A stretch of DNA of 64,000 nt, taken from contig NZ_CP071463.1 in NCBI RefSeq assembly GCF_017352095.1, positions 1,612,001-1,676,000 of the forward strand, read 5' to 3'. Position 1 is the stretch's first letter. Each line of letters begins with the position of its first letter. The translations under genes and the position numbers were made by a program. This DNA is from Natrinema longum (GTDB lineage Archaea; Halobacteriota; Halobacteria; Halobacteriales; Natrialbaceae). Of the stretch, positions 1 through 64,000 are shown one piece after another. Below the pieces are notes generated by a model, which was not told the DNA's origin, did no database searches, and worked only from the letters and a program-made list of their open reading frames with translations.

Positions 1-43
1 ACGCGAGTCGGCGAAAAAAGGCCGCGAAGAGTCGAGTCGCGGG

Positions 44-1207
44 TTACTGGTAGGCGGGAATCCCGGTGAACTCCTCGCCGAGGACGAGCGTGTGGATGTC
101 GTGGGTCCCCTCGTAGGTGTAGACCGTCTCGAGGTTGGACATGTGGCGCATCGGCGAGTAGTCGGTGGTGATGCCGTTACCGCCGAGCATCTCGCGGGCG
201 ATGCGGGACTGGTCGCGGGCCATCCGGACGTTGTTCCGCTTCGACATCGAGACGTGCTGTGGTCGCATCTCACCGCGTTCTTTGAGTTCGGCGAGCCGGT
301 AGGCCAGCAGCTGGGCCAGTGTGATCTGGGTTCCCATCTCCGCGAGTTTGCGCTGTTGGAGCTGGAACCGGCCGATCGGACCGCCGAACTGGTCGCGGTC
401 TTTCGCGTACTGGCGAGCCTCCTCGAAGCAGTCACGAGCGGCACCGACGGCACCCCAGGCGATGCCGTAGCGTGCCTGCGTGAGACAGGAGAGCGGGCCC
501 TTCATGCCCTCGACGCCGGGCAGGACGTTCTCCTGGGGAACGTAGACGTCGTTGAGCCCGATCTCGCCGGTGATCGAGGCGCGCAGCGAGAGTTTGTCGT
601 CGATCTTGTTGGTCGTAATCCCGTCGCGGTCGGTCTCGACGAGGAACCCGCGGACCGGGTCGTCCTCGGCCGACGTATCGCGGGCCCAGACGATGGCGAC
701 GTCAGCGATCGGCGAGTTCGTGATCCACGTCTTCGCGCCGTTTATGACGTAGCCGTCGCCGTCCGCTTCGGCGCGGGTCTCCATCGCCGACGGGTTCGAG
801 CCGTGTTCGGGTTCGGTGAGACCGAAGCAACCGATCGCCTCGCCTCGCCCCATGTCCGGCAGCCACTCTTCTTTCTGCTCCTCGCTCCCGTAGGCGTGGA
901 TCGGGTACATCACGAGCGCACCCTGGACCGACGCCATCGAGCGCAGCCCCGAATCGCCGGCCTCGAGTTCCTGCATCAGGAGTCCGTAGGCCGTCTCCGA
1001 GACGTTCGGCGAGCCATAGCCCTCGAGATTCGGGGCGTAAAAGCCCAGTTCGCCCATCTTCGGGATGAGCTCCTTGGGGAAGGTCCCCGCTTCGAAGTGG
1101 TCGCCGATGTCGGGTTTGACGTGTTCGTCGACGAACTCCCGGGCCGTGTCCCGGATCATCCGCTCTTCCTGGTCGAGGTCTTCCTCGAGCTGAACGAAAT
1201 CCAGCAT
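44..1207 (-). CDS. gcdH: Acyl-CoA dehydrogenase, glutaryl-CoA dehydrogenase-like
   Basis: A 387-residue FAD flavoenzyme, full length for the acyl-CoA dehydrogenase family. It would oxidise an acyl-CoA at C2-C3 and, if a true glutaryl-CoA dehydrogenase, also decarboxylate glutaryl-CoA to crotonyl-CoA in lysine/tryptophan or dicarboxylate breakdown. Seen in the sequence: the GCFGLTEPEHGSNP substrate/FAD segment in the middle and a C-terminal YEGTHDIH motif whose Glu (about residue 366) is the expected catalytic base. YEGTHDIH followed by a GIPAY-type tail is the pattern of the glutaryl-CoA branch, not of straight-chain dehydrogenases. Substrate assignment is an inference from these motifs; other short acyl-CoAs are possible. 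It stands alone on the minus strand, diverging from the TRAP transporter genes. Confidence 0.85.
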   Translation of the reverse strand: MLDFVQLEEDLDQEERMIRDTAREFVDEHVKPDIGDHFEAGTFPKELIPKMGELGFYAPNLEGYGSPNVSETAYGLLMQELEAGDSGLRSMASVQGALVMYPIHAYGSEEQKEEWLPDMGRGEAIGCFGLTEPEHGSNPSAMETRAEADGDGYVINGAKTWITNSPIADVAIVWARDTSAEDDPVRGFLVETDRDGITTNKIDDKLSLRASITGEIGLNDVYVPQENVLPGVEGMKGPLSCLTQARYGIAWGAVGAARDCFEEARQYAKDRDQFGGPIGRFQLQQRKLAEMGTQITLAQLLAYRLAELKERGEMRPQHVSMSKRNNVRMARDQSRIAREMLGGNGITTDYSPMRHMSNLETVYTYEGTHDIHTLVLGEEFTGIPAYQ

Positions 1208-1440
1208 GCATCATAGTTTGCTAAGGGTGCAATAGGCGTTGCGATACGTGTTACCAGAGCTATGGAAAACACATAAAGTGAATTATAGAACTCTCGTTTA
1301 GTTGGTACAAATGGTCTAGTACCACCGGTGCCGGCCGACTCGATTCGGACGGAAATCGGGCGGCACTGCGGGTATTAGTTACGGTGGTCGTGGATGGAAC
1401 GGTCGCGTCCTCGAGCGCGATATCGAAAGATAGCGGAAGC

Positions 1441-1449
1441 ATTATAATA
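1441..1449 (+). promoter_or_regulatory. TATA-like box for the TRAP receptor gene
   Basis: The AT-rich string attataata is centred about 28 bases before the ATG at 1472 and only about 13 before the upstream ATG at 1457. With the leaderless arrangement common in haloarchaea this favours 1472 as the real start. Confidence 0.5.
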
Positions 1450-1471
1450 CATAACTATGAAGGACATTGGC

Positions 1472-2560
1472 ATGGCAGGAAAGCGTACCCGTACGGATAG
1501 CGGTACAACTCGACGAACACTCCTCGCAGCGACCGGCGTCGGAGCCGCGACGGCACTCGCCGGCTGTATCGGCGGTGAGACGAGCGGCAACGGCGGCAAC
1601 GGTGGCGGCGACCAGACCCTCGAGACCCTCTCGGACATCAACGAGGAGACGTCGGTGTCACCGACGCCGAGTGGCTCCGGGACCGCGCCGGCGCTCGAGC
1701 GTGCGCTCGATCACGCGACCGACGGCTACGACCGCGTGAGTACGAGCTACGGCGAACAGGGCAACGCGATCAACGAGAACCAACTCGACGTCGGCGTCGG
1801 GACGCTGATGAACTTCTCGATCACGCCCAGCTGGCTCCAGCAGACCGCGAGTACCGTCGGCAACCTCCGCGTCCTCGACGTGACCGACGAGACCGAGCAG
1901 GCCTGGAACGACGACGATCGACTGCTGATCCAGCCGACCGAGACGGGCCAGATCGACAACGTCGACGCCCCCGACGAGGTCCCCGCGCCGACGTTCGCGT
2001 ACAACTTCGTCTCGCGGGCCGACCTCGAGTACGACACGGTCTACACGTTCCTCGAGACGCTATACGAGCAGAAAGACGAACTGGCGGAGTACAACGGTCT
2101 CCTGGCGACCCACGAAGAAGACGAGTTCTGGGTGAAGAACATGTACGACGGCGTCCCCTTCCACGACGCCGCGGCGGACTTCTACGAGGAGATCGGCGTC
2201 TGGAGCGACGAGTTCGAACGCGCCGGCGGCAGTACAAGCGGCGGGTCCACCGGAGACACCAACGTCCGGATGCGGACGTCGACGTCGACGACGACGGCCT
2301 ACACCGCCAATCAGGGGATGGCCAGCGCCGTCAACGACGGGACCGACGCCCTGTTCGCCGAGGCCCAGACCAGCCAGGGAACCGAGGCTAACCTCGGCGC
2401 GCTCAACAGCGAGGACGCCGAAATGGTCTACATCCAGAACTGGTCGGCACAGCAGGTCCGGGAAGGTGCCGGGAACTACAGCGAACTCAACTTCGACATG
2501 GCACAGATCGTCCACTTCTACGATCTGCCGTGGTTCTTCATCGCCGACGGCGGTAACTAA
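1472..2560 (+). CDS. TAXI-family TRAP transporter solute-binding lipoprotein
   Basis: A 362-residue extracytoplasmic receptor that would capture an organic acid and pass it to the fused TRAP permease encoded 8 bases downstream. The N-terminus shows a twin-arginine signal (TTRRTLLAA) followed by the lipobox LAGC with Cys at about residue 32, so it is predicted to be exported folded by Tat and lipid-anchored on the outside of the membrane. The body has the TAXI-type pattern (a GVGT segment, a YNFVSRADL segment, a C-terminal WFFIADGG tail). Start chosen at 1472 because the TATA-like box sits 28 bases ahead; 1457 would add MKDIG. There is a Gly/Ser/Thr-rich insert near residues 250-270. Transported substrate unknown; neighbours in acyl-CoA activation suggest a carboxylic acid. 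Confidence 0.85.
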   Translation: MAGKRTRTDSGTTRRTLLAATGVGAATALAGCIGGETSGNGGNGGGDQTLETLSDINEETSVSPTPSGSGTAPALERALDHATDGYDRVSTSYGEQGNAINENQLDVGVGTLMNFSITPSWLQQTASTVGNLRVLDVTDETEQAWNDDDRLLIQPTETGQIDNVDAPDEVPAPTFAYNFVSRADLEYDTVYTFLETLYEQKDELAEYNGLLATHEEDEFWVKNMYDGVPFHDAAADFYEEIGVWSDEFERAGGSTSGGSTGDTNVRMRTSTSTTTAYTANQGMASAVNDGTDALFAEAQTSQGTEANLGALNSEDAEMVYIQNWSAQQVREGAGNYSELNFDMAQIVHFYDLPWFFIADGGN

Positions 2561-2568
2561 CGGAACCG

Positions 2569-4749
2569 ATGTCCGAAACATATTCCGAGCGCGGAGTTTC
2601 CGAGAGCGCTCTCGGGCTCATCGTCTACGTGTTTGGGTTCTCCCTGACGCTGTATACCGTCGGGTACGCCGTCTCCCTCGTCGGCGGATGGCCACTTAGC
2701 GGACTCGTCCCGGAACCCGGGTGGGTGAAGCGAGACGAACTGTACATGATCATCTTTTTCGGCGGCGGCATCGCGCTGTACTACCTCGACTACGCCCGCC
2801 AGGAGTTCGTCGGCGAGAGCGCCGACGTAAGTATCGATGCGGCGGCGTCCTCGACGGCCGACGAGAGCACCGAGGGTGCGCTCGAGCGAGCGCGGAGCGT
2901 CTGGGGACGGATCGACCCGTACGTCGCCCTCGCACTCGCGCTCGTGTCGCTACTCGCGATGGCCTACGTCTACACGAACTTCACCCGGCTCGAGGGTGAC
3001 GCCTACATCCTCGGCTACACCACCACCGATCACCTCGTCGGCATCGTTCTGATTACGCTGGCGATCGACACCACTCGCCGGGCGTTCGGGACGGTGATCG
3101 CAGCCGTCGCCGTCGCGGCGATCGCCTACGCTCACTCTGCGGTCGGCCCGCGGCTGTTCGGCGTCTTCGAGCACTCGGGCCAGGGCTGGGAGCAGATCGC
3201 CGAGAACGGCGCGATCGGAATCAGCGGCGTCTACGACGGCACTCTGATGGGGATCGGCTCGACGTGGGTCGCGATCTTCATCATGTTCGCCGGGATCGCG
3301 AAGGCCTTCGGATTGATGGAGTTCGTCCGCGAGGTAGGGACGGAACTCGGGACGAGCCTCCGAACCGGCGTCGTCCAGATCGCCGTCATCTCGAGTATGA
3401 TCATGGGCTCGATCACCGGGAGCGCGGCGGCCAACACCGCGACGACCGGCAGCTTCACCATTCCGATGATCAAGGATCAGGGCGTCCGCGACGACGTCGC
3501 CGCCTCGATCGAGGCGGTCGCCTCCGCGGGCGGCCAGATGCTGCCCCCCGTGATGGGCGTCGCGGCGTTCCTGATGGCCGACATCATCCAGGTCCCGTAC
3601 CTGGACATCGTGCAAGCGGGAGTCATTCCGGCGGCGCTGTTCTACTTCAGCGTCTGTCTGGCCGTCCACTTCACGATCCTCAAGTTCGGCTGGATCTCGA
3701 ACGACCTCTCGCCGTTCAGGTGGCGGCTCCTGCTCAAGGGACTCCACTTCGCGGTTCCGATGGGCGTCCTCCTGTACACCCTCGTCTACCTGCGGTACAC
3801 CCCACTCTCGGCGGGGATGAACACGATCGTCGCGATCATCGGCGTGATGTTCGTCCGGAACCTCGTCGTCGGCGTCGTCGGCATCGGCTCCGACGAGGTG
3901 ACGGCCGAGGTCCTCGGACGGGAAGTACGGGGCGACAATCTACTCGGGAACCTCGGCGCGACGGCCAAGCAGACCGCCGACGGGTTCAAACAAGGCGGGA
4001 TCGACATGGCACCGCTGGTCGGCGTCCTCGCGGCCATGGGCGTGATCGTCGAACTGCTCGAGGGAACGGGGCTGACGGCCCGCGTCGCGACGTCGATCGT
4101 CAGTCTCGGCGACGTGAGCCTGCTCGGACTCGGTGGCGGACTGTTCGTCGTCCTGTTCCTCGCGATGATCGCAAGCATCCTGTTCGGACTGGGAATGCCC
4201 ACGCCCGCGGCGTACATCCTCGTGGCCATCCTGGTCGCCAAACCGATCACCGAACTGGGGACCCCCGACATCGCGACACACATGTTCGTGTTCTACTTCG
4301 CGATGCTGTCGGCGATCACGCCGCCGGTCGCGATCTCCGTCGCGATCGGGGCGCGGATCGCGGGCGCGAGTTTCCTCCAGTCGGCCAAGCAGGCGCTCCG
4401 ACTCGGCGCGCCCGGGTTCGTCATCCCCTACGCGTTCATCGCGAACGAGAGCCTCATCTACTGGTCGACCGAGACGCTCGTCGCGTTCCCGGTCGTGCTG
4501 GCCGGCACCGTCGCCCTGATCGTCGCGACGATCGGGTTCGACGGGGCGCGGGACCTCTCCGCGCCGGTCCGCGCGGCCTTCATCGTCGCCGCCCTCGGCG
4601 CGATGTTCGGCTCGATCGTCCACGTCGCCATCCAGCTCGTCGCCGCGGCGGCCATCGTCGCCGCGTTGCTGCACGCCCGGTTCGTCGTCGGGTACGAGTT
4701 GCCGAGCGGAAGTGCCGCCGGTTCCGACATCGACGCGCCGCTCGACTGA
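2569..4749 (+). CDS. TRAP transporter fused permease (DctQM type)
   Basis: A 726-residue polytopic membrane protein in which the small (4-helix) and large (12-helix) TRAP subunits are fused, as is usual for TAXI systems. It is expected to import an organic acid using the sodium gradient. The signature segment around residues 280-310 (GSITGSAAANTATTGSF, then IPMIKDQG) and a second conserved loop with GMPTPAAYI around 540 mark the two transport repeats. Hydrophobic helices fill the rest of the chain; the short loop near residues 85-110 is acidic. It forms an operon with the receptor gene 8 bases upstream, and an acyl-CoA ligase gene follows about 107 bases downstream, suggesting the imported acid is activated with CoA. 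Confidence 0.92.
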   Translation: MSETYSERGVSESALGLIVYVFGFSLTLYTVGYAVSLVGGWPLSGLVPEPGWVKRDELYMIIFFGGGIALYYLDYARQEFVGESADVSIDAAASSTADESTEGALERARSVWGRIDPYVALALALVSLLAMAYVYTNFTRLEGDAYILGYTTTDHLVGIVLITLAIDTTRRAFGTVIAAVAVAAIAYAHSAVGPRLFGVFEHSGQGWEQIAENGAIGISGVYDGTLMGIGSTWVAIFIMFAGIAKAFGLMEFVREVGTELGTSLRTGVVQIAVISSMIMGSITGSAAANTATTGSFTIPMIKDQGVRDDVAASIEAVASAGGQMLPPVMGVAAFLMADIIQVPYLDIVQAGVIPAALFYFSVCLAVHFTILKFGWISNDLSPFRWRLLLKGLHFAVPMGVLLYTLVYLRYTPLSAGMNTIVAIIGVMFVRNLVVGVVGIGSDEVTAEVLGREVRGDNLLGNLGATAKQTADGFKQGGIDMAPLVGVLAAMGVIVELLEGTGLTARVATSIVSLGDVSLLGLGGGLFVVLFLAMIASILFGLGMPTPAAYILVAILVAKPITELGTPDIATHMFVFYFAMLSAITPPVAISVAIGARIAGASFLQSAKQALRLGAPGFVIPYAFIANESLIYWSTETLVAFPVVLAGTVALIVATIGFDGARDLSAPVRAAFIVAALGAMFGSIVHVAIQLVAAAAIVAALLHARFVVGYELPSGSAAGSDIDAPLD

Positions 4750-4856
4750 CTGCGACCCCGATGGGTCGCTCGAGTCCTCCTTCTCCGGAACAACCGAAAT
4801 AAATGGGATCGACGAGTAACAACCCTTTTGACCACCCAGGCAGCCATACACAAGGT

Positions 4857-6419
4857 ATGACAAACCTCGTGACGGAGGTCGAAGAGACCGTCGATGCGAA
4901 CCCAGAATCGCCCGCGATCGCGTACGAAGGGACCAAACTGAGCTACGCGGAGTTCTGGGAACAGGCCGGCCAGTTCGCACAGGCCCTCGAGAACCGCGGC
5001 ATCGGCGAGGGCGACCGCGTCGGCATCTACCTGCCGAACCTGCCCCAGTTCGTCACGGCCTTCTACGGCACGCTGCGCGCCGGGGGCATCATCGTCCCGA
5101 TGAACCCCCAGTACAAGGCCCGCGAGATCAGCCACATGCTGGCCGACAGCGGGGCCAAGGCCGTCGTCGCGCTGGCCGACCTCGTTCCCAACGTCCTCGA
5201 GGTACAGGACGACACGGACGTCGAACAGGTCGTCAGCGTCGGAGCGGACGTCGACGGCGCGACGGCGTTCGGCGACTTCCTCGCGGGGGAGACCAAGGAC
5301 GTCGTCGACCGCGCGGACGACGACATCGCAGTCCAGCCCTACACGTCGGGGACGACCGGCACGCCCAAGGGCGTCCTGCTGACCCACCACAATCTGGCCT
5401 TTACGACGCGGGCCAACGCCGACGTTCCGCCGGGGGGCTTCCAGGCCTCCGACCGACTCATCGGGACACTCCCGCTGTTCCATATCTACGGTATGTCCGT
5501 CGTCATGAACGGCGCGATGTACAGCGGGGGCACCTACTACCCCGTCCCCGAGTGGGACGCGCCCGCGGTGATGCAGCAACTCGAGGACGACGGGATCACG
5601 ATCATGTTCGCGGTTCCCGCGATGTTCAACGACATGATCAACCAGCCCGACGCCGAGAGCTACGAGTTCGAGTCCCTGCGCTTTGCCAACTCCGGGGGCT
5701 CGAGTCTGCCCCTGGAGGTCCTCGAGCGATTCGAGGAGCTCTGGGGCGTCCAGCTCAACGAGGGCTACGGCCTGACCGAGACCAGTCCGGTCACCCACGC
5801 CAACACGAACGAAAACCGGCGGAAGGGAAGTATCGGCCAGCCACTCGAGGGCGTCGAGGCGAAGATCGTCGACGACGATTTCGAGGCGATCCCGCGCGTC
5901 GAGGAAGGCCCGATCGACGAGGAGGAGGCCGACCTCCACGACATCACGGGCGAACTGGTCATCCACGGGCCGAACGTGATGAAGGAGTACTACGGGCTCC
6001 CCGAGGCCAACGAGGAGGCCTTCACCGACGAGGACGGTAAGCGCTGGTTCCACACCGGCGACATCGGCTACTGGGACGAGGACGACTTCTTCTACGTCGT
6101 CGACCGCGAGAAACACATGATCGTCACCGGCGGCTACAACGTCTACCCGCGCGAAGTCGAGGAGTTGCTCTTCGAGCACGAGGACGTCGCCGACGCCGCG
6201 GTGGTTGGGGTTCCGGACGAGCGCCGCGGCGAGACCGTGAGGGCGTTCGTCGTTCCCACGCCCGACGCCGAAGCGACGCCCGAAGACATCAAGCAGTACT
6301 GTCTGACCAACCTCGCGGAGTACAAACACCCCCGCGAAGTCGAGTTCGTCCAGGAACTGCCCCGGACGACGACCGGCAAGGTCCAGAAGTTCGAACTTCG
6401 CGACGAAGACGCGGAGTGA
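4857..6419 (+). CDS. Acyl-CoA ligase (AMP-forming, long-chain fatty-acid type)
   Basis: A 520-residue ANL-superfamily enzyme that activates a carboxylic acid to acyl-AMP and then acyl-CoA. Visible motifs in order: the P-loop YTSGTTGTPKG near residue 162, GYGLTETSP near 302, the hinge/ATP region FHTGDIGYWDEDDF near 398, the VDREKHMIVTGGYNVYP segment, and the catalytic-lysine motif TTTGKVQK near the C-terminus. A T-rich box (cccttttgacc) lies about 28 bases before the ATG at 4857, so I prefer it to the ATG at 4803, which would add 18 residues lacking family similarity. It lies just after the TRAP transporter and before an acyl-CoA dehydrogenase on the same strand. Exact chain specificity cannot be read from sequence. 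Confidence 0.88.
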   Translation: MTNLVTEVEETVDANPESPAIAYEGTKLSYAEFWEQAGQFAQALENRGIGEGDRVGIYLPNLPQFVTAFYGTLRAGGIIVPMNPQYKAREISHMLADSGAKAVVALADLVPNVLEVQDDTDVEQVVSVGADVDGATAFGDFLAGETKDVVDRADDDIAVQPYTSGTTGTPKGVLLTHHNLAFTTRANADVPPGGFQASDRLIGTLPLFHIYGMSVVMNGAMYSGGTYYPVPEWDAPAVMQQLEDDGITIMFAVPAMFNDMINQPDAESYEFESLRFANSGGSSLPLEVLERFEELWGVQLNEGYGLTETSPVTHANTNENRRKGSIGQPLEGVEAKIVDDDFEAIPRVEEGPIDEEEADLHDITGELVIHGPNVMKEYYGLPEANEEAFTDEDGKRWFHTGDIGYWDEDDFFYVVDREKHMIVTGGYNVYPREVEELLFEHEDVADAAVVGVPDERRGETVRAFVVPTPDAEATPEDIKQYCLTNLAEYKHPREVEFVQELPRTTTGKVQKFELRDEDAE

Positions 6420-6564
6420 TCGCCGTCGTCGATCCGGTCGGCCGGTAATCGGCGGCGATCGGCGCACCGTTTCCACGCTCGAGATTCGGCCGGTGATGCA
6501 TTAACAAAAACAGATTTCGAGCATATCCGAAGCTACTTTGTAAGACGACTCCTAGCAAACAATC

Positions 6565-7704
6565 ATGGCATTCCAGTTATCCGCCGAGCACGAGGCGATC
6601 CGTGACGCCGTCCGCGAATTCGGCGAAAACGAGATGGTTCCGGTCGCCGAGGAACACGACCGAGAGCACAAGTATCCGGAAGCGCTCCGCAAGAAGGCCG
6701 CCGAGTACGACTTCGTCGCGCCGAACATCCCGACCGAGTACGACGGTGCCGGGATGGACAAGATCTCCTCGACGATCGTCACCGAGGAACTCTGGCGTGC
6801 CGACCCCGGGATCGGCTCCGCCGTCGGCTCCGCCGGATTCGGCTCGGACATGATCATCGAATTCGGTGACGAGTGGATGAAAGAGGAGTGGCTGCCCAAG
6901 ATCGCCAACGGCGAGACCGCGTCCTGTTCGATGATCTCCGAGCCCGCACACGGCTCGAACGTCGCCGGCATCGAGACGGTCGCCGAGAAGGACGGCGACG
7001 AGTACGTCCTCAACGGCAACAAGATGTGGATCACCAACGGGACCGTCGCCGACGTCGGCGTCTGCATGGCCAAGACCAGCCCCGGCGAGGGCCACAAGGG
7101 CATCACCGCCTTCCTCGTCGAGATGGACCGCGACGGCGTCTCGACGGACAAGATCACCAACAAACTGGGCATCCGCGCCTCCGACCTCGCGGAGGTCGTC
7201 ATCGACGACGTTCGCGTCCCCGAGGACAACGTCATCGGCGAGGTCGACAAGGGCTTCTACCAGCTGATGGAGTTCTTCGCCTCCGGCCGCACCAGCGTCG
7301 CCGCCCAGGCCGTCGGTGCCGCCCAGGGTGCACTCGACGCCGCCATCGAGTACGCCACCCAGCGCGAGCAGTTCGACCAGCAGATCTCCGAGTTCCAGGC
7401 CATCCAACACAAGATCGCCGAGATGGCGACCAAGGTCGAGGCCGCCCGCTCGCTGACCTATCGTGCGGCGACCCAGGTCGAGCAGGAGAACCAGGACATC
7501 GCCGCGCAGTACTCGAGCATGGCGAAGTACTTCGCGTCCGAAATCTCGGTCGAAGTCGCCGACGAGGGTATCCAGGTCCACGGTGGCTCGGGCTACGTCA
7601 CGGACTACCCCGCCGAGCGCTACTACCGCGACGCCCGCATCACGAAGATCTACGAGGGCACCAGCGAGATCCAGAAGAACATCATCGCCGACCAGATCCT
7701 CTAA
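6565..7704 (+). CDS. Acyl-CoA dehydrogenase
   Basis: A 379-residue flavoprotein performing the first oxidation of beta-oxidation. It has the expected order: alpha-helical N-domain, a beta-domain with CSMISEPAHGSNVAG and MWITNGTVAD, and a helical C-domain with the GGSGYVTDYPAERYYRD flavin segment. The motif IYEGTSEIQ carries the catalytic Glu near residue 364, typical of short/medium-chain and butyryl-CoA dehydrogenases. A T-rich box about 27 bases before the ATG suggests its own leaderless promoter. It follows the ligase gene at 4857-6419 on the same strand and precedes the minus-strand thiolase. Confidence 0.9.
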   Translation: MAFQLSAEHEAIRDAVREFGENEMVPVAEEHDREHKYPEALRKKAAEYDFVAPNIPTEYDGAGMDKISSTIVTEELWRADPGIGSAVGSAGFGSDMIIEFGDEWMKEEWLPKIANGETASCSMISEPAHGSNVAGIETVAEKDGDEYVLNGNKMWITNGTVADVGVCMAKTSPGEGHKGITAFLVEMDRDGVSTDKITNKLGIRASDLAEVVIDDVRVPEDNVIGEVDKGFYQLMEFFASGRTSVAAQAVGAAQGALDAAIEYATQREQFDQQISEFQAIQHKIAEMATKVEAARSLTYRAATQVEQENQDIAAQYSSMAKYFASEISVEVADEGIQVHGGSGYVTDYPAERYYRDARITKIYEGTSEIQKNIIADQIL

Positions 7705-7923
7705 CCCGGCGTCGACCGCGAAACAACTCGGTATTTTTGCAGTTGCGCCCTCGATAGCTTGTCTGCCGTCTCGGACTGTTCGAGCGGTTTCTCACCGAAC
7801 GAGGAGTTACTCGAGTTCGGATTCGTTTTTACCCCCACATTCGTGTGCGGGGATGGACGGACCGACGCGAGAACGCCGGAACGCGTCGACGAGCCGCGAG
7901 TCACTCGGGAGTCGCCCGAGCGC

Positions 7924-9066
7924 CTACCGCTTGGGCACCCGAAGCTCGAGTGCCGCGCCCTGCCCGTAGCCGACGCACATCGTCGAGAGGCCGAGGCCGC
8001 CGTCCCGGCGCTGTAGTTCGTGGATCAGGGTGACGGGGAGGCGAGCGCCCGACGCGCCAAGCGGGTGGCCGATGGCGATCGCGCCGCCGTTGACGTTGAA
8101 CCGGTCGTCGTCGAAGCCGAGTTCGTCCCGGCAGTAGATCGTCTGGCTGGCGAAGGCCTCGTTGAGTTCCACGAGGTCGTAGTCGTCCGCCGACCGGCTG
8201 TTGCGCTCCCAGATCCCCCGCACCGCGGGGACCGGACCAATCCCCATGATCGTCGGATCGACGCCCGCAACGTTGTGGTCCTCGATCGCGGCCATGATCT
8301 CGAGTCCTTCCCGCTGGGCGAACGCTTTGCTCGTGATGAGGACGCCCGCAGCGCCGTCGGAGACCTGCGAGGCGTTGGCGGCGGTGACGGTTCCCTCCTC
8401 GCGGAACGCCGGCGGGAGGCCGGCGATCTTTTCTTTGGTGGTACCGGGACGGAGGCCCTCGTCCTCCTCGACGAGGCCGTCCTCGGTCTCGATGGGGACG
8501 ATCTCCTCGTCGAACGTCCCGTCCTCGGTCGCTTCGACCGCGCGCTGCTGGCTGCACGCGCCGTACTCGTCTTGCTGGTCCCGGCTGATGTCGAACTCCT
8601 CGGCGACCGTCTCTGCGGTCTGGCCCATCGCGAGGCCGGCCGCGTCGTACTGCTCGGCGATGCCGTCGTAGGAGTCGATCCCCTTCCGGCGCTCGTTGCG
8701 GGACATGTTCTCGACGCCGCCCGCGACGACGACCTCGCGCTGGCCCGCCCGGATCGCGTCGCTGGCGCTCATGATCGCCTCCGCCGAGGAGGCACAGAGC
8801 CGGTCGATGGTGGTGCCGGGGACGCCCTCGCCCAGCTCCGAGAGGAGGGCGATCACCCGCGCGATGTTGTTGCTCTGTTCGTTGACCTGTTTGGCACAGC
8901 CCCACCGGATGTCGTCGACGTCCTCGCCGGTAAGGCCCGTCCGCTCGAGCATCGCGTCCACGAGCGGGACCGACAGCTCCTCGCTGCCGGTCTCGGCGAA
9001 GACGCCGCCGTGTTTTCCCTGCGGAGTGCGGACTGCCTGGACGATAACTGGCTGGCGATCGCTCAT
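7924..9066 (-). CDS. Acetyl-CoA C-acyltransferase (thiolase)
   Basis: A 380-residue classical thiolase that cleaves 3-oxoacyl-CoA with CoA, or condenses two acetyl-CoA. All three catalytic positions are present: Cys91 in [10 protein letters not shown], His334 in [10 protein letters not shown] and Cys364 in [11 protein letters not shown]. The start is ATG with a T/A-rich box (actttactt on the minus strand, near 9091-9100) about 27 bases ahead. It diverges from the hydroxyacyl-CoA dehydrogenase at 9739, with a long repeat-bearing intergenic region between them; the two enzymes catalyse consecutive steps. A degradative role is inferred from the neighbours. Confidence 0.92.
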
Positions 9067-9150
9067 TGATACTGATTGACTCGCGCTCCTGAAGTAAAGT
9101 AGCTCCGTTCTTCGCCATGGAACCGTGTTAGTGTGTCGGGATACGTTGAG

Positions 9151-9280
9151 GTGGCGCGCGCTGGGCCGCGGCGAACGGTGTGAGCCGCGGCACGACTATG
9201 CGCGAGGGATGAGCGAACGAATGGAACGAGTGAGCGAATCGGCTGGGGAGGGTGTGGAAATCCCCAGTTGCCGCCGTAAG
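9151..9280 (+). repeat. Dispersed repeat family 1, copy A
   Basis: A non-coding element beginning gtggcgcgcgctggg, with the internal motif gcgcgagggatgagcgaacga, then gagcgaatcggctggggagg, and ending in an imperfect hairpin (gttgccgccgtaag). The same ordered motifs occur at 22726-22860 and 47002-47136 in plus orientation, and in minus orientation at 9354-9638 and 22912-23113. This copy and copy E fill most of the 670-base gap between the divergent thiolase and hydroxyacyl-CoA dehydrogenase genes. Confidence 0.7.
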
Positions 9281-9353
9281 AACGGAGCACAATATCGTTC
9301 GAGCACACTCAGAAAGCCCCTGCCTCTTTCAATCCCGCCCGACACAGCATCAC

Positions 9354-9638
9354 GTCCTCCCCAACCAACTGCGGTCCTCGCTCCCCGGCTCGCGGCGTTG
9401 CCGCTCGCCTTTCCGCGGTGCTTCGCGCCGCGCTTTCGGTCGCTGCGGTCCTCGTCCCTCGCACGGGGTCTCGATCCGTCCTCACTGTGCTCACGGTTCC
9501 CTACGGTCACCGTCTGCTCACGGCGCTTTGCGCCGTTCGCATGGTCCGCGGGGCCATCGGTCCCGCGCTATTCGCTTTCCGAGGTGCTTCACTCCGTTCG
9601 CATCTCGTGCCGTTCGGACGGATCGACAGCGCGCGCCG
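9354..9638 (-). repeat. Dispersed repeat family 1, copy E (long form)
   Basis: Minus-orientation relative of copy A. Its outer end on the plus strand starts cctccccaacc and its far end is cagcgcgcgcc, the reverse complements of the two family termini. Between them is a longer, C/T-rich variable core with several small inverted repeats (for example around gcgctttgcgcc). It faces copy A across about 75 bases. No convincing reading frame runs through it, and it ends about 100 bases before the ATG at 9739. Confidence 0.55.
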
Positions 9639-9738
9639 TGTGATGGAATCGAGTTTCGAAGTATTGGCCCCCGAACCAACACTGGGCCGGATTGTTCGAA
9701 AGGGAACGCTTTTGATCGCGTCGTCTGTGGGTTCGCAC

Positions 9739-10626
9739 ATGCAAATCGCAGTCCTCGGAGCCGGCAGTATGGGACACGGGATCGCACAGGTATCCGCGAT
9801 GGCGGGCCACGACGTCGTCCTCCGTGACATCGAGGAGGAGTTCGTCGAGGACGGCCTCGAGGGGATCCGCGCCAACCTTCGGGGCGGCGTCGATCGGGAC
9901 AAGATCAGCGCGGACGAGATGGAAGCGACCCTCGAGCGAATCGAGGGGACGACGGACCTCACGGGCGCAGTCGCGGACGCGGATCTCGTCGTCGAGGCGG
10001 TGCCCGAGGACATGGACCTCAAACAGGAGGTGTTCGCGGACGTCGAGGAAGCCACGGGCGAGGACACGATCATCGCCTCGAACACGTCCTCGCTGTCGGT
10101 GACCGAGATGGCAAGCGCCCTCGAGCACCCCGAACGCGCCGTCGGCCTCCACTTCTTCAACCCGCCCCACATCATGGACCTGGTCGAAATCGTCGTCGCC
10201 GAACAGACCGACGATCGGACCGAGGAGTTCGCCGTCGACTACGTCCGGGGCATCGAGAAGGAAGACGTCGTCGTGCGGGATACGGCCGGCTTCGCCACCT
10301 CGCGGCTCGGGCTCGCGCTGGGACTGGAAGCGATCCGGATGGTCGAGCAGGGCGTCGCCAGCCCGGCCGACATCGACGAGGGGATGGAGATCGGCTACGG
10401 GCATCCGATGGGACCCCTGGAGTTGACCGACCACGTCGGACTCGACGTGCGCCTGCACATCGCCGAACACCTCCGCGAGGAACTGGGCGAGCGGTTCAAG
10501 CCACCCCAGTCCCTGCGCCGGAAGGTCCGCGCGGGCAACCTCGGCAAGAAGACCGGCGAGGGCTACTACGTCTGGGAAGACGGCGAACGCGTCGGCATGA
10601 GCGGCGAGTGGGGCGGAGACGAGTGA
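9739..10626 (+). CDS. 3-hydroxyacyl-CoA dehydrogenase
   Basis: A 295-residue NAD-dependent enzyme oxidising 3-hydroxyacyl-CoA to 3-oxoacyl-CoA. The N-terminal Rossmann domain opens with GAGSMGHGIAQ; the catalytic region has SNTSSLSVTEMA and GLHFFNPPHIMDLVEIV; the C-terminal helical domain contains GYGHPMGPLELTDHVGLDV and ends with LGKKTGEGYYVWEDG, all standard for the family. The ATG at 9739 is chosen because the Rossmann motif begins immediately and the T-rich box cgcttttgat lies about 26 bases ahead; the open frame upstream to 9418 is repeat DNA. Its divergent neighbour is the thiolase that would act next. Confidence 0.93.
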   Translation: MQIAVLGAGSMGHGIAQVSAMAGHDVVLRDIEEEFVEDGLEGIRANLRGGVDRDKISADEMEATLERIEGTTDLTGAVADADLVVEAVPEDMDLKQEVFADVEEATGEDTIIASNTSSLSVTEMASALEHPERAVGLHFFNPPHIMDLVEIVVAEQTDDRTEEFAVDYVRGIEKEDVVVRDTAGFATSRLGLALGLEAIRMVEQGVASPADIDEGMEIGYGHPMGPLELTDHVGLDVRLHIAEHLREELGERFKPPQSLRRKVRAGNLGKKTGEGYYVWEDGERVGMSGEWGGDE

Positions 10627-10914
10627 CGCGGGACGCGAGGAGCGCCCCGTAGGGATACCTTACTAGGTAGGCATATCGCTTGTTTGGCCTCCCCTGCTAC
10701 TGACTGCTACCGTCCGATACCACGGACGGCGGCCCCGGGGGCGCACGTGGGAAAACGACGGGGCCACTTTTCCGTTCAGCTGCCACTCCCGACAGCGAAC
10801 CCCGCGTGCCGGCCGGGCGGTTCGAGATCCGCCGCGCGGTCGATTCCGCGCCCCGTTCCGGTCGAACGGTCGCTAATGCGGATGCTTTTAGCCGCTCCTG
10901 TACAATGGTGGAGT

Positions 10915-13900
10915 ATGTCACTGGAACCGAGCGCCGACCCGGCCGCCGACGGGCGAGCGAACTACGACTATCGGAGCGACGAACTCGACCGTCCGGCGCT
11001 GGTCGCGGACATCGAGGCGCTCGTCGACTGCGAGGTCCGTGCCGACTCCTACTCCCGCGAACTGTACGCTACGGACGCGAGCGCCTACGAGATGACCCCG
11101 ATCGCCGTCGCCTTCCCCGAATCGACGGCCGACGTCGCGGGGATCCTCGAGTACTGTGCCAAGCGGGAGATTCCGGTCCTCCCGCGGGGTGGCGGGACGA
11201 GCCTCGCCGGCCAGACGGTCAACCGGGCCGTCGTGTTGGATTTCACCCGGCACATGGGCGAGATCCGCGAGATCGATCCCGACGAACGGACCGCGACGGT
11301 CCAGCCCGGGACGATCCTCGGAACGCTGAACGAGGCACTCGAATCCCACGATCTCAAATTCGCCCCCGACCCCGCGTGGGGCGACAAGAGCGCCATCGGC
11401 GGCGCGATCGGGAACAACTCGACGGGCGCACACTCGCTGAAATACGGCAAGACCGACGCCTACATCGAGGCGGTCGAGGCCGTCCTCGCCGACGGCACCG
11501 TCACCCGATTCGGCGAGGTTACGCTCGAGGAGATCTCCGAACGGGCCGATCCCGACGGCGACCTCGAGGCCCGGATCTACGCGGAGGTCGAGCGGATCCT
11601 CGAGGCGGACGCGGACCGCATCGAGGAGACCTATCCCGACCTCAAACGCAACGTCTCGGGGTACAACCTCGATCGGCTGGTGGCCGAAGCTCGGGGCGAG
11701 GAGCTACCGGGCGGCGAGGAAACCGGCGAGGCGGGCACTGTCAACCTCGCGCGCCTGCTGGCCGGCAGCGAGGGGACGCTGGCGATCGTCACCGAGGCGA
11801 CCGTCGCGCTCGAGTCGGTGCCCGAGACGAAGGCGGTCTCCCTGTTGTGCTACCCGGACCTCCACGAGGCGATGCGGGACGTCGAGGCGATCCTCGCACA
11901 CGACCCCGCGGCGGTCGAAGTGTTAGACGACGTGTTGATCGACCTCGCTCGCGACACCGCGGAGTTCGGTCCCGTCACCGAGATGCTCCCCGAGGGGACC
12001 AACGCCGTGTTGCTCGTGGAGTTCTACGCCGCGGACGAAGACCACGGGAAAGAGCAGGTCGCCGGACTCCTGGCCGACCGCGTGCCGTCGGCGACGCCGG
12101 CGGGCGAGCCGGCCGACGACGCCCCGAGCAGCGAGTCCGAGACGCTCGCGATCGAGGCCCTCGAAGCGTACGACGACACTGAACGCGCGAAGCTGTGGAA
12201 GCTCCGCAAGTCCGGCCTCCCGATCTTGCTCTCGCGGACGACCGACGCGAAGCACATCTCGTTCATCGAGGACACCGCGATCCCGCCCGCGAAGCTCCCC
12301 GAATTCGTCGAGGAGTTCGAGGAGATCCTCGAGAGCCACGACACCTACGCCAGTTTCTACGCCCACGCCGGCCCCGGCGTGCTCCACGTCCGGCCGCTCG
12401 TAAATACGAAGACCGAGGTGGGCCTCGAGCAACTCCACGGGATCGCGGACGACGTGACGGACCTCGTGGTCGATCTCGGCGGATCCGTCTCGGGCGAACA
12501 CGGCGACGGCCGGGCCCGCACGCAGTGGAATCGGAAGCGCTACGGCGACGAGCTCTGGGAAACGTTCCAGGACCTCAAGACCGCCTTCGACCCCGACTGG
12601 ATCCTGAATCCGGGGCAGGTCGTCTTCCGCGACGAGAACCCGACGGATCTGCGGAAGCACCTGCGGTTCGACCCCGACTACGAGTTCGAGGCCGGCTTCG
12701 AACCCACCCTCGAGTGGGAGAACGACAACGGCATGCAGGGGATGGTCGAGCTCTGTCACGGCTGTGGCGGCTGTCGCGGCGAGCAGTCGACCACGGGCGG
12801 CGTGATGTGTCCGACCTATCGGGCGAGCCGGGAGGAGATCACGGCCACCCGGGGCCGGGCGAACGCGCTCCGCCAGGCCATGAGCGGCGATCTCGAGCCC
12901 GACGAAGCCGTCTCCGACGAGTTCGTCGAAGAAGTGATGGACCTCTGTGTCGGCTGCAAGGGCTGTGCGATCGACTGCCCGAGCGAGGTCGATATGGCGA
13001 AGCTCAAAGCCGAGGTCACCCACGAGTATCACCAGCGAAACGGCGCGAGCCTTCGGGATCGCCTCTTCGCCAACGTGGAGACGCTCTCGAAGTGGGGCTC
13101 TCGGCTCGCGCCGCTGTCCAACGCCCTGCCGAAGCTACCGGGTGCGCGAAAGGCGCTCGAGGTGGCCGTCGGGATCGACGCCGACCGAGCGCTGCCGACG
13201 TTCCACGCGGAGACCTTCCGAGACTGGTTCCGCGAGCGAGGCGGCGCTCACATCGGCGAGGGCGAGGCCACTCGCAAGGCCGTCCTCTATCCCGACACCT
13301 ACACCAACTACAGCCATCCCGACGCCGGCAAGGCGGCCGTCCGCACCCTTGAGGCCGCCGGCGTCCACGTCTCCGTCCCCGACGGGCTCGGCGACACGGG
13401 CCGGCCGGCGTTCTCGAAGGGATTCCTCGGGAAAGCCAGGGACGCGGCCCGCGAGAACGTCACCGCGCTCGCGCCGCGGGTCGCGGAGGGCTGGGACGTC
13501 GTCGTCATCGAACCCTCCGACGCGGTCATGTTCCAGTCCGATTACCTCGATCTGCTCTCGACCGAAGCCGCCGAAACCCTCGCGAACGCCACCTTCGGCG
13601 TCTGCGAGTACATCGACACCTTCCGGCTGGACGAAGCGATCGCATTCGACGAGCGCGCGGCGACGGCGGAGCTGGTCTATCACGGCCACTGTCACCAGAA
13701 ATCGGTCGCGAAGGACCACCACGCCGTCGGCGTGCTTCGACGGGCGGGCTATGCCGTCGCCCCCCTCGATTCGGGCTGCTGTGGCATGGCGGGCAGTTTC
13801 GGCTACGAGTCCGAACACGCCTCGATGAGCGATGCGATCGCTCAGATCCTCTACGGACAGGTCGACGACAGCGACGGCGAGCGCGTCGTCGCTCCCGGTG

Positions 13901-13989
13901 CCTCCTGTCGGACCCAACTCGAGAACAAACCCGGTGCATCCGAGGAGCCCCCGACGCCGATCGAAGTCGTCGCCGAGGCCCTGGAGTGA
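10915..13989 (+). CDS. FAD-linked oxidase with Fe-S/CCG C-terminus (D-lactate dehydrogenase-like)
   Basis: A 1024-residue fused oxidoreductase of the GlcD/Dld plus GlpC type, expected to oxidise a 2-hydroxy acid such as D-lactate or D-2-hydroxyglutarate and pass electrons to the membrane pool. In order: an FAD-binding PCMH domain with LPRGGGTSLAGQTV near residue 88; the FAD-oxidase C-domain with SGEHGDGRARTQWNR near 525; two clusters of Cys (CHGCGGC near 612 and CVGCKGCAIDCP near 677) for 4Fe-4S centres; and a CCG domain with HGHCHQKS and SGCCGMAGSFGYE near 925-960. The box gatgctttta lies about 29 bases before this ATG. The longer upstream frame is rejected because it runs through non-conserved sequence. 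Substrate is uncertain. Confidence 0.88.
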   Translation: MSLEPSADPAADGRANYDYRSDELDRPALVADIEALVDCEVRADSYSRELYATDASAYEMTPIAVAFPESTADVAGILEYCAKREIPVLPRGGGTSLAGQTVNRAVVLDFTRHMGEIREIDPDERTATVQPGTILGTLNEALESHDLKFAPDPAWGDKSAIGGAIGNNSTGAHSLKYGKTDAYIEAVEAVLADGTVTRFGEVTLEEISERADPDGDLEARIYAEVERILEADADRIEETYPDLKRNVSGYNLDRLVAEARGEELPGGEETGEAGTVNLARLLAGSEGTLAIVTEATVALESVPETKAVSLLCYPDLHEAMRDVEAILAHDPAAVEVLDDVLIDLARDTAEFGPVTEMLPEGTNAVLLVEFYAADEDHGKEQVAGLLADRVPSATPAGEPADDAPSSESETLAIEALEAYDDTERAKLWKLRKSGLPILLSRTTDAKHISFIEDTAIPPAKLPEFVEEFEEILESHDTYASFYAHAGPGVLHVRPLVNTKTEVGLEQLHGIADDVTDLVVDLGGSVSGEHGDGRARTQWNRKRYGDELWETFQDLKTAFDPDWILNPGQVVFRDENPTDLRKHLRFDPDYEFEAGFEPTLEWENDNGMQGMVELCHGCGGCRGEQSTTGGVMCPTYRASREEITATRGRANALRQAMSGDLEPDEAVSDEFVEEVMDLCVGCKGCAIDCPSEVDMAKLKAEVTHEYHQRNGASLRDRLFANVETLSKWGSRLAPLSNALPKLPGARKALEVAVGIDADRALPTFHAETFRDWFRERGGAHIGEGEATRKAVLYPDTYTNYSHPDAGKAAVRTLEAAGVHVSVPDGLGDTGRPAFSKGFLGKARDAARENVTALAPRVAEGWDVVVIEPSDAVMFQSDYLDLLSTEAAETLANATFGVCEYIDTFRLDEAIAFDERAATAELVYHGHCHQKSVAKDHHAVGVLRRAGYAVAPLDSGCCGMAGSFGYESEHASMSDAIAQILYGQVDDSDGERVVAPGASCRTQLENKPGASEEPPTPIEVVAEALE

Positions 13990-14034
13990 GACGTGGACGC
14001 CATCGGGCGGGTCACCGAGACGAGCGGCGGCGTC

Positions 14035-14598
14035 TCATCGGCCGGTACGGGGCGGGCGAACGACGTTCTCGAGGGCGTAATCGCCAAGCAGGAGGACGAG
14101 GACGGCACCGACGAGGTTGAAGAGGAGGTCGAGCGCCGTGTCAGTCTTGCCGTAGGTGACCAGTACCGGTTCGAGTCCGAGACGGTTCGCTATCGCGTGG
14201 ATCGCGTACTCGAGGAGTTCCCAGCAGAGGCCGGCGACGGCGACGACGGCGACGACGCGCGGGCGGGGGTCGTCGCCGCGACGACGAGCAGCCACGAACG
14301 CTGCGCTGCCCACGAGCGTCGCCGAGTGAGCGTGTGTCAGGTGGTCCCACCACCAGACGTCGTCGTAGGGCCCGAGCATTCCGATCGCGTGGGTGAGCAT
14401 CGCGACCGCGGCGTACGCGCGTTGCCACGGTCGGAACTCGAGTCCGTAGACGCGTTCGACGATTCGGGGCACGTACGTCGCGGCGAACGCCACGACGGCG
14501 TTGACGATCGCACCCGGATCGCGTCGGCGTACGCCGGCGACGAACACGGCGACGAGCGCGCATCGAACGCCGCGTTCGGCCGTCTGCTCTCGTATCAT
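14035..14598 (-). CDS. Small integral membrane protein, YjdF/DUF2238-like
   Basis: A 187-residue hydrophobic protein with about five predicted membrane segments. The loop DDVWWWDHLTHAHSATL and the later CWELLEYAIHAIANRLG resemble the conserved His/Asp/Glu positions of the DUF2238 (YjdF) group, for which no firm function is established. The start is placed at the ATG at 14598, which opens directly into a basic segment and the first helix; the open frame further upstream lacks membrane character and is rich in Arg from GC-biased non-coding sequence. It lies convergent to the FAD/Fe-S oxidase and upstream of no other gene in its direction. Confidence 0.55.
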   Translation of the reverse strand: MIREQTAERGVRCALVAVFVAGVRRRDPGAIVNAVVAFAATYVPRIVERVYGLEFRPWQRAYAAVAMLTHAIGMLGPYDDVWWWDHLTHAHSATLVGSAAFVAARRRGDDPRPRVVAVVAVAGLCWELLEYAIHAIANRLGLEPVLVTYGKTDTALDLLFNLVGAVLVLLLGDYALENVVRPPRTGR

Positions 14599-14723
14599 TG
14601 CGGAATCGTTTGATACCGATACTGTTCGTCGCGCATAAAGATGCCGTGTTCGCGCCGCGTTCGATCCGTGGAAATCGAGCCCGCCGCGAGCCGTGGCCCG
14701 CCGCGAGCCGTGACCGGTCGGGG

Positions 14724-15323
14724 CTACAGATACCGCGCCGGGACGTAGGGGCGGGCCGACGCCGGAAGGAGGGCGACCAGCCGCTCCGCGACGGTCGCCA
14801 GCGATTTTCGCAACAGGACGTAGACGGCAGACACCGCGACGAAGGCGATCGCGAGCGCGGCCACGCGGTCGCCGCCGAGCGCGACGAGTGGCACCGCCGC
14901 GAGCCCGGTCAAGAGGAGGTCTTCGGGGGACCCGTCGTACCGGATCCACCGCCGGGGGCGGATCCAGCGGCCGTGGTAGTGACTGAACACCGCCCGCTCG
15001 GAGGCACCGTTCCAGGGCCGGAGCTCGAGACCGCTCCCGAAGACGTCCGCGACGGCGTGAAGCGCCGCGGCCGCAAGCCCGACGGCGATCGCGACCGTTA
15101 TGGGGGAGGGTACGAGCGCTGCGAGGGCCAGTGCCGGAGCCGTCGCGACCGACGCGTACACGGGGTAGTGAAGCGTCTTCCGGTGGCCGGTATAGAGGTC
15201 GAGGTCGGGGGCCAGTCCACCGACGAACCCCGCGACGAACGCGACCGGTGCGAGTTCCGGGGCGATCATCACTATGGGAAGCGCGAGCACCAGCCCCAAC
15301 AGCGCGTGGGTTGTCGCCATCAT
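14724..15323 (-). CDS. Membrane-bound metal-dependent hydrolase, YdjM/DUF457 family
   Basis: A 199-residue polytopic membrane protein. It starts MMATTHALLGLVLALP and carries the GGLAPDLDLYTGHRKTLHYP segment, whose Asp and His residues are the presumed metal ligands of the YdjM-like inner-membrane hydrolase family; a second conserved stretch is LHAVADVFGSGLELRPW. The natural reaction of this family is not known. Two adjacent ATGs (15323 and 15320) could start translation. It lies upstream of the DUF2238-like gene on the same strand with a gap of about 125 bases. Confidence 0.7.
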   Translation of the reverse strand: MMATTHALLGLVLALPIVMIAPELAPVAFVAGFVGGLAPDLDLYTGHRKTLHYPVYASVATAPALALAALVPSPITVAIAVGLAAAALHAVADVFGSGLELRPWNGASERAVFSHYHGRWIRPRRWIRYDGSPEDLLLTGLAAVPLVALGGDRVAALAIAFVAVSAVYVLLRKSLATVAERLVALLPASARPYVPARYL

Positions 15324-15379
15324 CGTGACCTTTCGTAAGCGACGGAAGGTGAAATACGTTTCCCAGCCTGCGAGCGACG

Positions 15380-16420
15380 CTACGGCCCGACCAGATCGTC
15401 GTAGCGCGCGCCGGTCTGCTTCAGCGTTTCCGTCGAATAGAGCCGCTCGTGGTCGACGGGGAGGTAGTCGGTGGCGAGTTCGTCGATCTTTGCGTCGACG
15501 GCCTCGGGGTCGCGCCCGTGGATCATCGTGAACAGGTTGTACGGCCAGTCCTGATCGGGCCGGCGGGGCCGGTGGTAACACAGCGTGACGTAGGGCAGCC
15601 CACCGGCCCGCTCACCCCGCGCGTCGAGTTCGTCGTCGGGGACGTCCCAGACGACCATGCAGTTGGCGTCGAAGCCGGTCACGACGTGGTTGATCACGCA
15701 GCCGATCCGCTTGATACAACCCGTCTCGAGCAGGCGTTCGACGGCCGCGAGCACGTCCGCGACGGCGTAGCCGAGTTCGTCGGCGATATCCCGGTAGGGC
15801 GTGGTCGACAGCGGGAACCCGTCCTGGATCTCGAGGAGCAGTTCGGCCTCGAGCGCCGAGAGATCCCCCGTCGCCGCCTCGCTGATCCGGGTCGCCGAGG
15901 AGTCCGTTCGCTCCTCGAGGGATTCGCGTGCGAACCGATCGCCGTTGACGACGGGAAACTCGAGATCGATGTAGTAATCGGTCAGCATCGGCAGGTTCAG
16001 CACGTCACAGCCCGTGCGGTCTTCGATATCGGCGAGGATCTCGTCGCGAGCCGTCTGCGAGCCGGCGGTGACGACGAACCACATGTTCCACTCGTGGTCG
16101 CGGGCGTAGTTGTGGTTGACCTGCCGGTAGTCGTTGATGATCCCCGCGACCTCGTCGAATCGATCCGCCGGTGCCTGAACCGCGGCGAGCGTCGACGAGC
16201 CGATGACGGGCGGATTGAGAACGGCACCGAACCGGCGGACGATCCCCGCTTCCCGGAGCGCGCGGACCCGGTCGACCGCAGCCGATTCGTCGATCTCGAG
16301 GTCGGTCGCGAGACGCCGGAACGGACGCTCCGCGACCGGGAAGCCGCTCTGATAGCCGTCGATCAGCGCCGCGTCCACGTCGTCGATGGCCTCACGCCAG
16401 TTCCCCGACAGGGTACTCAT
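15380..16420 (-). CDS. Fused AhbA/AhbB-like siroheme decarboxylase (Lrp/AsnC fold)
   Basis: A 346-residue protein made of two tandem copies, about residues 10-165 and 175-346, each a winged-helix plus RAM-like domain. Such proteins are often labelled Lrp/AsnC regulators. The segments NYARDHEWNMWFVV in copy 1 and CYHRPRRPDQDWPYNLFTMI in copy 2 are instead the pattern of siroheme decarboxylases, which convert siroheme to didecarboxysiroheme in the alternative haem pathway of archaea. The two halves would correspond to the AhbA and AhbB subunits joined in one chain. The ATG at 16420 is followed at once by the first helix. No other haem-pathway gene is visible in this window, so the role rests on motif recognition. 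Confidence 0.72.
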   Translation of the reverse strand: MSTLSGNWREAIDDVDAALIDGYQSGFPVAERPFRRLATDLEIDESAAVDRVRALREAGIVRRFGAVLNPPVIGSSTLAAVQAPADRFDEVAGIINDYRQVNHNYARDHEWNMWFVVTAGSQTARDEILADIEDRTGCDVLNLPMLTDYYIDLEFPVVNGDRFARESLEERTDSSATRISEAATGDLSALEAELLLEIQDGFPLSTTPYRDIADELGYAVADVLAAVERLLETGCIKRIGCVINHVVTGFDANCMVVWDVPDDELDARGERAGGLPYVTLCYHRPRRPDQDWPYNLFTMIHGRDPEAVDAKIDELATDYLPVDHERLYSTETLKQTGARYDDLVGP

Positions 16421-16557
16421 TGGTTGTCCTAGGGAGAAGAGGCTCGTATCGTTTTCGGGTCTCCCCGGCGACTGGAAACGGTTAAAATCTTGGTACTCCG
16501 TCCCACCACCGGTCGAAGACCCGTCATTCGACGGGGCAAAAATACCGAAAACGGGGG

Positions 16558-16565
16558 GTTTTTGC
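16558..16565 (+). promoter_or_regulatory. T-rich TATA-like box of the TrpD-like gene
   Basis: The string gtttttgc is centred about 27 bases before the ATG at 16589, the spacing expected for a leaderless haloarchaeal transcript. Confidence 0.4.
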
Positions 16566-16588
16566 GCCGTGCGTCCCAACGCGCACAC

Positions 16589-17671
16589 ATGGCGCAGGCA
16601 ACACAGGAATTCGGCGAATGGCCGTTGAAACGCCTGATGACGGAGGTCGTCGGGTCGGGTCCCAAATCCGCCGACGACATGAGTCGCGAGCAGGCACGCG
16701 AGGCCTTCCAGCGGATTCTCGCCGGTGAGCCCGACGAGACGACCCTCGGCGCGTTCTGGTTGGCCAACCGCTGGAAGCGGAACAACCCCGAGGAGCTAGC
16801 GGCCTACACCGACGTCATGCGCGAGGAGTCGGTCGTCACCGCCGAGCCCGACGCCGATCCGGTCGACTGCGGCGCGAACTACGACGGCAAGGATACGTCC
16901 GCGATTCTCGGCGTCGGTGCCGGCGTCGTCGCCGCCGCCGCGGGCACGCCGGTCGTCGTCCACTCCGGCGACTACGTTCCCTCCCAGAACGCGACGGCGT
17001 ACAAACACGTCCTCGAGGAACTCGGCGTTCGCACCGAACTCGAGCCGACCGAAAGCGCCGACATGGTCGACGAGACCGGTTTTGGCTTCTACTACCAGCC
17101 CGCGTTCAACCCCGGGATCGACGACCTCTTCGACCGCCGCGACGAGATGGGTGTCCGGACGTTCGTCAACACGATCGAGACGGTGGCCAACCCGGCGAAC
17201 GCCGATGTCCACCTGGGCTCGTTCTACCACCTCGCGTTCGCGAAGAAGCTGACCGACTTGATCAAGGAAAGCGATCGCCTCGACTACACGCGAGCCATCT
17301 TCTTCCAGGGAATGGAAGGCTACGACGACATCCGCCCCGGCTACACCAAGGTCGCGGAGTGGGATCAGGTCGGCGACGACGGCGACGAATCCTTCGAGGA
17401 CTACGAGATCGAGACCGCCGAATACGGGATGGACATGGAGCGAGACGACCTCGCCGTCGACGACATGGCGGCCGACTCCGCGTCGATCACCGAAGCGGTG
17501 CTCGGCGGCGAGCGCGAGGACCACTTCGCCGACGCGATCGCCCTCAACGGCGCGTTCCGGATGTACGCCCGACAGGACGTCGACAGCCTGGCGGAGGGCC
17601 TCGAGCAGGCCCGCGAGGTCATCGCCGACGGCAGCGCACAGGCCGTCCTCGAGGAGTTGCGGGCATTCTAA
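16589..17671 (+). CDS. Anthranilate phosphoribosyltransferase-like protein
   Basis: A 360-residue protein of the glycosyltransferase-3/TrpD superfamily. The N-terminal helical domain (residues 1-90) ends in a segment followed by DCGANYDGKDTSAILGVGAG, where TrpD has its glycine-rich phosphoribosyl-diphosphate loop, and by VVVHSGDYVPSQNATAYKHVLEELGV, the region equivalent to the HGNR/S loop of TrpD. The canonical GTGGD and HGN motifs are altered, so it is probably a TrpD paralogue with another substrate rather than the tryptophan enzyme. It has its own TATA-like box and no trp neighbours, diverging from the siroheme decarboxylase-like gene. Confidence 0.65.
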   Translation: MAQATQEFGEWPLKRLMTEVVGSGPKSADDMSREQAREAFQRILAGEPDETTLGAFWLANRWKRNNPEELAAYTDVMREESVVTAEPDADPVDCGANYDGKDTSAILGVGAGVVAAAAGTPVVVHSGDYVPSQNATAYKHVLEELGVRTELEPTESADMVDETGFGFYYQPAFNPGIDDLFDRRDEMGVRTFVNTIETVANPANADVHLGSFYHLAFAKKLTDLIKESDRLDYTRAIFFQGMEGYDDIRPGYTKVAEWDQVGDDGDESFEDYEIETAEYGMDMERDDLAVDDMAADSASITEAVLGGEREDHFADAIALNGAFRMYARQDVDSLAEGLEQAREVIADGSAQAVLEELRAF

Positions 17672-18491
17672 TAGATATTCTCTCTTCCCCTTCTTCGTGG
17701 ATAATATTGTGAGCGGTACTAGGAGATAGTGGCTGTCTCGTTTGTATCGTAAATTGGGCCCTTGTCTCTTATCTCGTCTGGAATACCCAATTCATCCATC
17801 TCTTCTTCAGAGAGCTTTTCTCCTGTTCTACTTCCCTCTTCTGCTGGGACAGGGTACAGATAACTCGTGTATATATCATATTCATTTTTTGTTTTCACAG
17901 TATAATTTTCATCACAGACAGGATCTGTGTCAATAGCTGAATCGCAATTTGCAGCACCATATTCAGTGAACATATCGGTTATCTCTACTTTTCCGTCCTG
18001 AGGTGCTAGTACAAAGAAGTCAACATAATGCGCAGCTGCATGACTCTGTTCAGGTGGATCATACTGCCAGAAATAATCTTTGGAGTTATTTATATCTTCA
18101 GCTGTGTCATCAAACGCTAATGCCTTTGCTATGTTCGCGGCAGCAACGGCAGCCGAAGTATATGGATTAATAGCGCCAACAATACTTGAGAAAACAGTCC
18201 AACTCAAATCTGGATCGATATCAGGAGCGTCCGCACTCTCTGTTTCGGGAGCTACTAACATTGCTCTCCGATCAGCGCTTGGATATAACGATCCAGTCTT
18301 GCAATTAACATTCACGCCGTGTCCGGAGATTGTACCGTCGATATAATCGCAACCTATCTCTCCATATCCCGCAACTCCTAAGTGGAAGAGATTATCTTCT
18401 CCTAGTTTCTTATGATGTAGGAGGAACAAACCACTCACCATACTTCTATCACCTTCTTCATCTGTGTCTTTTTCCGTATCAATTTTAAATT

Positions 18492-18500
18492 TATAATCAA
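18492..18500. repeat. Target-site duplication, left of IS1595-type element
   Basis: Nine bases, tataatcaa, identical to 19502-19510 on the other side of the insertion. IS1595-family elements usually make 8-base duplications, so one of the nine matches may be chance. Confidence 0.75.
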
Positions 18501-19501
18501 CGCTCATCCGTAGGAGATTGTTGATACTGCTGAGCGGTCGCTGTGAAGTCAAAGAGGACAAGGGCACCGCGTCAGCGGTGCCCGACACGAATGATTCCAC
18601 TCGATGTGTTTGGGTCGGAATCGGTCGCAGCGGACCTGTTGCAGCAGGTTCGCTGGCGTGACGGTGTTACCTGTCCCCGCTGCCGTTCTGACCGAACGGT
18701 CAGAAACGGCAGCTACAGAGAGTTCCAACGGTATCTCTGTAAGGATTGCGACCGCACGTTCAACGACAAGACGGGCACGATTTTCGCTCACTCGAAGGTT
18801 GTACTCCGCCGGTGGCTGTTCTCGATCTACGCGTTTCTCCGGTTTAACACGAGTCTCCGACAACTCCAGTGCGAAATCGAGGTCACACACAAAACGATGC
18901 ACCGGCGCATCGAGCGCTTCGCCAGAGCGCTCGATGCGCCTTCTCTCGATCTTGTCGGCCCGGTCGAAATCGATGAAGTGTACGTTTCTGCCGGGAAGAA
19001 AGGCCGCGAGCGCGACCAGGAGTCGCGCTCGCGTGGCCTGTCCACGCGTGGGCGAGGTTCATACGACGGCGACAAGCCACCCGTGTTCATTCTCGCTGAT
19101 CGCGGCACAGGACAGCGGTACGTAATCCCAGCGAAAGCCGCCAACGAGTCGACGATTCGACTCCTCTTGGCAGACCGCCAAGAGGAGTCGTTGACTGTCT
19201 ATACTGACGGCTTTCGAGCGTACGAGCCACTCGAAGCGGACGACGCATTCACCCGTGAATACGTCGTCCACGGTGACGGTGAATACGCCGACGAAGAGGT
19301 CCACGTCAATACCTGCGAGAGCCACGCGTCGCTGACGCGACGGTGGCTCTCGCCGCATCGAGGTATCTCGAAAGATAAGCTGACACAGTATCTCAGAGCG
19401 TTCCAGCTTCGCCGAGAACTATATCGAAAACCGGGACGAGACGCACTCAAACACGCTATTCGAGCAACACTCTGAAATCAACAATGAACTACGCAAGAGC
19501 G
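18501..19501 (+). mobile_element. IS1595-type insertion sequence, apparently complete
   Basis: About 1001 bases bounded by imperfect inverted repeats of about 25 bases. The left end begins CGCTCATCCGTAG and reaches ATTGTTGAT; the right end read on the minus strand begins CGCTCTTGCGTAG and reaches the same ATTGTTGAT, about 20 of 25 positions matching. The direct repeat tataatcaa flanks it. It carries a single full-length transposase gene and interrupts a Tat-secreted protein gene without other damage at the junction, so the insertion looks recent. Confidence 0.88.
18591..19475 (+). CDS. IS1595-family transposase
   Basis: A 294-residue transposase, intact. The N-terminus carries a zinc ribbon with Cys at about 28, 31, 50 and 53 (CPRC and CKDC), then a helix-turn-helix-like region, then an RNase-H-fold catalytic domain. 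Acidic residues expected for catalysis are Asp128 in VEIDEVYV and Asp206 in YTDGFRAY, with the third position in HVNTCESHAS near 240-243. I choose the ATG at 18591, where family similarity begins (MIPLDVFGSE), over the GTG at 18543, which adds a basic non-conserved stretch. It lies within the inverted repeats of its own element and is read toward the 5-prime end of the disrupted gene. Confidence 0.9.
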   Translation: MIPLDVFGSESVAADLLQQVRWRDGVTCPRCRSDRTVRNGSYREFQRYLCKDCDRTFNDKTGTIFAHSKVVLRRWLFSIYAFLRFNTSLRQLQCEIEVTHKTMHRRIERFARALDAPSLDLVGPVEIDEVYVSAGKKGRERDQESRSRGLSTRGRGSYDGDKPPVFILADRGTGQRYVIPAKAANESTIRLLLADRQEESLTVYTDGFRAYEPLEADDAFTREYVVHGDGEYADEEVHVNTCESHASLTRRWLSPHRGISKDKLTQYLRAFQLRRELYRKPGRDALKHAIRATL

Positions 19502-19510
19502 TATAATCAA
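19502..19510. repeat. Target-site duplication, right of IS1595-type element
   Basis: Second copy of tataatcaa; pairs with 18492-18500. Confidence 0.75.
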
Positions 19511-19799
19511 AATCGTCCGGGTCTCCTCCGTTTGCCCATTCGGGTTTGCAGTTGTCAGCGGAAACTGAGCCAGTAATTCCTGCTAAAGCACCTGCTGAAA
19601 CAGCGGTTGTTGCTAGTACTTTTCTCCGATAGATGTTCTTATCAGATTCCTCATTTCGGCATTCAAACCACTAGTTATTATATATTACCTCTGGAGAAAA
19701 ATAATGGGGTGTCCTGAGAATTAAGACCATATATCAGAACGAGAGGATATCGATAAAACACAATCGGCTTCCATTAATAGTTTTTCACACCCCCATAGA

Positions 19800-20495
19800 G
19801 GCGGTGTTCAGATAAGGATGAAGGATGAGACGGTTCGTTTTCTGAGTGATCTATGCCCGAAAACGACCGCCTCAATGGTTGTTTAGACGAGATCAACTTA
19901 GAGTTTGTTGAACGAGAAGCGACACCGCGATTGCTGATGAAGCTCAGTATTCAGCTGCATCTCGCGGGATTTTCGCTTTCGAATACTGTTTCTATTCTTG
20001 AGATATTCGGTGTCGAACGTGCTCGATCCACCGTTCACAATTGGGTACACAAGGCCGATCTACAGCCCGAATCTGATCGGTGTCCGGATCACGTTGCGGT
20101 TGACGAGACTGTGATCCAACTGAATAATGAGCAGTATTGGCTGTACGCCGCAGTTGATCCCAAGACAAACGAATTGCTCCATACAAAGCTTGAGCCGACA
20201 ACAACGAAGGTTCTCGCTCATTCTTTCTTACGGAACTCTCCGAGAAACACGATGTCTCCGACGCCGTGTTTCTCGTCGATGGATCACATTCGTTATAAGA
20301 TGCATGTCAGCGTCACGGCTTCGATTTCAGATACGAGAAACATGGAAATCGGAACGCTGTTGAACGTGTCTTTCGAGAGATAAAACGACGAACTCTCTGT
20401 TTCTCAAACTGCTTTAGTAATGCCGAAGCAGAAACTGCCGACGACTGGCTCAGATCGTTCAGCTTCGCATGGAATCAGCTTATCTGAACACTACC
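19800..20495 (+). mobile_element. IS6-type insertion sequence, decayed
   Basis: About 696 bases with 17-base inverted repeats: GGCGGTGTTCAGATAAG at the left and GGTAGTGTTCAGATAAG at the right on the minus strand, two mismatches. Flanking direct repeats cccataga lie at 19792-19799 and 20496-20503, the 8-base size expected for IS6-family elements. The size also fits haloarchaeal IS6-type elements. The ends are still intact although the transposase is broken, so it could only be moved in trans. Confidence 0.85.
19853..20487 (+). pseudogene. IS6-family transposase, frameshift plus nonsense
   Basis: Restored, this would be an IS6-type DDE transposase of about 211 residues. The first frame runs MPENDRLNGCLDEINLEF through the HTH and VAVDETVIQLNN (first catalytic Asp) to LAHSFL near 20227, where one base is missing. 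The next frame continues TELSEKHDVSDAVFLVDGSHSL, is stopped by TAA at 20296-20298 where CAA (Gln) is expected, and resumes DACQRHGFDFRYEKHGNRNAVERVFREIKRR to the natural TGA at 20485-20487. Two independent lesions make it inactive. Confidence 0.85.
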
Positions 20496-20574
20496 CCCAT
20501 AGACATAATGCTCACTATGAAATAATAATGTAAAGTGGTCAATGGACGGAATAGAGGATCAGCCAATACGAACG

Positions 20575-21015
20575 TCAATCGGTACTTTCACCCGGACAGT
20601 CAGTTGAAACTCTTATCTCAATTTTTCCTTCCCTTCTGTTACCAACTAGAATAAGTATCTTTACACACGAAGATTTATGCTTACTAAGATTATATTCTGA
20701 CCACTTTGAGCGTGATTGGTTATTTTTCCAGACATATAAAGTATAACGTCCAGGATCAGTAGGATATCCGTTTACTTCACCGCCGCCAAGGCGATTTTCT
20801 GCCTCAGAAAATGCTTCTACTTCCATTGAATGCCAATACACTGGCTCCCCTCCCTCAAGAAGCAAGACGTGAATGCGGTGTGATGTTAAATCCGCATTGC
20901 CCACAGATATCTCATCAATTTCCACTTTTGAAGCACCGCTATTGAGCGTACAACCCGTTATAGGGAACAAGAGTGCTGATCCAAAGAGTTGTCCAAATTT
21001 GCGACGACTATTCAT
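20575..21015 (-). CDS. Small Tat lipoprotein of unknown function
   Basis: A 146-residue predicted lipoprotein. The N-terminus has twin Arg (NSRRKFGQLF) and a lipobox ITGC with Cys at about residue 22, followed by a body with beta-sandwich character (alternating hydrophobic positions, VEAFSEAENRLGGGEVNGYPTDPGRYTLYVW). The segment resembles small haloarchaeal surface lipoproteins with an immunoglobulin-like fold, but I recognise no named family. It is AT-rich like the rest of the islet and lies between two transposase remnants. An AT-rich box (aatataag on the minus strand) lies about 40 bases before the ATG. The frame is intact. Confidence 0.6.
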   Translation of the reverse strand: MNSRRKFGQLFGSALLFPITGCTLNSGASKVEIDEISVGNADLTSHRIHVLLLEGGEPVYWHSMEVEAFSEAENRLGGGEVNGYPTDPGRYTLYVWKNNQSRSKWSEYNLSKHKSSCVKILILVGNRREGKIEIRVSTDCPGESTD

Positions 21016-21201
21016 TTTCGTAGTTATGAATTCCAGCTTTGAAGACTTATATTTGACTTAATCCTATAGAGGAATCGTCACTAACTATTTCTACACCTCC
21101 GCAGCCGTCACTTTCCTACTAACATATTATTTTTGATATTTATAGTGGAGCATAAATTGTCCAATGCTACACTCGGACGCCCGCCCGACTGTCCCATTGA
21201 A

Positions 21202-21749
21202 TTATGAAAGCGTCAATTCGCGTTTTGAGTGTACATGACCACTTTTCCATGAGGTTTCGGTACAGTAGACCCGACCATTCAGCCCTACCCAGAAGAGGGT
21301 AGTCTGATAGCTGAATTGATCGACGAGAGACTCCGCCTTGGAGAGATCGTCTTTCTTGCAGAGTTTCTGCAGAAATGCAGCCGCCAAATCAGTTCTATGT
21401 CGACTAAACAACGTAGCATCGAGATTAGCTTATCCTAAATAATGTATTATAGTCAATACACCTCGGTGCTGATCTTGACAGCAGTTTCGTTGATAGTGAC
21501 CTGCGACGGCGTCGCCATCGGCGGGTCGTGTCTACTGTCAACTAGCCGATGAACCAGTCCTAAACTGCTCCAGGAGGCGTTCAACACCTGATTCGCCAAG
21601 AGTTGTTGTTTCCTAAAGGAAATAACCAGTGTGATGGAGGCAGACGGCGAACGTCCTAACGGGCATCTCCATCCGCTTGTTCTCCCAAGGTTTTCTGAAT
21701 CCGCCTCACAGTTCTCGCTGAACAGGCTTGCGAGCATCAACCAACTCAA
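21202..21749 (-). pseudogene. Degraded IS6-like transposase remnant
   Basis: Two fragments of one decayed gene on the minus strand. The upstream piece (about 21453-21749) reads LASLFSENCEADSENL and later VHRLVDSRHDPPMATPSQ then VTINETAVKI, which matches the N-terminal and first catalytic region of haloarchaeal IS6-type transposases. The downstream piece (21202-21411) reads MFSRHRTDLAAAFLQKLCKK and SLVDQFSYQTTLFWVGLNGR, matching the middle of the same family. Frames differ, part of the middle is missing and the C-terminus is absent. No inverted repeats could be found. Confidence 0.6.
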
Positions 21750-21844
21750 CTTTCCGACTAGCCCCCTACTCAGACTGGCTCAACTAGACAATACTAATAA
21801 CTATACACTACTTAATATTATGTTTTTATGTAGTAGTTAATAGT

Positions 21845-21853
21845 GAATTTTTT
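21845..21853 (+). promoter_or_regulatory. TATA-like box of the enoyl-CoA hydratase gene
   Basis: The string gaatttttt is centred about 28 bases before the ATG at 21878, consistent with a leaderless transcript starting at the edge of the AT-rich islet. Confidence 0.4.
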
Positions 21854-21877
21854 GATCGTTGCCCGTGACCACCGTCT

Positions 21878-22675
21878 ATGGACGAATCACTGGACACCGT
21901 CCTGGTTGAGTTCGACGACGAACGCGGTGTCGGAACCCTCACGATGAACCGGCCGGACGCGCTGAACGCGCTGAACGGCCAGCTCAGGGACGACATTATC
22001 GCGGGACTCGAGGCCCTCGAGGCGCGAAACGAGGACGACGAGGGCGTCGCCTTGCGAGCAGTGGTGCTCGAGGGGGCCGGCGAGAAAGCCTTCTGTGCAG
22101 GGGCCGACATCGGCGGCTTCTCCGACGAGTCAGCGGGCGGCTCCTCGACCCGCTCCCACTACGACGTCATCCGGGACTTCCCCGCGCCCGTGATCGCGAA
22201 GATCGACGGCTACTGTCTGGGCGGTGGCCTCGAGACCGCGCTTGCCTGTGACTTCCGACTGGCGAGCGAGGGGTCCACCTTTGGCTTCCCCGAAGTCAAC
22301 CTCGGGATCCTCCCCGGTGCCGGCGGCGTGCAGTACGTCAGCAAACTGGCCAGCCCCGCCGTCGCGAAGGAGCTCGCGATGACCGGCGAGCACATCTCCG
22401 CGGCGCGGGCGGACGAGGAGGGCATCGTCAACCACGTCTATCCCGACGACGAGTTCGAAGACGAGGTGGACGCGTTCGTCACCGACCTCGCCGGGCAGGC
22501 CCCGCTGGCGATTCAGGGGATCAAGAAGTCCGCCGATATGGCGGTTCACTCCGGCCTCGAGGAGGGACTGGAGTACGACTACCAGCTCTTCAAGCGACTC
22601 CTCGAGACCGAGGACCACGCGGAGGGCGCGGCGGCGTTCGCCGAGGACCGCGAGCCCGAATTCGAAGGGAAGTAG
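21878..22675 (+). CDS. Enoyl-CoA hydratase/isomerase (crotonase family)
   Basis: A 265-residue crotonase-fold enzyme, expected to hydrate trans-2-enoyl-CoA to 3-hydroxyacyl-CoA. Visible: MNRPDALNALN at the N-terminus, the first oxyanion-hole segment KAFCAGADIGGF, the second with LGGGLETALACDFRLAS, and FGFPEVNLGILPGAGG. Both acidic positions used by true hydratases are present, the Glu in GGGLET and the Glu in FPEVN, so hydratase activity is more likely than another crotonase reaction. It is a solo gene, separated from the convergent hydroxyacyl-CoA dehydrogenase by a pair of family 1 repeats. Confidence 0.9.
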   Translation: MDESLDTVLVEFDDERGVGTLTMNRPDALNALNGQLRDDIIAGLEALEARNEDDEGVALRAVVLEGAGEKAFCAGADIGGFSDESAGGSSTRSHYDVIRDFPAPVIAKIDGYCLGGGLETALACDFRLASEGSTFGFPEVNLGILPGAGGVQYVSKLASPAVAKELAMTGEHISAARADEEGIVNHVYPDDEFEDEVDAFVTDLAGQAPLAIQGIKKSADMAVHSGLEEGLEYDYQLFKRLLETEDHAEGAAAFAEDREPEFEGK

Positions 22676-22725
22676 CGGGGAAGACGAACGGACGGCGTCC
22701 CACTTCGGATCGATTTCGCAACCTG

Positions 22726-22860
22726 CGGTGGCGTGCGCTGTCGGCTGCCCGAGTGACAGCGAGGGCAGTCGACGACGTTGCGCGAGGGATGAGCGAACGA
22801 ACGCGAGTGAGTGAGCGAATCGGTTGGGGAGGGCGTGGTAAGTCCATGTTGTCACGGTAG
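22726..22860 (+). repeat. Dispersed repeat family 1, copy B
   Basis: Starts cggtggcgtgcgctg, contains gcgcgagggatgagcgaacga and gagcgaatcggttggggagg, and ends in the near-palindrome ttgtcacggtag. It lies directly after the enoyl-CoA hydratase gene and faces copy C. Confidence 0.75.
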
Positions 22861-22911
22861 TGGGACACCCGTCCCCTCTTTTTTCGTTCGGGACCGACGA
22901 CAGAGAGCGCC

Positions 22912-23113
22912 TTGCTATCGTGGCAGCAGGGAGTGGCCACACCCTCCCCAGCCGATTCGCTCCCTCCGTTCAGTCGGTCGCTCATCCCTCGCGCAAGGTT
23001 GTGTCGCGGTTCGTTCCGACTCGCGGTTCCCGCTGGTCACCGCTCGTGTCTCCGAGGGCTTCGCTCCGCTCAGCCCTCGCAGTCCTCACCGCGACACAGC
23101 GCGCGCCACCGCA
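22912..23113 (-). repeat. Dispersed repeat family 1, copy C (long form)
   Basis: Minus-orientation copy: on the plus strand it reads from the hairpin ttgctatcgtggcagcagg through caccctccccagcc, gattcgctccc and gctcatccctcgcgc to the far end cagcgcgcgccacc. Its core is about 70 bases longer than that of copies A, B and D and contains small inverted repeats. Together with copy B it fills the 496-base gap between the convergent hydratase and dehydrogenase genes; about 50 bases separate the two hairpins, including a run of six T. Confidence 0.7.
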
Positions 23114-23171
23114 GCCGGTTGGTCAGTCCAGAACGAGACGACCATTCGCAGCGACTCGAGGAACCGAGCCG

Positions 23172-23909
23172 TCAGTCCCACTCTTCGCCGATGCCGCGCA
23201 GCGAGAACGGGCCGACGGGGAGGTTGTACCCCTCCTCGAGCGCTTTGTCGACCTGCTCTTCGGTCGCGATCCCTTCGTCGACGATCTTCTGGGCCTCCTC
23301 GCGCATCGCCGCGTGGCAGCGGTTGGCGAGGAAGCCGTAGGTGCCGGGCGCGTCGTCGATGGTGACGCTCGTCTTTCCGAGTTCGTCGACGAGGTCCTCG
23401 GCCCGCTCGACGACGGCCGCGTCGGTCTGGGGAGCCTGGACGATCTCGACCATCGACATGACCGGCACCGGGTTGAAGAAGTGTGTGACCGCGACCCGCG
23501 AGGGATCGGAGACGCCGTTCGCGATCGACGTCACGGAAAACCCGCTCGTATTCGAATACAGCGGCTGGTCGTCGGTCACCTCGTCCAGCTCGCGGAAGAC
23601 CTGCCCCTTGATCGCGAGGTCCTCCGTGACCGCCTCGATGACGAAATCCGTGCCGTTCGTCGCCTCGTCGAGGTCCGTCGTGAACGACAGTCGCTCGAGA
23701 ACGTCGGCTTTCTCGTCCTCGGAGAGGTAGCCGCCCTCGACGGCGTCGTCGAGGCCGTAGTTGCCCGAGACGACCCGTTCACGGGCCTCCCCGGCCAGTT
23801 CCTCGTTTATCTCGCGGATCGCAACCTCGTAGCCGTTCCGTGCGAGTACCTGTGCGATACCGGCGCCCATGATGCCGCCGCCGACGACGGCAGCACGCTT
23901 TCGTGCCAT
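23172..23909 (-). CDS. 3-hydroxyacyl-CoA dehydrogenase family protein, short form
   Basis: A 245-residue relative of the enzyme at 9739-10626. The Rossmann motif GGGIMGAGIAQVLARNG opens the protein; SNTSGFSVTSIAN and VTHFFNPVPVMSMVEIVQAP mark the catalytic domain. It ends at LPVGPFSLRGIGEEWD, so the last 40 or so residues of the C-terminal domain seen in the longer paralogue are missing. The frame is clean and the stop is not at an obvious lesion, so it may be a natural short form; activity is less certain than for the full-length enzyme. The ATG at 23909 precedes the nucleotide-binding motif directly. It is convergent with the enoyl-CoA hydratase. Confidence 0.8.
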   Translation of the reverse strand: MARKRAAVVGGGIMGAGIAQVLARNGYEVAIREINEELAGEARERVVSGNYGLDDAVEGGYLSEDEKADVLERLSFTTDLDEATNGTDFVIEAVTEDLAIKGQVFRELDEVTDDQPLYSNTSGFSVTSIANGVSDPSRVAVTHFFNPVPVMSMVEIVQAPQTDAAVVERAEDLVDELGKTSVTIDDAPGTYGFLANRCHAAMREEAQKIVDEGIATEEQVDKALEEGYNLPVGPFSLRGIGEEWD

Positions 23910-24077
23910 GCCAGCAACCTTCACAGGTACTGACTTAGTTCTTGTCGAGGGGGATATCCCGTGGCCGATCGGCTCCGCCGGCGACACCAGCAGGTGTGGA
24001 AACCGCAGTCGGGTCGCCGATCACAGCAGATGTCAGCCACCCGAACGTATTTCACCCTTCATATGGTAGGCCGTGAC

Positions 24078-24329
24078 ATGGCGATCGGACAGTATCGGGA
24101 CGATCCCGCGGAGATGGACGACGTCGAGCGCGAAGTGGCCGCGGCACAGTACCCCGAGGGAGGACTGGTGGTCGGGCTCGGACTCGGAATCGTCCTCCCG
24201 TTGGTGACCCTCGAGGCGTTGCTCTTCGTCGCGCCCGTCCTCGGCGGCGTCGTCGGATTCGCCCTCGGCCGGCGGGTTCGCGACGCCGCGATCCGTCGGC
24301 GGCGGGCCGCCCGCGCGTCGACGGAATGA
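24078..24329 (+). CDS. Small two-helix membrane protein
   Basis: An 83-residue protein with an acidic N-terminal tail (about 30 residues) followed by two hydrophobic segments (GGLVVGLGLGIVLPLVTL and LLFVAPVLGGVVGFALG) and a basic C-terminus. Function unknown. The ATG at 24078 is preferred over 24063 because the box cgtatttca lies about 28 bases before it. Its stop codon overlaps the start of the downstream permease (ATGA), so the two are translationally coupled and may act together. Confidence 0.6.
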   Translation: MAIGQYRDDPAEMDDVEREVAAAQYPEGGLVVGLGLGIVLPLVTLEALLFVAPVLGGVVGFALGRRVRDAAIRRRRAARASTE

Positions 24330-25711
24330 GCGGGGGCAGTGACGGTGCGTCCGAGCGGCTTCCCTCGAGTATCGGCATCGTCGGCGTCCTGGCGTTACTG
24401 GTCGGGAACGCGATTTCGGTCCCGATATTCGTCCTGCCGGGACCGCTGGCGGGGAGTGCGGGACCGGCGGTCGTCCTGGCGATCGCCCTCGCAGCGATCC
24501 CGGCGGGGTTCGTCGTGTTGTACAACGCCGTGTTGGGCTCGGCGATGCCGGTCGCCGGCGGCCTGTACGTCTACATCTCTCGGCTCACGGCACCCTACTG
24601 GGGATTCCTGGTGCCGTTCACGATCCCCCTCGTCGCGTGGGCGTCGCTGCTGATCACGGCGACCGGCTTCGCCGAATACACCCGCATCTTCTTCGACCTC
24701 CCGTCGATGGTGCTCGTCTACGTCTTGCTCGGGTTCGTCCTGTTCGTCAACCTGATCGGACTCAGGGTCGTCGCGCAGGTGCAGATCGTCTGCTTCGTCG
24801 GCCTCCTACTCGCCCTCCTGACGTTCATCCTCCCCGGCGCGAGTGCGGTCGAGACCGCCAATTACGCGCCGTTCTTTCCGGACTACGGGGCCTTCGCTCT
24901 TGCCGTCGTTGCGCTGTTCTACCCGTTCCTCGGGTTCGGGTTACTGGTCGAACTCGGCGAGGAAATCGAGAACCCCGGACGGACGATCCCGCTCGTTTTG
25001 GGGCTCGGTATCGGCATCGTCGCGCTGTTCTACGTCGCGCTCATCGCCGTCCTCGTCGGCGTCGTCCCGTACACGCAGTTGGGCAACGAAGCAGATCTCG
25101 CACTCGCCGCCTCGCGATTCCTCCCGTGGTGGGGCGAGTACGTCGTCGCCGCGGGCGCGATCTTCGCGGTCGTCACCACGGTGAACACGACGCTGCTCGT
25201 CTTCTCCCGAACGCTCATGCGCGCGAGTCGCGACGGCGTGCTCCCGGCGTCGCTGTCCCGGATTCACCCGCGCTTCGACACGCCACACTACGCCGTCGCC
25301 GTCCTCGGCGTGCCGCCGTTCCTGCTCGTTCCCCTCGCCGACGAGATCGTCGGTCTCTCCGCGTTCATCGGACTGGCCAGTCTCACCGCCTACTTCTTCT
25401 GTGCGATCGGCCTCTGGAACCTGCCCCGCGAGTTCCCCGACCACTACGCCACCGCGCCGTTTCGACTCCGGCGCTACCGCGGGCTCTTGGCTGCGGTGCT
25501 CGGCGGCGCGATCGTCACCGGCGCGTTCTGGCTCGTCACGCTCTCCCAGCGACCCGTCGTCGGCGTCGTCCTCATCGGCTGGTTCGCCGTCGCGTACGGC
25601 TACTATCGATACCGACTCCGGAAAATCGATCGGATCGAGCTCTATCGGACGATGACCACCCTCGCCGTCCACGAGCGAGTCGGCGACGACACCGGCGAGC
25701 GCGACGACTGA
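24326..25711 (+). CDS. APC-superfamily amino acid/amine permease
   Basis: A 461-residue membrane protein with about 12 hydrophobic helices. The first helix has the GNAISVPIFVLPGPLAG break typical of the APC fold; further on there is LYVYISRLTAPYWGFLVP and the helix-6-like PFLGFGLLVELGEEIENPGRTIP, with the conserved Glu and Gly. It probably imports amino acids or related amines by proton or sodium symport. The substrate is unknown. It overlaps by four bases the small membrane protein upstream and is followed after about 90 bases by the R2-like oxidase, which has its own promoter. Confidence 0.85.
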   Translation: MSGGSDGASERLPSSIGIVGVLALLVGNAISVPIFVLPGPLAGSAGPAVVLAIALAAIPAGFVVLYNAVLGSAMPVAGGLYVYISRLTAPYWGFLVPFTIPLVAWASLLITATGFAEYTRIFFDLPSMVLVYVLLGFVLFVNLIGLRVVAQVQIVCFVGLLLALLTFILPGASAVETANYAPFFPDYGAFALAVVALFYPFLGFGLLVELGEEIENPGRTIPLVLGLGIGIVALFYVALIAVLVGVVPYTQLGNEADLALAASRFLPWWGEYVVAAGAIFAVVTTVNTTLLVFSRTLMRASRDGVLPASLSRIHPRFDTPHYAVAVLGVPPFLLVPLADEIVGLSAFIGLASLTAYFFCAIGLWNLPREFPDHYATAPFRLRRYRGLLAAVLGGAIVTGAFWLVTLSQRPVVGVVLIGWFAVAYGYYRYRLRKIDRIELYRTMTTLAVHERVGDDTGERDD

Positions 25712-25771
25712 TCGCCGAACTGAGCCACCCCTGTACCGAGGCGAACCGGACACAGACGACAACGACCGCAC

Positions 25772-25779
25772 ATTTAATA
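25772..25779 (+). promoter_or_regulatory. TATA-like box of the R2-like oxidase gene
   Basis: The string atttaata lies about 27 bases before the ATG at 25803; the transcript is probably leaderless. Confidence 0.5.
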
Positions 25780-25802
25780 GTCGACTCGCCAATACTTGGT
25801 AT

Positions 25803-26735
25803 ATGGCAACGGAGTACACGCCAACGGAGATGATGGATCGGGACTCGAGGTCGAACCGATACTATCGCAACGCGGTCGAGCGCCACTGGGATCCCGGCGA
25901 GATCGACCTCGAGCAGGACGTCGAGAACCTGCTGACCTACATCGACGGGGCCGAAGCGTACGATCAGGAGTCCTGGTACGGAACGCTCAACGGCATCGCC
26001 AAGTTCGGCGCGGGCGAGGACGCGGTCACCGAGGACCTCGCACCGCTGGGAGCGGTGCTCGATACCATCGACGATCAGCTGTTCCTGACGACCCAGATGT
26101 ACGAGGAGGCCAAACACGCGGACTTCTTCGACCGCTACTGGCGGGAGGTCGTCTGGACGGTCGAGGACAAACTGGGCTGGGAGCGGTCAGATCCGCGCCA
26201 CGAGCGGTGGTTCAACGAGCCCTACATCGAACTGTTCGACCGCAACCGGAAAGCGCAGTTCCGACTGCTCGAGGACGATACCCCCGAAAACCGGGCGAAG
26301 GCGTACTGTCACTACCACCTCACGGTCGAGGGCATTCTGGCCCAGACGGGCTACTACGGGATGCAGACCTCCTACGGCGGCGAGTTCGAGGACCTGCCAC
26401 ATCTGCCGGGGCTCGTCCAGGGCTTCACGAAGATCCGCAGCGACGAGGGCCGCCACGTCGGCTTCGGGATGAACCAGCTCAAGAAGCTCATCGCCGAGGG
26501 CGTCGATCCGGAACTCATCCAGGACACCGTCGACGAACTCGTCCCGCTCGTCCAGGGGATCACCGAGGACGACCGGTTTCAACCCGACGACCCCGAGGAA
26601 CGCCCCGGCCTCGAGGACGGGAAACTGGCCGCCTACGCGGTCGAGAAACACACCGATCGAATGCAACAGATCACCGACGCGGCGGCGGAGATTCCGGACG
26701 TCGACGAACTGGTCGCACTCGAGGGCGACGACTGA
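25803..26735 (+). CDS. R2-like ligand-binding oxidase (R2lox)
   Basis: A 310-residue ferritin-like protein. Metal-binding residues are placed as in R2lox, the Mn/Fe relative of ribonucleotide reductase R2: Glu72, Glu102 with His105 (YEEAKH), Glu176 (LTVEG) and Glu215 with His218 (DEGRH). Val75, three residues after Glu72, and Tyr171, five before Glu176, match the Val-Tyr pair that forms the ether cross-link in characterised R2lox proteins. The family binds a fatty-acid-like ligand beside the metal site and is thought to perform a two-electron oxidation on an unknown substrate. No ribonucleotide reductase large subunit is nearby; the next genes encode acyl-CoA enzymes, which agrees with a lipid substrate. 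The stop codon falls in a family 2 repeat. Confidence 0.82.
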   Translation: MATEYTPTEMMDRDSRSNRYYRNAVERHWDPGEIDLEQDVENLLTYIDGAEAYDQESWYGTLNGIAKFGAGEDAVTEDLAPLGAVLDTIDDQLFLTTQMYEEAKHADFFDRYWREVVWTVEDKLGWERSDPRHERWFNEPYIELFDRNRKAQFRLLEDDTPENRAKAYCHYHLTVEGILAQTGYYGMQTSYGGEFEDLPHLPGLVQGFTKIRSDEGRHVGFGMNQLKKLIAEGVDPELIQDTVDELVPLVQGITEDDRFQPDDPEERPGLEDGKLAAYAVEKHTDRMQQITDAAAEIPDVDELVALEGDD

Positions 26736-26818
26736 GACGGTTTGCTGTAACGATTTCCCGGTGAGATCGCAGGATAGTCGCGGTCCCACCGGCACTGACC
26801 GACGGGAGACCGTACGAG
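26731..26818 (-). repeat. Dispersed palindromic repeat family 2, copy 1
   Basis: About 88 bases; the minus strand aligns closely with the copy at 31011-31098. The outer end ACTGAGACGGTTTGCTGT is identical for 18 bases to the right end (minus strand) of the copy at 62801-62887. The R2-like oxidase stop TGA at 26733-26735 lies within this terminal sequence. The element can fold on itself along most of its length (ACGGTTTGCTGT pairing with the other end). Confidence 0.8.
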
Positions 26819-26894
26819 ACGGACCGCCGACCCCACGGCCGTCCTGGCTGCTCGACGACGGTAGGTTTTTGAAACCCGATCGGGACGTGGGACC

Positions 26895-28058
26895 ATGCAG
26901 CTCGATTCCGTTCGAATCCTCGATCTGTCCCGTCTACTTCCGGGACCGTACGCGACGCAACTGCTCGCCGACGCCGGCGCGGACGTCGTCAAAGTCGAGG
27001 ACACCGACGCGGGCGACTACGCACGGCACATGCCGCCGACCACCGATCGCGGCGTCGGCGCGCTCTTCGACGGCGTCAATCGCGGCAAGCGAAGCATCGC
27101 CCTCGATCTCAAGTCCGAGGACGGGCGGACCGCGTTCTACCGACTGGTCGAGGACGCCGACGTCGTCTTCGAGGGGTTTCGCCCCGGCGTCGCGGCCCGG
27201 CTCGAGATCGACTACGAGACGCTCGTCGAGTACAACGAGGAGCTGGTCTATTGCTCGCTGTCCGGCTACGGACAGACCGGGCCTGACGCCGAACGGGCGG
27301 GCCACGACCTCAACTACGTCGGGGTCGCGGGCCTGCTGGACATGACCCGCGAAGACGAGTCCATGGCACCGCAGCTCCCGGGCTACCAGATCGGCGACCT
27401 CGGAGGCGGGCTGTTCGCGGCCTTTTCGATCGTCGGCGGGCTGCTGTCGCGGGAGCTGGGTAACGGCGGCGAATACATCGACGTGGCCATGACCGACGTG
27501 GTCGCCTCCTTTTCCCAGACCGTTGCCCACGAGGCGCTTACCGGCGACGATCCCCGCCCCGGCGAGACCCCACTCACCGGGGAACAGCCCTGGTACGACG
27601 TGTACGAGACCGCTGACGGGCGATACGTGACTCTCGCTGCACTCGAGCCGAAGTTCTGGACCGCCTTCTGCGAGGAGGTCGACCGCGAGGAACTCGTCGA
27701 CGCCCACGGGAGCGAGGACCCCGCCGAACTGGCCGCCGTCCGCGAGGAACTCGAGGCGCTGTTCGCCAGCCGCTCGCGGGACGCGTGGCTCGCGGATCTG
27801 AGCGAGGAGACGATGGTCGGGCCGGTGTGTACGCCGGCCGAAGCCCTCGAGCATCCCCAGCTCGAGGCCCGCGGACTGATCGAACGGCCCGCGGACGCGC
27901 CGCCGCGGATCGGCTTTCCCGCGAGAGGGTCGAACGTGCCGGAAGTACACGACGAATCGATCCCGGACCAGGGGGAACACACCGACGAACTGCTCGCGTC
28001 GGTGGGGTACGACGACGCCGAGCGAGCCGCCCTTCGGGACGCGGACGTCATCCGCTGA
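26895..28058 (+). CDS. CaiB/BaiF CoA-transferase family protein, alpha-methylacyl-CoA racemase-like
   Basis: A 387-residue class III CoA-transferase-fold enzyme. The N-terminus has VRILDLSRLLPGPYATQLLADAGADVVKVE, standard for the family. The motif GHDLNYVGVAG (His137) followed 31 residues later by GDLGGGLFA (Asp168) reproduces the His/Asp pair of alpha-methylacyl-CoA racemases, which invert the C2 stereocentre of 2-methyl-branched acyl-CoAs, rather than the single catalytic Asp of CoA-transferases. That would matter for breakdown of methyl-branched chains. The box gtaggttttt is about 27 bases upstream. It is followed after about 70 bases by an acyl-CoA ligase and then a dehydrogenase. Confidence 0.8.
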   Translation: MQLDSVRILDLSRLLPGPYATQLLADAGADVVKVEDTDAGDYARHMPPTTDRGVGALFDGVNRGKRSIALDLKSEDGRTAFYRLVEDADVVFEGFRPGVAARLEIDYETLVEYNEELVYCSLSGYGQTGPDAERAGHDLNYVGVAGLLDMTREDESMAPQLPGYQIGDLGGGLFAAFSIVGGLLSRELGNGGEYIDVAMTDVVASFSQTVAHEALTGDDPRPGETPLTGEQPWYDVYETADGRYVTLAALEPKFWTAFCEEVDREELVDAHGSEDPAELAAVREELEALFASRSRDAWLADLSEETMVGPVCTPAEALEHPQLEARGLIERPADAPPRIGFPARGSNVPEVHDESIPDQGEHTDELLASVGYDDAERAALRDADVIR

Positions 28059-28129
28059 CGACCCGTTCCCGTCACGAGGACGTCCTCGCCCCAACTCATA
28101 AGGTACTGGACAGAATAGGTGGGACGACC

Positions 28130-29770
28130 ATGATGGGTGTCGAGTTAACACTTGACAAGCTTCTCGAGCGGGCGGTCGACCTGTTCCCGGACCGGGAACT
28201 GGTGACGAAACTGCCCGACGGGAGCACGCACAGGTACACGTACGCCGACGCCGGCGAGCGGATCAACCAGCTCGCGGGCGCGCTCGACGACCTCGGTCTC
28301 GAGGCGGGCGATCGGGTCGGCGTCGTCGCGACGAACCACTACCGGCACTTCGAACTGTACTTCGGGCCGGCCTGCTCGGAGCGGTCGATCCACATGTGCA
28401 ACATGCGGCTGCCCGATCACCACTTCGTCCACACGATCGACGACGCCGAGGACCGAGTGATCTTCGTCGATCCCGGTCTCATCGGGAAAGTGGAGGCCAA
28501 CGCCGACGACCTCGAGACGGTCGAACAGTACGTCGTCCTCGACGACGAGGTCCCGGAGACGAGCCTCGAGCCGGTGACGGACTACGAGTCGCTGCTCGAG
28601 GGACAACCGACGGCGTACGACTGGCCCGACATCGACGAGGACGCGGAGTACGGCATGTGCCACACCTCGGGGACCACGGGGCTGCCCAAGGGCGTCCCCT
28701 ACTCCCACCGAGCGATGTACCTGCACAGCGTCATGGGCGGCCACGTCGACGCGAACGCCATCGGCGAGCGCGACACCGTGCTCCCGGTGGTGCCGATGTT
28801 CCACGCCAACGGCTGGGGGATCCCCTACGGCGCGACGTTCGTCGGCGCGAAGCAGGTCTTCCCCTCGGTCCACACCGACCCCGAATCGATCGCCCGCCTG
28901 ATCGACGAGGAGGGCGTGACGTTCTCGGCAGCGGTGCCGACGATCTGGCTCGAGATGGCCGAGTTCTTGGACGAGAACCCCGAGGTCGACATCTCGAACA
29001 TCGATCGGCTGACGGTCGGGGGGAGCGCGCCGCCCGAATCGCTCATCCGGAAGTACGACGAGGAGTACGACGCGCCCATCCTCCAGGGCTGGGGGATGAC
29101 CGAGACCTCGCCGCTTGGCACACTCAGTACGCTCCGGAAGGAGACCGCGGCGCTGCCCAGCGACGAACAGTACGAGTACCGTGCCAAGGCGGGGTTGCCC
29201 GTGCCGGGAATGCAGACTCGCGTCGTCGATGACGACGGAGACGAAGTCCCCGCCGACGGGGAGACGATGGGCGAGTTGCAGGTCCGCAGCCCCTGGGTGA
29301 TCGATCACTATCACAATCGGCCGGACGAGAACGAGCAGGCCTTCACCGAGGACGGGTTCCTGCGGACCGGCGACATCGCCACGCGAGACGAACTGGGCTA
29401 CATCGACGTCGTCGACCGCGACAAGGACGTGATCAAATCCGGCGGGGAGTGGATCTCGTCGGTCCAACTCGAGAACGAACTGATCGGCCACGAGGACGTC
29501 ACCGAGGCCACCGTTATCGCGGTCGAGCACGAGCGCTGGCAGGAACGGCCGCTGGCCATCGTCGTTTCGAGATCGGGGGCGGAACTCACCGCGGACGACC
29601 TCGAGACCCACCTCTCGGAGACGTTCCCCTCGTGGTGGCTGCCCGATTCCTACGAGTTCATCGAGGAGATTCCGAAGACCTCGACCGGAAAGTTCGACAA
29701 GAAGACGCTGCGAGACCGGTTCGACGTGGTCCTCGAGGCCGAAGACGACGAGCCGGCACCACAACAGTAA
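28130..29770 (+). CDS. Acyl-CoA ligase (AMP-forming)
   Basis: A 546-residue adenylate-forming ligase. Motifs: CHTSGTTGLPKG near residue 180, WGMTETSPLGT near 321, RTGDIATRDELGYIDVVDRDKD near 413, IKSGGEWISS and the catalytic-lysine motif KTSTGKFDKK near 522. The aromatic and acidic insert PDENEQAF and the overall length match the medium/long-chain fatty-acid ligase branch close to AlkK. Two adjacent ATGs at 28130 and 28133 are possible starts. A TATA-like stretch (ctcataagg) lies about 30 bases upstream. It forms a likely operon with the acyl-CoA dehydrogenase 24 bases downstream. Confidence 0.9.
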   Translation: MMGVELTLDKLLERAVDLFPDRELVTKLPDGSTHRYTYADAGERINQLAGALDDLGLEAGDRVGVVATNHYRHFELYFGPACSERSIHMCNMRLPDHHFVHTIDDAEDRVIFVDPGLIGKVEANADDLETVEQYVVLDDEVPETSLEPVTDYESLLEGQPTAYDWPDIDEDAEYGMCHTSGTTGLPKGVPYSHRAMYLHSVMGGHVDANAIGERDTVLPVVPMFHANGWGIPYGATFVGAKQVFPSVHTDPESIARLIDEEGVTFSAAVPTIWLEMAEFLDENPEVDISNIDRLTVGGSAPPESLIRKYDEEYDAPILQGWGMTETSPLGTLSTLRKETAALPSDEQYEYRAKAGLPVPGMQTRVVDDDGDEVPADGETMGELQVRSPWVIDHYHNRPDENEQAFTEDGFLRTGDIATRDELGYIDVVDRDKDVIKSGGEWISSVQLENELIGHEDVTEATVIAVEHERWQERPLAIVVSRSGAELTADDLETHLSETFPSWWLPDSYEFIEEIPKTSTGKFDKKTLRDRFDVVLEAEDDEPAPQQ

Positions 29771-29794
29771 GCGGTTCCACCGACGTATTTCACT

Positions 29795-31015
29795 ATGGGA
29801 GCAAACACCACAGGCGGCGTGAGTTTCGACACCGAGGACGAGACCGAACTGATCCTCGACAGTCTGGACGACTTCATCGAGCGCGAAGTCGAGCCGATCG
29901 TCGAGGAACTCGGCGACACGTACACCAATCCCCGAAAAGGACGCCACGAGAACGGCCGCTGGACCGACGAGCTGCTCGAGGCCCGCGAGGAAATACGGCG
30001 TCGATCCGCGGAGGGCGGCTTCTACGCGATGAACCTGCCCGAAGACGCGGGCGGCGAGGGCGTCTCGCCGGTCACCTGGTACCGGGCGAAGAAACACCTC
30101 GCATCCCACGGCGGCGGCCTCGAGCGCTACGTCCTCGCCGGGCCGGAGGGGCCGAAGCCGCTCCTGTTGCAGGCCGAGGGCGAGCAGCGAGAGCGGTACC
30201 TCGAGCCGACCGTCCGCGCGGAGAAGTCGACGGCGTTCGCCCAGACCGAGCCCGGCTACGGGTCGGACTCGCCGAATATGGAGACCACCGCGGAGAAAGA
30301 CGGCGACGAATGGGTGTTGAACGGGCGCAAGCAGTGGATCACCAACGCACCCTACGCCGACTTCGTCCAGCTGTTCGCCCGGACGACCCCACAGGAGGAG
30401 GTCGGCCGCTACGGCGGTATTACGTGCTTTATCCTCGAGCGCGAGGAGTACGAACTCGGCTCGTACAACAACGCCGTCGGTGCCGAGGGAACGCAGGCCG
30501 AGATCGTGCTCGACGACGTTCGCGTCCCCGAGGATCGCGTGCTCGGCGAGGTCGACGAGGCCTTCTACGCCGCGATGGAGTTCCTCTCGCTTGGCCGCCT
30601 CGAGTTGGGAGCCGAAGCCGTGGGATACGCGGAGTACCTGCTCGAGGACGCGACAGAGTACGTCACCGAGCGCGAGGCCTTCGGGCGGACGATCGGGAAC
30701 TTCCAGCAGGTCTCCGCGAAGCTCGCGCGGGGGCGGGCGAAGACCTACGCGGCCGACGCGGCGGGGCTGAAACTCGCCTGGAAGATGGCCCAAGACGTGC
30801 GGACGGTGATGGATTCGTCCGTGCTGAAGTGGTTCGCCACGAACGTCCTCTGGGAGGTCGCCGACGCGGCCGTACAGGTGCACGGAGCCAACGGGCTGGC
30901 AGAGGAACACCCCTACATGGACCTGGTCCATCAGGCGCGGATCCTGCGGATCGTCGAGGGCACCGATGAAATTCAGCTCAACACGATCGCGAAGACGATG
31001 GGGATCGTGGACTGA
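29795..31015 (+). CDS. Acyl-CoA dehydrogenase
   Basis: A 406-residue flavoprotein, with an acidic N-terminal helical region and the segments FAQTEPGYGSDSPNMETTA and RKQWITNAPYADF. The catalytic motif is IVEGTDEIQ with Glu near residue 388. It includes a longer first domain than the enzyme at 6565 and the phrase REAFGRTIGNFQQVSAKLAR. It is closely related in layout to the dehydrogenase at 54851-56047. It sits 24 bases after the ligase at 28130, so the pair probably activates and then oxidises the same acid. The TGA stop lies inside a family 2 repeat. Confidence 0.9.
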   Translation: MGANTTGGVSFDTEDETELILDSLDDFIEREVEPIVEELGDTYTNPRKGRHENGRWTDELLEAREEIRRRSAEGGFYAMNLPEDAGGEGVSPVTWYRAKKHLASHGGGLERYVLAGPEGPKPLLLQAEGEQRERYLEPTVRAEKSTAFAQTEPGYGSDSPNMETTAEKDGDEWVLNGRKQWITNAPYADFVQLFARTTPQEEVGRYGGITCFILEREEYELGSYNNAVGAEGTQAEIVLDDVRVPEDRVLGEVDEAFYAAMEFLSLGRLELGAEAVGYAEYLLEDATEYVTEREAFGRTIGNFQQVSAKLARGRAKTYAADAAGLKLAWKMAQDVRTVMDSSVLKWFATNVLWEVADAAVQVHGANGLAEEHPYMDLVHQARILRIVEGTDEIQLNTIAKTMGIVD

Positions 31016-31098
31016 GACGGTCTCCTGTCCGTCAGTGCCGGTGGGACCGCGACTATCCTGCGGTCCCACCGGGACACCGGGACAGCAAACCGTATGAG
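31011..31098 (+). repeat. Dispersed palindromic repeat family 2, copy 2
   Basis: About 88 bases from actgagacgg to accgtatgag, with the inner palindrome gtgggaccgc facing gcggtcccac. It is the reference copy for the family here; the copies at 26731, 62801 and (more divergent) 42906 match it. The stop codon of the preceding acyl-CoA dehydrogenase (31013-31015) is inside its first bases. Confidence 0.82.
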
Positions 31099-31278
31099 GC
31101 AGGGCTATCGGACCCCCTCTCGAAGCGCCCACCGCGTTCTCCGCCTCGAACGCGCGGTTCTGCAACAGGACTGAGAACGGGAGTGTACGAGTGGTATCCG
31201 GGAGTATCGGTCTCCACGAGACGCACCACACTGGAATCCGACCGGAAAGCGTTTTTGTACAGATTCCGAAGTGTTTCT

Positions 31279-31998
31279 ATGGTTGTCCCGCTGGAAATGG
31301 GGTGGCGGCATCTCTTGTTCGAGAACTGGCCGGTCGACCCGGCGGTGATGGACGCCCATCTTCCCGACGGACTGGACCCCGACGTGTACGACGGCTCGGC
31401 GTGGCTCTCGGTCGTCCCGTTTACCAACGTCGCCGTCCGGCCGAAGGGACTTCCCGAACCGCTTGGCATCCGGCTGCCCGAACTCAACCTCAGAACGTAC
31501 GTCACTCGCGACGGCGTCCCCAGCGTCTACTTCTTCAGCCTCGACGCACAGGGTATCGCGAGCGTCCTCGGAGCCCGCGTTTTCCACCACCTCCCCTACT
31601 ACTACGCGCGGATCTCCCTGGAGTGGGCAGACGGTCGGGTCCGGTTCGGCAGTCGCCGTCGCCATCCGGGCGCACGGCCCGTTCACTACGAGGGAACGTA
31701 CTGGCCGACCGGCGAGCCGTTCTCGGCACCCGACGATCCGTTCGGGAACTTTCTCGTCGAGCGCTATCGGTTCTACACGCAGGCCCAGGACGGATCGATC
31801 CGATACACGGACGTCGACCACGACCCCTGGACGCTGTACCCGGCCGCCGCCGAAATCGAGACGAACACGCTGTTGGCGGCACACGGCTTCGCGGAGCCGG
31901 ACCCCGACCCCGTCTACTACTACAGCCCGGGTCTCGACGTGGTCGCCTCACGGAGCGCAACCGTGAGTGGGACACGGCTGGCTGACTCGAGTCCCTGA
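31279..31998 (+). CDS. DUF2071 (YqjF-like) protein
   Basis: A 239-residue soluble protein. The sequence opens with the conserved EMGWRHLLFENWPVDPAVMDAHLP and has LNLRTYVTRDGVPSVYFFSLDA and FLVERYRFYT, typical of the DUF2071/YqjF family, which has an acetoacetate-decarboxylase-like beta-barrel. No activity is established for these proteins. The ATG at 31279 is chosen because the conserved block follows it directly and gtttttgtac lies about 25 bases ahead. It is convergent with the SDR gene on the other strand. Confidence 0.8.
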   Translation: MVVPLEMGWRHLLFENWPVDPAVMDAHLPDGLDPDVYDGSAWLSVVPFTNVAVRPKGLPEPLGIRLPELNLRTYVTRDGVPSVYFFSLDAQGIASVLGARVFHHLPYYYARISLEWADGRVRFGSRRRHPGARPVHYEGTYWPTGEPFSAPDDPFGNFLVERYRFYTQAQDGSIRYTDVDHDPWTLYPAAAEIETNTLLAAHGFAEPDPDPVYYYSPGLDVVASRSATVSGTRLADSSP

Positions 31999-32005
31999 GC
32001 GCCCC

Positions 32006-32791
32006 TCAGAAGCTAAAGAGGTCGATCCCACCCGTGACACCGATAACTTGCCCGGTGACGTAGGATGCCTGCTCCGAGCAGAGGTAGGTGACCATGTTGG
32101 CCACGTCTTCCTCCGTCCCGAGGTGACGCATCGGGGTGGCCTCGGCGATGCGAGCGAAGTACTCGTCGACGTGCTCCCGGAGTTCGTCGGGGTTCATGTC
32201 GGCCCAGTCGCCGACGACGATGTTCGGCGCGATGATATTCGACGTGACACCCGACTGGGCACCCTCGAGGGCCATCGTCCGGCCGACGCCGATCATGGCG
32301 GCTTTCGTCGCCGAATAGGAGAGTTGGCCGAAGCCGCCGTACCAGCCGGCCATCGAGGACATGTTGACGATCCGCCCCCAGCCGCGGTCGCACATCCGCG
32401 GGAACAGTTCCGTGCTGATGTTGTAGGTCCCGGTCAGGTTGATCTCGATGTCCCGGTCCCAGATCCCGTCGTCGTAGTCCCCGATGCGCGAGCGGGCGTC
32501 GACCATCGCCGCGTTGTTGACGAGGACGTCCACGCCGCCGAAGGCGTCCCGAACCTCGGCCATCGAGTCGGCGACGTCCTCGCGGTCCGTGAGGTCACAC
32601 TCGAGGGCGATCGCCGCGCCGCTGTCGGCGGTTTCGTCGATCTCCTCGGCGACCTCCGCCGCGCCGTCGGCATCGACGTCGAGGACGACGACGTTCGCGC
32701 CCTCCTCGGCGAGGAGTCGGCAGTCGGCGCTTCCGATCCGTCCCGCACCGCCAGTGACGACCGCGGTCCTGTCCTGAATGCCAAGGTCCAT
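32006..32791 (-). CDS. Short-chain dehydrogenase/reductase (FabG-like)
   Basis: A 261-residue classical SDR. It has TGGAGRIGSADCRLLAEEG for NAD(P) binding near residue 15, an acidic residue at the end of the second strand (VLDVDADG) favouring NAD, the NNAAM motif, and the catalytic Ser-Tyr-Lys set in MSSMAGWYGGFGQLSYSATK. It probably acts as a 3-hydroxyacyl-CoA or other secondary-alcohol dehydrogenase. It diverges from the thiolase at 32953, which would act next in a degradation path; a shared regulatory region of about 160 bases with AT-rich stretches lies between them. Confidence 0.88.
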   Translation of the reverse strand: MDLGIQDRTAVVTGGAGRIGSADCRLLAEEGANVVVLDVDADGAAEVAEEIDETADSGAAIALECDLTDREDVADSMAEVRDAFGGVDVLVNNAAMVDARSRIGDYDDGIWDRDIEINLTGTYNISTELFPRMCDRGWGRIVNMSSMAGWYGGFGQLSYSATKAAMIGVGRTMALEGAQSGVTSNIIAPNIVVGDWADMNPDELREHVDEYFARIAEATPMRHLGTEEDVANMVTYLCSEQASYVTGQVIGVTGGIDLFSF

Positions 32792-32952
32792 TGCTCGATT
32801 GACTACTTCGTTATTTGACTTAATTATTGTGGACTGATAGCAGGGTCCACGGCGGGGGAAAACCCCGATAGCGGCGGAAAGAGTCCAGTACGGACGATCA
32901 CGAATATATGCACAACATCTATGAGGAATGGAGAAATACTCAAAGACACGTC

Positions 32953-34101
32953 ATGAACTCCGCAGTCATCGTCGATGCCGTCCGGACGCCCTTCGGGAAA
33001 CGCGACGGCTCGTTCAGGGACACGCACCCACAGGATCTGGCCGCAGAGCCCCTCGAGGCCTTGCGCGAGCGCAACGGGTTCGAGCCGGAAACGATCGAGG
33101 ACGTCATCTACGGCTGTGTCACGCCGGTCGACGAGCAGGGGCTGAACATCGGGCGGCTCGCGCCGATGGTCGCCGGCTGGGGCGATATCGTTCCCGGCGT
33201 CCAGCTCAATCGAATGTGCGGCTCGGGCCAGCAAGCGGCCAACTTCGCGGCGGCGAACGTCATGGCCGGCCAGCACGACGTGCTCATCGCGGGCGGCGTC
33301 GAGCACATGACCCGCGTGCCGATGGGATCGGACGGCGACAAACCGACCGACACGTACTTCGAGTACTTCGACGAGCTGACGACGCAGGGCGAAGGGGCCG
33401 AACGGATCGCCGAGGAGTACGGCCTCACACGCACCGAACTCGACGAGATCGCCGTCGACTCCCAGCGCCGCTGGAAGGAGGCCTGGGACGAGGGCCGCTA
33501 CGACGACCAGATCACGCCGGTCGAGACCGAACTCGACGGCGAGGACGTCGTCGTCGAGCGGGACGAACACCCCCGTCCCGGCACCGACGTGGAGACGCTC
33601 TCGGAACTCCCGCTGTCGTTCCGCGAGGAGGGCAACGGGTTCCACCACCCCGGCAACTCGTCGGGAATCGTCGACGGCTCCTGTGCGCTGCTGATCACGA
33701 GCGAAGAAGCCGCCGAAGAACACGGCTGGGAGCCGATGGCCCGGATCCGCCAGACCGAGGTCGTCGGCGTCGACCCGATTACGATGTTGAAAGGGCCGAT
33801 TCCGGCGACCGAAAACGTCCTCGAGAAGGCCGACATGACCGTCGGCGACGTCGATCTCTTCGAGGTCAACGAGGCGTTCGCCGCAGTCGTCGGGGCCTGG
33901 CTCGAGGAGACCGGCGCGTCCTGGGAAGACGTCAACGTCAACGGCGGCGCGATCGCCCACGGCCACCCGCTGGGCGCGACCGGGGCGATGCTCCTGACGA
34001 AGTTGGTCCACGAACTCGAGCGCACCGGCCAGGACACCGCCTTGTCGACGATGTGTATCGGCTTCGGGCAGGGCGTCGCGACGATCCTCGAGCGGGTCTG
34101 A
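32953..34101 (+). CDS. Acetyl-CoA C-acyltransferase (thiolase)
   Basis: A 382-residue classical thiolase with all catalytic residues: Cys89 in LNRMCGSGQQAAN, His338 in HGHPLGATGA and Cys368 in LSTMCIGFGQG. It is a paralogue of the thiolase at 7924-9066 and resembles the FadA/FadI type used in degradative beta-oxidation. The ATG at 32953 is followed directly by the conserved VIVDAVRTPFGK; an in-frame ATG at 32908 adds a non-conserved stretch. An AT-rich box (cgaatatatg) lies about 47 bases upstream. It is followed after 129 bases by an acyl-CoA dehydrogenase. Confidence 0.92.
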   Translation: MNSAVIVDAVRTPFGKRDGSFRDTHPQDLAAEPLEALRERNGFEPETIEDVIYGCVTPVDEQGLNIGRLAPMVAGWGDIVPGVQLNRMCGSGQQAANFAAANVMAGQHDVLIAGGVEHMTRVPMGSDGDKPTDTYFEYFDELTTQGEGAERIAEEYGLTRTELDEIAVDSQRRWKEAWDEGRYDDQITPVETELDGEDVVVERDEHPRPGTDVETLSELPLSFREEGNGFHHPGNSSGIVDGSCALLITSEEAAEEHGWEPMARIRQTEVVGVDPITMLKGPIPATENVLEKADMTVGDVDLFEVNEAFAAVVGAWLEETGASWEDVNVNGGAIAHGHPLGATGAMLLTKLVHELERTGQDTALSTMCIGFGQGVATILERV

Positions 34102-34230
34102 GGTGGGTTCGGACGCGATTCGGGAAGCGACGGAGACCGACGCGGTCTCGAGTTGATAGCGCTAGCCACCCCTTCTAGTTGCCAATGTATGCGATCCGCT
34201 ACCTATAGCTTTACAATGCTGTATCCTGTC

Positions 34231-35490
34231 ATGAGTGATATGGAGTACCACGACTCCGAGAAAGCGAAGGACGTTGCGGGCCGCGTAGAGGCGTTCATGG
34301 ACGAGGTCGTGATCCCGCGGGAACGGGAAGCGCTCAGGACGGGCGAGCAGATCACGAACGACGAGATCGAGGACCTCTGGGAGCAGGCCAAGGATCGCGA
34401 CCTGTTCGCGCCGCAGGTTCCCGAGGAGTACGGCGGCCAGGGACTGGACTTCAGCGACATGCTGCCGTCCTTCGAACAGGTCGGGCGCTCGCTCATCGGC
34501 GCGCTGTCGATCCGCGCGAACGCGCCCCAGGAAGGGAACATGCACACGCTGGAGATGGTCGGCACCGACGAGCAGAAAGAGGAGTGGCTGCGCCCGCTCG
34601 TCCAGGGCGAGATCTCCTCGGCGTTCTCGATGACCGAGCCGATGCAGGGCGGCGGCTCCGATCCGAAGATGCTCCAGACCACGGCCGTCAAGGACGGCGA
34701 CGAGTGGGTCATCAACGGCCACAAGTGGTGGACCTCCGACGGGCTGGACGCCGACTTCTACCTGGTGATGGCCCGAACCGATCTGGACGCCCACCCCTAC
34801 GAGGGGACCTCGATCATCCTCGTTCCGAGGGACGCCGACGGCGTCAACGTCGTGCGAAACATCGACCACATGGGCGACCACGGCCCCGTCGAACGGGCGG
34901 GCGGCCACGCGGAGATCAAGTACGACAACGTCCGCGTCCCCGTCGAGAACACCATCGGCGAAGAAGGACAGGGGTTCCAGATCGCCCAGATGCGACTCGG
35001 CGGCGGCCGGCTGACCCACTGTATGCGCTACTCCGGGATGGCCCAACGCTCCCTCGAGATCGCGAAAGCCTACCTCAGCGAGCGCGAGGGCTTCGGCTCG
35101 GCCCTCGAGGACAAACAGGCGCTGCGCCACCGCATCGCCGACGCCGAGACGCGCCTGCACGCGGCCCGAACGATGGTCCGGCACGCGGCCCGCGAACTTG
35201 ATCGCGGCGACGCCCGGATCGAGGTCGCGATGGCGAAGATGTACACCGCGAACATCACCAACGAGACCATCGACCTCGCCGTCCAGTGTTGTGGCGGTAA
35301 CGGCATCGGGAAGGACCTGCCGCTGGCTCACTTCTACGAGAACGTGCGCGCGTTCCGGATCGTCGACGGGGCCGACGAGGTCCACCGCCGGTCGATCGCG
35401 CGCTGGGCGTTCGACGACGTCGACGAAGCCGAAGTCGAGGACGCGCTCCGGTTCGACGAGGACCTTCGCATCGACGCCTTAGACGAGTAG
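34231..35490 (+). CDS. Acyl-CoA dehydrogenase, ACAD10/11-like
   Basis: A 419-residue flavoprotein with an expanded N-domain. It carries SAFSMTEPMQGGGSDPKMLQT and GHKWWTSDG in place of the usual TEPxxGSD and WITN phrases. At the catalytic position it has RIVDGADEVH, that is Asp379 where most family members have Glu in a YEGT or VEGT motif. WTSDG together with DGADEVH is the pattern of the ACAD10/ACAD11 branch, which handles long, branched or hydroxylated acyl-CoAs in other organisms. The box cctatagc lies about 27 bases before the ATG at 34231, which supports that start over the upstream ATG at 34195. Confidence 0.87.
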   Translation: MSDMEYHDSEKAKDVAGRVEAFMDEVVIPREREALRTGEQITNDEIEDLWEQAKDRDLFAPQVPEEYGGQGLDFSDMLPSFEQVGRSLIGALSIRANAPQEGNMHTLEMVGTDEQKEEWLRPLVQGEISSAFSMTEPMQGGGSDPKMLQTTAVKDGDEWVINGHKWWTSDGLDADFYLVMARTDLDAHPYEGTSIILVPRDADGVNVVRNIDHMGDHGPVERAGGHAEIKYDNVRVPVENTIGEEGQGFQIAQMRLGGGRLTHCMRYSGMAQRSLEIAKAYLSEREGFGSALEDKQALRHRIADAETRLHAARTMVRHAARELDRGDARIEVAMAKMYTANITNETIDLAVQCCGGNGIGKDLPLAHFYENVRAFRIVDGADEVHRRSIARWAFDDVDEAEVEDALRFDEDLRIDALDE

Positions 35491-35615
35491 TCCGAGGGCT
35501 GGCGCGAGGCGTCCGTTTCGTATTTCGTGTTCGGGACGGTCGGTTTCGAGCGGCATCGCTGCTCGGTTCCCGGCACCCGTAGCTATTTACGCCTACACGG
35601 GAACAACCGTTACAT

Positions 35616-35897
35616 ATGAGCAGCGATACGACTAGCCGAGGGTCGGACGGCGGCGGGCTGGAAAACATTCGCGAGGCGTCGGACGCGGTGGAGAAATCCC
35701 CGATAGCGATAACCCTCGAGAAGGTTCGAGAACGGTGGCGAACCGCCAGCGCTATTTTCGTGCTCGCTGTCACCAGCGTCTTGCTGTTCCGCGTGGACGA
35801 AGGCCTGTCTATCGACGTACAGGTGTTCGCCGGGATCACCCTCCTCCTGTTGATCTACTTCCTCGCGACGCTTCGCACGGACGTCAGCATGGAGTGA
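35616..35897 (+). CDS. Small two-helix membrane protein of unknown function
   Basis: A 93-residue protein with a hydrophilic N-terminal half (Ser/Gly-rich, then a charged helix) and two membrane segments near the C-terminus (ASAIFVLAVTSVLLF and VFAGITLLLLIYFLATL). No recognised domain. The box gctatttac about 29 bases before the ATG supports the start. It precedes the RDD-family gene by 82 bases and may be cotranscribed. Confidence 0.6.
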   Translation: MSSDTTSRGSDGGGLENIREASDAVEKSPIAITLEKVRERWRTASAIFVLAVTSVLLFRVDEGLSIDVQVFAGITLLLLIYFLATLRTDVSME

Positions 35898-35979
35898 CGA
35901 CGCCCGTTACCGACCGAGGGGCAGGTATTTTGTACACTCTGCCGAATGCTTCCCTCATGAACGGCGGGGCGACGGCACC

Positions 35980-36555
35980 GTGATCGACTGGAAACTGGAC
36001 GGGTTCCTGCCGACCCAGCGGCAACCGGCTCCGGTACTGGAGACCGCCGACGACCTCGACGTGTTGCTCGCCCGCGGCAGTGCGGCGGCGATCGACCTGT
36101 TCGTCTGCTACGTGTTGATCGAACTTCCGTTGATATACGGCTTCAGCGTGGTCTTCAGCGGGCCGTACGAGGCCCTCGGCGGGTACGCGATCGTCCTGTC
36201 GCTGGTCGTCCTCGCGCCGATTTACGCCAGCTACTCGTTCGTTCTCGAGTGGCGCTACGGCCGGACCCCCGGGAAAGTAAACCGCGGCCTGCTGGTCGTC
36301 ATGGCGGACGGCTGTCCGTGCACCTACCGCGCCAGTGCCGTGCGGAACCTCTTTCGATACGTCGATCTGCTCGGCGTCCCGCCGGTCGTGGTCGGCCTCG
36401 TGGCGGCGCTGGCGACCGACGGCCGTCGCCTCGGCGACCGCGCGGCCGGGACGGTCGTCGTTCAGTCGACGGCACCGACGGATGGCAACGCGGCGGCCTC
36501 AGCGGACGGTGAGACGAGTGCGGCCGCTCGAGCGGACGAACCACGAGAGAACTGA
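35980..36555 (+). CDS. RDD-family membrane protein
   Basis: A 191-residue protein with three or four hydrophobic helices. It has LLARGSAAAIDLFVCYVLIELP, in which Arg and Asp sit at the RDD positions, then WRYGRTPGKVNRGLLVVMADG, and RNLFRYVDLLGVPPVV. These are the conserved blocks of the RDD family, whose members are mostly uncharacterised membrane proteins with suggested transport roles. Translation starts with GTG at 35980; the nearby ATG upstream is out of frame and runs into a stop. The C-terminal tail is Ala/Asp-rich and low-complexity. It is convergent with the ABC ATPase gene. Confidence 0.75.
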   Translation: MIDWKLDGFLPTQRQPAPVLETADDLDVLLARGSAAAIDLFVCYVLIELPLIYGFSVVFSGPYEALGGYAIVLSLVVLAPIYASYSFVLEWRYGRTPGKVNRGLLVVMADGCPCTYRASAVRNLFRYVDLLGVPPVVVGLVAALATDGRRLGDRAAGTVVVQSTAPTDGNAAASADGETSAAARADEPREN

Positions 36556-36582
36556 CCGCTCCGAGGCGACACGGCGACCGCC

Positions 36583-37668
36583 TCAGGCGATCCGGACGCC
36601 GGAGTCGTCGTCGAACAGCTGGATGGACTCGGACTGGAAGACGAGTCCGTACTCCTCGCCGCCGCCCTCGAAGTCGGGATCGGTGACGACGACGATTTCG
36701 CCGAACTCCGTCTCGAAGAAGCTGTGCGTCGCATCGCCTAAGGGCTCGTCCAGTAAGTGCGTCGCTGGAATGCCGGTCTCGGGGTCGTCGCTGACGGTGA
36801 TATACTGCGGGCGGAGCCCGACGCGGACGTCGTCGCCGGCCCACCCCTCGAGCCCCTCGCGGGCGAGGTCGTACTCGTAGTTGCCGACGACCAGTTCGGC
36901 GGTCCCGTTGACGGCCCTGACGGTGCCCTCGAAGAACTGGGTCGACGGCTGGCCGATGAACTGGCTGACGAACTGCGAACTCGGTTCGTCGTAGACCTCC
37001 TTGGGCGGGGCGACCTGCTCGAGTTCGCCGTCGTTGATGACCGCGACGCGGTCGGACATCGTCATCGCCTCCTCCTGATCGTGGGTCACGTACAGCGTCG
37101 GGCAGCCGATCTCATCGGTCACCTTCTCGACGACCGGCCGCAACTCGGCCTTGAGTTTGGCGTCCAGATCCGACATGGGTTCGTCGAACAGGAAGACCTC
37201 CGGATCGCGCACGAGCGATCGGCCGAGCGCGACGCGCTGTTGTTGGCCGCCCGAGAGGTCGGCGGGCATTTTCTCGAGTTGGTCGGTGATCTGGAGGAGC
37301 TTCGCGGCCTCCCGGACGCGAGCCATGCGCTCTTCCCGCGAGAAGCCCGTGATCTTGAGACCGTAGGCCATGTTCTCCTGAACGCTCATGTGGGGGTACA
37401 GCGCGATGTCCTGGAAGAGCAACGCGATGTTGCGCTCCTGGACCGGCGTGTCCGTCACGTCCCGATCGCCGAACCTGATCGTGCCGCTGGTCGGCTTGTT
37501 TAGTCCCGCGACACACCGCAGCGTCGTGGTCTTCCCACACCCCGAGGGGCCGACGAGCGTCACGAACTCGCCGTCCTCGATGGTCAGGTCGACGTCGTCG
37601 ACTGCGACGATGTCGTTGCCCGATTCCTCGTACACTTTCGTCAGGTTCCGAATCTCGATAGCTGTCAT
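36583..37668 (-). CDS. Sugar-type ABC importer ATP-binding protein (MalK/UgpC-like)
   Basis: A 361-residue ABC ATPase with a C-terminal regulatory OB-fold domain, as in MalK/UgpC (CUT1) importers. Motifs: Walker A GPSGCGKTT at residues 40-48, Q-loop in LLFQDIALYPHMSV, signature LSGGQQQR at 138-145, Walker B VFLFDEP at 158-164 and the H-loop in VTHDQEEAMT. It energises uptake by the two permeases encoded upstream on the same strand. It is last in the four-gene order receptor, permease, permease, ATPase, 46 bases after the permease at 37715. Confidence 0.93.
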   Translation of the reverse strand: MTAIEIRNLTKVYEESGNDIVAVDDVDLTIEDGEFVTLVGPSGCGKTTTLRCVAGLNKPTSGTIRFGDRDVTDTPVQERNIALLFQDIALYPHMSVQENMAYGLKITGFSREERMARVREAAKLLQITDQLEKMPADLSGGQQQRVALGRSLVRDPEVFLFDEPMSDLDAKLKAELRPVVEKVTDEIGCPTLYVTHDQEEAMTMSDRVAVINDGELEQVAPPKEVYDEPSSQFVSQFIGQPSTQFFEGTVRAVNGTAELVVGNYEYDLAREGLEGWAGDDVRVGLRPQYITVSDDPETGIPATHLLDEPLGDATHSFFETEFGEIVVVTDPDFEGGGEEYGLVFQSESIQLFDDDSGVRIA

Positions 37669-37714
37669 ATGTTAGTTTGGATCGTTGTTTTGGTTGCGAA
37701 CGTAGGACACGCTC

Positions 37715-38587
37715 TCAGAGGGCTCTGACCTGGAACCCCTTCAGCAGGTAGCTCTGCATGAAGTAGGCGAACAGCAGCGGTGGCAGCGTCATGGCCAGCG
37801 AGACCGCCATCAGGTAGGCGTCCGGGAGGAACTGGGCCTGCCCCATCGCCCGGAGGATGCCGGGTGCGAACGTCGTGGTGTCGGTCGACGGCAGGAGGAT
37901 CTGCGCGAACGTGAAGTCGTTCCAGGCGAGTGCGAAGGCGAACAGCGCCGCGGCGATGATCGCCGGCCGGCACTGGGGGACGACGACGTCGCGGAAGCTC
38001 CGCCAGCGCGAGGCACCGTCGACCCACGCGGCCTCCTCGTGAGCCTCGGGGATCGTCATGATGTACTTCCACATCAGCCACACCGCGAAGGGCATCGAGA
38101 TCGCCGACAGTGCGATGATGAGTCCGACGCGGGTTCCGAGCAGTCCGATCGACCGCCAGATCTGGTAGAGCGGAATGCCGATGACGATGGGACTGAAGAG
38201 ATACCCGACGAGGAGGATTCGCGCGAAGTTCTCCTTGTGGGGAAACTCCAGTCGCGCGAGACCGTACCCCGCGATCAGCGAGACGATGACCACCGTGACG
38301 ATGGTCCCGATGGCCACGACGACCGTATTGAACATGTAGGTATACATCTCCGGGTCCGTCAGGACCGTGAAATTGTCGAGCGTGAATATCCCGGGTGTGG
38401 GGAAGTAGGTGATGGCGTCCTCGACCGTCTCGTAGTCGGTGAACGCGAGCTGAGTCAGCCAGTAGATCGGCCAGGCACCGACGAGGACGATGATCGCAGT
38501 GCTGAGGAGTTTCAGTAGTTCGATGACTCGAGTCTCGTCGTCGTACGAGAGGCCGAACACCCCTCCCGGTGGCTCACTCTGACTCAT
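37715..38587 (-). CDS. Carbohydrate ABC transporter permease (MalG-like)
   Basis: A 290-residue membrane protein with about six helices. The cytoplasmic EAA loop is visible as EAHEEAAWVDGASRWRSFRDVVVP (Glu-Ala start and conserved Gly), where the ATPase docks. The C-terminal part is MQSYLLKGFQVRAL. It overlaps the upstream permease gene by four bases (38584-38587), showing translational coupling, and the pair forms the translocation pore of a CUT1-type importer. Confidence 0.92.
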   Translation of the reverse strand: MSQSEPPGGVFGLSYDDETRVIELLKLLSTAIIVLVGAWPIYWLTQLAFTDYETVEDAITYFPTPGIFTLDNFTVLTDPEMYTYMFNTVVVAIGTIVTVVIVSLIAGYGLARLEFPHKENFARILLVGYLFSPIVIGIPLYQIWRSIGLLGTRVGLIIALSAISMPFAVWLMWKYIMTIPEAHEEAAWVDGASRWRSFRDVVVPQCRPAIIAAALFAFALAWNDFTFAQILLPSTDTTTFAPGILRAMGQAQFLPDAYLMAVSLAMTLPPLLFAYFMQSYLLKGFQVRAL

Positions 38588-39537
38588 GTCGTCGTCTCCA
38601 CCTCCTCGCTGGGGTTGAAGAGTTTGAAGTAGACGATCGCCGACGCCAAGAGGAAGAGGAACATGACGATGGAGATCGCGTTGGCGAGCCCGTAGGCCTG
38701 GTCCGTGTAGACGGTCTTGTAGGCCAACACGGGGAGCGTGGTCGTGGCGTTACCGGGGCCACCCTGTGTGAGCTGCCAGATGATGTCGAACTTGTTGAAC
38801 ATGAACACCGACCGGAGCAAGACGACGACCAGAACGATCCCCATGAGACGTGGCAGCGTGATATCGCGGAACATCTGCCACCGGTTCGCGCCACAGACCT
38901 TCGCCGCCTCGTAGAACCGATCGGGAATCGCGCGCAACTGTGCGAGCGTGAAGATGGTAACGAAGACGGCGAACTTCCAGCTGCCGACGAGGATCAAAAG
39001 CCGCATCGCCCAATCGCGCGAGCCAAGCGGCGCTTCCTGAGCGCCCCACAGGCCGAACCACTCGGCACCGTACATCTGGAACACGCCCCCGAGCGGGTCG
39101 AATACCCGAAGCGCCACCAGCGAGACGATGATCGTCGGGATCAGGTAGGCCGTAAAGACCACCGCGGTGAGCAACTTCTGGCCCCGCGTGATGCGGTTGA
39201 GGACGAGTGCCATCCAGAGGCCAACGGCGAGCTGGATGAGGGTACTGCCGACCATGTAGACGACCCCGCGCCACAGCGACCCCCAGAACGTGGAAATGTT
39301 CAGGACCTCGGCGTAGTTCGCGAGGCCGACCCACTCCCACTCGGGGTTGAGCGTGTGGATGTCGTGTAACGATGCCCAGAACGCGAAGACGATCGGAAAC
39401 ACCGCGATAAGTGTATACAGTACGACGACTGGGAGGACGGTCCCGAACCCGGCGACGGTCTCCCGTTCCACGGGCAGCTCGTCCCACGGGATATACGTCC
39501 TGCGAGGTCGAATCGATTCTCCGGTTTCACTGGCCAT
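38584..39537 (-). CDS. Sugar ABC transporter permease (MalF/UgpA-like)
   Basis: A 317-residue membrane protein with about six helices. The EAA loop appears as DRFYEAAKVCGANRWQMFRDITLP. The start is placed at the ATG at 39537 (MASETGESIRPRRTYIPWDE) since the extra 18 residues of the open frame upstream are polar and not family-like. It follows the receptor gene after 105 bases, a gap that includes a small GC hairpin, and overlaps the next permease by four bases. Confidence 0.9.
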   Translation of the reverse strand: MASETGESIRPRRTYIPWDELPVERETVAGFGTVLPVVVLYTLIAVFPIVFAFWASLHDIHTLNPEWEWVGLANYAEVLNISTFWGSLWRGVVYMVGSTLIQLAVGLWMALVLNRITRGQKLLTAVVFTAYLIPTIIVSLVALRVFDPLGGVFQMYGAEWFGLWGAQEAPLGSRDWAMRLLILVGSWKFAVFVTIFTLAQLRAIPDRFYEAAKVCGANRWQMFRDITLPRLMGIVLVVVLLRSVFMFNKFDIIWQLTQGGPGNATTTLPVLAYKTVYTDQAYGLANAISIVMFLFLLASAIVYFKLFNPSEEVETTT

Positions 39538-39600
39538 ATTTACGTTCGTTCTCCATCCATGCATGTTAATCTCACGGTCATCTGTAAACAACCCGTTCAG

Positions 39601-39622
39601 CCCCGAACGTGACTAAACGGGG
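39601..39622 (-). terminator. Possible intercistronic hairpin after the receptor gene
   Basis: CCCCG at 39601-39605 pairs with CGGGG at 39618-39622 across a 12-base loop, just after the receptor stop codon and before the first permease. Hairpins at this place often limit expression of the permeases relative to the receptor. The stem is only five base pairs, so this is tentative. Confidence 0.3.
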
Positions 39623-39642
39623 ACCTGACGGAGTCGGATCGG

Positions 39643-41055
39643 TTATCCGAACTGCTCTTGGGCGGCCGCGAAGGCGTCCTCGAGTTCCCCGCGGCCCCAC
39701 TCGTAGGCCTCCTGGATGGTCATCGACTCGGTGACAACTCGGTTGACCATCTCGCCGTAGAACCACTGCCGTTGCATGTACAGCGACTCGGGCGAGGAGA
39801 TGTTGGCCTCGTCGACGCTGCCGTAGTGGTTGCCCCAGATCTCGTTCTGGCAGTACTCGAGTTTCTCGAGCAGGTGGGGGTGGGCCTGGAAGATGTCCTG
39901 GTTCTGGAAGGCGTCGGAGCCGAGTACGTCGCTGTAAGTCGGCAGGAACCGGCCCGGATCCGCCTCGTAGAAGCTCACGGTTCGCTCCATACTATCGGCG
40001 TAGAGCCACTCGAACCACTCCTTGGCACCCGCCGTGTTCGTGCCGTTCGAGAAGACGTGGTAGCCGTCCGGTGCCGGTGCGGACAGCCAGTTGTCGTCCT
40101 TATCGATCTCTCCCCAGGTCGGATACGCCCGCACCTGTGTGGCCTCGGCCAATCCGCGCAGGGCGTCGTTGTCCTGGGCCTCGGCCGTGAGCGCGGTGAC
40201 GCCGACCGGCCAGGCGTTGAGGTGATAACACTGGGCGTACTGGCCCTGGACCCACTGGCTGAGCGACTCCGCCCAGCCGATGCTGGTCGGGTCCGGCGAG
40301 TACTCGGCGAGGTCCTTCATGTACTGTAACACCATCGTCACCTCCTCCTCGGGGAAGTACACCTCGAGCTCCTCGCGGGCGTCCGGGTCGCTCCACCGGA
40401 GGCCGATCCCGGAGACGCCCGCGCTCGACAGGAGAACGAGGAACTCGTCCTGGCTCTTGCCGGTCGGCATTCCCGCTAACCCGTACCCGCGAGCGTCCAC
40501 CTCGTCCGACTCGTCGATGACCTGAGCGTTGTCGAGGACGTCCTGGAAGGTCTCCGGTTCGTCCAGCCCGAGTTGCTCGTAGATGTCCGCCCGGTACTGG
40601 AAGTTCGAGACGTACAACCCGTGAGGGATCTGGTAGATGTCGTCGCCCTCCCCCAGGAACGCCTCGGTGTTTATCTCCCCGTTGACCTCCTCGATGGACG
40701 AGACCACGTCGTTGACGGTCTCGAGCTGCCCGGTTTCCCAGATGTCGGCCACCTGGTCGAACGTGGACGTGTTGGCGTCCGGCGGCTCGCCCGCCTGAAT
40801 CAGCTGGGCGAGCCGCCCTTCCTGCGTGCCGGACATGCCGCCCTCCTCGATGTTCAACGAGGTGTCGGTCTCGTCCTCGAACTCCGACTCGAGGTCGCCC
40901 CAGAGGGGCTCCCAGGAGTCGTTGTAGTAGTCCGTGATGAAGTGGACCTCGTCGTCACCACCACCACTGCCGCCCAAACAGCCAGCCACGACACCAGTTA
41001 TTCCTGCACCGGCCCCTGCAAGGACCCGACGTCGATTGAAGGTATTTCTTGTCAT
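39643..41055 (-). CDS. ABC transporter extracellular solute-binding lipoprotein
   Basis: A 470-residue family 1 solute-binding protein. The N-terminus has twin Arg (NTFNRRRVLAGAGAG) and the lipobox VAGC with Cys26, so it is Tat-exported and lipid-anchored, as usual for haloarchaeal receptors. The mature part carries VHFITDYYNDSWEPLWGDL and later FSNGTNTAGAKEWFEWLY, matching the maltose/glycerol-3-phosphate receptor type. It is the first gene of the importer operon. The ligand is probably a sugar, oligosaccharide or polyol; it cannot be read from sequence. No sugar-degrading enzyme is encoded nearby to narrow it. Confidence 0.92.
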   Translation of the reverse strand: MTRNTFNRRRVLAGAGAGITGVVAGCLGGSGGGDDEVHFITDYYNDSWEPLWGDLESEFEDETDTSLNIEEGGMSGTQEGRLAQLIQAGEPPDANTSTFDQVADIWETGQLETVNDVVSSIEEVNGEINTEAFLGEGDDIYQIPHGLYVSNFQYRADIYEQLGLDEPETFQDVLDNAQVIDESDEVDARGYGLAGMPTGKSQDEFLVLLSSAGVSGIGLRWSDPDAREELEVYFPEEEVTMVLQYMKDLAEYSPDPTSIGWAESLSQWVQGQYAQCYHLNAWPVGVTALTAEAQDNDALRGLAEATQVRAYPTWGEIDKDDNWLSAPAPDGYHVFSNGTNTAGAKEWFEWLYADSMERTVSFYEADPGRFLPTYSDVLGSDAFQNQDIFQAHPHLLEKLEYCQNEIWGNHYGSVDEANISSPESLYMQRQWFYGEMVNRVVTESMTIQEAYEWGRGELEDAFAAAQEQFG

Positions 41056-41286
41056 CTGCTATCAAGTCCCACTACACAGTGCTAACGGCTTCGGGCAGAC
41101 ATATAAAAGTTCACTATTTTTTCAGATATACGGAGCGGTGATTACATTCTGTCGGGATAACGGATGGGGAAACCCACCGATCGGGGATGCGGAGCGGTAA
41201 TTCCCCCGAAGGCTCGCCGGCCGAACGCGACGGGACGGGTCGGTATCGTCCCGAGCGAACCGGGGTCACGGATACCGGCGTCCTGC

Positions 41287-42825
41287 TTACCGTGTCCCGA
41301 CAGTTTCCGAAACCCAGCCCGTCGCGCCGTCGGGTTTCGGACCGTCCGCCTCGGGGATCTGGAGGTCGCCGTTCCCGTCTCGAGCCCGGACGATCACGTC
41401 GTGTCTCCCGCCCGCTCCGTACTCGTGTCGCCACTGCCGCCAGACGTCCTCGCCCGGAAGGTGGTCGGACAGTTCGGCGTCGACCCAGGTGTCGCCGCCG
41501 TCGGTCGAGACCTCGACGGCCTCGATGCCCCTGGTGCCGGCATAGGCGTGGCCGGCGACTTCGATACGCCCGCCGCCGAGGCGGTTGACCTGCCAGAGCT
41601 TGGCGACCGTCTCCACCGGGCCGGTGCCGTGCCAGCCGCGGTGTTCCCAGTAGCCCATCGTCTCCTCGTCGCGAACCTCGATCTCGGTCAGCCACTTCAC
41701 GTTGATCTCGCCCCAGTGACCCGGCACCAGTGCACGCAGCGGAGCGCCGTGTGCCCGCGGCAACGGGCGACCGTTCATACGGAAGGCCAACAGCCCCGGC
41801 CGTAGCGCCTCGAGCGGGAACTCGTTGTAGTAGCCGTCCGCGCCGTGCAGGATAACGCGAGTCCCACGGGGAGTTGCCTCCTCGAGGAGCGCCTCGACGG
41901 GCACGCCGCTCCAGAGGGCCGTATCCATCTGCCGGCCGTTGAGCTGGTCGCCGACGCAGCGTAACGTGACGAACCGGTCCTCGAGGGGCATGGCTTCGAT
42001 GTCCGCGAACTCGTACTCCGCCTCCGCTTCGACGGCCCCCGTAATCGAGAGCGACCACTCCTCGCGGTCGACGGCGGGGTCGACGTTGGCGATGTCGACT
42101 TCGTAGAAGTCCGTGCTGACCAGCGGCTCGAGTCCCTCGACGGCGAGCGACTGCTCTTTCGCCCGCGTGAGCGACTCTCGAACCGCGGGCCGGGCGTCCG
42201 CGGGGATCTCGAGACCCGGCGGGACCGACTCCTCCCCGGTTCCGCGAACGAAGACGCCGAGCACACTCAGGCCGACCGCCGATCCGACGGCCCCGAGGAC
42301 GCGCCGCCGGCCGAGAGAGCCGAGGGTGGCGTCCCCGTCGGCGGCGAGCGCGGCCACCGCAACCGTCACCAGGGAGACGAGCCCGGCTCCGGCGGCAGTG
42401 GCGGCGCTCGATATCGGCGACCCAGTCAGCCCGAACGCGATCGCACCCGGCAGCGCCGTTCCGACGACCACGCCGGCAGCGGGCATGGCACCTCGGCGGG
42501 CCAGTGTCTCGCGGACGGGACCGCGTCCCCACAGGAGCAAGACGCCGGGCAGCGCCGCCAGTCCGAAACAGACACACGTCAGTGCGATGGCCGTCAGGAA
42601 GGCCAACTGGTGGCCGAGCGTGCCGAGTTCGGTGATCGCGACGGCCACGAGTGCGTCGGGGCTGAGTGCGACGACGAGTCGATCGATCGGCGTCGCGACG
42701 AACGCCGGCCGTCGGCCGACGGCCAAGTACGAGCCCCCCACGGCGGCGAGTCCCGCCGCGAGTGCCACGGCGACCGGGGGAAGCCACGGACGCACGCGAG
42801 CGGCCGTTCTCCGTATGGGAGACAT
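41287..42825 (-). CDS. Membrane-linked molybdopterin oxidoreductase, sulfite-oxidase family
   Basis: A 512-residue protein in two parts. Residues 1-165 contain about four or five membrane helices. After LGRRRVLGAVGSAVG, which is a Tat-like signal inside the chain, comes a sulfite-oxidase-type catalytic domain. Cys290 in FVTLRCVGDQLNGRQMD is the expected Mo ligand; WSGVPVEALLEEA and GHWGEINVKWLTEIEV follow in family order, and a C-terminal Ig-like dimerisation domain ends with RARDGNGDLQIPEADG. It probably oxidises or reduces a small oxyanion or sulfoxide outside the membrane. No cytochrome or molybdenum cofactor gene is next to it. Substrate unknown. Confidence 0.85.
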   Translation of the reverse strand: MSPIRRTAARVRPWLPPVAVALAAGLAAVGGSYLAVGRRPAFVATPIDRLVVALSPDALVAVAITELGTLGHQLAFLTAIALTCVCFGLAALPGVLLLWGRGPVRETLARRGAMPAAGVVVGTALPGAIAFGLTGSPISSAATAAGAGLVSLVTVAVAALAADGDATLGSLGRRRVLGAVGSAVGLSVLGVFVRGTGEESVPPGLEIPADARPAVRESLTRAKEQSLAVEGLEPLVSTDFYEVDIANVDPAVDREEWSLSITGAVEAEAEYEFADIEAMPLEDRFVTLRCVGDQLNGRQMDTALWSGVPVEALLEEATPRGTRVILHGADGYYNEFPLEALRPGLLAFRMNGRPLPRAHGAPLRALVPGHWGEINVKWLTEIEVRDEETMGYWEHRGWHGTGPVETVAKLWQVNRLGGGRIEVAGHAYAGTRGIEAVEVSTDGGDTWVDAELSDHLPGEDVWRQWRHEYGAGGRHDVIVRARDGNGDLQIPEADGPKPDGATGWVSETVGTR

Positions 42826-42905
42826 TATATACCAATATCGCCTCGGCGGCTATGAAAGCTTCCCCAAACGCCGCTGGCTCGTGGGCTGTGAGATGGACCG
42901 GCCGT

Positions 42906-42985
42906 GAGACGGACTCCTATCGGTCAGTGCCGACGCCCCGCCCAGCCGTGCGAGTGCACCGAGAACCGACAGCGGACCGTCTGAG
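42906..42985 (+). repeat. Dispersed palindromic repeat family 2, copy 4 (divergent)
   Basis: Begins gagacggactcctatcggtc and ends gacagcggaccgtctgag, with the GTCAGTGCCG block of the other copies but an altered centre. It lies in the 185-base gap between the MFS gene and the sulfite-oxidase-like gene. Confidence 0.6.
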
Positions 42986-43010
42986 GAGCGGCACGGACGA
43001 GGCACCGACG

Positions 43011-44309
43011 CTACCCTTCGTCCGCTTTCGCGCCCGCCCTCGAGACGTCGGGGTTTCGCAACAGCGGGAGCGAGACGATCGTCAGGCAACTCAAGACGAG
43101 CGCGGCACAGAGTACGTACGTCAACTGGTAGCCAAACCAGAGGTCGACGGCGGGGATCGCGATCAGCGGTCCGAGACTGAGCCCGACGTCACCCATCACC
43201 TGGTAGACGCCGCCCATCCGTCCGAGTTCGTCGCCAGGGGTGAGATCGCCCATGATCGCGAGCAGCGCCGGTGCGGCCGCGCCCATCCCGCCGCCGACGA
43301 GGACGATCGCTCCGAGCAGCGCCTCGATCGTCGGGACGTAGGCGATGATCAGAAAGCCCGCGCCCATCGCCAGAAACGCGGGCACCGTCAGCAGCGTCCG
43401 ATCGCTGACCATGTCCGACACCCAGCCGGTGACCATGGTCATCGATCCCGACGTGAGCACGCCCAGCCCCATCACGATCCCGCTGACGCCCGCCGCGCCG
43501 AGCGCCGAGAGCTCGAGGCCGGCGTCGCTGGCGTAGCGGGCGAGCGTCGAGAGGATGATCCCGCCCCAGAGGAATCGAAGGGTGAAGTTCCCGTACCCGA
43601 TCAGGACGACGGTCGGGTTGCCGGCGAGCAGCGACGGGACCTCCCGGAGCTTGGCGGCTCGCCCTTCCGCGCCCCCGTGGACGTCCGGCAGGACGAGCGT
43701 CGCGACGGTGCCGGCGATCAACGCGAGCACGCCGGCAGCGAGAAACGCCGTCTGCATGCTGGCGAGATCGGTCAGCACGCCCCCGACGACGAGCCCGGTC
43801 GGGAAGCCCAGCGACTGCCCGCCACGCATGTAGCCGACCCACCGGCCGCGGTTGTCGGCGGTCGTCACGTACGTGATCGTCGCGAACGCCCCGATGAAGA
43901 CGAACGCGCTCCCGACGCCCCAGAACAGCCGCGCCAGAACGAAGACGACCCCCGGCAGCGACACGTCGCCGAGCAACGGTACCGTTCCGAGATCCGTCGG
44001 CGGCGTGTGGAGGCCGACGATGTAGCCAAACGGGGCCAGCGCCTGCGTGAACAGCCCGAAGATCATCGGTTTCCGCGCGCCGACCTGGTCGATGATCGTC
44101 CCGGCCGGCGTGTTCATGAACAGTCGCGCGATCCGGTTGGCCGAGAGGATCACGCTCAGCATGACCGCGCTGATCACGAGTTTCTCGTCGAGCAGCGGCA
44201 GCGTCGGAAAGGCGACGCCCGTCGCCACCCCGCCGAAGAAGACGCCGGCGATGACTGCGAGGGCGATCGTCCTGATCTCGGCCGTCGAATAGGGGGACTG
44301 TTCAGACAT
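43011..44309 (-). CDS. Major facilitator superfamily transporter
   Basis: A 432-residue protein with 12 predicted helices. The first cytoplasmic loop reads ANRIARLFMNTPAGTIIDQVGARKP, the degenerate A-motif of MFS drug-efflux-type carriers. The second half has GWVSDMVSDRTLL at the equivalent place. Substrate unknown. It lies 42 bases downstream of a minus-strand acyl-CoA ligase gene, so it may be cotranscribed with it and move a related acid. Confidence 0.88.
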   Translation of the reverse strand: MSEQSPYSTAEIRTIALAVIAGVFFGGVATGVAFPTLPLLDEKLVISAVMLSVILSANRIARLFMNTPAGTIIDQVGARKPMIFGLFTQALAPFGYIVGLHTPPTDLGTVPLLGDVSLPGVVFVLARLFWGVGSAFVFIGAFATITYVTTADNRGRWVGYMRGGQSLGFPTGLVVGGVLTDLASMQTAFLAAGVLALIAGTVATLVLPDVHGGAEGRAAKLREVPSLLAGNPTVVLIGYGNFTLRFLWGGIILSTLARYASDAGLELSALGAAGVSGIVMGLGVLTSGSMTMVTGWVSDMVSDRTLLTVPAFLAMGAGFLIIAYVPTIEALLGAIVLVGGGMGAAAPALLAIMGDLTPGDELGRMGGVYQVMGDVGLSLGPLIAIPAVDLWFGYQLTYVLCAALVLSCLTIVSLPLLRNPDVSRAGAKADEG

Positions 44310-44351
44310 TCAAGCAGTAGCTACCGATTCGAGCGCTCGCGTACAAGTGGC

Positions 44352-45971
44352 TCACGATTCGGGCCCGTGTTCCTCGAGGAATTCGTCCCGTAACGCCGTC
44401 TTGCGGATCTTTCCGCTCCCCGTCTTCGGGAGGTCGGGACGGATCTCGACGACTCGCGGGTGTTTGTAGGGTGCGAGTTCGTCGAGGACGTACGCCTCGA
44501 CGTCGTCCGCGGTCAGGTCCGCGCCCGCTTTCGGCGTGATCGCGGCGGCGACGGTCTCGCCCCGGCGGTCGTCGGGAAGGCCGAAGACCGCCGCCTCGTG
44601 GATGGCCGAATGCTCGTAGAGCACGTTCTCGATTTCCCGCGGATAGACGTTGTACCCCGCGGTCAGGATCATCTCTTTCTCGCGTCCCTTGATGTAGTAG
44701 TAGTTGTCCGCGTCCCGCGTCCCGATGTCGCCCGTGCGGAACCACCCCTCCGCCGTGAATACCTCGTCGTTCGCTTCGGGGTTCTCGTAGTAGCCCTTCA
44801 TCACCTGTGGTCCCTGAACGAGGATTTCGCCCTCCTCGCCGGGGCCGACCTCGGTCCCGTCCTCGTCGACGATCTTCGAGCGCGTGTGGCCGACGGGTTG
44901 CCCGACGCTGCCGGGCCTGTTTCCGAGCGACGACCACCGGATCGTGTGGGTCGTCGCGGTCGTCTCGGTCAGGCCGTACCCCTCCGAGAGCGGGACGTCG
45001 AAGGCCTCCTCGAATCGCTCCTGGGTCGGTGCCGGGAGCTTGTCGCCACCCTGTCCCGCCCGAACCAGCGTCGACAGGTCGTACTCGTCGGGATCGGAAG
45101 CCTCGAGCAGATCGACGAACATCGCGGCGACGCCGGTAAACGACGGCACGTCGTGCTCGTCGAGCGTGCGGAGGACCCGTTCCGGGTCCCACTGATCCGG
45201 GCGGAGCAGGTGCAGCGTCCGACCGGCACACAGCGACGCCATCATCCCGAGCAGCCCGGTGATGTGGTACATCGGCAGGACGATGAGCCCGTCGCCGTCG
45301 ATCGGGCTCGCGCTGTAACTCGAGACGCCCTGTGCGATCTGGACCCGGAAGTTGCGGTGGGTCAACAGGACGCCCTTGGGCTCGCCCGTGGTCCCCGAGG
45401 TGTAGGGCTGGAGGAGGACATCGTCGTCCTCGCGGTCGGCGATCGCCGCGTTCGTATCGCCGCCGAGTTCCGGCAGTGACGGGTGGTCGCTACCCGGCGT
45501 CGCGCCGACGATCTCCGTCTCGAGGTCCGCGACGGCCTCGACGACGTAGGCGTCGGCTCGCGGGCGATACCCGCTCGCATCTCCCGCGGCGCGTGGCGCC
45601 GCGCCCTCGACCAGCACCGCCTCCGCGTCGGCGTGGTCGAGCTGGTATTCGATCTCGCGACGGCGGTATTCGGGGTTCAGCGGACTCGCGATGACACCGG
45701 CGTGACAGCAGGCCCAGATGGCGGTACAGAAGGGAATGCCGTTCGGCATGTAGACGCCGACCCGGTCGCCGGCCTCGAGGCCGAGTTCTCGAAGCCCGTT
45801 CGCAATCCGTGCAACGCGATCGCCGAACTCGCGGTAGGTGATCGTCTCGCCGGCGTGTTCGATCGCGATCGTATCAGGGAATTTCGTAATCGCTCGGTCG
45901 AGCAAGTTGGCGACGTTCCCGTCGTAGGGCGGCTCGAGGAGCGTCTCCGCAGGGACGATATCGAGCTCCAT
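44352..45971 (-). CDS. Acyl-CoA ligase (AMP-forming)
   Basis: A 539-residue ANL-superfamily ligase: P-loop TSGTTGEPKG at residues 191-200, GYGLTETTATTH, FRTGDIGTRDADNYYYIKGREKE and GYNVYPREIE in the C-terminal hinge, and the catalytic-lysine motif KTGSGKIRK near 520. It is related to the ligases at 4857 and 50285. An N-terminal leader of about 18 residues precedes the first helix. It is followed on the same strand by the MFS gene 42 bases away. Chain specificity is uncertain. Confidence 0.9.
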   Translation of the reverse strand: MELDIVPAETLLEPPYDGNVANLLDRAITKFPDTIAIEHAGETITYREFGDRVARIANGLRELGLEAGDRVGVYMPNGIPFCTAIWACCHAGVIASPLNPEYRRREIEYQLDHADAEAVLVEGAAPRAAGDASGYRPRADAYVVEAVADLETEIVGATPGSDHPSLPELGGDTNAAIADREDDDVLLQPYTSGTTGEPKGVLLTHRNFRVQIAQGVSSYSASPIDGDGLIVLPMYHITGLLGMMASLCAGRTLHLLRPDQWDPERVLRTLDEHDVPSFTGVAAMFVDLLEASDPDEYDLSTLVRAGQGGDKLPAPTQERFEEAFDVPLSEGYGLTETTATTHTIRWSSLGNRPGSVGQPVGHTRSKIVDEDGTEVGPGEEGEILVQGPQVMKGYYENPEANDEVFTAEGWFRTGDIGTRDADNYYYIKGREKEMILTAGYNVYPREIENVLYEHSAIHEAAVFGLPDDRRGETVAAAITPKAGADLTADDVEAYVLDELAPYKHPRVVEIRPDLPKTGSGKIRKTALRDEFLEEHGPES

Positions 45972-46103
45972 ATTGCCAGTGGTTTGTCGTTCGACCTGAA
46001 AAGTATGCGGGTACTGGTAACAGTGAACATGTTTCGAGACACCTGTCCCTAACTCGAGGGGCGAGCCCCCACGGCGGTATACGCGAGGTGAGCGTCCGCC
46101 GGG

Positions 46104-46877
46104 TTACTCCTCGAGGCGCGGTCGTCCTTTGATCGTGACCGTCTCGCCGACCATGTACGAGGAGGCGGGACTGGCGAGGAACTGCGCGAGGTCGGCGACC
46201 TCCTCGGGGCTGCCGATGGTGCGGTCCGGGGTCGTTCGGGCGATTTCGTCCGCATCGTCGTCGACGCCCATCTGAGTGCGGACGCCCTCGGTCGCGACGA
46301 GGCCGGGCGCGATGCAATTGACCCAGATGTCGTCCTCGGCCCAGTCGGCCGCGACGGAGGTCGTGAAGTTGACGACGCCGGCTTTGGCGGCCCCGTAGTG
46401 ACTCATCGACCGCGAGCCGCGGGTGCCCGCGACGCTGGCGAAGTTGACGATCCGGCCGCCGCCGTGCTCGCGCATGTACTCGCCGGCGATCTGCGAGCAG
46501 TGGAACGTGCCGTGGAGGTTGATGTCGACGATCGTCTTCCAGCCGTTCTCGCTGATCTCGGCCGGCGGGGCCTGGAAGCTCGCCCCCGCGTTGTTGATCA
46601 GCACGTCGAGCGCGCCGAACGCCGCGACGGTCTCGTCGACGAGTCGCTGGACGGCCTCCCGATCCGTCACGTCGCACTCGATCGCGATCGCCTCGCCCGG
46701 CCGATCGCTCTCGTTGATCGCGTCGGCGACCGGCTCGACGTTCTCGAGTTCGCGAGACGTGACGACCACGTTCGCGCCGTCGTCGGCGAAGCGCTCGACG
46801 ATCGTCCTCCCGATGCCACTCGAGGAGCCGGTGACGATCGCAGTCTCCCCGTCGACGCTGAACTGTGCCGTCGTCAT
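46104..46877 (-). CDS. Short-chain dehydrogenase/reductase
   Basis: A 257-residue classical SDR. It has TGSSSGIGRTIVERFADDG for cofactor binding, VTSRELEN after the second strand (Ser-Arg favours NADP), NNAGASF, and the catalytic FASVAGTRGSRSMSHYGAAK. The C-terminus YMVGETVTIKGRPRLEE closes the substrate pocket. It is a candidate 3-hydroxyacyl-CoA or 3-oxoacyl dehydrogenase. It starts at the ATG at 46877, diverging from the MaoC gene, with a family 1 repeat between them, and lies about 130 bases upstream of the ligase gene at 44352-45971 on the same strand. Confidence 0.88.
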   Translation of the reverse strand: MTTAQFSVDGETAIVTGSSSGIGRTIVERFADDGANVVVTSRELENVEPVADAINESDRPGEAIAIECDVTDREAVQRLVDETVAAFGALDVLINNAGASFQAPPAEISENGWKTIVDINLHGTFHCSQIAGEYMREHGGGRIVNFASVAGTRGSRSMSHYGAAKAGVVNFTTSVAADWAEDDIWVNCIAPGLVATEGVRTQMGVDDDADEIARTTPDRTIGSPEEVADLAQFLASPASSYMVGETVTIKGRPRLEE

Positions 46878-47001
46878 CGGTGCGCCTCCGCGACGCGCGT
46901 CCGTTCTACTGACCGTTCGCTCGAGCCGAGTATGATACTCTCTGCCATGAGCGTCTACGGGTTCATCGACCGCCGGTATAAGCGATTCGACCGGTCGGCA
47001 C

Positions 47002-47136
47002 GCGGTGGCGCGCGCTGGCCCGCGGCGAACGACGAGTGAGACGCGGGCCGACATTGCGCGAGGGATGAGTGAGCGACTGAAAGGAGCGAACGAATCGGTT
47101 GGGGAGGGCGTGGCCTTTCAGTGTTACCACGGTAAC
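47002..47136 (+). repeat. Dispersed repeat family 1, copy D
   Basis: Starts cgcggtggcgcgcgctgg, contains gcgcgagggatgagtgagcga and gaacgaatcggttggggagg, and ends in the perfect palindrome gttaccacggtaac at 47123-47136. It stands alone, without a facing partner, in the 467-base gap between the divergent SDR and MaoC genes; the remaining sequence of that gap shows nothing else convincing. Confidence 0.75.
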
Positions 47137-47344
47137 AGGACACTCATCACCGTTGGGAGGACGACTTCAGCCGGTGAATCCAGATCCGCCGAACGGTCTC
47201 ACGCGACTCGCATCCGAGAAGGGTACTGTTATGTCAGTCGTCCGCAAACCATGTCGCCAATGAAACGCGGACACCGCACCGAGGTGCGACGCGACGCGAC
47301 GACCGACCAGCCCGCGACCGCCCCAGAAGCCACGGAGGGCCACG

Positions 47345-48367
47345 ATGCCGAATAAGCCCCTCGAGGAACTCGAGGCGATGGTCGGCGACTCCCGAGTCAC
47401 CGCCAAAGCGTTCCGCATCGAACCCGGCAAGGTCGAGGAGTTCGCGCGAGCGATCACGTCCGACGACCCGGTGTTCCGCGACGAGACGGCAGCGGCCGAG
47501 CGGGGCCACGACCGCGTGCCCGCACCGCTGACCTACACGCAGGTCGCCCGGTTCCCGCGGTACACCCCCGCCGACGTCGACGGCAAGGGCTTCGACCTCG
47601 GCTTCCAGCCGGAGTACGTCCTCCACGGCGAGCAGGCCCACGAGTACGAGCGCCCGATCTACGTCGGCGACGTCCTCGAGGGAACGACCACCCTCGCGGA
47701 CGTCTTCCAGCGCGAGGGCGGCCGCGCGGGGACGATGACCTTCGCCGTCCTCGAGACCGAGTACCGGACGCGAGACGGCGACCTCGTCCTCACCGATCGC
47801 TCGACCGCGATCGAAACGCAGGGTGCGGTCGACGACGGCGATGGGAACGGCGACGGCGAGGCGGGCGAACCGACCGACGACCCCGCGGCCGAGACGAACG
47901 GCGGAGCCGCCCGAACGGAGCCGACAGCGCCGTCGGAGACGACCGCCGAGTTCGAGCGCGTCCACACGGTCGACGACCTCGCGGTCGGCGACGCCGGACC
48001 GACGGTCGTCGTCGAGGACCTCGAGCGCCAACACTTCGTCAAGTACGCTGGTGCCAGCGGCGACTTCAACCCGATCCACTACGACGAGCCCTACGCGACG
48101 GCCGCGGGCAACGAGAGCGTCTTCGGGCAGGGCATGTTCACCGCCGGACTCACCTCGCGGGTCGTCACTGAGTGGTTCGACCTCGCCGACGTCGCGAGTT
48201 TCGGCCTCCGGTTCCAGTCGCGCGTCTTCCCCGGCGACACCGTCGTCGCCACCGGCGAGGTCGTCGAAGTCGATCGCGATTCGGGAACCGTCGAGACGGC
48301 ACTCGAGGCGCGGACGACCGACGGCGAGACGCTGCTGACCGGAACGGCGACGGCCGACCTCGAATAA
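47345..48367 (+). CDS. Double-hotdog MaoC-family enoyl-CoA hydratase
   Basis: A 340-residue protein of two hotdog domains joined by an acidic linker (about residues 160-200). The N-terminal domain (FAS1-like dehydratase) lacks the catalytic pair; the C-terminal domain has GASGDFNPIHYDEPYA with Asp240 and His245, the active-site pair of R-specific hydratases and dehydratases. Such two-domain forms accept bulky or branched enoyl-CoAs. The product would be a 3-hydroxyacyl-CoA. It is convergent with the DUF35 and Ltp-like genes, and overlaps nothing. The short upstream frame that runs into its ATG is not supported as a gene. Confidence 0.85.
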   Translation: MPNKPLEELEAMVGDSRVTAKAFRIEPGKVEEFARAITSDDPVFRDETAAAERGHDRVPAPLTYTQVARFPRYTPADVDGKGFDLGFQPEYVLHGEQAHEYERPIYVGDVLEGTTTLADVFQREGGRAGTMTFAVLETEYRTRDGDLVLTDRSTAIETQGAVDDGDGNGDGEAGEPTDDPAAETNGGAARTEPTAPSETTAEFERVHTVDDLAVGDAGPTVVVEDLERQHFVKYAGASGDFNPIHYDEPYATAAGNESVFGQGMFTAGLTSRVVTEWFDLADVASFGLRFQSRVFPGDTVVATGEVVEVDRDSGTVETALEARTTDGETLLTGTATADLE

Positions 48368-48371
48368 AAAA
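48366..48371 (-). terminator. T-run terminator candidate of the DUF35 gene
   Basis: Six A on the plus strand, that is a run of six T on the minus strand, about 18 bases after the DUF35 stop codon. Poly-T tracts end transcripts in archaea. It overlaps the last base of the MaoC stop codon. Confidence 0.4.
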
Positions 48372-48388
48372 GACGCGCGCCGAACGTG

Positions 48389-48814
48389 TTACTCCGGGAC
48401 GAACACCGGAATCGCTGCTTCCTCGGAGATCTGCCAGAACGTGACGCCGACGGCCGCGCCGATCTCGAGACGCTCGAGATCGGCATCGAGCAGGGCGAGC
48501 AGGCGCGGCCCCTCCGCGAGCTCGATCGCGCCGACGACGTAGGGTGTCCGATCGGCGAACCCCGGCTCGCCGGGCACGTAGCAGACGGTGTACGTGTAGA
48601 TCGTGCCGACGCCTTCGCTCGCCTCGAACGGCGGGTCCTCGGCCCCGCAGGCGGTACAGACCGCTCGCGGGTACAGCTGGCGGTTACCACAGTCACACTC
48701 CTGGTACAGGAGTCTGCCCTCGAGCGTCGCTTCCCAGAACGGGACCGTCGCACCGGTCGGGACGGGAACTGGCCCCTCCCATTCGTCGCGGCAGTCCTCG
48801 ACCTGCCCCGTCAT
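48389..48814 (-). CDS. DUF35 Zn-ribbon/OB-fold acyl-CoA-binding protein
   Basis: A 141-residue partner protein. The rubredoxin-like zinc ribbon uses Cys40, Cys42, Cys53 and Cys56 (ECDCGNRQLYPRAVCTACG); an OB-fold follows (GVGTIYTYTVCY, PYVVGAIELAEGPRLLALL). DUF35 proteins bind thiolase-fold enzymes and shuttle CoA esters; in steroid-degrading bacteria the DUF35 part of ChsH2 is needed by the aldolase Ltp2. Its ATG overlaps the stop of the upstream Ltp-like gene by four bases, so the two products are made together and probably form one complex. Confidence 0.88.
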   Translation of the reverse strand: MTGQVEDCRDEWEGPVPVPTGATVPFWEATLEGRLLYQECDCGNRQLYPRAVCTACGAEDPPFEASEGVGTIYTYTVCYVPGEPGFADRTPYVVGAIELAEGPRLLALLDADLERLEIGAAVGVTFWQISEEAAIPVFVPE

Positions 48815-49959
48815 GATTCCCTCCGGAGGACGACCGTGCTACTCGAAGAGAGTAGGCCGCCGGTACCGTGGGCGACGGCGACCTCGGCGTCGTCGACCTG
48901 CCGGTCGCCCGTGTACTCGCCCCGGAGCTGGCGGACGGCCTCGACGAGGACGAACACGCCGAAGTGACCGGGGTGACAGTACGAGAGGCCGCCGCCCTGC
49001 GTGTTCATCGGTAACTCGCCGCCGGGAGCGGTGGTGCCGCCTTCGACGAACGCGCCGCCCGCGCCCTTCTCGCAGAAACCGAGATCCTCGAGGGTGACCA
49101 GCGCGGTGTACGTAAAGGAGTCGTATATCTCGGCGACGTCGACGTCGTCGTGGGTAATCCCCGCTTGCTCGAAGGCGTTCGGTCCCGTGACCGCCGCGCC
49201 GGTGGTCGTCATGTCGGGCATCTCGCTTACGTCCTGACGGTGGGTGCTCGTCGACGCGACGCCAGCGACGGCGATCTCCGGCACGTCGAGTTCGCGGGCC
49301 CGCTCCTCGCTCACGAGCACGACCGCGCCGCCGCCGTCCGAGACGAGACAACAGTCCAGCAGGTCGAACGGCTCGGCGATCCGTCGGGACTCGAGAACGT
49401 CGTCGACCGTAATCGGCTCTCGATGGGCCGCCTTGGGGTTCATCGACGCCCACTCCCGAGTCGAGACGGCGATCTCGGCGAGCTGTTCCTCGGTCGTCCC
49501 GTACTCGTGCATGTGTCGCCGCGCGGCCATCGCGTAGGCTCCGGGCGGCCTGAAGAGGCCCGTCGGCCGGACGAAGCCGTCGATCGGGTGGGTCTCCTCG
49601 AGCGATTGCTCCCTGTCGGGGCCCGTCTTGCGCGTCGAGCCGTAGGCGACGACCACGACGTCGGCCTCGCCGCGGGCCATCGCGTCGCCGACGTGGCCAC
49701 AGAAGTGCTCGAACGACGAGCCGCCGATCTCGGTCCCCTCGAGAAACGAGGGTTCGTCGAGGTCGAGGTACTCCGCGAGTACCAGCGCCGGCATGTAGTC
49801 GTCGCCGCCGGCGACCGCGACGCCGTCGACCTCGTCGAGAGTACAGCCGGCGTCCTCGAGCGCGCGAACGGTCGCGATCGCCGCGTTATCGAGCCAGTTC
49901 CGGTCGGGCGTTTCGCCGAGTTCGCTTTCGGCGACGCCCGCGACGATCGGTTCAGTCAC
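48811..49959 (-). CDS. Thiolase-fold Ltp2-like protein (putative side-chain aldolase or non-classical thiolase)
   Basis: A 382-residue thiolase-superfamily protein. Where classical thiolases have the nucleophilic Cys, this one has GGSSFEHFCGHVGDA (residues 79-93), with His85 at the aligned place and a Cys two residues later, so ordinary thiolysis is doubtful. The C-terminal half has AEIYDSFTY (Tyr279), LEDLGFCEKG and QGGGLSYCHPGHFG (Tyr327, His329), blocks I associate with the Ltp family, whose member Ltp2 performs retro-aldol cleavage of a beta-hydroxy branched CoA ester with a DUF35 partner. Translation starts at GTG 49959, preceded by a GGAGGG ribosome-binding site. The DUF35 gene follows with a four-base overlap. 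Confidence 0.78.
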   Translation of the reverse strand: MTEPIVAGVAESELGETPDRNWLDNAAIATVRALEDAGCTLDEVDGVAVAGGDDYMPALVLAEYLDLDEPSFLEGTEIGGSSFEHFCGHVGDAMARGEADVVVVAYGSTRKTGPDREQSLEETHPIDGFVRPTGLFRPPGAYAMAARRHMHEYGTTEEQLAEIAVSTREWASMNPKAAHREPITVDDVLESRRIAEPFDLLDCCLVSDGGGAVVLVSEERARELDVPEIAVAGVASTSTHRQDVSEMPDMTTTGAAVTGPNAFEQAGITHDDVDVAEIYDSFTYTALVTLEDLGFCEKGAGGAFVEGGTTAPGGELPMNTQGGGLSYCHPGHFGVFVLVEAVRQLRGEYTGDRQVDDAEVAVAHGTGGLLSSSSTVVLRRES

Positions 49960-50284
49960 AGGCGTCCCTCCGCCTCTCGGATCGTGCCATGGTCTCCCGA
50001 TATCCCGACCGACCGCAAATAAGTTGTGGTAGGTTATGTCACAGCATTCGTCTCGCGGCCGGCCGCGCCGGCCGCTACTGAATCGAGGCCGGTACCCGCG
50101 CCTCGGGTACACTGCTGAGCCATACGCGTGTCCCGTACATCGGAGACGGACACGTGGGGAGACGAAGTCGAGAACCCGCTTCGAGCTTGGACGACGAATC
50201 GGTACTGACCGACTGAACTGCGGATTCCGACGCCCTCTCCCCGTCAGGGGTACTATTTTATATTACTGCGTGATATCATGGCGC
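49960..50284. other. 325-base intergenic region with a perfect GC palindrome
   Basis: No gene is supported here. At 50055-50075 GCGGCCGGC pairs exactly with GCCGGCCGC around a three-base loop, a strong hairpin if transcribed. The right end holds the promoter of the ligase gene, the left end the ribosome-binding site of the Ltp-like gene. Confidence 0.45.
50253..50264 (+). promoter_or_regulatory. TATA box of the ligase gene
   Basis: The string ctattttatatt lies about 27 bases before the ATG at 50285, the clearest TATA-like box in the window; the transcript is probably leaderless. Confidence 0.6.
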
Positions 50285-51859
50285 ATGGATTTGGCAAGCG
50301 TTAGCGAAAGTGCGAGAGAAGGAAACGTCGCGCGACTGCACGACGAGACGGCGCGCCACCACGGCGACGCACGGGCGATCGAGTACCACGGAGAGACGCT
50401 GACCCACGACGAACTCCAGACCGAGAGTTCGCGGTTCGCCGGCGGCCTGGCCGACCTCGGGATCGAACCCGGCGACGTACTGCTCCAGTACCTGCCGAAC
50501 TGTCCGCCGTACCTGATCGGCGCGCTCGGGGCCTTCAAAGCGGGCGTGATCGTCTCGCCGGTCAATCCCCAGTACCGCAAGCGGGAGCTGACCTACCAGC
50601 TCGAGGACACCCAGGCGACCGTCGTGTTGACACACGAGGCCCTCGAACCGTTCCTCGAGGAGGCACTCGCCGAGATCGACTGGGACCCGGTCGTCATCTC
50701 GGTCGGGACGGATGCCGACGATTTCCACGCCTTCGCCGACGTCCGGGACGAGGAGACGTTCGTCGAGCGGGCCGACGACGACGTGGCGCTGTTACCCTAC
50801 ACCTCGGGAACGACTGGCAAGCCCAAGGGAGTCGAGCTCACCCACCGCAACTTCCGCGCCCAGACGTTCGCCATCCTCTCCCAGGACCACGCCCTCGAGG
50901 ACGAGGCCGTCCGCAGCCTCGTCTGGCTGCCGCTGTACCACATCACCGGCTTCACCCACACCGCCTGGCAGCCGCTCGTCCGCGGCGGGAGCGTCTACCT
51001 GCGGAGTGCGGCCAACTGGGACGCCGACGCGGCGATGGAACTGATCGACGAGGAGGGGATCACCCACTACGTCGGCGTCACCGCCATGTACGTCGACATG
51101 ATCAACAGCGAGGACTTCGACGAGTACGATCTCACCAGCCTCGAGTCGGCTGGCGAGGGCGGCGCGAAGATGTCCGTCGCCGTCCAGGAGGAGTTCGAGG
51201 AGGTCGCCGGCGTCGAAATGGCCGAGGGATACGGGTTGACGGAGACGAACGGCGCGACCCACTCCCAGCGTGGCTCGACGTTCGGCCTGCGCCACGGCAC
51301 GATCGGCCAGCCGACTCGGATGACCGAAGCCAAGATCGTCGACTCGAGCGGCGAGACGGTCGGTATCGGCGAGGAGGGCGAACTCCTCGTCCGCGGTCCG
51401 CAGGTGATGAAGGGCTACCACGGGATGCCCGAGGCGACCGAGCGGGCCTTTACCGAAGAGGGCTGGTTCCGCACGGGCGACATCGCCCGGCGGGACGAGG
51501 ACAACTACTACGAGATCGTCGACCGGAAGAAGCACATGATCAACTCCGCCGGCTACAACATCTACCCCAGCGAACTCGAGGAACTCCTCGCCGAGCACGA
51601 GGCGGTCGCCGAGGGCGCGGTGGTGGGTATCCCCGACGAGCGCCGCAACGAGGTTCCGAAGGCCTACGTCGTCACCAAGCCGGGGGTCGAACCCGGCGTC
51701 GACGTCACGAGCGAGGAGATCAAAGACTTCTTCCTCGACAACGTCGCCTCCTACAAGCACCCCCGCGAGGTCGAGTTCATCGACGAACTCCCGCGGACGA
51801 CGTCGGGGAAGATCCAGAAGTACAAGCTCGAGGAACGCGAGGAGTCGGGGGACGAGTAG
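50285..51859 (+). CDS. Acyl-CoA ligase (AMP-forming)
   Basis: A 524-residue ligase: P-loop YTSGTTGKPKG near residue 172, GYGLTETNGATHSQ, FRTGDIARRDEDNYYEIVDRKKHM and INSAGYNIYPSELEE in the hinge region, and RTTSGKIQKYK near 512. Start placed at the ATG at 50285 on the basis of the TATA box; the longer open frame to 50036 is GC-rich non-coding sequence. Three bases separate its stop from the GTG of the hydroxyacid dehydrogenase, so the two are translated from one message. Confidence 0.9.
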   Translation: MDLASVSESAREGNVARLHDETARHHGDARAIEYHGETLTHDELQTESSRFAGGLADLGIEPGDVLLQYLPNCPPYLIGALGAFKAGVIVSPVNPQYRKRELTYQLEDTQATVVLTHEALEPFLEEALAEIDWDPVVISVGTDADDFHAFADVRDEETFVERADDDVALLPYTSGTTGKPKGVELTHRNFRAQTFAILSQDHALEDEAVRSLVWLPLYHITGFTHTAWQPLVRGGSVYLRSAANWDADAAMELIDEEGITHYVGVTAMYVDMINSEDFDEYDLTSLESAGEGGAKMSVAVQEEFEEVAGVEMAEGYGLTETNGATHSQRGSTFGLRHGTIGQPTRMTEAKIVDSSGETVGIGEEGELLVRGPQVMKGYHGMPEATERAFTEEGWFRTGDIARRDEDNYYEIVDRKKHMINSAGYNIYPSELEELLAEHEAVAEGAVVGIPDERRNEVPKAYVVTKPGVEPGVDVTSEEIKDFFLDNVASYKHPREVEFIDELPRTTSGKIQKYKLEEREESGDE

Positions 51860-51862
51860 CTC

Positions 51863-52801
51863 GTGACGGTCGTCGTCACCCCCCACGTCCTCGCAGGTGG
51901 CGGCCCGATCGTCACCGAGGAGATTCGCGCGCGGCGGCCGGATATCGACCTCGAGCACGTCGAGAACGAGGACGACCTGCTCGACGCCGTCGCCGACGCG
52001 GAGGTACTCCTCACGCATCGACTCCCCGAGGACGTGCTCGCGGCGGCCACCGACCTCGAGTGGGTGCAGGCGCTCAGCGCGGGTACCGACGCCTACGATC
52101 ACGACGCGCTGGCCGACCGCGACGTCGCGTTGACGACCGTCTCGGGGATTCACGCGAAACCGATCGGCCAGCAGGTACTCGGCTACCTGTTTCACTTCGA
52201 GCGAGGGTTCGATCGCGCCGTCGCCCAACAGCAACGGCGGGAGTGGGACCGCTACACGGGCGGCGAACTGGGTGACCGAACGGTCGGCATCGTCGGCGTC
52301 GGCGCGATCGGTTCGCAGGTCGCCGACTACTGCCGGCCCTTCGACGCCCGCGTGATCGGAACCAAACGCGATCCGACCAGTGCGCCGGACGCCGTCGACG
52401 ACATCTACGGTCCCGACGGCCTCGAGGCGGTGCTCGCCGAGAGCGACTATCTCGTCCTCGCCTGTCCGCTGACCGACGAGACGCGGGGGCTGATCGACGC
52501 CGACGCCCTCGCGACCCTGCGCGACGAGGCGATCCTCGTCAACGTCGCCCGCGGCGCGGTCGTCGATCAACCCGCGCTGGTCGACGCGCTCGAGGCCGAC
52601 GAACTCGGCGGCGCTGCGCTGGACGTTTTCGAGGCGGAACCGCTCCCCGACGACTCGCCGCTGTGGGACCGCGACGACGCGCTCGTGACGCCCCACATGG
52701 CCGGGAGCACGCCCCACTACTGGGAGCGGTGTGCCGACGTCTTCCTCCGGAACTACGAGCGGTTTCGCGAGGGAGCGGCCCTCGAGAACCGCGTCGTCTG
52801 A
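51863..52801 (+). CDS. D-2-hydroxyacid dehydrogenase
   Basis: A 312-residue NAD(P)-dependent dehydrogenase of the D-isomer-specific family. It has GIVGVGAIGSQVADYC for nucleotide binding near residue 144, the catalytic Arg in NVARGAVVDQ near 235, a Glu in DVFEAEPLP near 260 and the His in VTPHMAGSTPH near 280. It would reduce a 2-oxo acid or oxidise a D-2-hydroxy acid. Start is GTG. Being translationally linked to the ligase upstream, it may handle a 2-hydroxy acid made or used in the same pathway. Confidence 0.88.
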   Translation: MTVVVTPHVLAGGGPIVTEEIRARRPDIDLEHVENEDDLLDAVADAEVLLTHRLPEDVLAAATDLEWVQALSAGTDAYDHDALADRDVALTTVSGIHAKPIGQQVLGYLFHFERGFDRAVAQQQRREWDRYTGGELGDRTVGIVGVGAIGSQVADYCRPFDARVIGTKRDPTSAPDAVDDIYGPDGLEAVLAESDYLVLACPLTDETRGLIDADALATLRDEAILVNVARGAVVDQPALVDALEADELGGAALDVFEAEPLPDDSPLWDRDDALVTPHMAGSTPHYWERCADVFLRNYERFREGAALENRVV

Positions 52802-52880
52802 GTCCGGGACTCGAGGGTGGTTCGCCGCTCGAGCCACGACGCGTCCATAGATTGAAGGGGTCCCCCGTCGACCACCGTGT

Positions 52881-53870
52881 ATGTCAGACCTTCGCATTGA
52901 CGCGATGGTACCGGGATTGGCAGGCGACGCCGGTGGAGCCGCCGAGCGTGCCGAGGAGTTCGGCTTCGACGGGGTCTGGACGCCCGAGACGGACAACGAC
53001 GCGTTCCTCCCGCACCCGCTCATTGCCGACCGAACCGAGGAGATCCAGCAGGGAACGCGGATCGCGCTCGCCTTTACTCGCAGTCCGATGGCGCTCGCCT
53101 ACACCGCCTGGGATCTCGCGCGACAGTCCGACGGCCGGTTCGTGCTCGGCCTCGGCACGCAGGTCAAAGGCCACAACGAGCGCCGGTTCAGCGTCGACTG
53201 GGAGTCGCCGGGGCCGCGGCTGCGCGAGGTCGTCGAGTCGCTCCGGCACATCTTCGCCGTCTTTCAGGGGGAGGCCGAACTCGACTACGAGGGCGACCAC
53301 TACTCGTTCTCGCTCATGACCGAGACGTTCGATCCCGGCCCGATCGACCACCCCGAGATCCCGATCTACATCGCGGGCGTCAACGAGTACAACATCCGGC
53401 TCGCGGGAGAGCTCTGTGACGGGTTGGCGATGCATCCGTTCAACACGCCCAGCTACACCGACGACGTCGTCGCTCCGACCGTCGCCGAGGGCACCGACCG
53501 AGCGGACCGCTCGCTCGAGGACGTCGCCCTCTCCGCGAGCCCGTTCGTCGTAACGGGGGAAACCGACGAAGAGCGCGAGCGGTCCCGGGAGGAAGTGCGC
53601 CGGCGCATCGCCTTCTACGGCAGTACTCGTACCTACCACGACGTCCTCGAGCATCACGGCTGGCGGGACGTCGGCGAGGAGCTACACGACCTCTCGAAGG
53701 ACCAACGATGGGAGGAGATGGCCGAACTGGTCACGGACGAGATGGTGGCGACGTTCGCGATCGAAGCACGGCCCGACGAACTGCTCGCGGCGGCCCGGGA
53801 AAGCTACGGCGGCATCGCGGACCGGGTCGTCCTCCCGCTGGATCACGGCGACGCCTTCCTGACCGAGTAG
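52881..53870 (+). CDS. LLM-class F420-dependent oxidoreductase
   Basis: A 329-residue luciferase-like monooxygenase-fold protein. The N-terminal EFGFDGVWTPETDNDAFLPH, RFVLGLGTQVKGHNERRFSV and IPIYIAGVNEYNIRLAGELCDG segments are those of the F420-binding branch found in actinobacteria and haloarchaea. It likely oxidises or reduces an alcohol, aldehyde or enoyl bond using coenzyme F420. Its reaction is unknown. The last 28 bases overlap the convergent metallo-hydrolase gene. Confidence 0.82.
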   Translation: MSDLRIDAMVPGLAGDAGGAAERAEEFGFDGVWTPETDNDAFLPHPLIADRTEEIQQGTRIALAFTRSPMALAYTAWDLARQSDGRFVLGLGTQVKGHNERRFSVDWESPGPRLREVVESLRHIFAVFQGEAELDYEGDHYSFSLMTETFDPGPIDHPEIPIYIAGVNEYNIRLAGELCDGLAMHPFNTPSYTDDVVAPTVAEGTDRADRSLEDVALSASPFVVTGETDEERERSREEVRRRIAFYGSTRTYHDVLEHHGWRDVGEELHDLSKDQRWEEMAELVTDEMVATFAIEARPDELLAAARESYGGIADRVVLPLDHGDAFLTE

Positions 53871-54841
53871 TACCGAACGCCGTCGCAATCCTCGTACTCG
53901 ACTCGTCCCCGTTCCTCGAGCGTGCCGAGCGCACCCAGCGTGTCGAGCAACTGCGCCGGGTGTCGGGCCTCGCCGACGCGGTGGCGGGTGAGCTCCGTCG
54001 GCGATGCGGGACCGACGGCCGTCACCGCCTCGAGGACCTCCCCCGTGAGCGTCTCGAGTGCCGAGCGGGTGGTCTCGATGACGCCCCGATAGTCGGTGAA
54101 GACCGGGCCGTGGCCGGGGAAGACGCGATCGACGTCCCGGCCCTCGAGCCGGTCCATCGCGCGGTGGAACGCCTCGACGGCGTCGTAGGCACCGTAATCG
54201 ATGCCGACGTGGATCGCGCCGGGCCGGAACGGCTCGATGAGCGCGTCACCGCTGAACAGCACGCGTTCGCCGTTCAGTTCCGTCGCCAGGCTCGCGTGGT
54301 GGATCTGGTGGCCGGGCGTGTGGATCGGCTCGAACTCGCGACCCGCGGCGGAAAACGGCTCGCCGAACTCGAAGGGAACGGCCGCCTCGGGTGCGAGCAG
54401 GCCGCGATTGCGCTCGAGGGACGACTGGGCGTGTTCGACCGCGCGGTCGATCGCCTCGCCGTGGTAGCCCGTCGAACGGGCGACCTCGCGGACCCCCGCG
54501 GCGAGGTCGGCGGGATCGCGCTCGAGTTGCTCGAGCACCGGACGGGGAGCGTACACCCCAGCCCCGGCCTCGCGCAGGAACGGGACCTGTCCGATGTGGT
54601 CGCTGTGGGGGTGGGTGACGACGACTGCCTCGACGTCGTCCGGCTCGTACCCCGTCGCGGCCAGTCCCTCGCGGATCGTCGCTTCGGCGCGGTCCCCCGG
54701 ATCGCCGGTATCGACCAGGATCGGGGCCGGCTCGTCGATCAGGTACGCCGCGGCGTGTTTCGGGGGCCACTCGATGTCGAAGTCGAGTCTCGAGACCTGC
54801 GAGGGGGCGGTGGCGGAGTCTCGCTGCGTCGGGTCGTCCAT
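53843..54841 (-). CDS. Metallo-beta-lactamase-fold hydrolase
   Basis: A 332-residue glyoxalase-II-like hydrolase. The zinc motif THPHSDHIG gives His77, His79, Asp81 and His82; later ligands lie in IHTPGHQIHHAS and LFSGDALIEPF. The C-terminal winged-helix-like region (LTRHRVGEARHPAQLLDTLGAL) fits the MBL group that hydrolyses thioesters or lactones. It could release CoA or open a lactone made in this gene group. It lies 9 bases downstream of the acyl-CoA dehydrogenase on the same strand, so it is the second gene of that operon. Confidence 0.85.
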   Translation of the reverse strand: MDDPTQRDSATAPSQVSRLDFDIEWPPKHAAAYLIDEPAPILVDTGDPGDRAEATIREGLAATGYEPDDVEAVVVTHPHSDHIGQVPFLREAGAGVYAPRPVLEQLERDPADLAAGVREVARSTGYHGEAIDRAVEHAQSSLERNRGLLAPEAAVPFEFGEPFSAAGREFEPIHTPGHQIHHASLATELNGERVLFSGDALIEPFRPGAIHVGIDYGAYDAVEAFHRAMDRLEGRDVDRVFPGHGPVFTDYRGVIETTRSALETLTGEVLEAVTAVGPASPTELTRHRVGEARHPAQLLDTLGALGTLEERGRVEYEDCDGVRYYSVRKASP

Positions 54842-54850
54842 CGTGGCCGA

Positions 54851-56047
54851 TCAGATGAGTTCCCGGGCGATCGTCCGTTTCTGGATCTCGTCGGTCCCCT
54901 CGAAGATGCGGAACACGCGGGCCGCGCGATAGTTGCGCTCGATGGGCAGGTCCTTCATGAAGCCGGCACCGCCGTGGACCTGCATCGCGACGTCGGCCGC
55001 GTCGTTGGCGAGCTTCGCGCCGCGGAGCTTCGCCATCGACTCCTCCTTGCGGGCTCGCTCGCCTTCGTCCATCTTCCAGGCGGCGTAGCGGTAGAGCTGT
55101 CGGACCTGCTCGATGTCCGTCGCGAGTTCGGCCAGCTGGAAGGAGACCCCCTGCCGGTGGCCGATGGGTTTCCCGAACGTCTCCCGGTCGCGGGCGTACT
55201 CCACCGACAGGTCGAGCAGGAACTGGGCCGTCCCCACCGCGCCGGCGGCGATGTTGATCCGGCCGCCGCCGATCCAGCTCATCGCGGCCTGGAACCCCTG
55301 GTCGACCTCGCCGAGCACCTGATCCTCGCCGACGCGGCAGTCGTCGAAGTGGAGTTCCGCGTGCGTTCCGGGGGTCATTCCCATCGCCCGGTGGATCTTG
55401 CCGACCTCGAACCCGGGGGTGTCGTCGTCGACGAGGAAACACGTAATCCCCTCGAGGTCGCCGTCCTCGCCGCTCGTCCGGGCGAAAACCATCGCGAAGT
55501 CGGCGTAGGGGCCGTTCGTGATGTAGACCTTCTGCCCGTTGATCACCCACTCGTCGCCGTCCTTCTCCGCACGGGTGTCCATGTGGTGGGCGTCGCTGCC
55601 GTGGCCCGGCTCCGTCAGCGCGAAGCAGGTCGTGATCTCGCCGTCCATCAGCGGCTCGAGGTACTCCTCGCGTTGGCGCTCGTCACAGGAGAGCAGGATG
55701 GGCGTCGGGCCGCCGGCACCGCCGAAGATCGCACTGTGGAATCCCGGCGGCCGGTTGGACATGTGCTCGCCCACGATGGCCCGCGTGAGGATGTCGACGT
55801 CGCCGCCGCCGACCTCCTCGGGCATCGTCATGCCGTAGAAACCGGCCTCGACCGACTTCTCGCGGATCTTCTCGACGATGTTTCGGTACTCGGGGACCTG
55901 TCGGTGCTCGTCGTCGACGATGTGTTTCTCGTAATCCGCACCGAGGAACTGCTCGTACTCGTTCTCGAGGGGGGCGACTTCCTGCTCGATGAAATCGTCC
56001 AGCGCCTTCGAGATCTGCACGGCTTCGGACGGTTCGCTGAAGTCCAT
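54851..56047 (-). CDS. Acyl-CoA dehydrogenase
   Basis: A 398-residue flavoprotein: TCFALTEPGHGSDAHHMDTRAE, GQKVYITNGPYADF, FGKPIGHRQGVSFQLAELAT and the catalytic IFEGTDEIQ with Glu near residue 383. Start at the ATG at 56047 (MDFSEPSEAVQ); the extra eight residues upstream are unlikely. It diverges from the IclR regulator gene, which shares its promoter region, and is followed closely by the metallo-hydrolase gene. That arrangement suggests this pair is the direct target of the regulator. Confidence 0.9.
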   Translation of the reverse strand: MDFSEPSEAVQISKALDDFIEQEVAPLENEYEQFLGADYEKHIVDDEHRQVPEYRNIVEKIREKSVEAGFYGMTMPEEVGGGDVDILTRAIVGEHMSNRPPGFHSAIFGGAGGPTPILLSCDERQREEYLEPLMDGEITTCFALTEPGHGSDAHHMDTRAEKDGDEWVINGQKVYITNGPYADFAMVFARTSGEDGDLEGITCFLVDDDTPGFEVGKIHRAMGMTPGTHAELHFDDCRVGEDQVLGEVDQGFQAAMSWIGGGRINIAAGAVGTAQFLLDLSVEYARDRETFGKPIGHRQGVSFQLAELATDIEQVRQLYRYAAWKMDEGERARKEESMAKLRGAKLANDAADVAMQVHGGAGFMKDLPIERNYRAARVFRIFEGTDEIQKRTIARELI

Positions 56048-56192
56048 AATCGGTCTTACATGACGGCCCACTTAAGCGTTACCGTGTGACAGGTTTTCAA
56101 TCGGCGAATGAACGGCCAGTCGCCCGATACCGGAGGCAGGAGCGACGGAAACGGTCGGGCGCGATTCGGATCGGTTTTTTCGAGGACTGTCG

Positions 56193-56221
56193 CTGTTCAG
56201 TAGAGCAGAACAGTTTTATTT
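56193..56221 (+). promoter_or_regulatory. Promoter and possible operator of the IclR gene
   Basis: The box agttttattt is at 56212-56221, about 25 bases before the ATG at 56242. Touching it is the inverted repeat CTGTTC (56193-56198) and GAACAG (56208-56213) with a nine-base spacer, placed where a regulator would block transcription-factor binding. Autoregulation by the IclR product is an inference. Confidence 0.4.
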
Positions 56222-56241
56222 CGTTTCGATGAAGATAGTGT

Positions 56242-57015
56242 ATGGGAACAACAGGCACGAACGGCGAAAATCGGATCGAGGCGGTAGTGAAAACCCTCGA
56301 CATCCTCGAGGCGCTGTGGCAGGCCGAAGGGGCCGGCGTCACGGAACTCACCGAGCGAACGGGACTCGCGAAGGGGACGGTCCACGCCCACCTGACGACA
56401 CTCCGTTCGAAAGGGTACGTGGTTCAGGAAGACGACGAATACCGGCTGAGCCTTCGATTCCTTTCGTTCGGCGAGCACGTCAAACACGCAGAACCGCTGT
56501 ACGCGGCCGCCGACTCACCCATCGCCGAACTCTCGGAGCAAGTCGGCGAACGAGTCCTCTGTTCGACACACCAGAACGGCCTCGGGACGATACTCAACGT
56601 CAGCGAGGGGACGCGGTCGTTCACCAGCGACATCGACATCGGGACCCACACCTACCTTCACAGTTCCGCCGGCGGCAAGGCGATGCTCGCTCATTTCTCC
56701 GAGGAGCGAGTCGACGAGACGATCGCGAAGTGGGGACTCCCGGCGTTCACCGAGGAGACGATCACCGATCGAGCGACCCTCTTCGACGAACTCGCGACGG
56801 TTCGCGAGGAGGGCGTCGCCTACAACCGCGGGGAGTATCTGCCGGGGATCAGCGCCATCGGAGCCCCGATCCTGGACAACGACGGGACCGTCTACGGAGC
56901 GGTCACCGTCGCCGGACCCCACCATCGACTCGAGAACGAGTGGGAGCAAAACGATCTCCGTACCCGATTGCTGTCGACGGCGAACACGATCGAAGTGAAC
57001 ATGATGTTCTCGTAG
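56242..57015 (+). CDS. IclR-family transcriptional regulator
   Basis: A 257-residue regulator. The N-terminal winged helix runs to about residue 70 (ALWQAEGAGVTELTERTGLAKG, then TVHAHLTTLRSKGYV), and the C-terminal GAF-like effector domain contains LHSSAGGKAMLAHF and YNRGEYLPGISAIGAPILD, both standard. IclR proteins bind a small acid and control its breakdown genes. It diverges from the acyl-CoA dehydrogenase/metallo-hydrolase operon and has an inverted repeat at its own promoter, so it likely controls both directions. Confidence 0.92.
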   Translation: MGTTGTNGENRIEAVVKTLDILEALWQAEGAGVTELTERTGLAKGTVHAHLTTLRSKGYVVQEDDEYRLSLRFLSFGEHVKHAEPLYAAADSPIAELSEQVGERVLCSTHQNGLGTILNVSEGTRSFTSDIDIGTHTYLHSSAGGKAMLAHFSEERVDETIAKWGLPAFTEETITDRATLFDELATVREEGVAYNRGEYLPGISAIGAPILDNDGTVYGAVTVAGPHHRLENEWEQNDLRTRLLSTANTIEVNMMFS

Positions 57016-57541
57016 TCGTTCGACCAGAACGAACGCACCGCGGAACGCCACGATCGGTGCCCCGACGCGAACGGAGCCCAGTGGAACGAGCCGTCCATCG
57101 TTCGACACCGGACTGGTATTACAAACGTAAGGTTGTAATGCAGCGGCGGCTCTCCGCACTCGAGATAGAAGCCTGGTCCGCTCCGCGAGCGCGGCGCGGT
57201 CGAATTCGGGTATCGATCCGAACCGTCGGACGGAATAATGTCAGTTTTGCATACACCACAATATCAATATAAAGTTTGTACGATCATTATCCGGCGGATC
57301 TACGTATTTCCCCAGTGAGACCGCACACAGCCGCATATCGGGATGCTCACCGCTCGTTCGAAGCATCGTCGACCAGTACGTACCGTTTCGTCGCTATCGA
57401 CCGCATCCCCGAGTTTCCAAGTCCGTTTGTCGGTTGCTACGATACTCAGAGACCGACTCGATATCTATCGAATATCGTATCAATAGTAGAAGCTACTAGC
57501 TAACATATGTGTCTAACGGCTCGATGCTGATCGAACGACAG
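57016..57541. other. 526-base non-coding region with two small inverted repeats
   Basis: No gene is supported. ATTACAA (57118-57124) is inverted to TTGTAAT (57133-57139) with an eight-base spacer, a size typical of a dimeric repressor site. A second short palindrome, TAGTAG/CTACTA, lies at 57484-57498. The right third is AT-rich. Confidence 0.4.
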
Positions 57542-58969
57542 TTAGTTCGGATCGCTCGCTCGTTCTGACAGCATCGTCGCCGCCGTGTCGGCCCACCCAC
57601 CCCACAGGAAGCCGGCTCCCACGACGAGTGTCCACCACGCGTAGTTGAGGACGATTCCGGCGTACACGCCGGGGAGACCGTAGCCGAACGTGACCCCGAC
57701 GAGGTACGAAAAGCCAAGCAGGAAGCCGACGGTTCCCGTGAGGCGGGCGTAGAAGGGCGTCCGCGTATCGCCCGCACCGCGGAGACTCCCCGACAGCGGG
57801 AAGAAGAACCCGAAGAAGAACATCGAGACGCCGAACATGCGAGTGAAGGTCGCGGCGTACTCGAGGGTCGCCGGATCGGTCGTGAACAGTCCCGCGATCG
57901 GGGATGCGCCGACGATCAGGACGCCTCCGGCGAAACTGAGCGTCAGGACGCTGAGCGCCGTCATAGCCAGTCCGGAAAACCGTGCGTCGTCGGGGCGGCC
58001 GTCCCCGAGTTCCTGTCCGACGACGACGCTCGCGGCGACGCTGTAGGAGCGGTAGAGTGGACCGCTGAACTGCTGGTAGCTTCGGCGGCCGATGTGGTAG
58101 GCCGCCGTCACGTCCGTCCCGAAGGTGAGCAAGAGCGCGTTGAACGGAAAGTTCGCGAGGGACGTGCTCATTCCCTCGGCGAAATTCGGGAGACTCACGG
58201 CAACGAGTTGGCGCGTGATCGTGAGGCTCCGCGGGCGAGCGAACGACGGGGCCGTCCGTTCGATCGCGATCGCGGCCGTGATCGCGCCGCCCTCGAGCGT
58301 TCGGCTGATCGCCGTCCCCAGCCCGACGCCGACGATCCCCAGTTCGGGGAGGACGCCGAGACCGAGTCCCAACCCGACCGTCGCCCCGATGTTGACGGCG
58401 TTCGCGCCCACGTTGACGAGCATCGGCGTTCGGGTATCGCCCGTCCCCTGTAACGACCGCGCGCCGACGAGGCCGACGATGCGCATGGGCGCGACGGCGA
58501 AGACCAGTCCGAGGTAGCGTCCGCCCATTTCGGCGACGCCCGGTTCGGCACCGAGCAGGGCGATCAGCGGCTCCGATACCGTCAGCCCCACGATCGTCAG
58601 CGGGATTCCGGCCAGGACCCCGATGAGGAGGGCCTGTGTGATCGCCCGGTTACGGGTCGCCTTCGCACCGCGGCCGGTGTCCTGACTCGAGAGGGCGATC
58701 GCACCGGTCCCGAGTCCCAGTCCGACCCGCAACGGTATCTGGGCGTAGAGGTCCGCGAGCCCGACCGCAGCGACGGCTGCCGGCGAAAACAGGCCGGTGA
58801 CGATGACGTCGACCGTCCGCATCAGCGTATTGAACGTCTGCTGAATCGCGATCGGCCACGAGAGCGACACCGTCCGCAGCCAGACGCTCCGAACGCGGCC
58901 GCCGAACTCGGCCATACATCGTTCGGCAACGAGAATCCGCCGGATCAACGTGTTGATCCCGGCAGACAC
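57542..58969 (-). CDS. MATE-family efflux transporter
   Basis: A 475-residue protein with 12 hydrophobic helices in two MatE repeats. The first repeat has IAIQQTFNTLMRTVDVIVTGLFSPAAVAAVGL and the second SLPNFAEGMSTSLANFPFNALLL. It probably exports cationic or organic compounds using the sodium or proton gradient. The GTG at 58969 gives the full frame; the ATG at 58915 is an alternative start 18 residues in. It stands alone between two non-coding regions. Confidence 0.87.
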   Translation of the reverse strand: MSAGINTLIRRILVAERCMAEFGGRVRSVWLRTVSLSWPIAIQQTFNTLMRTVDVIVTGLFSPAAVAAVGLADLYAQIPLRVGLGLGTGAIALSSQDTGRGAKATRNRAITQALLIGVLAGIPLTIVGLTVSEPLIALLGAEPGVAEMGGRYLGLVFAVAPMRIVGLVGARSLQGTGDTRTPMLVNVGANAVNIGATVGLGLGLGVLPELGIVGVGLGTAISRTLEGGAITAAIAIERTAPSFARPRSLTITRQLVAVSLPNFAEGMSTSLANFPFNALLLTFGTDVTAAYHIGRRSYQQFSGPLYRSYSVAASVVVGQELGDGRPDDARFSGLAMTALSVLTLSFAGGVLIVGASPIAGLFTTDPATLEYAATFTRMFGVSMFFFGFFFPLSGSLRGAGDTRTPFYARLTGTVGFLLGFSYLVGVTFGYGLPGVYAGIVLNYAWWTLVVGAGFLWGGWADTAATMLSERASDPN

Positions 58970-59253
58970 GACGATACTCCGATACTACCTACCGATAACA
59001 CATACAGTTCGAGTGAGAGATATATTTGCGACGACTGCATCCGTCACCGGATCGGTCACCCGCCACCGCTTGGAAACGCCGACCGTGCGTGACGAGGAGC
59101 GGTCCGTGAGCCGACATCTCTCGGCGTTCGAAGTATCGGAACGCATCGGTTCCGTCATTTGAAGCCACACAGAAGTCGATTTCGCCGACGACAGTCGTGG
59201 GAGAGAGAACGAGTCGAACGCCGACGATCCGCGGACCAGTCCGTTCGGGGGCG

Positions 59254-59335
59254 ATAGTAGCAACTGAAACGAGTTACACACTGATCGCAACACCGTCGTA
59301 CGATCAGGTGCGCAATGACTTTCAGTTGCTACTAT
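59254..59335. repeat. 82-base hairpin element, MITE-like (family 3)
   Basis: ATAGTAGCAACTGAAA at 59254 is inverted exactly to TTTCAGTTGCTACTAT ending at 59335, and inside it CTGATCG faces CGATCAG, so the whole element folds into a long stem with a small loop. It lies in the 655-base gap between the MATE and SDR genes. There is no open frame. The rest of that gap (58970-59253 and 59336-59590) shows no gene I can support. Confidence 0.8.
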
Positions 59336-59592
59336 AGAATCGAGAGTCGAGACGGACAACGAACCAGGAGCGAACAACGAGGATCTGACTTCTAAGCAAA
59401 GTTATAGTAGTACGATTATGTCGACTGGCGTACTCGTGTGGCGTTCGAGTGTAGCGGCGACGAACTGTGCCAGCGGTGGTCGAGGGATGAGTCGAAGGGA
59501 AAGCACTGATCCGCCGAAGAACGGTTACCAGTGTTCGTCCGTATCGACTGTTTCGTAAACAGCCTCGTGTCCGAAGGGGAAAATTATGAACG

Positions 59593-59601
59593 AATTTATG
59601 T
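59593..59601 (+). promoter_or_regulatory. TATA-like box of the SDR gene at 59625
   Basis: The string gaatttatg is centred about 28 bases before the ATG at 59625. Confidence 0.45.
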
Positions 59602-59624
59602 AGCACCCGTCCGATACCGAACCT

Positions 59625-60386
59625 ATGCGACTCGACAACAAGACAGTTGTTATCACGGGTGCGGCGTCGGGAATCGGGCAGGCGACGGCCGAACGCTGTG
59701 CCGAGGAAGGAGCACGCGTCATCGTGACGGACATCGATACCGAGGGCGGGCAAGCAGTCGCGGAGGCGATCGAGGAAGACGGGGGCGAGGCCGAGTTCCA
59801 CGAACTGGACGTGACGGACAGCGACCGATTTCGGGCCGTCGTCGACGAGGTCGCGGACGCCCACGGACTGGACGTAATGGTCAACAACGCTGGCACGGGC
59901 CATCCCGGCGGCAGCCTCGAGGAGATCGACGAAGAGATGCGGGACTTCGTCATCGACATCAACATCAAGGGCGTCTGGAACGGCTGCGACGCGGCGCTTC
60001 CCCACATGAAAGAGCAGGGCTCGGGTGCGATCGTCAACGTCGGCTCGCTGGCGAGCATCCTCGGACTCCCCAAGCAGGCCGCCTACTCGACGAGCAAGGC
60101 CGCCGTGTTGAACATGACACGGACCGTCGCCGCCGAAGCGGGCCCCTACGGCGTCCGCGCCAACGCCGTCTGCCCCGGCTTCACCGAGACTCAGATGCTC
60201 GAGGGCTACCTCGAACAGCAGGAGGACCCCGAAGTGGCCAGAGAGGAGATGGCGGCGGACTACCCGCTCAAGCGACTCGGGAAGCCCGACGAGATCGCCG
60301 ACGCGATCCTGTTCCTCGCCAGCGACGAGTCGTCGTTCGTCAGCGGCCACGGGCTTGTCGTCGACGGCGGGTTCTCGACCTGTTAA
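59625..60386 (+). CDS. Short-chain dehydrogenase/reductase
   Basis: A 253-residue classical SDR: TGAASGIGQATAERCAEEG for cofactor binding, VTDIDTEGGQ after the second strand (Asp favours NAD), NNAGTGHPGG, and the catalytic set in VGSLASILGLPKQAAYSTSK. The C-terminus ends SGHGLVVDGGFSTC. It resembles 3-oxoacyl-ACP reductase or glucose 1-dehydrogenase-type enzymes; the actual substrate is unknown. It is followed after about 98 bases by the HAD phosphatase gene. Confidence 0.88.
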   Translation: MRLDNKTVVITGAASGIGQATAERCAEEGARVIVTDIDTEGGQAVAEAIEEDGGEAEFHELDVTDSDRFRAVVDEVADAHGLDVMVNNAGTGHPGGSLEEIDEEMRDFVIDINIKGVWNGCDAALPHMKEQGSGAIVNVGSLASILGLPKQAAYSTSKAAVLNMTRTVAAEAGPYGVRANAVCPGFTETQMLEGYLEQQEDPEVAREEMAADYPLKRLGKPDEIADAILFLASDESSFVSGHGLVVDGGFSTC

Positions 60387-60484
60387 CGGAGTTCGGAGAT
60401 CACGACGAACCCGTGTCGTCGTTCGGAACCGCCGCGAGCCGGTGAATCGAAACACGCAAGTGGCTATTCTAATTGGTCCAACGC

Positions 60485-61144
60485 GTGACAGGATACGACG
60501 CAGTTCTGTTCGACAGCGACGGGGTACTCGTCGAGCCGCCGGCGTCCGAAACCCAGGTCGCTGCGACGCGGGCCGCGTTTCGGGAAGCGGGCGTCGACGA
60601 CGTCGCCCGACGGCACCTCGACGACATCGTGAGCGGCGTGACCGTCGAAGACTTACACGAGATCTGTGCCGACTACGACCTCGATCCGGAGAACTTCTGG
60701 GAGGCCCGTGAACGCCACGACGAACGATCCCAGTTCGACGCGTTCAGAGCCGGCACTCGAGACCGATACGACGACGTGACGACGATCGCGGACCTTCCCC
60801 AGGACCGAGGCGTCGTGAGCAACAACCATCACAGTACGATCGAGTTCGTCCTGGACGCGTTCGATCTCGAGTCGCTGTTCGAGACCTACTACGGTCGCCC
60901 GAAAACGATCGAGAGCCTCCGAGTGAAAAAGCCGGATCCCCACTTTCTCGAGCGAGCACTCGCCGACCTCGGGGCTGGCTCGGCGCTTTACGTCGGCGAC
61001 AGCGAACACGACGTGATCGCGGCACACCGCGCTGGAATCGATTCGGCGTTCGTCCGTCGCCAGCACTGTCCCGACGGCGCGCTCTCGGTTACGCCGACCT
61101 ACGACATCGAGACGCTGTCGGCGCTCCCGGAGATCGTGGCGTGA
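60485..61144 (+). CDS. HAD-superfamily phosphatase (phosphoglycolate-phosphatase-like)
   Basis: A 219-residue HAD hydrolase. Motif I is FDSDGVLVEPP (nucleophile Asp near residue 8; DxD is replaced by DSD), motif II is around VVSNNHHST, Lys is in VKKPDPHFLERAL and motif IV is YVGDSEHDVIAAHRAG. It would dephosphorylate a small sugar phosphate or phosphoglycolate. GTG at 60485 is the preferred start; TTG at 60473 would add four residues. Confidence 0.85.
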   Translation: MTGYDAVLFDSDGVLVEPPASETQVAATRAAFREAGVDDVARRHLDDIVSGVTVEDLHEICADYDLDPENFWEARERHDERSQFDAFRAGTRDRYDDVTTIADLPQDRGVVSNNHHSTIEFVLDAFDLESLFETYYGRPKTIESLRVKKPDPHFLERALADLGAGSALYVGDSEHDVIAAHRAGIDSAFVRRQHCPDGALSVTPTYDIETLSALPEIVA

Positions 61145-61154
61145 CCGCCGTCGA

Positions 61155-62125
61155 TCACTCCTCGCGAACCGCCGCGACGCTCGCGAGTTGGTCGCCCGCG
61201 GTCACGGTCGCCTCGTGGGTGAGCGCGTAGAGGACCCCGTCACGATCGATACGGGCCTCCTGCAGCGGCTCGTAGGTCGTCGGGTGATAGACCGTCCCGA
61301 TCGTCGTCCCCTCCGTGACCGATTCCCCAATCTCGAGGGCGGGTGCCGGCCGGAAGAGGCCGGACGTGTCGGCGGTGACCTGTCCCAGATGGTTCCGAGC
61401 GACGACCGATCGCGTTCGGGAACGTCGCCGGGAAGTTGGTCGAGTGCCCGACAGACATCGAGCAGTCCGTCGACGCCGTCCGCCACGACCGCCTCGAGGA
61501 TCTGTTTGTTGTGGGCGAGCTCCGGCGTGATCGACGGGATTCCTGCCTCGGCGGCGGCGACCCGGAGCTTCCCCCCGAAACCGCGTCGATGCCACTCGTC
61601 GGGGGCGTCTTCGCCGGTCCGTTCGGAGAGCAGGAGCTCCGTCCCGAACGCGTCGGCGAGACGGCGAGATCGCTCGTCGCCCTCGCGATAGACGACGTGG
61701 GGCAGCATGTCTGGACTCCCCGTGTGGAGGTCGACGACGGCGTCGGCAGCCGCGACGTACTCCCAGAGGCGGGCGGCCATGCGCTGGTGGAGACTCCCGC
61801 CGCCGTCGCCCGGCCAGATGCGGTTCATGTTCGGATTGATACTGTCGAACTGCTCCGGCGTCGTGTAGGAGACGCGATCGAAGGTCAGCGGGTTCGCGAC
61901 CGGGACGGCGATCACGGCTCCCGACAGCGACTCGAGGGGCACTCGCTCGTGAAACCGCCGGAGGACCGCCGTTCCGTTGACCTCGCGGCCGTGCTGGGCC
62001 GCCTGCACGTACAGCGTCGGTCCCGGTGCGTCGCCGCGATAGATGTGGACCGTCGTCGTCAGCGCCACGCCCGAGGGCAGCCGGGCGAGGGTCACCTGTT
62101 CCGCCGTGTGCGTCCCGTCGCTCAT
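61155..62125 (-). pseudogene. Succinylglutamate desuccinylase/aspartoacylase-like gene, frameshifted
   Basis: Read from the ATG at 62125, the frame encodes the zinc-peptidase fold of the M14/aspartoacylase family: AAQHGREVNG gives the HxxE ligands, VDLHTGSPDM the second His, and ITPELAHN the catalytic Glu. After LDQLPGDVPERDRS near 61395-61420 this frame becomes nonsense, but the next frame continues VVARNHLGQVTADTSGLFRP, and on to a natural C-terminus, the biotinyl-like beta-barrel of the family. One base appears to be missing. Either the gene is broken, or there is a sequencing error, or (less likely) programmed frameshifting. The intact enzyme would have about 322 residues and cleave an amide of an amino acid. 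Confidence 0.75.
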
Positions 62126-62250
62126 GGACGGGCGTTCCACGGCCGGCGGTATGTAGCTGCGGCCGACTGTCGATGGTGGCTCCCCTCACGTTCCGAACCG
62201 AATCGGAAACGAACGGACGACCGGCGATCGCTCGTCGTGCTAGACCACTA

Positions 62251-62260
62251 CCGTTTTCAC
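62251..62260 (+). promoter_or_regulatory. T-rich TATA-like box of cyclophilin 1
   Basis: The string ccgttttcac is centred about 28 bases before the ATG at 62283 and supports that start over the GTG at 62277. Confidence 0.4.
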
Positions 62261-62282
62261 TCGTCCTGCCATCCCGGTGAGT

Positions 62283-62801
62283 ATGGGAGACGTTACTGCG
62301 ACGCTGCACACCAACAAAGGCGACATCGAGGTCGAACTGTACGACGAACGCGCGCCCCGAACCGTCGACAACTTCGTCGGCCTCGCGACCGGCGGCAAGA
62401 CCTGGACCGACCCCGAGACGGGCGAAGAGATCGAGGGCGAACCGCTGTACGACGACGTCGCGTTCCACCGCGTCATCGAGGACTTCATGATCCAGGGCGG
62501 CGACCCGACCGAGACCGGTCGCGGCGGCCCCGGCTACCAGTTCGACGACGAGTTCCACGACGAGTTGCGCCACGACGACGAGGGCATCCTGAGCATGGCC
62601 AACTCCGGGCCCGACACCAACGGCTCGCAGTTCTTCATCACGCTCGCGCCCCAGCCTCACCTCGACGACCGCCACGCCGTCTTCGGGAAAGTCACCGACG
62701 GTATGGACGTCGTTCACGAAATCGGCAACGTCGACACCGACGCCAACGACCAGCCAAAAGAGGACGTCGTCCTCGAGTCCGTCGACGTCGACTACGAGTA
62801 A
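62283..62801 (+). CDS. Peptidyl-prolyl cis-trans isomerase, cyclophilin type (copy 1)
   Basis: A 172-residue cyclophilin, cytoplasmic as it lacks a signal. Active-site landmarks are visible: FHRVIEDFMIQGGDPTETGRGGPGY with the catalytic Arg, MANSGPDTNGSQFFITL and HLDDRHAVFGKV. It would speed folding around proline bonds. Its stop codon is where a family 2 repeat begins. A close copy with a lipoprotein leader follows about 200 bases downstream. Confidence 0.92.
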   Translation: MGDVTATLHTNKGDIEVELYDERAPRTVDNFVGLATGGKTWTDPETGEEIEGEPLYDDVAFHRVIEDFMIQGGDPTETGRGGPGYQFDDEFHDELRHDDEGILSMANSGPDTNGSQFFITLAPQPHLDDRHAVFGKVTDGMDVVHEIGNVDTDANDQPKEDVVLESVDVDYE

Positions 62802-62887
62802 TACGGTCACCTGTCCGTCAGTGTCGGTGGGACCGGGACCGCCCTGTGGGGCCCCACCGGGAAATCGGGACAGCAAACCGTCTCAGT
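62801..62887 (+). repeat. Dispersed palindromic repeat family 2, copy 3
   Basis: About 87 bases from atacggtcacctgtccgtca to gacagcaaaccgtctcagt. It begins at the last base of the cyclophilin 1 stop codon and separates the two cyclophilin genes. Its right end, read on the minus strand, is ACTGAGACGGTTTGCTGT, the same as the left end of copy 1. Confidence 0.8.
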
Positions 62888-63009
62888 CGTCGGAGACCGA
62901 TCGCAACCGCGTTCACGCTGCGTTCCGCGGTTCGTACGCTCGCTTCGAGCGGACTCGGTCACCGACGGAGGTTCGATACCATTAGTTCGACGCCGCCCAC
63001 AGGAGCGGT

Positions 63010-63669
63010 ATCACGCACTCTCGACGACTGCGACTGGCTGGAGCCGCCTCGAGTCTCGCCGCGCCCCTCGCCGGCTGTGCGAGCGATAGTCCGGACGACC
63101 CGGAGGAACGGAGCCCCGACACGAGCGATTCGACCGCGGATGGGGCCGCAAACGAGGGGACGAGAGCGACGTTGCAGACGAGTACGGGCAGCATCGAGGT
63201 CGAACTGTACGACGAACGCGCGCCCCGAACCGTCGACAACTTCGTCGGCCTCGCGACGGGTGCGCGCACGTGGATCGATCCCGAAACGGGCGCGGAGATC
63301 GAGGGCGAACCGCTGTACGACGACGTGCTCTTTCACCGCGTCATCGAGGGGTTCATGATCCAGACCGGCGATCCGACCGGCACCGGTCGCGGCGGCCCCG
63401 GCTACACCTTCGACGACGAGTTCCACCCCGAACTGCGCCACGACGACGCGGGCGTCCTCAGTATGGCCAACTCCGGACCCGACACCAACGGCTCGCAGTT
63501 CTTCATCACGCTCGCGCCCCAGCCCCACCTCAACGACCGCCACGCCGTCTTCGGGAAAGTCACCGACCGCATGGACGTCGTCCACGAAATCGGTAACGTC
63601 GACACCGACGCCGACGACCGGCCAAAAGAGGACGTCGTCCTCGAGTCGGTGACGATCGATTCCGCGTGA
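63010..63669 (+). CDS. Cyclophilin-type isomerase, lipoprotein form (copy 2), with unusual start
   Basis: The cyclophilin domain (about residues 55-219) is nearly the same as copy 1, including FHRVIEGFMIQTGDPTGTGRGGPGY and NGSQFFITLAPQPHL. In the same frame, upstream of the first ordinary start (TTG at 63172), lies a clear lipoprotein leader: HSRRLRLAGAASSLAAPLAGC, then an acidic Ser/Asp linker. No ATG, GTG or TTG precedes that leader; the frame is closed by a TAG near 62984. The best placed initiator is ATC at 63010-63012, five bases after an AGGAG sequence. So this is either a rare non-AUG start or a start codon lost by one change. If expressed in full, the protein would be anchored outside the membrane. 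Confidence 0.65.
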   Translation: MTHSRRLRLAGAASSLAAPLAGCASDSPDDPEERSPDTSDSTADGAANEGTRATLQTSTGSIEVELYDERAPRTVDNFVGLATGARTWIDPETGAEIEGEPLYDDVLFHRVIEGFMIQTGDPTGTGRGGPGYTFDDEFHPELRHDDAGVLSMANSGPDTNGSQFFITLAPQPHLNDRHAVFGKVTDRMDVVHEIGNVDTDADDRPKEDVVLESVTIDSA

Positions 63670-63785
63670 CGACACCCGCCGCTTTCGAGTCGCAGCGGCG
63701 CTATCGCTGCGAGTCGCCGTCGACGGTTCCGGTCGACGATATCGGGCCAAGACGTTTTACGATCCGGGCTGGTGTGTAGGGGTGA

Positions 63786-64000
63786 ATGGGATCGTCGTCC
63801 ACCGACGCCGACCACCGCGCGCGGCTTCGTCGACAGGAGGTCGTCGCCGACCTCAGCCAGCAAGCCCTCGAGACCGGAGATCTCGACACGGTGCTCGAGG
63901 ACGCGGCGGCGGCCGTCGCAGCAACGCTCGACGTCGAATACTGTGCCGTCTTCGAGCGGCCGGTCGACGGCACCGACGCGGTACTCAGACAGGGGGCCGG
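63786..64000 (+). CDS. GAF-domain sensor protein, N-terminus only (cut by window end)
   Basis: The first 71 residues of a longer protein whose end lies outside the window. The sequence LRRQEVVADLSQQALETGDL, then DTVLEDAAAAVAATLDVEYCAVFE, is the opening of the GAF domain found in haloarchaeal sensor histidine kinases and bacterio-opsin-activator-like regulators. The box gacgttttac is about 29 bases before the ATG at 63786. Which class of output domain follows cannot be seen. Confidence 0.7.
   Translation, partial: MGSSSTDADHRARLRRQEVVADLSQQALETGDLDTVLEDAAAAVAATLDVEYCAVFERPVDGTDAVLRQGA

Follow-up and report, generated by a model that had tools for sequence, protein, structure and literature searches.

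A DUF35-associated thiolase-fold protein of Natrinema longum as a candidate retro-aldolase for 3-hydroxyacyl-CoA

The window analyzed in this study is a stretch of 64,000 nucleotides from Natrinema longum, whose nearest records are from N. ejinorense (97%) and N. versiforme (90%). It encodes a thiolase-fold protein (THL), a DUF35 partner, and a MaoC hydratase, together with other acyl-CoA genes and a putative control region. The features used below are as follows.

43011–44309, minus strand: MFS transporter, assigned to the module by synteny.
44352–45971, minus strand: AMP-forming acyl-CoA ligase (LIG1), assigned to the module by profile match and synteny.
46104–46880, minus strand: SDR oxidoreductase, assigned to the module by profile match and synteny.
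47345–48367, plus strand: MaoC, a double-hotdog hydratase (FAS1_DH_region and MaoC) with Asp240 and His245 in the C-terminal domain.
48389–48814, minus strand: DUF35 partner with a zinc ribbon and an OB fold, identified by Pfam and PDB matches.
48811–49959, minus strand: THL, 382 amino acids with a GTG start, carrying Gly80, Tyr279 (YDSF), Ser281, and His329 (HPG).
49952–49990, minus strand: conserved 12-codon leader ORF whose TGA lies inside the THL start.
50016–50030, minus strand: ACCACAACTTATTTG, a TATA/BRE-like element that precedes THL and is conserved at 17 loci.
50285–51859, plus strand: second AMP-forming acyl-CoA ligase (LIG2), transcribed divergently from THL, identified by profile match and synteny.
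54851–56053, minus strand: acyl-CoA dehydrogenase (ACAD), identified by profile match, with an ortholog near the THL gene of genome G043.

The ORFs and Pfam domains confirmed the three central genes named in a preliminary description of this DNA, with Thiolase_C_1 found on THL, zf-ChsH2 and OB_ChsH2_C on the DUF35 gene, and FAS1_DH_region and MaoC_dehydratas on MaoC. The four-base overlap claimed for the DUF35 and THL genes is also present, formed by an ATGA at positions 48811–48814 that joins the THL stop to the DUF35 start on the minus strand, and the ligase, SDR, and acyl-CoA dehydrogenase genes said to surround them were found nearby. MaoC, which had been placed alongside, is indeed adjacent. 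However, it lies on the opposite strand and converges on the DUF35 gene, leaving 21 bp between its own end and the DUF35 stop codon, and is therefore outside of the DUF35/THL transcription unit.

The THL GTG start is preceded by GGAGG. Farther upstream, the TATA/BRE-like element is conserved across its 17 loci, which span five genera, and about 26 nt downstream of it the ATG at 49990 opens the leader ORF. The spacing is conserved without indels. THL and DUF35 thus have a promoter-like region of their own, apart from MaoC.

The block comprising MFS, LIG1, SDR, MaoC, DUF35, and THL is syntenic in several other Natrialbaceae genera, and LIG2 is kept beside THL in Natrinema and in genus g9. Between genera, THL protein identity is 86 to 90% at a fourfold-site identity of 55 to 66%, and the module neighbors are similar to THL at fourfold sites but mostly reach only 67 to 84% at the protein level. 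No other protein of the module is as constrained as THL, which is under strong purifying selection. Given this constraint and the synteny across genera, the gene set is not a chance assembly. Links within the module are not strict. MFS, LIG1, and SDR are also absent from most genomes that lack THL, with exceptions in both directions: LIG1 is present and intact THL absent in L134, L127, and L158, and THL is present with LIG1 and SDR absent in L144 and L148. In G043 (L155), a 67%-identical THL-DUF35 pair adjoins the ACAD ortholog and further acyl-CoA genes, a close MaoC ortholog being absent there, and in G047 the pair is separated from MaoC.

The gene is also lost at times. THL is broken in three Natrinema genomes, by an in-frame TGA in G005 and by splitting in G022 and in G026 (N. 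versiforme), is reduced to a remnant in G006, and is absent from G019. Such losses, along with family names such as "lipid-transfer protein," would suit a noncatalytic CoA- or lipid-binding protein. We judge this explanation extremely improbable, since the active-site residues are invariant across phyla (see below) and purifying selection is strong; the strongest constraint in the module disfavors a decaying or noncatalytic role wherever THL is intact.

The distribution of MaoC bears on its proposed use. With THL orthologs defined by 60% identity or more, all 29 Natrinema genomes searched have a MaoC ortholog and 16 of those keep THL, which led us to reject MaoC as a strict partner of THL. Across 125 genomes of the family, MaoC orthologs occur in 61 and THL orthologs in 27, and the coordinates place MaoC next to THL in 25 of those 27. 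A class-wide sample of 394 genomes yielded 22 with THL, 54 with MaoC, 21 with both, and 33 with MaoC and no THL (Fisher p ~3e-19, a value inflated by shared ancestry). These counts indicate that THL is almost always accompanied by MaoC, whereas MaoC frequently occurs without THL and then sits among other acyl-CoA genes. MaoC is a resident gene whose product may cooperate with THL-DUF35, and the counts do not support it as a dedicated partner.

To assign catalytic residues, THL was aligned with 80 relatives from many phyla, the thiolase candidates of its own genome, Ltp2, and Sal. The column of the canonical thiolase Cys holds Gly80 in THL, as it holds glycine in Ltp2 and in Sal (Gly89), and all 79 relatives readable there have glycine. 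The preliminary description had instead read a histidine at the nucleophile position. The residue concerned, His85, lies five residues past this column and is variable among relatives (V, A, F, S, Y, and others), and it was rejected as a nucleophile. The Ltp-type tyrosines claimed for THL fared better, in that the proposed alignment of catalytic tyrosines with Ltp2 recovered one of the two. Tyr279, within YDSF, aligns with Tyr294 of Ltp2 and Tyr302 of Sal, and all 80 relatives have tyrosine there. In contrast, the column of Ltp2 Tyr344 (Gln352 in Sal) holds His329, shared by 79 of the 80 relatives and equivalent to the GHP-motif histidine of thiolases. The third relevant column, that of Ltp2 His296 and Sal Cys304, holds Ser281 and varies among the relatives (serine in 50, alanine in 27, cysteine in 3). 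In paralogs of the Tyr-Tyr type, the Tyr344 column does hold tyrosine, and the His296 column is likewise variable (P, S, N, A).

Mutagenesis has established Tyr302 of Sal and Tyr294 of Ltp2 as catalytic bases, and Tyr344 of Ltp2 and Cys304 of Sal as catalytic acids; the C304S variant of CtSal is inactive, and the glycine that replaces Cys in CtSal precludes thiolysis according to the authors (PMC12329534). THL therefore lacks the second catalytic residue that each of the two known aldolases uses, which counts against a retro-aldolase. As read from the alignment, the THL pattern is a distinctive combination of half of the aldolase apparatus with the thiolase histidine.

By the same alignment, THL cannot be a Cys-thiolase, because the nucleophile Cys is absent. 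A biosynthetic or degradative thiolase of another type, possibly the Cys-free haloarchaeal PhaA/BktB kind, is nevertheless suggested by the pairing with an OB-fold subunit, a two-subunit arrangement also seen in BktB/PhaA (PMC7137286), by the retained GHP histidine, and by the NCBIfam model NF004811 (PRK06158), whose curated cut-off of 421 bits THL passes with 459.4 bits. The name of that model, "acetyl-CoA acetyltransferase," is a label and not a tested function. We consider a thiolase improbable. Gly80 is neither Cys nor Ser, and the HDCF/NEAF motif of SCP2/Cys-thiolases is replaced by YDSF, so that Tyr stands in place of the HDCF/HDMF histidine. Moreover, the genome has other thiolase candidates, with Cys (L003, L004) or Ser (L002) at the nucleophile column, and these occupy a separate branch with 100/100 support. 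L002 carries Ser and His at the catalytic columns of haloarchaeal β-ketothiolases. The PhaA/BktB-type assignment was dropped for THL because its catalytic residues are wrong for that type.

The DUF35 protein has a zinc ribbon with four cysteines (C40-x-C42-x10-C53-x2-C56), and in the PDB it is matched best by the DUF35 domains of Shy (9myr_B), of the archaeal AACT/HMGS complex (6esq), and of ChsH2 (6ok1_B). A DUF35 gene directly neighbors THL relatives in ~66 of 80 loci outside the genome of the window. This partner is not proof of aldolase chemistry, because DUF35 proteins also serve true thiolases, BbsAB, PhlABC, and haloarchaeal β-ketothiolases.

An AlphaFold2 model of THL built from 48 sequences had a mean pLDDT of 92. 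A Foldseek search with this model ranked 4u4e first, followed by Sal (9myr) and Ltp2 (6ok1), with true thiolases, BbsB, TbSLP, and PhlC below them. At the sequence level, the same three structures are its best solved relatives: 4u4e (E 7e-116), 6ok1 (2e-49), and 9myr (3e-49). A maximum-likelihood tree of 97 sequences, which samples only the 80 closest relatives of THL and has long branches, placed Ltp2, Sal, and the Cys thiolases outside a Tyr-His clade of 80 rows (99/98). The clade is mostly bacterial, comprising Actinomycetota, Chloroflexota, Pseudomonadota, and Bacillota, so an archaeal origin is not supported. THL of the window and that of N. ejinorense group with the Sphaerobacter protein 4u4e (91/89), and a second haloarchaeal group (L035, L042, L044, L048, L070) lies elsewhere among bacteria (100/99). 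These separate positions indicate at least two entries, and haloarchaea thus probably acquired THL from bacteria at least twice.

We lean toward the conclusion that THL and DUF35 form a two-subunit thiolase-fold C–C lyase that cleaves 3-hydroxyacyl-CoA by a retro-aldol reaction. This reading is supported by the missing nucleophile, the conserved base Tyr, the DUF35 partner, and the fact that Sal and Ltp2 are the closest characterized proteins. In the proposed mechanism, the 3-hydroxyacyl-CoA would be supplied by ligases, acyl-CoA dehydrogenase, and a hydratase (MaoC at this locus), and DUF35 would pack on the THL dimer and shape the acyl pocket. The backbone of Gly80, at the position of the thiolase Cys, would bind the β-hydroxyl, and Tyr279 would take the proton of this hydroxyl as the base. 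Breakage of the C2–C3 bond would then yield a ketone or aldehyde and a CoA enolate, the latter being protonated at His329 as the acid. The carbonyl product may be handled by the SDR.

A nucleophile-free acyl-CoA enzyme of another kind must also be weighed, such as a decarboxylase, a retro-Claisen hydrolase, or a synthetic aldol condensation enzyme. The Cys-less relative TbSLP acts on malonyl-CoA, although very slowly (PMC12329534), His329 would be suited to enolate chemistry of any kind, and the ligase and SDR neighbors are compatible with synthesis. We regard such a function as rather unlikely because the invariant base Tyr is an aldolase signature, CtSal has no malonyl-CoA decarboxylase activity (PMC12329534), and the ACAD, hydratase, and ligase neighbors suggest catabolism.

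Within 10 kb, 29 of the 80 loci of THL relatives have a hydratase gene (MaoC or crotonase) and 13 have an aldehyde dehydrogenase gene, frequencies that are descriptive. In some actinobacterial loci (for example, those of Williamsia, Nocardioides, and Rhodococcus), a Tyr-His protein is encoded next to a Tyr-Tyr (Ltp-like) one, and one such set adjoins ring-hydroxylating dioxygenase and meta-cleavage genes (HsaD/HpaH/HpaI-like). The Streptomyces neighborhood is the AfsK/KbpA region and is uninformative on substrate. Our literature search found no measured activity for any member of the Tyr-His clade.

As a hypothesis, THL-DUF35 could serve the branched-chain route of the preliminary description, with branched, isoprenoid, or sterol-like acyl groups as candidate substrates. 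Tentatively, the Tyr-His proteins could constitute a third catalytic class of DUF35-dependent aldolases, defined by a Tyr/His pair and acquired at least twice by haloarchaea, which would combine with resident acyl-CoA genes in a side-chain-shortening route for acids blocked to β-oxidation. A large clade annotated as "acetyl-CoA acetyltransferase" retains the base of the aldolases and has no thiolase nucleophile. Should its members prove to be aldolases, numerous automatic annotations would be in error, and a common means of cutting blocked acyl chains would have gone unnoticed in bacteria and haloarchaea. With its Tyr/His pair, the active site also falls between those of thiolases and Ltp2 and offers a direct test of how thiolases gave rise to aldolases.

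Among known systems, the nearest is 4u4e, a "thiolase" from Sphaerobacter thermophilus that belongs to the same clade, is 50% identical in the Foldseek alignment, and has the identical Gly/YDSF/HPG pattern. This bacterial, NF004811/PRK06158-like protein is known by structure only, and the literature search returned no paper on 4U4E. The haloarchaeal PhaA/BktB enzymes share the arrangement of two genes for a thiolase-fold subunit and an OB-fold subunit, but use Ser-His-His catalytic residues (PMC7137286) where THL has Gly-Tyr-His. MaoC resembles fused HadA/HadB and the ChsH1-ChsH2 type in having two hotdog halves with the Asp/His dyad in the C-terminal half. Its dyad (D240 and H245 of GDxNPxH) is invariant in the orthologs compared, and its N-terminal half, for which the structure model is of low confidence (pLDDT 43), has SDDPVF without the dyad His. 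Unlike those proteins, MaoC has no DUF35 domain and lies on the other strand, and its score against the fused-HadAB profile (129 bits) is well under the cut-off of 350.

Ltp2-ChsH2 of Thermomonospora curvata (6ok1) shares with THL-DUF35 the thiolase fold, the DUF35 partner, the base Tyr, and the missing nucleophile Cys. Sal-Shy of Comamonas testosteroni (9myr) shares the Gly at the nucleophile position, the Tyr302 equivalent, and a YD-x-(F/Y) motif. A strict enzyme of either type, paired as aldolase with the MaoC hydratase to act on sterol-like side chains, would fit these likenesses and the frequent adjacency of MaoC noted above. However, we find such an assignment, which the preliminary description had made for Ltp2, very improbable. 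The second catalytic residues differ, with His329 and Ser281 replacing Tyr344 and the oxyanion-hole His296 of Ltp2, or Gln352 and Cys304 of Sal, and the well-supported Tyr-His clade excludes both proteins. DUF35 is free-standing here, unlike in ChsH2 and Shy, where it is fused to MaoC, and Shy has a Cys3His1 zinc finger in place of the four cysteines. Regarding sterols in particular, this analysis found no support for them as substrates, an unsystematic inspection of the locus noticed no steroid-degradation genes nearby, and the literature search gave nothing specific on steroid degradation in haloarchaea. Because the defining residues and tree position of the Ltp2 and Sal families are not those of THL, the best-supported placement from sequence comparison is that THL-DUF35 would work like these aldolases without being a member of either family, with a proposed Tyr/His pair where Ltp2 has Tyr/Tyr and Sal has Tyr/Cys.

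The thiolase-fold gene of the window (THL) is preceded by a short ORF and a promoter-like element, positioned as follows.

49952-49990, minus strand: leader ORF of 12 codons with an ATG start, directly upstream of THL
50016-50023: TATA-like element upstream of the leader ORF

Across 17 haloarchaeal loci, the leader ORF retains its position and length, and the sequence of the encoded peptide is not conserved. Its TGA stop codon falls within the THL start. The ORF looks like a leaderless mini-ORF to which THL would be coupled via termination-reinitiation.

In several Natrinema genomes (N. versiforme, G005, G022, G006, and G019), THL is no longer whole: it is split or interrupted, survives only as a remnant, or is missing through a clean deletion, and the hydratase gene MaoC is still intact.

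L006 10001-11139: affected THL of N. versiforme

Another gene of the window is syntenic with the THL module in Natrinema.

52881-53870: F420-dependent LLM oxidoreductase, TIGR03617 type (388 bits versus a cut-off of 278 bits)

In Williamsia, Nocardioides, and Rhodococcus (L021, L023, and L026), Tyr-Tyr (Ltp-like) and Tyr-His thiolase-like genes share one cluster with genes for a benzoate-type ring-hydroxylating dioxygenase and meta-cleavage; a side-chain aldolase for aromatic catabolism may be encoded there.

Two further thiolase-fold loci reside in the Natrinema longum genome itself.

G000:C1:315587-319447: L003, Cys-type thiolase gene
G000:C1:568884-573005: L002, paralogous thiolase-fold gene

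The L003 gene is followed by a 475-aa ORF that, by eye, has an HMG-CoA-synthase-type N-terminal part and a DUF35-like zinc ribbon in its C-terminal part, an apparent natural fusion. The L002 paralog carries Ser in the nucleophile column, together with HDMF and GHP motifs, and a small ORF after it may encode the OB-fold subunit. For the beta-ketothiolases of haloarchaea, a Ser-His-His pattern has been reported (PMC7137286), and the L002 paralog fits it.
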